From: an uncultured Clostridia bacterium
GTDB taxonomy: Bacteria > Bacillota > Clostridia > Saccharofermentanales > Saccharofermentanaceae
DNA length: 18,138 nucleotides
Assembly (NCBI GenBank): GCA_946405115.1
Contig: CAMJGB010000012.1
Span: 1 to 18,138, forward strand
Direction: 5' to 3'
In this document: positions 1-18,138 of the stretch, piece by piece
Position numbering within the stretch: the stretch's first letter is position 1
Layout: each line of letters begins with the position of its first letter
The notes under the pieces: generated by a model
What the model saw: the letters and a program-made list of their open reading frames with translations, nothing else
Told to the model about the DNA's origin: nothing
Database searches by the model: none
Translations under genes and position numbers: made by a program

Positions 1-37
1 AATCCATTGCCGTCTTTTACGGGTGTAAAATCCAGGT

Positions 38-898
38 ATGAAGTTCGATATGCGTAAAGATCTTAAGACTCTTATATCTATCGTCTTCGCGGCAGCTTTA
101 ATGGCCGTGAACATTAAGACGTTCGTAAGGGCAGGCGATCTTTTCCCGGGAGGCGCGAACGGTCTTACGATCTTAATCCAGCACATCTTCCAGATGACTA
201 CGGGATACACTCCTCCGTTCACTTTCGTTAACGTTATTCTTAACGCATTCCCGATATACATCGGTTTCAAGTTCATCGGCAAGAAATTCACCATCTACTC
301 GATAATCATGATTCTGCTCGCGAGCACCCTCACGGACATAATTCCGGGCTTTGCGGTAACTCAGGACATACTTCTCATAAGCATATTCGGCGGCATCATA
401 AACGGCGTCGCGATAAGCATCTGCCTTCTTTCAGGCGCGACCTCGGGCGGCACGGATTTTATAAGCATCTACCTATCCGAGAAGAAGGGCGTCGATGCCT
501 TCAATTACATCCTGGGATTCAACGCTTTGATCCTCATCATCGCAGGTGCATTATTCGGCTGGGACAGGGCTTTGTACTCGATCATATTCCAGTACGCTTC
601 CACCATCGTGATCCGAACGCTCTATCTTAAGTTCCAGCAGTCCACTCTCTTTATCGTCACGACCAAGCCTCACGAGATCTGCGAAGAAATCTATTCCGTC
701 TCGAAACACGGCGCGACTATAATTGAGGGCGAGGGCTCCTTCGGACACTGCGAGAAGCACGTCGTCTACTCCGTCATCGCAAGATCGGATTCGCGCAAGG
801 TAATGAAGTGCGTCAAGGACATCGATCCCGATGCGTTCATAAATCTCGTAAGAACAGAGAAGCTTTCAGGCTACTTCTACTTTAAGAAAGAGGATTAA
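38..898 (+). CDS. YitT family membrane protein (DUF161 + DUF2179)
   Basis: This is a 286-residue integral membrane protein of the YitT family, whose molecular function is not established. The N-terminal two thirds carry about five to six hydrophobic segments (roughly residues 10-30, 62-78, 84-104, 110-132, 155-175 and 178-196) with family motifs such as FPGGANG near residue 36 and SGATSGGTDF near 131. Residues about 200-286 form the soluble DUF2179 domain (FIVTTKPHEI, then HGATIIEGEG and VKDIDPDAFI). The length is normal for the family. An in-frame stop at 26-28 limits the start to ATG 38 or ATG 50. Neither has a strong Shine-Dalgarno sequence, so the exact start is uncertain. The GH51 gene follows after 5 bases, so the two are probably co-transcribed. 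That hints at a link to arabinose/oligosaccharide metabolism, but this is inference only. Confidence 0.93.
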   Translation: MKFDMRKDLKTLISIVFAAALMAVNIKTFVRAGDLFPGGANGLTILIQHIFQMTTGYTPPFTFVNVILNAFPIYIGFKFIGKKFTIYSIIMILLASTLTDIIPGFAVTQDILLISIFGGIINGVAISICLLSGATSGGTDFISIYLSEKKGVDAFNYILGFNALILIIAGALFGWDRALYSIIFQYASTIVIRTLYLKFQQSTLFIVTTKPHEICEEIYSVSKHGATIIEGEGSFGHCEKHVVYSVIARSDSRKVMKCVKDIDPDAFINLVRTEKLSGYFYFKKED

Positions 899-903
899 CA
901 TTA

Positions 904-2391
904 ATGGCTGATAATGCCCGCATAAAGGTTGATAAGAATTCCGTCATCTCCGACATCGACAACAGGATCTACGGCTCGTTCATAGAGCATCTGGGACGCG
1001 CAGTATACGAGGGCATTTACGAGCCTTCACACCCTACTTCCGATGAGCTTGGATTTAGAGGTGACGTCATCGATCTTGTTAAGGAACTTAATGTTCCGAT
1101 CGTAAGATATCCGGGCGGCAACTTCGTCTCGAACTTCTTCTGGGAAGACTCGGTAGGCCCCCAGGAGAACCGTAAGAAAAGACTCGATCTTGCATGGCGC
1201 ACATTAGAGCCTAACGAGGTCGGCATCAACGAGTTTACGAAGTGGGCGAAGAAGGCTGACACTTCCGTCATGATGGCAGTTAACCTCGGCACAAGAGGAC
1301 TTCCCGATGCGCTTAATCTTCTCGAGTACTGCAACCTTAACACCGACAGTTACTACTCCGAATTAAGGCGCAAGCACGGCGACGAGGAGCCCTACGGCAT
1401 CAAGCTTTGGTGCATGGGAAACGAGATGGACGGGCCCTGGCAGGTAGGCCACAAGACAGCATACGAATACGGCCACCTTGCAGCAGAGACAGCGAAAGCC
1501 ATGAAGCTTATGGACGACTCGATTGAGTGCGTCGTCTGCGGAAGTGCACACATCAACATGCCGACATTCGGCTCCTGGGAGAAGACCGTTCTCGAGGAAG
1601 CATACGACTACGTGGACTACATCTCATGCCACCAGTACTTCGAGAACAAGGCGGGCGACACCGAAGACTTCTTCGCCTCCATCGACGATATCGACAGCTT
1701 CATCAACACCGTCACCTCGATCTGCGACGAAGTAAAAACATCGAAAAGCTCCGACAAGACCATCAACATCTCCTTCGACGAATGGAACTGCTGGTACCAC
1801 GTTCTTGAGCAGGACGACGAGATGATGAAGAAGGAACCGTGGGGGCTTGCTCCCCACCTTCTCGAGGATAACTACACCTACGAGGATGCCATCGCGAACG
1901 GCCTCGCACTTATAAAATTCATCAAGCACTCGGACCGCGTTAAGATCGCATGCCTTGCACAGCTTGTTAATGTAATCGCACCCATAATGACTGAGAAAAA
2001 CGGTCCCGCCTGGCGCCAGACAATCTTCTATCCTTTCCTTCACGCATCAACATACGGAAGAGGAACGGCGCTTGTCACCGTGATTACTTCCGGAACTCAC
2101 GATACGGCAAAGCACAAGGATGTTACTGATATTGAATCTGCAGCCGTGTACAACAAGGAGAAGGATCAGCTCGTCTTATTCATCGTTAACAGATGCCTTG
2201 ATAAGACCATCCCTCTTAAGCTTGATCTTAGCGGGTTTAATGAATTTACAAACGTAAAGCACATCGCTCTTGAAAGCAGTGACATGCTTATTACAAACTC
2301 CGTTTCTAATGAGCAGGTTAAGCCCATCGAACGAGACGGCATACCTGCAACTTTGGCACCTGCTTCATGGAACGTATTGATCTTTACATAA
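904..2391 (+). CDS. abfA: Intracellular alpha-L-arabinofuranosidase, GH51
   Basis: This enzyme releases terminal alpha-L-arabinofuranosyl units from arabino-oligosaccharides derived from arabinan or arabinoxylan. At 495 residues with no signal peptide, it fits the cytoplasmic GH51 family (about 500 residues). Visible landmarks are YGSFIEHLGRAVYEGIYEP near the N terminus, the RYPGGNF motif at 68-74, the acid/base Glu174 in CMGNEMDGPW and the nucleophile Glu293 in SFDEWNCWY. These positions match the Glu175/Glu294 pair known for Geobacillus AbfA. A (beta/alpha)8 barrel covers about residues 15-385, followed by a beta-sandwich domain. An AGAGGA ribosome binding site overlaps the end of the upstream YitT gene, about 9 bases before the ATG. 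No transporter or arabinose pathway genes are adjacent. The gene ends at a strong terminator. Confidence 0.97.
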   Translation: MADNARIKVDKNSVISDIDNRIYGSFIEHLGRAVYEGIYEPSHPTSDELGFRGDVIDLVKELNVPIVRYPGGNFVSNFFWEDSVGPQENRKKRLDLAWRTLEPNEVGINEFTKWAKKADTSVMMAVNLGTRGLPDALNLLEYCNLNTDSYYSELRRKHGDEEPYGIKLWCMGNEMDGPWQVGHKTAYEYGHLAAETAKAMKLMDDSIECVVCGSAHINMPTFGSWEKTVLEEAYDYVDYISCHQYFENKAGDTEDFFASIDDIDSFINTVTSICDEVKTSKSSDKTINISFDEWNCWYHVLEQDDEMMKKEPWGLAPHLLEDNYTYEDAIANGLALIKFIKHSDRVKIACLAQLVNVIAPIMTEKNGPAWRQTIFYPFLHASTYGRGTALVTVITSGTHDTAKHKDVTDIESAAVYNKEKDQLVLFIVNRCLDKTIPLKLDLSGFNEFTNVKHIALESSDMLITNSVSNEQVKPIERDGIPATLAPASWNVLIFT

Positions 2392-2396
2392 CAAAA

Positions 2397-2432
2397 GGGA
2401 GCGGATCGTAAGACCCGCTCCCCTTCTCTTTA
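2397..2432. terminator. Bidirectional intrinsic terminator between convergent genes
   Basis: A perfect 8-base-pair stem GGGAGCGG / CCGCTCCC (2397-2404 and 2415-2422) with a 10-base loop is followed on the plus strand by CTTCTCTTTAT. On the minus strand it is followed by TTTTGTTATG. It lies between the end of the arabinofuranosidase gene and the end of the convergent membrane protein gene, so it probably serves both. Confidence 0.85.
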
Positions 2433-2444
2433 TACTCCGGATTC

Positions 2445-3758
2445 TTACTCGAATCCTTTTCTTCTCAAATCGTCCTCATCGTCTTCCGGATGATAGGATG
2501 TTCCAGACTGCCAGATCGGTGTTGACTGAATAGGAGTCGGAGCCTGCTCAGGATAATTAGCCTGAGGATAATCAGCCTTCGGATACTCGGCCTTGGGATA
2601 ATCCGCAGTAAGAGGATTGTCGTTAGACTTCAAGCTGTCCATTCTCTTCGATACGCTTATGCCCGAGATAACAAGAATCGATATCCACATTATTCCGAAG
2701 AATACCATGAACAAACCCGTCATGCTGCCGCTTATTAAGGTCATGATTCCGCTGAACAACGGGATGAGACCTATGAAGCCGAAGCAGATCAGAACCAACT
2801 TCGTTGCCGACTTTGTTCTGGCCAAAGCCTCCGGGCTCATGGGGACAGTTCCGCTAGGTGATGCACTTTTACTCTTAACATCTTCATCCGTCAGAGGAAC
2901 CTCGTCATACTCAACTCCTCTTTCCTTGATCATGGTTCCGATGAGTGCAACGATGGGGATCATGAAGAACGCACCCACGAAGAGGAACGGAAGAATAGCA
3001 GAAATCGGGAACTTGTTCGAGAAAGCCTTCTCGGCATTCTTCTTAAGCTCCTTAAACAAAGCCGTAAATACAGGACCCGGACGGGCTCCGTTCTCGAAGT
3101 TCTCCTGAACCTGCTCAACGATCGAATCATCAACCGCCTCAGTGAACAAGGGGTCTGTATCGTTGCCCTGCATTATCTCCCATGAATAATCGGGAACACG
3201 AAGTGAACCTGAACGGAAATCCTCAACCTGATCTTGAGGGATAGAATAAACGATCAGATAGTGCTGCTCGTCATGATATTCCATCACGTACTTCTGATAA
3301 GCAAAGGACTCAAGATCAGCATAGTAACCTACGTAGTCTTCGTCATACATCGTATAGATGATGGGGCAGATTCCGGTTACATCGTTGTAATCCTCGAGAA
3401 TTTCCTCGAGTTCTTCCTCATCCTCTTCGCTTATTACGTCGATGTTATCGATGACTCTTGTATTGGGCCAATCGTATTCTTCAGTAAGTCTCTTCGGGAG
3501 GCTTGTTGAAATACCAATTCCCATGATGCCGAAGAAGAAGCCTCCGAAGAGGATCAGCATGATCAGGCTTGCAAGATTGTTTCTCTTACGGGGATCGGAA
3601 TTAGAGTAGAAATATTCCTCTCTGCCGTCCCTGTATCTTCTTCTGTATCTTCTTGAACCTGGAAAATAACGATGTGATGTTCTTGTGGAGCTGCCTCCGC
3701 CGTGTGAACCGCCGTGGCCTCCTCCGCCGTGTGAACCTCCGCCTCCGCTGTGTGGCAT
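2445..3758 (-). CDS. Membrane protein with Gly/His-rich N terminus, TPM-like domain and repetitive tail
   Basis: I do not recognise a named function. The 437-residue protein has, in order: a Gly/Ser/His-rich head (residues 1-30); an Arg/Tyr-rich basic stretch (30-60); a first membrane segment (about 61-83); and a region (about 98-240) resembling the TPM/DUF4178-like modules, with VIDNIDVISEEDEEELEEIL then a predicted alpha/beta core. Three more membrane segments follow (about 251-273, 319-341 and 343-368). The cytoplasmic-type tail carries a short tandem repeat of Tyr-Pro-(Lys/Gln)-Ala units at 387-405 and ends in an acidic cluster and RRKGFE. The start is well supported: AAGGAGGG precedes the ATG by about 8 bases. 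It is a single gene flanked by terminators on both sides. The low-complexity head could bind metal through its five His residues, but that is inference. Confidence 0.85.
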   Translation of the reverse strand: MPHSGGGGSHGGGGHGGSHGGGSSTRTSHRYFPGSRRYRRRYRDGREEYFYSNSDPRKRNNLASLIMLILFGGFFFGIMGIGISTSLPKRLTEEYDWPNTRVIDNIDVISEEDEEELEEILEDYNDVTGICPIIYTMYDEDYVGYYADLESFAYQKYVMEYHDEQHYLIVYSIPQDQVEDFRSGSLRVPDYSWEIMQGNDTDPLFTEAVDDSIVEQVQENFENGARPGPVFTALFKELKKNAEKAFSNKFPISAILPFLFVGAFFMIPIVALIGTMIKERGVEYDEVPLTDEDVKSKSASPSGTVPMSPEALARTKSATKLVLICFGFIGLIPLFSGIMTLISGSMTGLFMVFFGIMWISILVISGISVSKRMDSLKSNDNPLTADYPKAEYPKADYPQANYPEQAPTPIQSTPIWQSGTSYHPEDDEDDLRRKGFE

Positions 3759-3800
3759 ATACGTACCCTCCTTAAACCTTATTCCAACGTAAATATACCA

Positions 3801-3829
3801 TAAAGAAACCTGCCGTTATATACGGCAGG
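3801..3829 (-). terminator. Intrinsic terminator after the Nudix gene
   Basis: A perfect 7-base-pair stem CCTGCCG / CGGCAGG (3809-3815 and 3823-3829) with a 7-base loop is followed, in the minus direction, by TTTCTTTAT. It sits 26 bases after the stop of the Nudix hydrolase gene and closes the PadR-to-Nudix transcription unit. Confidence 0.85.
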
Positions 3830-3854
3830 AACCAACTTAAACTATTCTTAAATA

Positions 3855-4433
3855 TTACTTTCTTAAGGCCAGAAGCCACGCCGCTATGTGCATGGCCTGC
3901 TGGAAGTTGCCTGTCTTAATAAGCTCCTCAATCTCGTCTGCAGTAAGCGTTACAACGTTGATGAATTCAGTCTCATCGAGATCTTGTCCGGACACCTTCC
4001 TGCAGTTTCTTGCCACATAAAGATGAGCATAGTTATCAGCGATCGTCGCATTGGACGGAACAGTCAGAAGGTGTTCCCATTCATCGGATTCATAGCCGGA
4101 TTCTTCCTTCAATTCACGCTTCGCAGCTGCGAGTGCATCCTCAGCTTTGATGTTCTTATCACCGCCGTATTCCTTGCCGTCAGTACGCTCGATTCCGCCT
4201 GCAACAAACTCAGTCGTGATCTCCTTAATGCCGTGTCTGAACTGCTTAACGCAGATGTACTTGCCGTCTTCGTCTGAAGCTACGACAACGACATAATCTC
4301 TTCTGCTGTAACTGTAGTAAGGTTCGAACTCGCGGCCGTCAGGAAATCTGAATCTTGAGCTTCTGAAGTCTATCCATTCATTCTGAATAAGGTGCTCCGT
4401 CTTTATCTCTTCCCAGCTTAAAGGATCCTTCAT
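3855..4433 (-). CDS. Nudix hydrolase, ADP-ribose pyrophosphatase type
   Basis: A 192-residue Nudix protein likely to hydrolyse nucleoside diphosphate derivatives such as ADP-ribose. The Nudix box core REL-K-EE-S-G-Y lies at residues 106-114, with the upstream acidic residue Glu98. The EFVAGGIE strand before it (75-82) is typical of ADP-ribose pyrophosphatases. An extra dozen residues, rich in Gly, Lys and Asp, sit between that strand and the helix. The N-terminal IQNEWIDFRSSRFRFPDG segment also fits the ADPRase subgroup. AAGGAGGG precedes the ATG and lies in the short gap after the HD-GYP stop codon, so the two genes are probably translated from one message. Substrate is not determinable from sequence alone; sugar nucleotides or ADP-ribose are the main options. 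Confidence 0.92.
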   Translation of the reverse strand: MKDPLSWEEIKTEHLIQNEWIDFRSSRFRFPDGREFEPYYSYSRRDYVVVVASDEDGKYICVKQFRHGIKEITTEFVAGGIERTDGKEYGGDKNIKAEDALAAAKRELKEESGYESDEWEHLLTVPSNATIADNYAHLYVARNCRKVSGQDLDETEFINVVTLTADEIEELIKTGNFQQAMHIAAWLLALRK

Positions 4434-4445
4434 AGGTATCCCTCC

Positions 4446-6158
4446 TTACATCTTCGAATAGTACTCCTCGAGTCTCGGACGGGCATTCTCATAAGCGGTC
4501 TTAAGCTTGGGATCGAACTGTGTCCCCATACCTTCCATGATGATCGAATCAGCCTTCTCAAAGCTGAATGCATCCTTATAAACACGCTTGCTTACGAGTG
4601 CATCGTATACATCCGCGATAGCCATAATCCTGGCCTCAAGAGGAATGTCTTCGCCCTTGATACCCTCGGGGTAGCCTGAACCATCGTATCGTTCATGATG
4701 ATAATGTGCAACATTCTCGGCGATGACCTTGAAGCGCTCGTCGTCTGTATTAAGAAGGATCTCGTGAATTACCTTCGCACCCTCTGCGGCGTGAGCCTTC
4801 ATCTTCTCGAACTCCTCAGGCTCGAAGCGTCCGGGCTTTCTTAAGATCGCATCATCAACCGCGATCTTACCCAAGTCATGCATCGGGGCTGCCTTGATAA
4901 CATTCTTGCAGAATTCAGGATCGAGCTTAAGCTCTCCCTCCTTCATGATCTCATCAATTAGGATCCTTACGCCTTCACTTGTTCTCTTGATGTGACCGCC
5001 CGTGGAATTGTCACGGCTTTCAACCATCATTGCAAGGCTCATGATGAGGTTATCGTGCATCTGTACGATGTGCTTCGTCTTCTCGCCAACCTCATTCTTA
5101 AGGTCTTCGTTATAGTTATCGAGAAGCTTAATGTATTTCTTGTTCTCGGTATCATCCGTGAATGTTACGATGTAGCCTCTTTTCCTGTTGCCGTCGTAAA
5201 GGTAACTTACCTCGACATCGTAGTATCTGTCGTTGTCGGGATTACTATCGTCATCCCTGATCGTATAGAGATACTTGTTGGCACCGTTATCGTTCTTAAA
5301 CGCCTCGAGGAAGTGACGGATCTTACGCTCGGAAGGCTTATATCCGAACATATCGTCCACGGCGTGGTTGTTTAATTCGGGAACTAAGATTTTCGCTACG
5401 TCGTTGCTGCCCAGCAAGCGGTACTCGAAGTCGAACGAGATGTAACCTATGGCTTCCTTATGCACGAGGGAATCGATTACGGTATCACCGACGTCGTAAA
5501 GGTTTACCCTGTATGCTATAAGAAGGTAAATGAACTCCGCTATGCAGAAGCCGACGGGCACGAGCTCAAGGTTACCTACATCGAAAAACCTGCTTACGAC
5601 GTAGCCTAAGATGCACAAAATATCCGGCAGCACGAGGAGCGTGAGGACCCTTCTCGGAGCTTCCTTCTTCTTAAACCATGCGTAGATAAGTGTGATAAGG
5701 CCCGTGAAGAAAAGGATGCCGAGCACAACGTAGAACATCGTGTGCATCGGGCCGTATTCCTTAACAAGAACGAGCGCATCGTCAACCTTTTTTACGGAGT
5801 AGCTTTTGTAGAAAAGCGTGTTGCTTCTTAAGGTCAGCACCGCCGCGTACATCACGGCACATACGCCGAACATGGCAGTTCTGATCTTCTTATTAACGTC
5901 GATCTTACATAAGTTAAAGATACTGAATACTATGAAAAGCTGGAGAAAACAGCCTCCGACATAAATGACCTGGGTCGCAGTGATAGCGCCACCCAGGTCG
6001 TTTGCAATAGACAAAAGGAAGTAACCGACACACGCGATCGGTACGAGCGTGAAGATCATCGTGAAGTTTACATCGAAGTGCTTATGCCAGATGTATATAT
6101 ATGCTGCAGCAAACAGCAGTGAGAAGATAAGCGTACTTCCGTAAACTACCGATAACAA
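4446..6158 (-). CDS. Membrane HD-GYP protein, probable cyclic-di-GMP phosphodiesterase with PAS-like domain
   Basis: A 570-residue signalling protein predicted to hydrolyse cyclic di-GMP. Residues 1-220 hold about seven hydrophobic segments, a 7TM sensor arrangement as seen in many clostridial HD-GYP and GGDEF proteins. Residues about 228-342 look like a PAS domain, residues 345-378 form a likely coiled coil, and the HD-GYP domain runs from about 372 to 560. Metal-binding and signature residues are intact: His389, His427-Asp428 in MHDLGKI, His487-His488, then DGSGYP with Gly495-Tyr496-Pro497. The start is a TTG at 6156-6158, with AGGGGGAG about 7 bases upstream. It follows the DUF4097 gene by 29 bases and precedes the Nudix gene by 12, inside the PadR-headed operon. 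The input signal is unknown. Confidence 0.94.
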   Translation of the reverse strand: MLSVVYGSTLIFSLLFAAAYIYIWHKHFDVNFTMIFTLVPIACVGYFLLSIANDLGGAITATQVIYVGGCFLQLFIVFSIFNLCKIDVNKKIRTAMFGVCAVMYAAVLTLRSNTLFYKSYSVKKVDDALVLVKEYGPMHTMFYVVLGILFFTGLITLIYAWFKKKEAPRRVLTLLVLPDILCILGYVVSRFFDVGNLELVPVGFCIAEFIYLLIAYRVNLYDVGDTVIDSLVHKEAIGYISFDFEYRLLGSNDVAKILVPELNNHAVDDMFGYKPSERKIRHFLEAFKNDNGANKYLYTIRDDDSNPDNDRYYDVEVSYLYDGNRKRGYIVTFTDDTENKKYIKLLDNYNEDLKNEVGEKTKHIVQMHDNLIMSLAMMVESRDNSTGGHIKRTSEGVRILIDEIMKEGELKLDPEFCKNVIKAAPMHDLGKIAVDDAILRKPGRFEPEEFEKMKAHAAEGAKVIHEILLNTDDERFKVIAENVAHYHHERYDGSGYPEGIKGEDIPLEARIMAIADVYDALVSKRVYKDAFSFEKADSIIMEGMGTQFDPKLKTAYENARPRLEEYYSKM

Positions 6159-6187
6159 TCCGCGCTCCCCCTTCGTATTGTTATGTC

Positions 6188-7033
6188 TTAGCTCTCTACA
6201 TCAAGGACAACGTCGCCGGTATTAACCTGAATCGTGCAGTTACCGCCGTTTCCGTCACTCGGAATCGAAACGTCGCCTGTATTTACATTTACATCAAAGG
6301 TCTTCGCAGTAAGCAAAGTTCCTGCTATATCACCCGTAATGATCTCTACGTCAATATCGAACGCATCAGATCCGTCAAAGAAGACGTCTCCTGAAGTCAT
6401 GTAAATGTCTATTTCAAGTGACACGATGACGTTCTGCAAGTCAATATCGCCACTGATGCTATTATAATTCAGATTCTCACAGGTTACATCAACAAGATCG
6501 CAGTCGCCGGTTGTTTTGTCGATATTAATATCGCCGTTTACATCTGTATCCCTCATATCAAGATCGCCTGTTGAGATGTCGATTGTAACTTCATCAAATG
6601 TGAAGTGAGAGTCGAAGATTACATCTCCTGTAGTAACCTCTACTTCAAGATTCTTGTACTCATCTTCAGATAGATAAACAACAACCTTAGGTGACTGTGA
6701 GAAGCCGATGGTGAAATGAGGAATCCATTCATCATCTGAAGTAATCGTCAGTGTATCTCCCTGAACTTCAACCTCATGATCCATGTCTTCGTACTCATAC
6801 AATTCAACACGGCAGTTACCGTTTCCTGCTGATCTGAATACAACATCATCTGATACAACATCGATGCTGATATTGTTGAAATCATGATCGATATCAACGA
6901 TCCTAGGATCAACTGTCTCCGGATTAAGCGTAAGAACATTTATGCCTCCGATGGCAAATGCAGTTCCTACCATAACGGATCCCACTACAAGTGTGATAAG
7001 TGATCCTATTGCTACTTTTCCCATTGCTTTCAT
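6188..7033 (-). CDS. DUF4097 family beta-repeat protein
   Basis: A 281-residue protein with one N-terminal membrane anchor (about residues 7-32) and a beta-helix-like body. The body has eight copies of a Thr/Ser-Gly-Asp motif at residues 135, 155, 175, 194, 214, 233, 252 and 272, a period of 19-20 residues. This matches DUF4097 proteins, which form repetitive beta solenoids and are usually encoded next to DUF1700 and PadR genes. The body probably faces outside the cell, but orientation is inferred. AAGGGGG lies about 8 bases before the ATG; a second Met three codons later is a possible alternative. The gene sits 14 bases after DUF1700. The biochemical role is unknown; members have been proposed to sense or respond to envelope conditions. 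Confidence 0.9.
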   Translation of the reverse strand: MKAMGKVAIGSLITLVVGSVMVGTAFAIGGINVLTLNPETVDPRIVDIDHDFNNISIDVVSDDVVFRSAGNGNCRVELYEYEDMDHEVEVQGDTLTITSDDEWIPHFTIGFSQSPKVVVYLSEDEYKNLEVEVTTGDVIFDSHFTFDEVTIDISTGDLDMRDTDVNGDINIDKTTGDCDLVDVTCENLNYNSISGDIDLQNVIVSLEIDIYMTSGDVFFDGSDAFDIDVEIITGDIAGTLLTAKTFDVNVNTGDVSIPSDGNGGNCTIQVNTGDVVLDVES

Positions 7034-7047
7034 AATCTATATCCCCC

Positions 7048-7638
7048 TTACTTACCTACAAACAAAGACTTTATTCCGATAGCCATCTTCTTGGTAAGGA
7101 TCACTACACCCTTGGCCATATAGAAAGATCCGATGAACAAAAGTACTCCGAGTGATCCAACTGCAAGACCTGCGCCGATCGCTGCAATGCCGCCCAAGAA
7201 ACCTGTCTGCATAAAGAAGAACACCGATGCAACCAGGCAGGCAATTCCGCTTATTACAAGAGCAACTGATGTTGCAAAGAACGAGAAAACAATCGACCAG
7301 AGCGTAATGTAAATCGAGAAGAAAACTGCGAAGAATGCGATGAGCAAAGGGAGCCACAGAGGAAATCCAATGACAAGCAATACGATCGCCCAAGCAGGCA
7401 TTCCCTTCTTCGGAGTTACCTTGTTCTTAACAAGCTTTGTCAACGGATATTCCGCGAGGATCGTGTTTACGACTTCATCGACTGATCCGATGTCAGCTAC
7501 CGCTTCTTCTTCGGGAACACCGTCATCGATGCGGTCATCGATCATCTCGGAATAGAATGACAATCTTTCATTAATGTCGTCCTGCGGCAGTCCTGAAAGT
7601 CTGCTTCGCAACTGATCAATAAATTCATTCTTCTTCAT
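7048..7638 (-). CDS. DUF1700 (HAAS) domain membrane protein
   Basis: A 196-residue protein. Its N-terminal HAAS-type helical domain (residues 1-65) shows MKKNEFIDQLRSRLSGLP and a DIGSVDEVVNTILAEY helix, followed by two to three hydrophobic stretches (about 80-110, 112-135 and 140-178). HAAS/DUF1700 proteins occur almost always downstream of PadR regulators and are thought to work with them as membrane-side partners in signal relay; the mechanism is not settled. The start is preceded by GGGAGGAC at about 8 bases, and the first 14 bases overlap the end of padR, which implies translational coupling. The length is typical. Confidence 0.92.
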   Translation of the reverse strand: MKKNEFIDQLRSRLSGLPQDDINERLSFYSEMIDDRIDDGVPEEEAVADIGSVDEVVNTILAEYPLTKLVKNKVTPKKGMPAWAIVLLVIGFPLWLPLLIAFFAVFFSIYITLWSIVFSFFATSVALVISGIACLVASVFFFMQTGFLGGIAAIGAGLAVGSLGVLLFIGSFYMAKGVVILTKKMAIGIKSLFVGK

Positions 7639-7951
7639 GAGAACCGTCCTCCCTGGTTATAAAACGATATATAGAGAGGATCTCTTCCCAATCCTCTTTA
7701 AACTCATCAATTCGCTTAATCCCCTCGTCCGTAATATGGTAATACTTTCTGAGTCTTCCCTGATACTCGTATGTCTTAACCGTGAGCATATGAGCTGCCT
7801 CAAGGCGCTTCAGAATTGTATAGAGGGTGGATTCTGACAACTGAAGATACGGCTTCATGTCTTTGATGATCTGGTATCCGTATGAATCATCATTTCTGAT
7901 CGCGGCAAGTACGCAAACGTCCAACAGACCGCGCTTTAACTGAATATCCAT
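7625..7951 (-). CDS. PadR family transcriptional regulator
   Basis: A winged-helix regulator of about 108 residues, the short PadR type (PadR-s2). Landmarks are RGLLDVCVLAAIRNDDSYGYQII for helix 1 and recognition region, SESTLYTILKRLEAAHMLT for the recognition helix, and the wing containing QGRLRKYYHITDEG. It probably represses its own operon until an inducer, perhaps sensed through the membrane partners encoded next, releases it. Two adjacent ATGs exist (7954 and 7951). The AGGAGG at 7958-7963 stands 3 bases from the first and 6 from the second, so 7951 is favoured. It heads the five-gene operon and overlaps DUF1700 by 14 bases. Confidence 0.94.
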   Translation of the reverse strand: MDIQLKRGLLDVCVLAAIRNDDSYGYQIIKDMKPYLQLSESTLYTILKRLEAAHMLTVKTYEYQGRLRKYYHITDEGIKRIDEFKEDWEEILSIYRFITREDGSHEEE

Positions 7952-7992
7952 CATATACCTCCTTCCACAAAATACTTCTGTTTACGAGATAC

Positions 7993-8021
7993 ATCATATT
8001 ACGAAGTATAGCGTGTGTCAA
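7993..8021 (-). promoter_or_regulatory. Sigma-A type promoter of the PadR operon with candidate operator
   Basis: On the minus strand TTGACA (8016-8021) and TATGAT (7993-7998) are separated by exactly 17 bases, close to consensus, with transcription expected to start about 40 bases before the padR ATG. Inverted heptamers GAAGTAT (8003-8009) and ATACTTC (7972-7978) flank the -10 box, and TTACGA occurs twice between and beside them (7982 and 7999). This is a plausible PadR autoregulatory site. The promoter is read from consensus; the operator is inference. Confidence 0.75.
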
Positions 8022-8025
8022 GGTA

Positions 8026-8610
8026 TTATTTGATGATTTGATATAAACCGTGATGATTGCAGTAAGCGTATATTCTTCTTACTCCGTTAATTCTGAATCT
8101 GGCTTCGGCATTACCTTCGGGATAAAGCTTTGTAAACTGCATTCCCTGATCAGACACCGCTGCGATAAATGAGATGTAGTGATCCTTAGTCATGGGGTGA
8201 TCTACGGTAACGTAGTATTCGTCCTCTACCCTCTCCACTACGATCTTATGCTCTTCGTCGCACTCCTCCGCTTCACACGAAGGAAGCGTGATTCCGCAGC
8301 AGCTTACTACGGCCTCACCAGTAGCCCTTACCGCATTGCCGCATACAGGACACACATAGAACTTGCTTCTTAGCATATTCGAAGCTCTGTTGGTGTTGTG
8401 GATATCAGAGCCGGACAAAAGCTCTATTACCGATATGCCGAGCACTTCTGCCAAAGGCTCGATCAGGCTTATGTCAGGAAAGCCCTGTCCCGTCTCCCAC
8501 TTGCTTACAGCTTTGCTGCTTACGTAAAGCTTGGACGCGAGGTCCTCCTGTGTGAGTTTCTGCTTTTCGCGAAGCTTCTTAATGACAGCTCCCGTAACGT
8601 ACTTATCCAT
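8026..8610 (-). CDS. XRE regulator fused to desulfoferrodoxin (HTH-Dx-SOR)
   Basis: A 194-residue two-part protein. Residues 1-66 are a Cro/C1-type helix-turn-helix with KLTQEDLASKLYVSSKAVSKWE. Residues 83-194 look like a full desulfoferrodoxin. A desulforedoxin-like Cys4 centre (Cys87, Cys90, Cys104, Cys105) is followed by a superoxide reductase domain with all five expected iron ligands: His121, His138 in DHPM, His144 in DHYISF, Cys184 and His187 in YCNHHGLY. The spacing of the last four matches known superoxide reductases (six and three residues apart). The Lys that normally precedes the first His is Glu120 here. The protein may be a redox-sensing regulator, an enzyme, or both. AAAGGAGA lies 8 bases before the ATG. 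It is encoded 60 bases after dtd. Confidence 0.9.
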   Translation of the reverse strand: MDKYVTGAVIKKLREKQKLTQEDLASKLYVSSKAVSKWETGQGFPDISLIEPLAEVLGISVIELLSGSDIHNTNRASNMLRSKFYVCPVCGNAVRATGEAVVSCCGITLPSCEAEECDEEHKIVVERVEDEYYVTVDHPMTKDHYISFIAAVSDQGMQFTKLYPEGNAEARFRINGVRRIYAYCNHHGLYQIIK

Positions 8611-8670
8611 GTTGATAGTCTCCTTTGATTTGATGCCTCGAGCCTATCACGCACGCATGTCGCCTGGTAC

Positions 8671-9117
8671 CTACGCTTCGTGGAGTTTCTCTATGATGAT
8701 GGTAACGGGACCGTCGTTTATCGACTGTACTTTCATGTCGGCACCAAATTCGCCGGTCTCTACATGGAAACCCTGTGCCTCGCACTCGCTTATTACAAGC
8801 TCATATAAAGGAATCGCTTTCTCGGGTCTTGCCGCATGGAAGAAGCCCGGGCGCCTCGAAGAGACGTCGGCATAAAGCGTGAACTGACTTACTATCAGAA
8901 GCTCGGCACCCGCATCCTTGGGGTTGATATTCATCTTGCCGTTCTCGTCTTCAAATATTCGAAGGCCGCAGATCCTATCGGCAACGTACTTTGCCTCCGC
9001 CTCACCGTCGTCCTCATGAACGCCGAGGAGTACCAGGAAACCTTTTCCGATCTTGGATTTAACTTCGCCGTCTATGGTGACGGACGCTTCACTTACTCTT
9101 GTTACTACTGCTCTCAT
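8671..9117 (-). CDS. dtd: D-aminoacyl-tRNA deacylase
   Basis: A 148-residue cytoplasmic homodimeric enzyme that removes D-amino acids (and glycine mischarged on tRNA-Ala) from tRNA. The diagnostic SQFTLYAD motif lies at 77-84 and the Gly-cisPro motif in NDGPVTI at 134-140. The N-terminal MRAVVTRVSEASV and the FEDENGKMN segment are typical, and the length matches the family. No clear Shine-Dalgarno sequence precedes the ATG, which follows the phosphatase stop codon by 34 bases, so translation may depend on coupling to the upstream gene. Neighbours are unrelated signalling genes. Confidence 0.97.
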   Translation of the reverse strand: MRAVVTRVSEASVTIDGEVKSKIGKGFLVLLGVHEDDGEAEAKYVADRICGLRIFEDENGKMNINPKDAGAELLIVSQFTLYADVSSRRPGFFHAARPEKAIPLYELVISECEAQGFHVETGEFGADMKVQSINDGPVTIIIEKLHEA

Positions 9118-9151
9118 AATGGGTTAATGATACACCTTCGGCGTGATAATA

Positions 9152-10606
9152 TCAGCCGTTATACTTAAGGCACATCATTGTAATGTCATCGAACTGCTCC
9201 GCGCCCTTAACGAACTCATTGATTCCGTCCATCACATTAGACAGAACTTCCTTGGGCGCTGCATCTGGATCTTTGTTAAGAGCATCAAGCATTCTCTCGT
9301 TGCCGAGAAGCTCATTCTTGGCATTGGTTGCCTCAGGAACTCCGTCCGTATAAACGAAGAGGCTGTCGCCCGGATGAAGCTCGAATTCGTGCTCCTTGTA
9401 CTTAACTCCCTTTAATGCTGCAACGGCAGGAGAATGGCGGTAAATGATGAGCTCGTATTTGCCGTCGGCTCTTCTTAAGGTCGGATGCTCGTGGCCTGCG
9501 TTTACGGCGATGCCCTTGCCCGTGGAGATCTGAAGAAGACCTATCCATACAGTAACAAACAGGTGCGCATCATTACCTTCGCAAAGCTGCTGGTTAACGC
9601 TCGTAAGCGTCTCGGCAGGAGACTCACCGTTCTGAAGATGTGACTTAATAAGAACTCGTGCGATCATCATGAAAAGCGCAGCAGGAACACCCTTGCCGGA
9701 TACGTCCGCCATGACGAGAGCAATGTGATCGTCATCAACAAGGAAGAAGTCGTAGAAGTCTCCGCCTACTTCCTTCGCAGGTGTCATGCTCGCATAAAGA
9801 TCGAACTCGGAGCGCATCGGGAACGCAGGGAAAAGACTCGGCAATTGGCTCGCCTGAATGTCGGTCGCCATGCTTAATTCCGTGCTTAATCTCGTTGTGA
9901 TTACCTGCTGCTTCTCGTAGGTCTCGTTGATATCCTCGATAATTACCGTGAACATGTAAACCGCGGCTCCTACTGTAGAAAAAATGATGAACTGAATGCC
10001 GTATGTAAACGACTGAATTACCATCGCTGCCAAAGGTGCGATGATGTAGATCCAGAACGCGGTCTTAACTCTGGGCGACATGTTCTTGTGGTACTTAACA
10101 AGAAGCGATGCATCGTATAGAAGCATCATCAGAGGCATGAGATTCGACAGAAGATAAAGCGAAGCTCTGTGATACATATTTGCTTCGTCGAAGTAGTAGA
10201 TGAAGCCTCCGAACTGACCCATTACCGTGATGAGAATATGCGACACGAGGAACACCATGAGGACGAGTCTTAACCTGAACTCACGCTCCTTGGGAGGCTT
10301 AGCTACGGTAAGAACGCAGACAGATATCATGAACGCCATGAAGCCTGCGTTAAGTATCTCTATGAACATCATCGTATTAAGCCAGATGTGGACTCCGTCA
10401 CCCGGAATGCCTGTCAAAAGCTGACGCACGAGATGCGACGTAATGTAAAGGAGGATCGTTGTGAAGAACACCTGGAAATAACGTCTGATCTCTTTACGAA
10501 GGTGATCAGATACCGTTATCTGAAGCAGGCACAGAAAGCACACACCGATGCCGACGGTGATAAATATGACGTTGATCAAATCCTGAGAAGTTAACTCAAA
10601 AGTCAT
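9152..10606 (-). CDS. Membrane PPM/SpoIIE-type serine phosphatase (RsbU-like)
   Basis: A 484-residue protein with about seven hydrophobic segments in residues 10-225, a short coiled linker (226-250), and a C-terminal PP2C-type phosphatase domain of the SpoIIE/RsbU class. Metal-binding acidic residues are visible: Asp283 and Asp286 in VGGDFYDFF, Asp301 in MADVSGKGVPAALFM, Asp421 in YTDGVPEA and Asp473-Asp474 in FDDITM. The linker sequence MATDIQASQLPSLFPAFP is the usual amphipathic switch helix before this domain. Such enzymes normally dephosphorylate an anti-sigma-factor antagonist of the STAS type, but no STAS or anti-sigma gene is in the window. A purine-rich GGGGGATGAGG lies before the ATG. 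It heads the phosphatase-dtd-HTH-SOR group. Confidence 0.92.
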   Translation of the reverse strand: MTFELTSQDLINVIFITVGIGVCFLCLLQITVSDHLRKEIRRYFQVFFTTILLYITSHLVRQLLTGIPGDGVHIWLNTMMFIEILNAGFMAFMISVCVLTVAKPPKEREFRLRLVLMVFLVSHILITVMGQFGGFIYYFDEANMYHRASLYLLSNLMPLMMLLYDASLLVKYHKNMSPRVKTAFWIYIIAPLAAMVIQSFTYGIQFIIFSTVGAAVYMFTVIIEDINETYEKQQVITTRLSTELSMATDIQASQLPSLFPAFPMRSEFDLYASMTPAKEVGGDFYDFFLVDDDHIALVMADVSGKGVPAALFMMIARVLIKSHLQNGESPAETLTSVNQQLCEGNDAHLFVTVWIGLLQISTGKGIAVNAGHEHPTLRRADGKYELIIYRHSPAVAALKGVKYKEHEFELHPGDSLFVYTDGVPEATNAKNELLGNERMLDALNKDPDAAPKEVLSNVMDGINEFVKGAEQFDDITMMCLKYNG

Positions 10607-10641
10607 AACCTCATCCCCCTATGGGTGTATTATCACACAGC

Positions 10642-10672
10642 AAACGGCCCCAAATAAGCTTTGAGGCCGTTT
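10642..10672. terminator. Intrinsic terminator-like hairpin after the second lipase gene
   Basis: A perfect 8-base-pair stem AAACGGCC / GGCCGTTT (10642-10649 and 10665-10672) with a 15-base loop lies between the second lipase gene and the phosphatase gene. In the minus direction the U-tract is short (TTTGC). In the plus direction TTTATTTAAT follows. It most likely ends the radical SAM/lipase transcript. The remainder of the 205-base gap is AT-rich and shows a TTTGACAA at about 10721-10728 that could be a -35 box for the phosphatase gene, but I see no good -10 at the right distance. Confidence 0.6.
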
Positions 10673-10811
10673 ATTTAATATTAATTTAAATTATTAACAG
10701 ATTGGTCGCTTTCTTTATGTTGTCAAAGGTATGACCGTCTTCTCAATAAACTCAACACGGTCGAAGATCCTTGGCTTAAAGGAGGGACACGACGCCCTTG
10801 GTGACGGATCT

Positions 10812-11624
10812 TTAATATCCCATTTGTTTGAGTTCAATGGCTATATCACGGTAGAAATCAACGATGTCCGTAATGCCGTCTAACTTCTTCTTAGTGAAGG
10901 GACGACGCCTTAGATCAACCTCATCACAGTGAGAGATTCCGCGTCCCGTTGCACTTGTAAAATGTCCTCTGAAGTTAGTCCACTTAACGGCTCTTGGTGT
11001 AAGCAATCCGTCGTTCTCACCCTCTACCATTCTTACAACAAGATTCGGGAACCACATGAGCATGTCGCCCGTAATCTTCTTGCAGGTAAAAGCATAGCTT
11101 TGGTAGTAGATATCAGGATCATCAGGATTAGACTCGTTAAATCTTGAAGCTTCGCCTGTCCTGAAGCTTTGTATCGAACTATAAGTTCCGGGGTTACGGT
11201 CACCTAATATCCTGAACCAGATGTCGGTAAAAAAGCACCCGATCCTTATAAGAAAATCCGGCAGCTTAAGAAGCTTATCCACTGTATAGGAACCATTATG
11301 CGGAGTGTTGATGGTCGTAACCGTCGCGATAAGATCGTTGATCTTCAATGTCGATATCGCATACCTTATATCAAGGCCGCCCTTCGAGTGCGCGATGACA
11401 TTAAACTTCTCTATGTGATTCTCGGAAGCGATCTTCCTAATCCTGTCTGCAAGATACTTCGCATTGTCTTCGATGGAACCGCAGCTGTCCTGATTGCCGT
11501 AATAAACCAAGGCGCCTTCGCTCTCGAGAACGCCCGGAATCCTGCCCCAGTAATTAAGATGCTTCCTGTCGCGGAAACCCATGCCGTGAACAAGCAGTAT
11601 CGGATAGCGGAACGACTCCATCAT
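10812..11624 (-). CDS. Alpha/beta-hydrolase, lipase/acylesterase type (soluble paralog)
   Basis: A 270-residue alpha/beta-hydrolase of the triacylglycerol lipase/EstA-like group. It has the oxyanion strand YPILLVHGMGFRD (residues 7-19), the nucleophile elbow AHSKGG with Ser80, the acid Asp205 in GENDGLL and the catalytic His232 in GRGISHCDEVD. The strand TINTPHNGS after the elbow is typical. There is no signal peptide or membrane segment, so it is probably cytoplasmic. It aligns throughout with the catalytic half of the upstream gene product, pointing to a tandem duplication. The start codon overlaps the upstream stop (ATGA, 11621-11624), so the two are translationally coupled. Substrate is unknown; a lipid or other acyl ester is likely. 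Confidence 0.9.
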   Translation of the reverse strand: MMESFRYPILLVHGMGFRDRKHLNYWGRIPGVLESEGALVYYGNQDSCGSIEDNAKYLADRIRKIASENHIEKFNVIAHSKGGLDIRYAISTLKINDLIATVTTINTPHNGSYTVDKLLKLPDFLIRIGCFFTDIWFRILGDRNPGTYSSIQSFRTGEASRFNESNPDDPDIYYQSYAFTCKKITGDMLMWFPNLVVRMVEGENDGLLTPRAVKWTNFRGHFTSATGRGISHCDEVDLRRRPFTKKKLDGITDIVDFYRDIAIELKQMGY

Positions 11625-12949
11625 AAACCTTTCTGCTTAAGTCCGCTTACGATATCGACGTATGTTTCTCTTACATCGAAGCCGTCGATATTCTCACGCA
11701 TAAGGTCGATCATGTCGCCGTGCGTAATACCTCTGCTCTTCTTGGGAGATACGTAAGTAAAGTCTGCACCCCACTTCATGGAAGGGATCGATACAAGACC
11801 GTCGTTAGGTCCGTCGAAGTAATTTACGAGGTGATAAGAAAGGTTCAGAGGGAACCTTCCGCTTGCTGCACGAACTGACTTGGAACCGATACTCTGGTAG
11901 TAAACACCATCTATATCCGGGCACTTCTCGTTAAAGGTCTTTGCCGCCTCCGAAGTAAGGTCAGATACGGCTGCGATGAAGTCGGGATTCTTGTCACCAA
12001 CTTTTCGAAGTGCTGCGTTATACTGCGATGCCACGGTATTCTTAAGTGCCACCGGAGCCTTGCCGAGAAGGTAGTCGGCGAACTGGCAGCCACGGTGCGG
12101 CGTGTTTACTGTAGTAAGAGAAGCAACATAAGGTGCCATGCCGAAAAGCGTAATCGCTGCTCTTGAATCGAGACCGCCCTTCGAGTGCGCGATGATGTTA
12201 ACCTTGCCGCAGCCTGTCTGATCCACGATCTCCTTGATCCTTGCAGCCAACTGCTTGCCGCAGTCTTCGATGGAGCCCGCAGACTCCTGGTTACCGTAAT
12301 AGATGGTAGCGCCGTTTGCCTCAAGGTCAGCGGGAACACGTCCCCAGTAGTTGAAGTTCTTGAAGTCTCTGAAGAACACGCCGTGTACCATAAGAAGCGG
12401 GTACTTCGTAGCGCAGATCTGGTCTCCCCTTCTCTTCTCGTTAAGGTAGTATCTTGAGCTCTCGTCCTTATACTCTCTATAAGTAAGCTTTATGATGTAA
12501 CCCAATGCGATGAGGTGTGCGACAGGGATCATGCCGCAGAGGATACCTATGAGTCTCCACTTAAGACCAATCTGCTTGGATGTGATATAAACCCTGATGA
12601 TACCGTTCCAGAAGATGAGGTTGCCGACTACGATATCGATGATGATAGTAGCGATTACAGTGCGCTCGCCGAAGTCCCATCCGTTCATGACAAGGTATGT
12701 TGTAAGTAAGATCGCATCAGCGACGCATGTTATAAGAAATTCTATAAGAAGTGCTGTTCCACGCTGCGTGTTCTTAAGTCCCGCAAGAGGGAATCTTTTG
12801 AACGACGGGCATATGAGACAGAAGATAAAAATCAACGACAAAACAATGTATGCCGGCACGAGATAAAGCGGCTCCTGCGGGATGCCCGCAAGATCAAATA
12901 TGATCAGCAGATTAGATATAAGAATAAAAACTATAGTCGCCAGAAACAT
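11621..12949 (-). CDS. Membrane-anchored alpha/beta-hydrolase, lipase type
   Basis: A 442-residue protein. Residues 1-155 contain about five membrane segments (roughly 3-21, 28-48, 66-88, 96-118 and 131-154); residues 180-442 are a lipase-type alpha/beta-hydrolase. The hydrolase half shows YPLLMVHGVFFRD (183-195), the nucleophile Ser256 in AHSKGG, the acid Asp383 in GPNDGLV and His410 in RGITHGDMID. AAGGAGAG precedes the ATG by 7 bases and overlaps the end of the radical SAM gene, which ends 2 bases before. It shares long identical stretches with the next gene (NYWGR, YYGNQ, GSIED, AHSKGGLD), so the pair arose by duplication with gain or loss of the membrane domain. The enzyme probably acts at the membrane on acyl lipids; this is inference. 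Confidence 0.9.
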   Translation of the reverse strand: MFLATIVFILISNLLIIFDLAGIPQEPLYLVPAYIVLSLIFIFCLICPSFKRFPLAGLKNTQRGTALLIEFLITCVADAILLTTYLVMNGWDFGERTVIATIIIDIVVGNLIFWNGIIRVYITSKQIGLKWRLIGILCGMIPVAHLIALGYIIKLTYREYKDESSRYYLNEKRRGDQICATKYPLLMVHGVFFRDFKNFNYWGRVPADLEANGATIYYGNQESAGSIEDCGKQLAARIKEIVDQTGCGKVNIIAHSKGGLDSRAAITLFGMAPYVASLTTVNTPHRGCQFADYLLGKAPVALKNTVASQYNAALRKVGDKNPDFIAAVSDLTSEAAKTFNEKCPDIDGVYYQSIGSKSVRAASGRFPLNLSYHLVNYFDGPNDGLVSIPSMKWGADFTYVSPKKSRGITHGDMIDLMRENIDGFDVRETYVDIVSGLKQKGL

Positions 12950-12951
12950 CG

Positions 12952-14043
12952 TTATCTCTCCTTATTCAACAGCGCTTCAACCAACGCTCTTTTCTCATAC
13001 AATACGCAGCCGCCTTCATGATCGTCGTTAAGAAGTCCGCCGTCCTGTAACGCCGTAAACAACGGTGACTTCAAAGCTTCCCTAAGTGAAGTCTCCCGGA
13101 CATTTATGTCCGAATACGGCGAGAAAGGACAGGGCTCAGCACCGCCTATAGAATTGATGTGGAAGAACCCTCTGCCTGCAGCTACGCAGCCACCGCTGTT
13201 CTTCTCATCGCCGGGGAATGAGATGTATACCATCTCCGGGTGTTCTTCACGAAGACGTGCAATCTCATTCGTAAGATATTCGCGTTCCGCATCCCCGGGA
13301 GCAAGTTCCTTACTGTCGTCAGTTACGGGTACAAACTCCACGTAAATCACAGCCTTACAGCCGCGGTCAGAAAGCTCTTTCAGGAAAGACTCCGAAGAGA
13401 CTTCACGCAAGTTCTCGGTGGTGACCGTTACTGAAGCCCCGAAGATAAGTCCCTTCTCATGAAGCTTATCCATATTTCCGATTAATTGATCGTAGACACC
13501 TTCACCTCGGCGGGCATCGGTAATTTCCTTCCCGCCCTCAATGCTCACAACAGGTATGAGGTTGCGGCACTTGTCAAAAAGTTCGAAGTAGCGACCGTTA
13601 AGGAACGTGCCGTTCGTAAATATCGGGAACAGGATATTGGGACAATTTCCCGCGGCTTCAATGACATCCCTTCTAAGCATCGGCTCACCGCCTGCAAGCA
13701 ATATAAAACTGATTCCAAGGTCATCCGCTTCCTTAAAGATCATCAGCCATTCTTCACCTGTCAGCTGCTTTACCGGAACCTCATCTACTGTCGCGTGATT
13801 GCATCTTGAATAGCAACCTGCGCAGTGAAGATTACACTGACTGGTAATGCTGGCGATCAGGAAAGGCGGAATATGTTCGCCACTAGCTTCAGCCTTACTT
13901 CTCTTCTGGGAAGCTGCGCGGCTTGCAAGGGCAAATTTTGCCATGAAGGCACTCTCCTTAGGGTTCTTTAAGGTTGCCTTAATTATGTCGCCTACGACGC
14001 GCTCCACGCCGCGGGTCATGTATGTCTGTATATCAAAGCTCAT
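12952..14043 (-). CDS. Radical SAM protein with SPASM-like C-terminal Cys, 5' end abutting a mobile element
   Basis: A radical SAM enzyme with the cluster motif CNLHCAGC (three Cys spaced 3 and 2 apart), followed by the GGEP motif about 40 residues later and by C-terminal cysteines (GGCVAAGRGF, EPCPFSP, GGCVLY) that suggest an auxiliary cluster of the SPASM/twitch type. The reaction is unknown. The start is unclear. The ATG at 14043, used here, gives 363 residues but has no Shine-Dalgarno sequence and overlaps the recombinase stop codon. An ATG at 13944 has AAGGAGAG at 7-8 bases and would give 330 residues, with the Cys motif 37 residues in. Residues between the two starts look native to me (RGVERVVGDIIKATLKNP), so an element insertion probably removed the original leader. 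It heads an operon with the two lipases (2-base gap). Confidence 0.85.
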   Translation of the reverse strand: MSFDIQTYMTRGVERVVGDIIKATLKNPKESAFMAKFALASRAASQKRSKAEASGEHIPPFLIASITSQCNLHCAGCYSRCNHATVDEVPVKQLTGEEWLMIFKEADDLGISFILLAGGEPMLRRDVIEAAGNCPNILFPIFTNGTFLNGRYFELFDKCRNLIPVVSIEGGKEITDARRGEGVYDQLIGNMDKLHEKGLIFGASVTVTTENLREVSSESFLKELSDRGCKAVIYVEFVPVTDDSKELAPGDAEREYLTNEIARLREEHPEMVYISFPGDEKNSGGCVAAGRGFFHINSIGGAEPCPFSPYSDINVRETSLREALKSPLFTALQDGGLLNDDHEGGCVLYEKRALVEALLNKER

Positions 14044-15724
14044 TCTTACTAAGAAGTGTAACGCACTCGACACTATTTCCATTGTCCAAACTCATATACA
14101 GTCTCTCGCTTCCTATTATAGGTAAGGAGAACTCAATCTCCTTAAGCCATTGTCCATTGGGCTGCTTGTCCTCATATATATTAATCTCGCTAATGAGGAT
14201 GGACAGCAGATTGTGCTTCTCTTCGTCGTTCATCTTACTATAGAGAGTATCGAAATACATCAGCGTTTTATATATGTTATCGGCTTCAAGCTTTGAGGTG
14301 TTGATTGAAACCTTCTTTTGTCTTGCGACCATTAAATCTGCTTCTATCTCTTCAATCTTGTCGTAAAGAGCATATATTCTATCGGACAGGTCCGACCTAA
14401 TGAGATCAAAATGTTTATCATCAGGATTAAGCGAATCAGATTCTTCTATAAGTTTGCTTTTCATAGACAGAACTCTTCTTAATTCACCCTCCAAGGTCGC
14501 TATTTCCTTATCCAGTTCCAGAGTATCAACTTTTGACTCTATGCGATTCTTCATAACGTCAGCGAATTCCGGCTTTCTTACCAGCTTGATGATTATTTCT
14601 TCGACTGCAGTTTCAATCATTTTTGCATTGATTTGCTTCGCATAATTACACTTATGTCCCATTACACCCTGACGGTGCTTGCACGCATAGTAATAGTAAT
14701 CTTTGTAAAGCTCGCCATTGCCCTTTCGCTTCCTTGCAGTGTTGTGATACATTGCTGCTCCGCATACGGGGCAACGAAGAAGTCCCGTAAGAAGATGGTT
14801 CTTACCATTGCCACCATCCTTCTTTCGTACATATGTCTTCGCATATAGCTCTAGTTTTGCTTGAGATAATGCCCATGTCTCATCATCAATTATCGCTTCA
14901 TGAAGACCGTCAACGAGGAGATAGTTCTTCTGGCAGACTTGCTTATAGTCGTTACGGGTTCCATGAACTTTCTCTGTTCTGCGCCTTCCGTAAGCTATCT
15001 TGCCGTTATACACAGGATTATGAAGGATTGCCTTTATAAAGTATGTTGAGAAGTATTCATTTTTCCCGTTCTGTCTTATCTTCTTAGTATAGCCATGAGT
15101 TTGAAGGTATTTAGCGATACCTGTAATCCCGAGTTCTGTATTAACATATTTATCGAAGATTATTCGTATAATGGCAGCTTCGTCTTCTTCAATATGCAGC
15201 ACTCCATTGTCCAGACTGTATCCATATGGAGCAAACCCGCCGTTCCATTTACCCTCACGTGCTTTCTGAAGCCTTCCTTCCATTGTTTGAATCTTGATGT
15301 TATCACGTTCAATTTCAGCAACGGCAGATAATACAGATATTATCAGCTTGCCAGCATCCTTGGATGAATCAATACCGTCCTCTACGCATATCAGGTTAAC
15401 GCCAAAGTCCTGCATCGTCTGTAAAGTCGATAATACATCAGCGGCATTTCTTCCGAATCTTGATAACTTGAATACGAGTACATATGATACGGGATCTTTA
15501 CCTTCCGTTATGTCCCTTATCATTTGGGAAAACGCCGGTCTGCCCTCGATAGACTTTCCCGACTTACCTGCATCTTCATACTCGCCGACAATCTCGTAAT
15601 TATTGTACTCTGCGAACATACGCATCCTGTTCTTTTGAGCGTCAAGGGAATACCCGTCAACCTGCAAAGCGGTTGATACACGGGTATACATATATACCTT
15701 TTTCTTTTCTTCCATTATTATCAC
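14033..15724 (-). CDS. Large serine recombinase (integrase/excisionase of the element)
   Basis: A 563-residue site-specific recombinase that integrates and excises the element. The resolvase domain (about 9-155) has the catalytic Ser17 in YTRVST and the Arg-containing FKLSRFGRNAADV motif. The recombinase domain runs about 160-275, and a zinc ribbon uses Cys318, Cys321, Cys348 and Cys359. A long coiled coil (about 395-470), which controls directionality in this family, precedes the C-terminal tail. A GTG at 15724 overlaps the repressor stop (GTGA); the ATG at 15715, with GGAAGAG upstream, is the likelier start. The last codons run into host sequence: the stop at 14033-14035 lies inside the start region of the radical SAM gene. 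Confidence 0.95.
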   Translation of the reverse strand: MIIMEEKKKVYMYTRVSTALQVDGYSLDAQKNRMRMFAEYNNYEIVGEYEDAGKSGKSIEGRPAFSQMIRDITEGKDPVSYVLVFKLSRFGRNAADVLSTLQTMQDFGVNLICVEDGIDSSKDAGKLIISVLSAVAEIERDNIKIQTMEGRLQKAREGKWNGGFAPYGYSLDNGVLHIEEDEAAIIRIIFDKYVNTELGITGIAKYLQTHGYTKKIRQNGKNEYFSTYFIKAILHNPVYNGKIAYGRRRTEKVHGTRNDYKQVCQKNYLLVDGLHEAIIDDETWALSQAKLELYAKTYVRKKDGGNGKNHLLTGLLRCPVCGAAMYHNTARKRKGNGELYKDYYYYACKHRQGVMGHKCNYAKQINAKMIETAVEEIIIKLVRKPEFADVMKNRIESKVDTLELDKEIATLEGELRRVLSMKSKLIEESDSLNPDDKHFDLIRSDLSDRIYALYDKIEEIEADLMVARQKKVSINTSKLEADNIYKTLMYFDTLYSKMNDEEKHNLLSILISEINIYEDKQPNGQWLKEIEFSLPIIGSERLYMSLDNGNSVECVTLLSKNEL

Positions 15725-16047
15725 TCTTCCTTTTTGCTGATCTGCTCGAAGTAAGCAAGGAGTCTTTTTCTTGATGAATCATCAGTATTCCTAAGCACTT
15801 CTATCATCCTTTTCTCCTCATCGGTGAGAATAAAATCAGGATCCGATTCTTCCGTTCCCTTTAATAAGTAGGCAGTGGAGATCCCTAAAGCTTCACAAAC
15901 AATAGGGATCTTCTCCGCCGTTGGATTTGTATGTTTTGTATTCCAGTCACTGATAGTGCTGGCTGTGATTCCCGTTCTTCTAGATAGTTCTCTAATACTT
16001 ACTCCGTTATCGTTCATTACCTTAAAAAGTCTTTCGTTTATCGTCAT
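15721..16047 (-). CDS. XRE family repressor of the element
   Basis: A 108-residue Cro/C1-type regulator. The helix-turn-helix sits at residues 1-60 (NGVSIRELSRRTGITASTISDWN, then TNPTAEKIPIVCEALGIS), followed by a charged C-terminal helix (DEEKRMIEVLRNTDDSSRKRLLAYFEQI) likely used for dimerization. ATG 16047 is chosen because GGAGG stands 6 bases upstream. A longer reading to 16101 would run through the promoter and palindrome and is unlikely. It overlaps the recombinase start and lies directly behind a 22-base palindrome and promoter, so it probably autoregulates and thereby controls recombinase synthesis. Confidence 0.92.
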   Translation of the reverse strand: MTINERLFKVMNDNGVSIRELSRRTGITASTISDWNTKHTNPTAEKIPIVCEALGISTAYLLKGTEESDPDFILTDEEKRMIEVLRNTDDSSRKRLLAYFEQISKKEE

Positions 16048-16057
16048 GAGAGGCCTC

Positions 16058-16079
16058 CGTATATGCGTACGCTTATACG
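16058..16079 (-). promoter_or_regulatory. Palindromic operator candidate for the XRE repressor
   Basis: A 22-base palindrome with a single mismatched pair (T16064/T16073), centred on the perfect GCGTACGC at 16065-16072 with outer arms CGTATA and TATACG. It begins directly beside the GGAGG ribosome binding site of the repressor gene and ends 3 bases from the -10 box, covering the expected transcription start. Repressor bound here would block the repressor-recombinase transcript. That it is the repressor's site is inference from position and symmetry. Confidence 0.75.
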
Positions 16080-16082
16080 TAC

Positions 16083-16111
16083 ATGCTATCAGAGGTATCA
16101 ATCCACGTCAA
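16083..16111 (-). promoter_or_regulatory. Promoter of the repressor-recombinase operon
   Basis: On the minus strand TTGACG (16106-16111) and TAGCAT (16083-16088) are spaced by 17 bases. The -35 box overlaps the stop codon of the small protein gene, so repressor and recombinase can be transcribed independently of the relaxase gene. Confidence 0.65.
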
Positions 16112-16296
16112 TCTATAGTCCGTTCGCACTGTGAAAGCAGACAGGCATATCTTTGCAATGTCTCAGTACGCTTATCATAGAAGTACCAGACCTCAGGAGT
16201 CGGTAAATCATCGATACCGAGACCATTTCCGTACTTTTCGATCATTCTTGCCAGGAAATCGGCAAGCCCATTCCATTTATCATTCATATTAATCAC
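16108..16296 (-). CDS. Small unknown protein downstream of relaxase
   Basis: A 59- to 62-residue protein I do not recognise. It begins with NDKWNGLADFLARMIEKYG, a probable amphipathic helix, followed by a Pro-containing turn and EVWYFYDKRTETLQRYACLL, and contains two Cys near the end. A GTG start would overlap the relaxase stop (GTGA at 16293-16296). The ATG at 16287, with AGGTGA 5 bases before it, is an alternative. The coupling to the relaxase suggests an accessory role in mobilization or relaxase regulation, by context only. Confidence 0.7.
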   Translation of the reverse strand: MINMNDKWNGLADFLARMIEKYGNGLGIDDLPTPEVWYFYDKRTETLQRYACLLSQCERTID

Positions 16297-17294
16297 CTGG
16301 CTATTCCGCCTTTACCCTTTCTTTTTAATAAGTTTTCTGTTTTTCTGCGAGCACGCTCCTTTTCTTCGAGTTCTTCCAGTAAACCCGGAGGCAGGAGACT
16401 AATCTGTTTTTGTAGTTTCTGCTGTTTGGCTTGAAGCTCATCAATCTGACCTTCACGTTCTTTGACGGCTTGCTCGAGTTCTTCCGTCTTTCCCTGCCAG
16501 TAATGACTGACATCTGCTTGTATTTCGATTCTTCTTTGAAGTCTCTCAACATGGTCGTTGACGGATTTGATCTGCTCCTTCATCTTTGCCATCTCGGGAG
16601 CATAACGGGAGATAAGTTCTATTGCCTGACTCTTTTTCTCTTTGCTCTTTATCATTCCGATATCACTGATAGCTTGAGAGATTTCTTCGTAATGCGACAT
16701 GAGCAAATCGGCATTCTTGAAAAGATATGTCGGCAAGTGTTCACGATGTGTAATCCGTTTGGGTATCCCTCGTTGAATACTGGGATAGTACTTCACCATA
16801 TGTCCATAGAAATCATCCTGTAGCTTTACGAGACCCTGCGGCCCGCCAATAATTGTCTTGGAAGACAGTTTTCCTTTGTCGGTAATGGGCACGAAGCAGA
16901 TATGCATGTGCGGACTATGTTCATCAAGATGGACTACTGCGGAAAGAATGTTGTCCTCTCCGAACTTATCTGCAAAGAATTCATATGCTCTTTTGAAAAA
17001 GGCTTCGATGCCGGCTTGCGACATGCCTTTGAAAAAGTCAGGCGAGGCCGTACATATACAATCTTGCATAACAACACTGTCTTTGCGCATTCGGCATCCG
17101 ACGGTCTGAATCCTTTTCAGGATCATATTCCTATAGCTGTCAGTTGGGTATTTTACGTGATAATCATAGCGGATACGACTGATATCAATATCCGGATTAC
17201 TCTTATACTCATCCTTCTGACGTTCATGGTGTTTTTCGAGTCGCCCTACGGCTCCCATTTTGCATTTGCTGATTCTCATTATTGCGTATGACAT
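16293..17294 (-). CDS. mobV: MobV (Mob/Pre) family relaxase
   Basis: A 333-residue relaxase of the pMV158 MobM/Pre type that nicks the origin of transfer and pilots the single strand. The N terminus MSYAIMRISKCK and the KHHERQ motif place His22 at the position of the catalytic His22 of MobM. The metal-binding HLDEHSPHMH lies at 122-131. PITDKGKLSSK and the following helix match the family. Residues about 225-325 form a long charged coiled coil (oligomerization or membrane contact), and the C terminus is strongly basic (KRKGKGG). AAAGGAA precedes the ATG by about 9 bases. A matching oriT lies about 360 bases upstream on the same strand. Confidence 0.95.
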   Translation of the reverse strand: MSYAIMRISKCKMGAVGRLEKHHERQKDEYKSNPDIDISRIRYDYHVKYPTDSYRNMILKRIQTVGCRMRKDSVVMQDCICTASPDFFKGMSQAGIEAFFKRAYEFFADKFGEDNILSAVVHLDEHSPHMHICFVPITDKGKLSSKTIIGGPQGLVKLQDDFYGHMVKYYPSIQRGIPKRITHREHLPTYLFKNADLLMSHYEEISQAISDIGMIKSKEKKSQAIELISRYAPEMAKMKEQIKSVNDHVERLQRRIEIQADVSHYWQGKTEELEQAVKEREGQIDELQAKQQKLQKQISLLPPGLLEELEEKERARRKTENLLKRKGKGGIAR

Positions 17295-17327
17295 TTTTTA
17301 GATTCCTTTCGTAGTTATGTTTTTGGG

Positions 17328-17358
17328 CAAAATAAAAACCCCGCTTCTTTTAGCGAGG
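17328..17358 (-). terminator. Intrinsic terminator just upstream of the relaxase gene
   Basis: In the minus direction CCTCGCT pairs with AGCGGGG (17352-17358 and 17339-17345; one G-U pair) around a 6-base loop, followed directly by TTTTTATTTTG. It ends about 34 bases before the relaxase ATG, which leaves almost no room for a separate promoter, so it may act as an attenuator controlling relaxase transcription. Confidence 0.75.
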
Positions 17359-17422
17359 CTCTCTTCGTGTTTTGGCAAGATATCAGCATATTTATGGTGT
17401 GTGTAAAAGTGACGATGACATC

Positions 17423-17622
17423 TTGCGGTTATCTTCGGTCTATACACCGCAACAGAGATAGAAGGACGCTTCTTATGTGGAATTGCCCGCAATAAGCGGC
17501 GGACAATTTCACAACGAAGCTTTGTTGTGTCGTTATAAGAGCGCGGGAATGGTGGCGCTCTTATATCTCCCCAACAACCTCGAATATCGTCGTACGGTCA
17601 GTCGTCCACTGGAAGACTGACC
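17423..17622. repeat. Cluster of inverted repeats between oriT and relaxase gene
   Basis: This 200-base non-coding stretch is almost entirely hairpins. TTGCGGT/ACCGCAA occurs at 17423-17429 and 17446-17452. AATTG...CCGC / GCGG...CAATT lies within 17481-17508. A 20-base near-palindrome centred on AAGCTT spans 17510-17529, with one mismatched pair. TATAAGAGCGC/GCGCTCTTATA is at 17534-17544 and 17555-17565 (11 perfect pairs), and GGTCAGTC/GACTGACC is at 17596-17603 and 17615-17622. On the transferred strand this is the first DNA to enter a recipient. Possible roles are a single-strand origin, a single-strand promoter, or relaxase binding. Confidence 0.7.
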
Positions 17623-17649
17623 TCCCTAGATATTCTTTCTATATCTGTG

Positions 17650-17681
17650 GGTGTAACACACTACACCTTGCAAGCAAGGTG
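17650..17681 (-). other. oriT: Origin of transfer (oriT), MobV/pMV158 type
   Basis: On the minus strand the ten bases TAGTGTGTTA (17663-17654) equal the published pMV158-family nick sequence TAGTGTG/TTA, putting the nick between 17657 and 17656. As in pMV158, one hairpin lies directly 5' of the nick (arms 17664-17671 and 17674-17681, CACCTTGC/GCAAGGTG, 2-base loop). A second, overlapping inverted repeat spans the nick (GGTGTA 17650-17655 with TACACC 17662-17667). It lies on the same strand as, and upstream of, the MobV relaxase gene. Confidence 0.88.
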
Positions 17682-17713
17682 GTGTGCAAGGGGCCCCCCT
17701 TGACCCCGTCATT

Positions 17714-17785
17714 CTAAGGTGGAAATCTACACGCAGGTACCGCTTCGCCCTGCGCGTACATTTCCATCATCCGATCCTGTAACAT
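17714..17785 (-). CDS. Putative 23-residue leader peptide
   Basis: A very short ORF with an unusually good translation signal: AAAGGAGG at 17793-17800, 7 bases before the ATG. The peptide starts MLQDRMMEMY, ends with a Cys-Arg-Phe-Pro-Pro stretch and stops with TAG. Nearly its whole second half is encoded inside a long imperfect hairpin (17720-17766). Product function is unknown. Two consecutive Pro codons just before the stop could stall a ribosome, which would fit a translation-sensing leader upstream of oriT and relaxase. It could also be a chance ORF. Confidence 0.45.
   Translation of the reverse strand: MLQDRMMEMYAQGEAVPACRFPP
17720..17766. repeat. Long imperfect hairpin overlapping the leader ORF
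   Basis: Three paired blocks separated by single symmetric mismatches: TGGAAAT/ATTTCCA (17720-17726, 17760-17766), TAC/GTA (17728-17730, 17756-17758) and CGCAGG/CCTGCG (17732-17737, 17749-17754), around an 11-base loop. That gives 16 pairs in total. It is not followed by a U-tract, so it is not a terminator. Confidence 0.65.
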
Positions 17786-17810
17786 ACCTTTTCCTCCTTT
17801 CGCATGTTTT

Positions 17811-17847
17811 AAAATCAAAAAAGCGGTTGCTCTTGTGAACAACCGCT
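17811..17847 (-). terminator. Intrinsic terminator between promoter and leader ORF
   Basis: In the minus direction AGCGGTTG and CAACCGCT (17840-17847 and 17822-17829, eight perfect pairs, 10-base loop) are followed by TTTTTTGATTTT. It lies about 70-100 bases after a strong promoter and directly before the ribosome binding site of the 23-residue ORF. This is the layout of an attenuated leader or of a small RNA gene. Confidence 0.85.
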
Positions 17848-17922
17848 ATGTAGTGCAGATATGTTATTGTAAATACTAGGCAATTCATTCATTTGGAAAT
17901 TCGCATAATTACCCAAACCCAT
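17815..17922 (-). ncRNA. Short transcript of about 100 nt: small RNA or attenuated leader
   Basis: A transcript from the promoter at 17921-17949 would start near 17914 and end at the terminator near 17815. An open frame of 35 codons (ATG 17920-17922, AAAAGGG 7 bases upstream, TGA inside the U-tract at 17815-17817) covers the same bases. However, its ATG overlaps the -10 box, so it would lie upstream of the expected start. A shorter in-frame start, beginning MNELP, lies inside the transcript without a clear ribosome binding site. Small RNA, leader peptide or leader of the downstream genes cannot be told apart here. Confidence 0.4.
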
Positions 17923-17949
17923 CGTACTACCCTTTTCAAAGCTTGTCAA
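17921..17949 (-). promoter_or_regulatory. Strong sigma-A type promoter reading toward oriT and relaxase
   Basis: On the minus strand TTGACA (17944-17949) and TACGAT (17921-17926) are spaced by exactly 17 bases. No other promoter of this quality is seen between here and the relaxase gene, so it may drive the mobilization genes through two terminators, or only the short transcript. Confidence 0.7.
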
Positions 17950-18041
17950 GAAGCATATTACGCTCTCATAAATGGTAAGTAACATTTGGTTAGCATTCTT
18001 ACGGGAATATAATTATGTATGGTCGATGGTGGTAGTGGAAA

Positions 18042-18050
18042 TGCTATAAT
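18042..18050 (+). promoter_or_regulatory. Extended -10 promoter candidate near the right edge
   Basis: TGCTATAAT fits the extended -10 consensus (TGn plus TATAAT) on the plus strand; no convincing -35 box is seen. It would drive a plus-strand gene starting near 18083 and continuing past the window. The 18000-18138 stretch is clearly AT-rich. Confidence 0.35.
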
Positions 18051-18082
18051 GAGGTTGTTCGAGAGAAAGATCTTGGCTAGTA

Positions 18083-18138
18083 ATGAACATCGCAATGCTT
18101 GATATAATGAAAGTGTTAGATAACTATATTTTAAAATA
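18083..18138 (+). CDS. Possible 5' end of a plus-strand gene, cut by window edge
   Basis: From ATG 18083 the frame stays open to the window end (18 codons, starting MNIAMLDIMKVLDNYI). There is no clear ribosome binding site; GAGAGAAAGA lies somewhat too far upstream. It is preceded by an extended -10 element at 18042-18050. Too short to identify and may be chance. Confidence 0.25.
   Translation, partial: MNIAMLDIMKVLDNYILK

Follow-up and report, generated by a model that had tools for sequence, protein, structure and literature searches.

Many mobilizable elements of Firmicutes carry a MobV relaxase, but we know of no settled account of how the second strand of chromosomal MobV elements is formed in the recipient. 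In the MOBV1 class, a GTGTG/TT core with overlapping inverted repeats IR1, IR2 and IR3 has been given as the mark of an oriT, and MobM of pMV158 is reported to switch IR3 to IR1 before it cuts between G and T (PMC5863519). In one reported mating, transfer of pMV158 lacking ssoU was down 300-1000-fold. ICEBs1 has a single-strand origin (sso) downstream of its oriT, which has been argued to delay the duplex state of the att region until the circle is sealed (PMC4595007), and single-strand promoters are reported from the leading region of F-type plasmids (PMC11541004). In the clostridial locus described here, the oriT core is of the known pMV158 kind; what is new is a predicted foldback that follows directly on the nick.

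The window, as we call the whole 18,138-nt stretch of DNA analysed here, is one entire contig of an incomplete genome (1.85 Mb in 243 contigs). An earlier note on it had proposed a TAGTGTG/TTA core on the relaxase-coding strand, an 8-bp hairpin 5' of the nick, a second inverted repeat spanning the nick, and cleavage between 17657 and 17656. Core and repeats are present as described: on the minus strand, the site reads CACAC-CACCTTGC-TT-GCAAGGTG-TAGTGTG/TTACACC, with the core at 17663-17654, IR1 (CACCTTGC-TT-GCAAGGTG, 8 bp) at 17664-17681 and IR2 (GGTGTA/TACACC, 6 bp) at 17667-17662 and 17655-17650, and the predicted nick position is correct by the pMV158 rule. IR1 appears in the sequence, in the inverted-repeat list and in the predicted fold, where it has 7 pairs and a loop of 4 bases; IR2 appears in the sequence. 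Absent from that note were IR3, seen in the fold as CACAC/GTGTG around IR1 (17686-17682 and 17661-17657, minus strand), a hairpin CAAGGGG/CCCCTTG from the inverted-repeat list that lies directly 5' of the oriT (17687-17702, minus strand), and a folded domain of 215 nt 3' of the nick. The site thus shows the GTGTG/TT core and all three overlapping repeats of a MOBV1 oriT.

Taken by itself, the 10-mer TAGTGTGTTA is weak evidence, since 0.79 matches with up to one mismatch are expected in the window by chance; it occurs once (17654-17663, minus strand), and no second match was found at that tolerance. Folded as a single strand, the oriT (66 nt) has ordinary stability (z -1.47; 19 of 200 shuffles fold equally well). 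It is therefore conservation in other loci, not fold stability, that lifts the site above chance: TAGTGTGTTA recurs, similarly surrounded, at 17 of 23 further loci from the first relaxase search (L002-L024), and the pattern of core plus IR1 finds such an oriT in 57 of 87 loci among the matches listed, namely the 80 best from scanning genome contigs with a profile, six additional loci and the window itself. The remaining 30 have no oriT by this pattern; they comprise L109 and L112 (about 100 nt before the gene), L113, where by eye a transposase-like region lies ahead of the gene, and 27 others. Judged by its sequence, the site is almost certainly an oriT.

Among the relatives, IR1 has undergone a compensating change in L016 (CTTGTTTACAAG), and the hairpin 5' of the oriT reads CAAGAGG/CCTCTTG, likewise compensated, in L014 and L022, the latter with one IR1 pair broken near the loop. 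The nick core also varies in the group: TAGTGGG and TAGTGAG occur, the former, in more distant loci, coupled with a change from CACAC to CCCAC in the IR3 arm (L042, L117, L118, L120-L123 and L129). The earlier note had described the stem as unlike that of pMV158, which agrees with the comparison to a pMV158-like plasmid oriT (L190, ACTTTAT..ATAAAGT), and had seen in this a case of relaxase-oriT co-variation. Across the 18 clusters introduced below, relaxase identity shows small but significant correlations with IR1-arm identity (Mantel r 0.27, p 0.009) and with core identity (r 0.34, p 0.0025), but the IR1 arm poorly predicts how related two relaxases are: the arm TGCAAGGTG is found with relaxases just 37-53% identical to the window's, and relaxases 46-50% identical have other arms. 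Co-variation of relaxase and oriT is thus at most weakly indicated by these sequences.

The relaxase gene (16293-17294, minus strand) starts 362 nt downstream of the nick and encodes 333 amino acids, which score 162.5 bits with Pfam Mob_Pre (cutoff 25.5) and 160.4 with NCBIfam MobV (cutoff 100). Its sole relative with a solved structure is MobM (4lvi), with which the motifs KHHER (HxxR, motif I) and HLDEHSPHMH (HxDExxPHxH, motif III) align; H22, H122, H129 and H131 are invariant in 25 homologues. The profiles and the MobM relative, together with the conservation of the site, bear out the earlier assignment to a MobV oriT in a chromosomal element. Saccharofermentans is the name attached to some of the homologous relaxases and loci; no relatives were found in viral contigs. 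Profiles further identify, on the same strand, an XRE/HTH_3-type regulator (15721-16050) and a large serine recombinase with resolvase, recombinase and zinc-ribbon domains (14033-15724); a large serine recombinase (TnpX) is also what Tn4451-type elements use. No T4SS gene was seen among the open reading frames between 14.0 and 18.0 kb.

By repeat comparison, a 9-bp repeat, GTAAGAATG, was found on the integrase side (14041-14049, minus strand) and on the oriT side (17994-18002, minus strand). With these as its ends, the element would measure about 4 kb, and ATG AGC TTT GAT would be restored to a radical SAM frame, most homologues of which start aligning at residue 14-15 of the frame as listed. 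Arithmetic puts the chance expectation for the compared zones at about 0.04 such repeats, and a search for an empty, uninterrupted insertion site found none, so that we treat GTAAGAATG as a candidate att only; CTTCTT and AGCTTTGA were also considered as att cores and ranked behind it. With integrase and relaxase adjacent and its ends taken from the 9-bp repeat alone, the region around the oriT is a candidate serine-integrase mobilizable element of about 4 kb. Beside the radical SAM gene, the candidate insertion site, lie two adjacent alpha/beta-hydrolase (lipase-like) genes (10812-12949).

Two genomes contain near-identical oriT-relaxase modules. In G022, the identity is 96% over 1,667 bp and the adjoining recombinase is 50% identical; in G067, it is 94% over 805 bp up to a contig edge, and no integrase match was found. 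In both, the similarity to the window ends near 17950. A further fragment in G022 (L025:11605-11789) matches the 3' portion of the integrase gene of the window at 80.5% identity and is probably left over from a different element. Near the oriT-side end of the window's element lies a promoter-like TTGACA-17-TACGAT (17921-17949, minus strand), from a scan that gave 2 sites where 2.4 are expected by chance. Between this site and the oriT, we noted by eye two tiny reading frames of 35 and 23 codons (17714-17922, minus strand), of which the second follows AAAGGAGG; the scan also placed a terminator-like hairpin there (17847-17822). L105 has a similar promoter and hairpin ahead of its oriT.

The first 215 nt of the transferred strand (17442-17656, minus strand) are predicted to form a foldback, in which a helix from +2 to +214 relative to the nick encloses three branches. 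Its fold is far more stable than expected (z -9.40 as RNA and -8.15 as DNA, with 0 of 200 shuffles as good; z -7.79 for the complement as RNA), and the probability of the closing helix in the window is 0.62. In five relatives (L029, L032, L037, L039 and L044), the stretch from oriT to gene is conserved above the relaxase gene itself, at 82-85% over 326-345 bp versus 69-70%. In an alignment of 19 sequences, 98.2% of cells are paired. Changes on both sides affect 21 pairs (102 cells), all of them within the foldback's 73 pairs and none within the 17 pairs of the oriT hairpins. None of 500 shuffles reaches 21 pairs or 102 cells (means 12.6 and 34.1), and sliding the partners leaves at most 7 pairs that change on both sides, in a control that favours a structure derived from these very sequences; further pair types, 41 in all, do not exceed the shuffles (42.7). 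A covariance model of the window-type foldback (R1) matched 19 of 115 genomes of the family, all from one genus, and, under strict filters, 3 of 391 genomes of the class, again from that genus only. It follows that the letters of the foldback do not travel; its architecture does.

This architecture can be traced in the 57 oriT loci, which had been picked by core plus IR1, i.e. by sequence 5' of or at the nick, blind to what follows. One (L152) was too short and was dropped; at 75% identity over the 120 nt after the nick, the other 56 form 18 clusters, which are partly dependent (L117, L120 and L123 share similar closing arms). An anchored-helix score proved too crude for the window group and was replaced by pair probabilities. 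By these, positions +2 to +6 (0-based) pair with a stretch 60-300 nt downstream with a probability of at least 0.5 in 16 of the 18 clusters (12 at 0.8), while 25 of 216 positions drawn at random from these loci do so (7 at 0.8); DNA parameters give 15 of 18. The mean 5'-side probability of pairs spanning at least 60 nt is at most 0.09 from -28 to 0, rises to 0.79-0.94 from +2 to +8 and is 0.00 from +21 to +37, so that the profile of long-range pairing forms a step at the nick. In minimum-energy folds, 17 of the 18 clusters have a closing helix, which begins 1-4 nucleotides after the nick in 16 clusters and at nucleotide 6 in L123; the predicted domains measure 91-213 nt, and 15 hold two or three branches. 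The exceptions are L130, without a closing helix, L143, with a single hairpin (P 0.002), and L123, where the helix is weak; the fold of L125 contains a spurious outer pair. When arms are swapped between elements, the 5' arm pairs best with the downstream stretch of its own element in 14 of 18 clusters (all but L120, L123, L130 and L143), against 0 and 1 of 18 in the controls.

It could be argued that all this is an ordinary MobV oriT, in which inverted repeats happen to produce a fold that serves no purpose. Core and IR1-IR3 are indeed entirely pMV158-like, and the 215 nt 5' of the oriT are strongly folded as well (z at or below -4 in 8 of 19 loci, among them the window), so that fold strength alone does not single out the 3' side. 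Moreover, three plasmid MobV oriTs manage without a foldback. They come from 12 plasmids examined of 40 listed, out of 2,015 matching records; a loosened pattern gave candidates in 6 of them, and the three directly upstream of mob were counted, with probabilities of 0.00-0.02 for a foldback after the nick. Candidates downstream of the mob start (L189, P 0.56; L194, 0.23; L199, 0.00) were dropped as spurious, as was a second candidate in L190 (P 0.05). What a by-product would not account for is the anchoring at the nick, the outcome of the swap test and the covariation, and we consider this explanation very improbable. By the same sequence comparisons, the foldback is very probably a real, conserved part of this class of oriT. 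In some clusters, stop-free frames of up to 447 codons span its start, where an overlap with coding sequence is possible.

On which strand the domain acts is less clear-cut. In 14 of 18 clusters, the transferred strand has a better fold than the complementary one. A first count of 88 GU to 9 AC cells was discarded as proof of asymmetry, as it was biased by folding one strand; among pairs predicted on both strands, the ratio is 9:7 in the window group (A1) and 13:4 in the L126 cluster. The strand preference is therefore weak, which leaves room for a cruciform role in duplex DNA. The closing helices contain 254 Watson-Crick and 7 GU pairs, and so few GU pairs are low for an RNA.

This last figure bears on the possibility that the foldback is a structured RNA, either a transcribed leader that controls the relaxase or a separate small RNA for mobilization like the sgm-sRNA of SGI1. 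The domain would have a very stable, covarying fold as RNA, and by eye there is a terminator-like hairpin with a T run before the relaxase gene (CCTCGCT-AAAAGA-AGCGGGG, 17329-17358, minus strand), missing from the output of the terminator and promoter scan; SGI1, for its part, is reported to require a small RNA encoded beside its oriT (PMC9299015). Yet the scan found no promoter-like site from 17850 to the domain or within the window's foldback. Rfam yielded no match in the window, where the foldback is not a member of any family at gathering score and the loose limit returned just three weak matches (E 0.36-3.3), and of 10 matches in 18 further loci none lay at the foldback; on these grounds, a known RNA family was rejected. 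Separately, Rfam DUF3800-XI and pemK RNAs lie near several elements (L102:5274-5321; L123:502-559 and 1270-1333; L042:2891-3001). An inverted repeat CAAGATGTCA and the terminator-like hairpin, both between foldback and relaxase gene, are absent from L029, L032 and L037 and present in most other relatives.

A leader role fails in loci where the oriT faces away from the relaxase gene or where none lies near. In cluster L126 (27 oriTs, 14 distinct sequences), 25 oriTs point away from the relaxase gene, lying on the other strand 220-308 nt upstream of it, and retain the foldback. Copies with no relaxase gene nearby match the covariance model in G084 and G023. Contigs 1 and 3 of G084 have in common a 554-bp unit of oriT and foldback (L102:6606-7156 and L103:6205-6758; 97% identity) in different flanks, and the copy in G023 (contig 6, L104) sits at a site orthologous to that on contig 1 of G084. 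Within the 14-kb stretches around these copies, searches with 18 queries at E 0.01 found no MobV gene; all 18 succeeded in the positive control. The units are possibly passengers mobilized in trans. At the right end of one (L103:6660-6756) lies a repeat of about 95 bp, which ten more genomes of this genus share with 84-90% identity, several of them near inverted copies of a second repeat. A further copy, on contig 80 of G016 (L101:1824-3216), has genes of IS21 type, istB and a transposase, behind it and probably represents one half of an element that was interrupted; by eye, L035 of the same genome has a transposase-like region ahead of its relaxase. Taken together, the opposite-facing oriTs and relaxase-less copies indicate that the domain travels with the oriT and not with the relaxase mRNA alone, and they rule out an attenuator of the relaxase as its sole role. 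A structured RNA of either kind seems improbable to us.

A second alternative starts from the sequence at the nick. TACACC is both the right arm of IR2 and the start of the closing helix, which suggests a switch, instead of or besides a role as a single-strand origin. IR2 could form before the cut; afterwards, the long closing helix would capture the 5' end from the left arm of IR2, blocking resealing and committing the strand to transfer, and at the end it would present a free TT for sealing, with no part in priming. The start of the helix at nucleotide 1-4 in 16 of the 17 clusters that have one would fit, and MobM is described as working via mutually exclusive hairpins at the oriT, although IR2 is reported as not detected on supercoiled pMV158 (PMC5863519). 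In our folds, too, IR2 pairing is never probable, with upstream pairing of at most 0.165. Moreover, a switch needs the closing helix alone and leaves the conserved inner branches of the window group unexplained. As the main role, a nick switch is doubtful.

The reading that we prefer, tentatively and aware that it may well prove wrong, is that the foldback acts mainly like an sso or ssi. The sequences give us an oriT, a covarying predicted fold, its anchoring at the nick, and its presence without, or facing away from, a relaxase gene. The 5' end with its bound relaxase is displaced and transferred before any other DNA. An element that closes at this end, keeps its pairing while its letters change and is kept without a relaxase gene should act in cis on the strand, and a single-strand origin is the best-known function of that sort. 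The relaxase would nick at 17657/17656 and remain bound to the 5' T, and the transferred strand would open with this T and the immediately self-closing 215-nt foldback. Freed from the duplex, the latter may become a rigid, mostly double-stranded body beside the relaxase and start second-strand synthesis in the manner of a single-strand origin, like sso1 of ICEBs1 or Frpo/ssi of F-type plasmids; since att lies across the nick from it, its position would keep the att region from becoming duplex until the circle is closed, as argued for ICEBs1. Strong secondary structure on the transferred strand, as expected of an sso, is predicted here. TAGCGT is a known sso motif; it is absent from the foldback in all 18 clusters, with one match 3' of the foldback in L146, and for this reason we do not assign the foldback to a known sso class. 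The order oriT-mob-ssoA reported for IMESag-rpsI also counts against an sso at this place (PMC5090054).

With some, if limited, confidence, we propose that the MobV oriTs of these clostridia comprise a second half that has no name yet: a closed, multibranch foldback from the nick that would form the physical head of the transferred strand and constitute a new class of leading end, be it sso, nick switch or both. In such a class, the letters would be free to change and the anchoring at the nick fixed, and the foldback would not derive from any sso, Frpo or RNA family already known. Among titles and abstract openings, a range that mostly leaves subscription papers outside, we found no description of such a domain. 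If the foldback works, oriT definitions that end at the IR1-IR3 core omit part of the origin. It may also serve as a mark for finding oriTs with diverged letters, and it would make the control of second-strand synthesis or resealing by the 5' end directly testable.

Among known systems, the sgm-sRNA of SGI1 is likewise structured and encoded next to the oriT of a mobilizable island (PMC9299015), but it acts as RNA, and the mobilization proteins of that island are recombinase-like. Tn4451-type elements are, by their description, MobV mobilizable elements as well (PMC5704250). IMESag-rpsI resembles our candidate element as an integrated streptococcal mobilizable element with a MobV relaxase and an IR1-IR3 oriT; peculiar to it are an oriT of 42 bp, the nick GTGCG/T and ssoA after mob, and the consulted part of its description mentions no fold between nick and mob (PMC5090054). 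With pMV158 and the MOBV1 class (MobM), the locus shares the TAGTGTG/TTA core, the overlapping IR1-IR3 and an oriT upstream of the MobV gene on the same strand, and it differs in the letters of the IR1 stem; the distance from nick to gene, 362 nt in the window, is 56-174 nt in the three plasmid oriTs, those without a foldback. Finally, sso1 of ICEBs1 and Frpo/ssi of F-type plasmids are described as single-stranded DNA with structure, located downstream of oriT in the transferred strand, like the predicted foldback. Unlike them, the fold described here starts right at the nick, and one element's letters bear no relation to those of another; the sequence comparison with these systems covered the TAGCGT motif.
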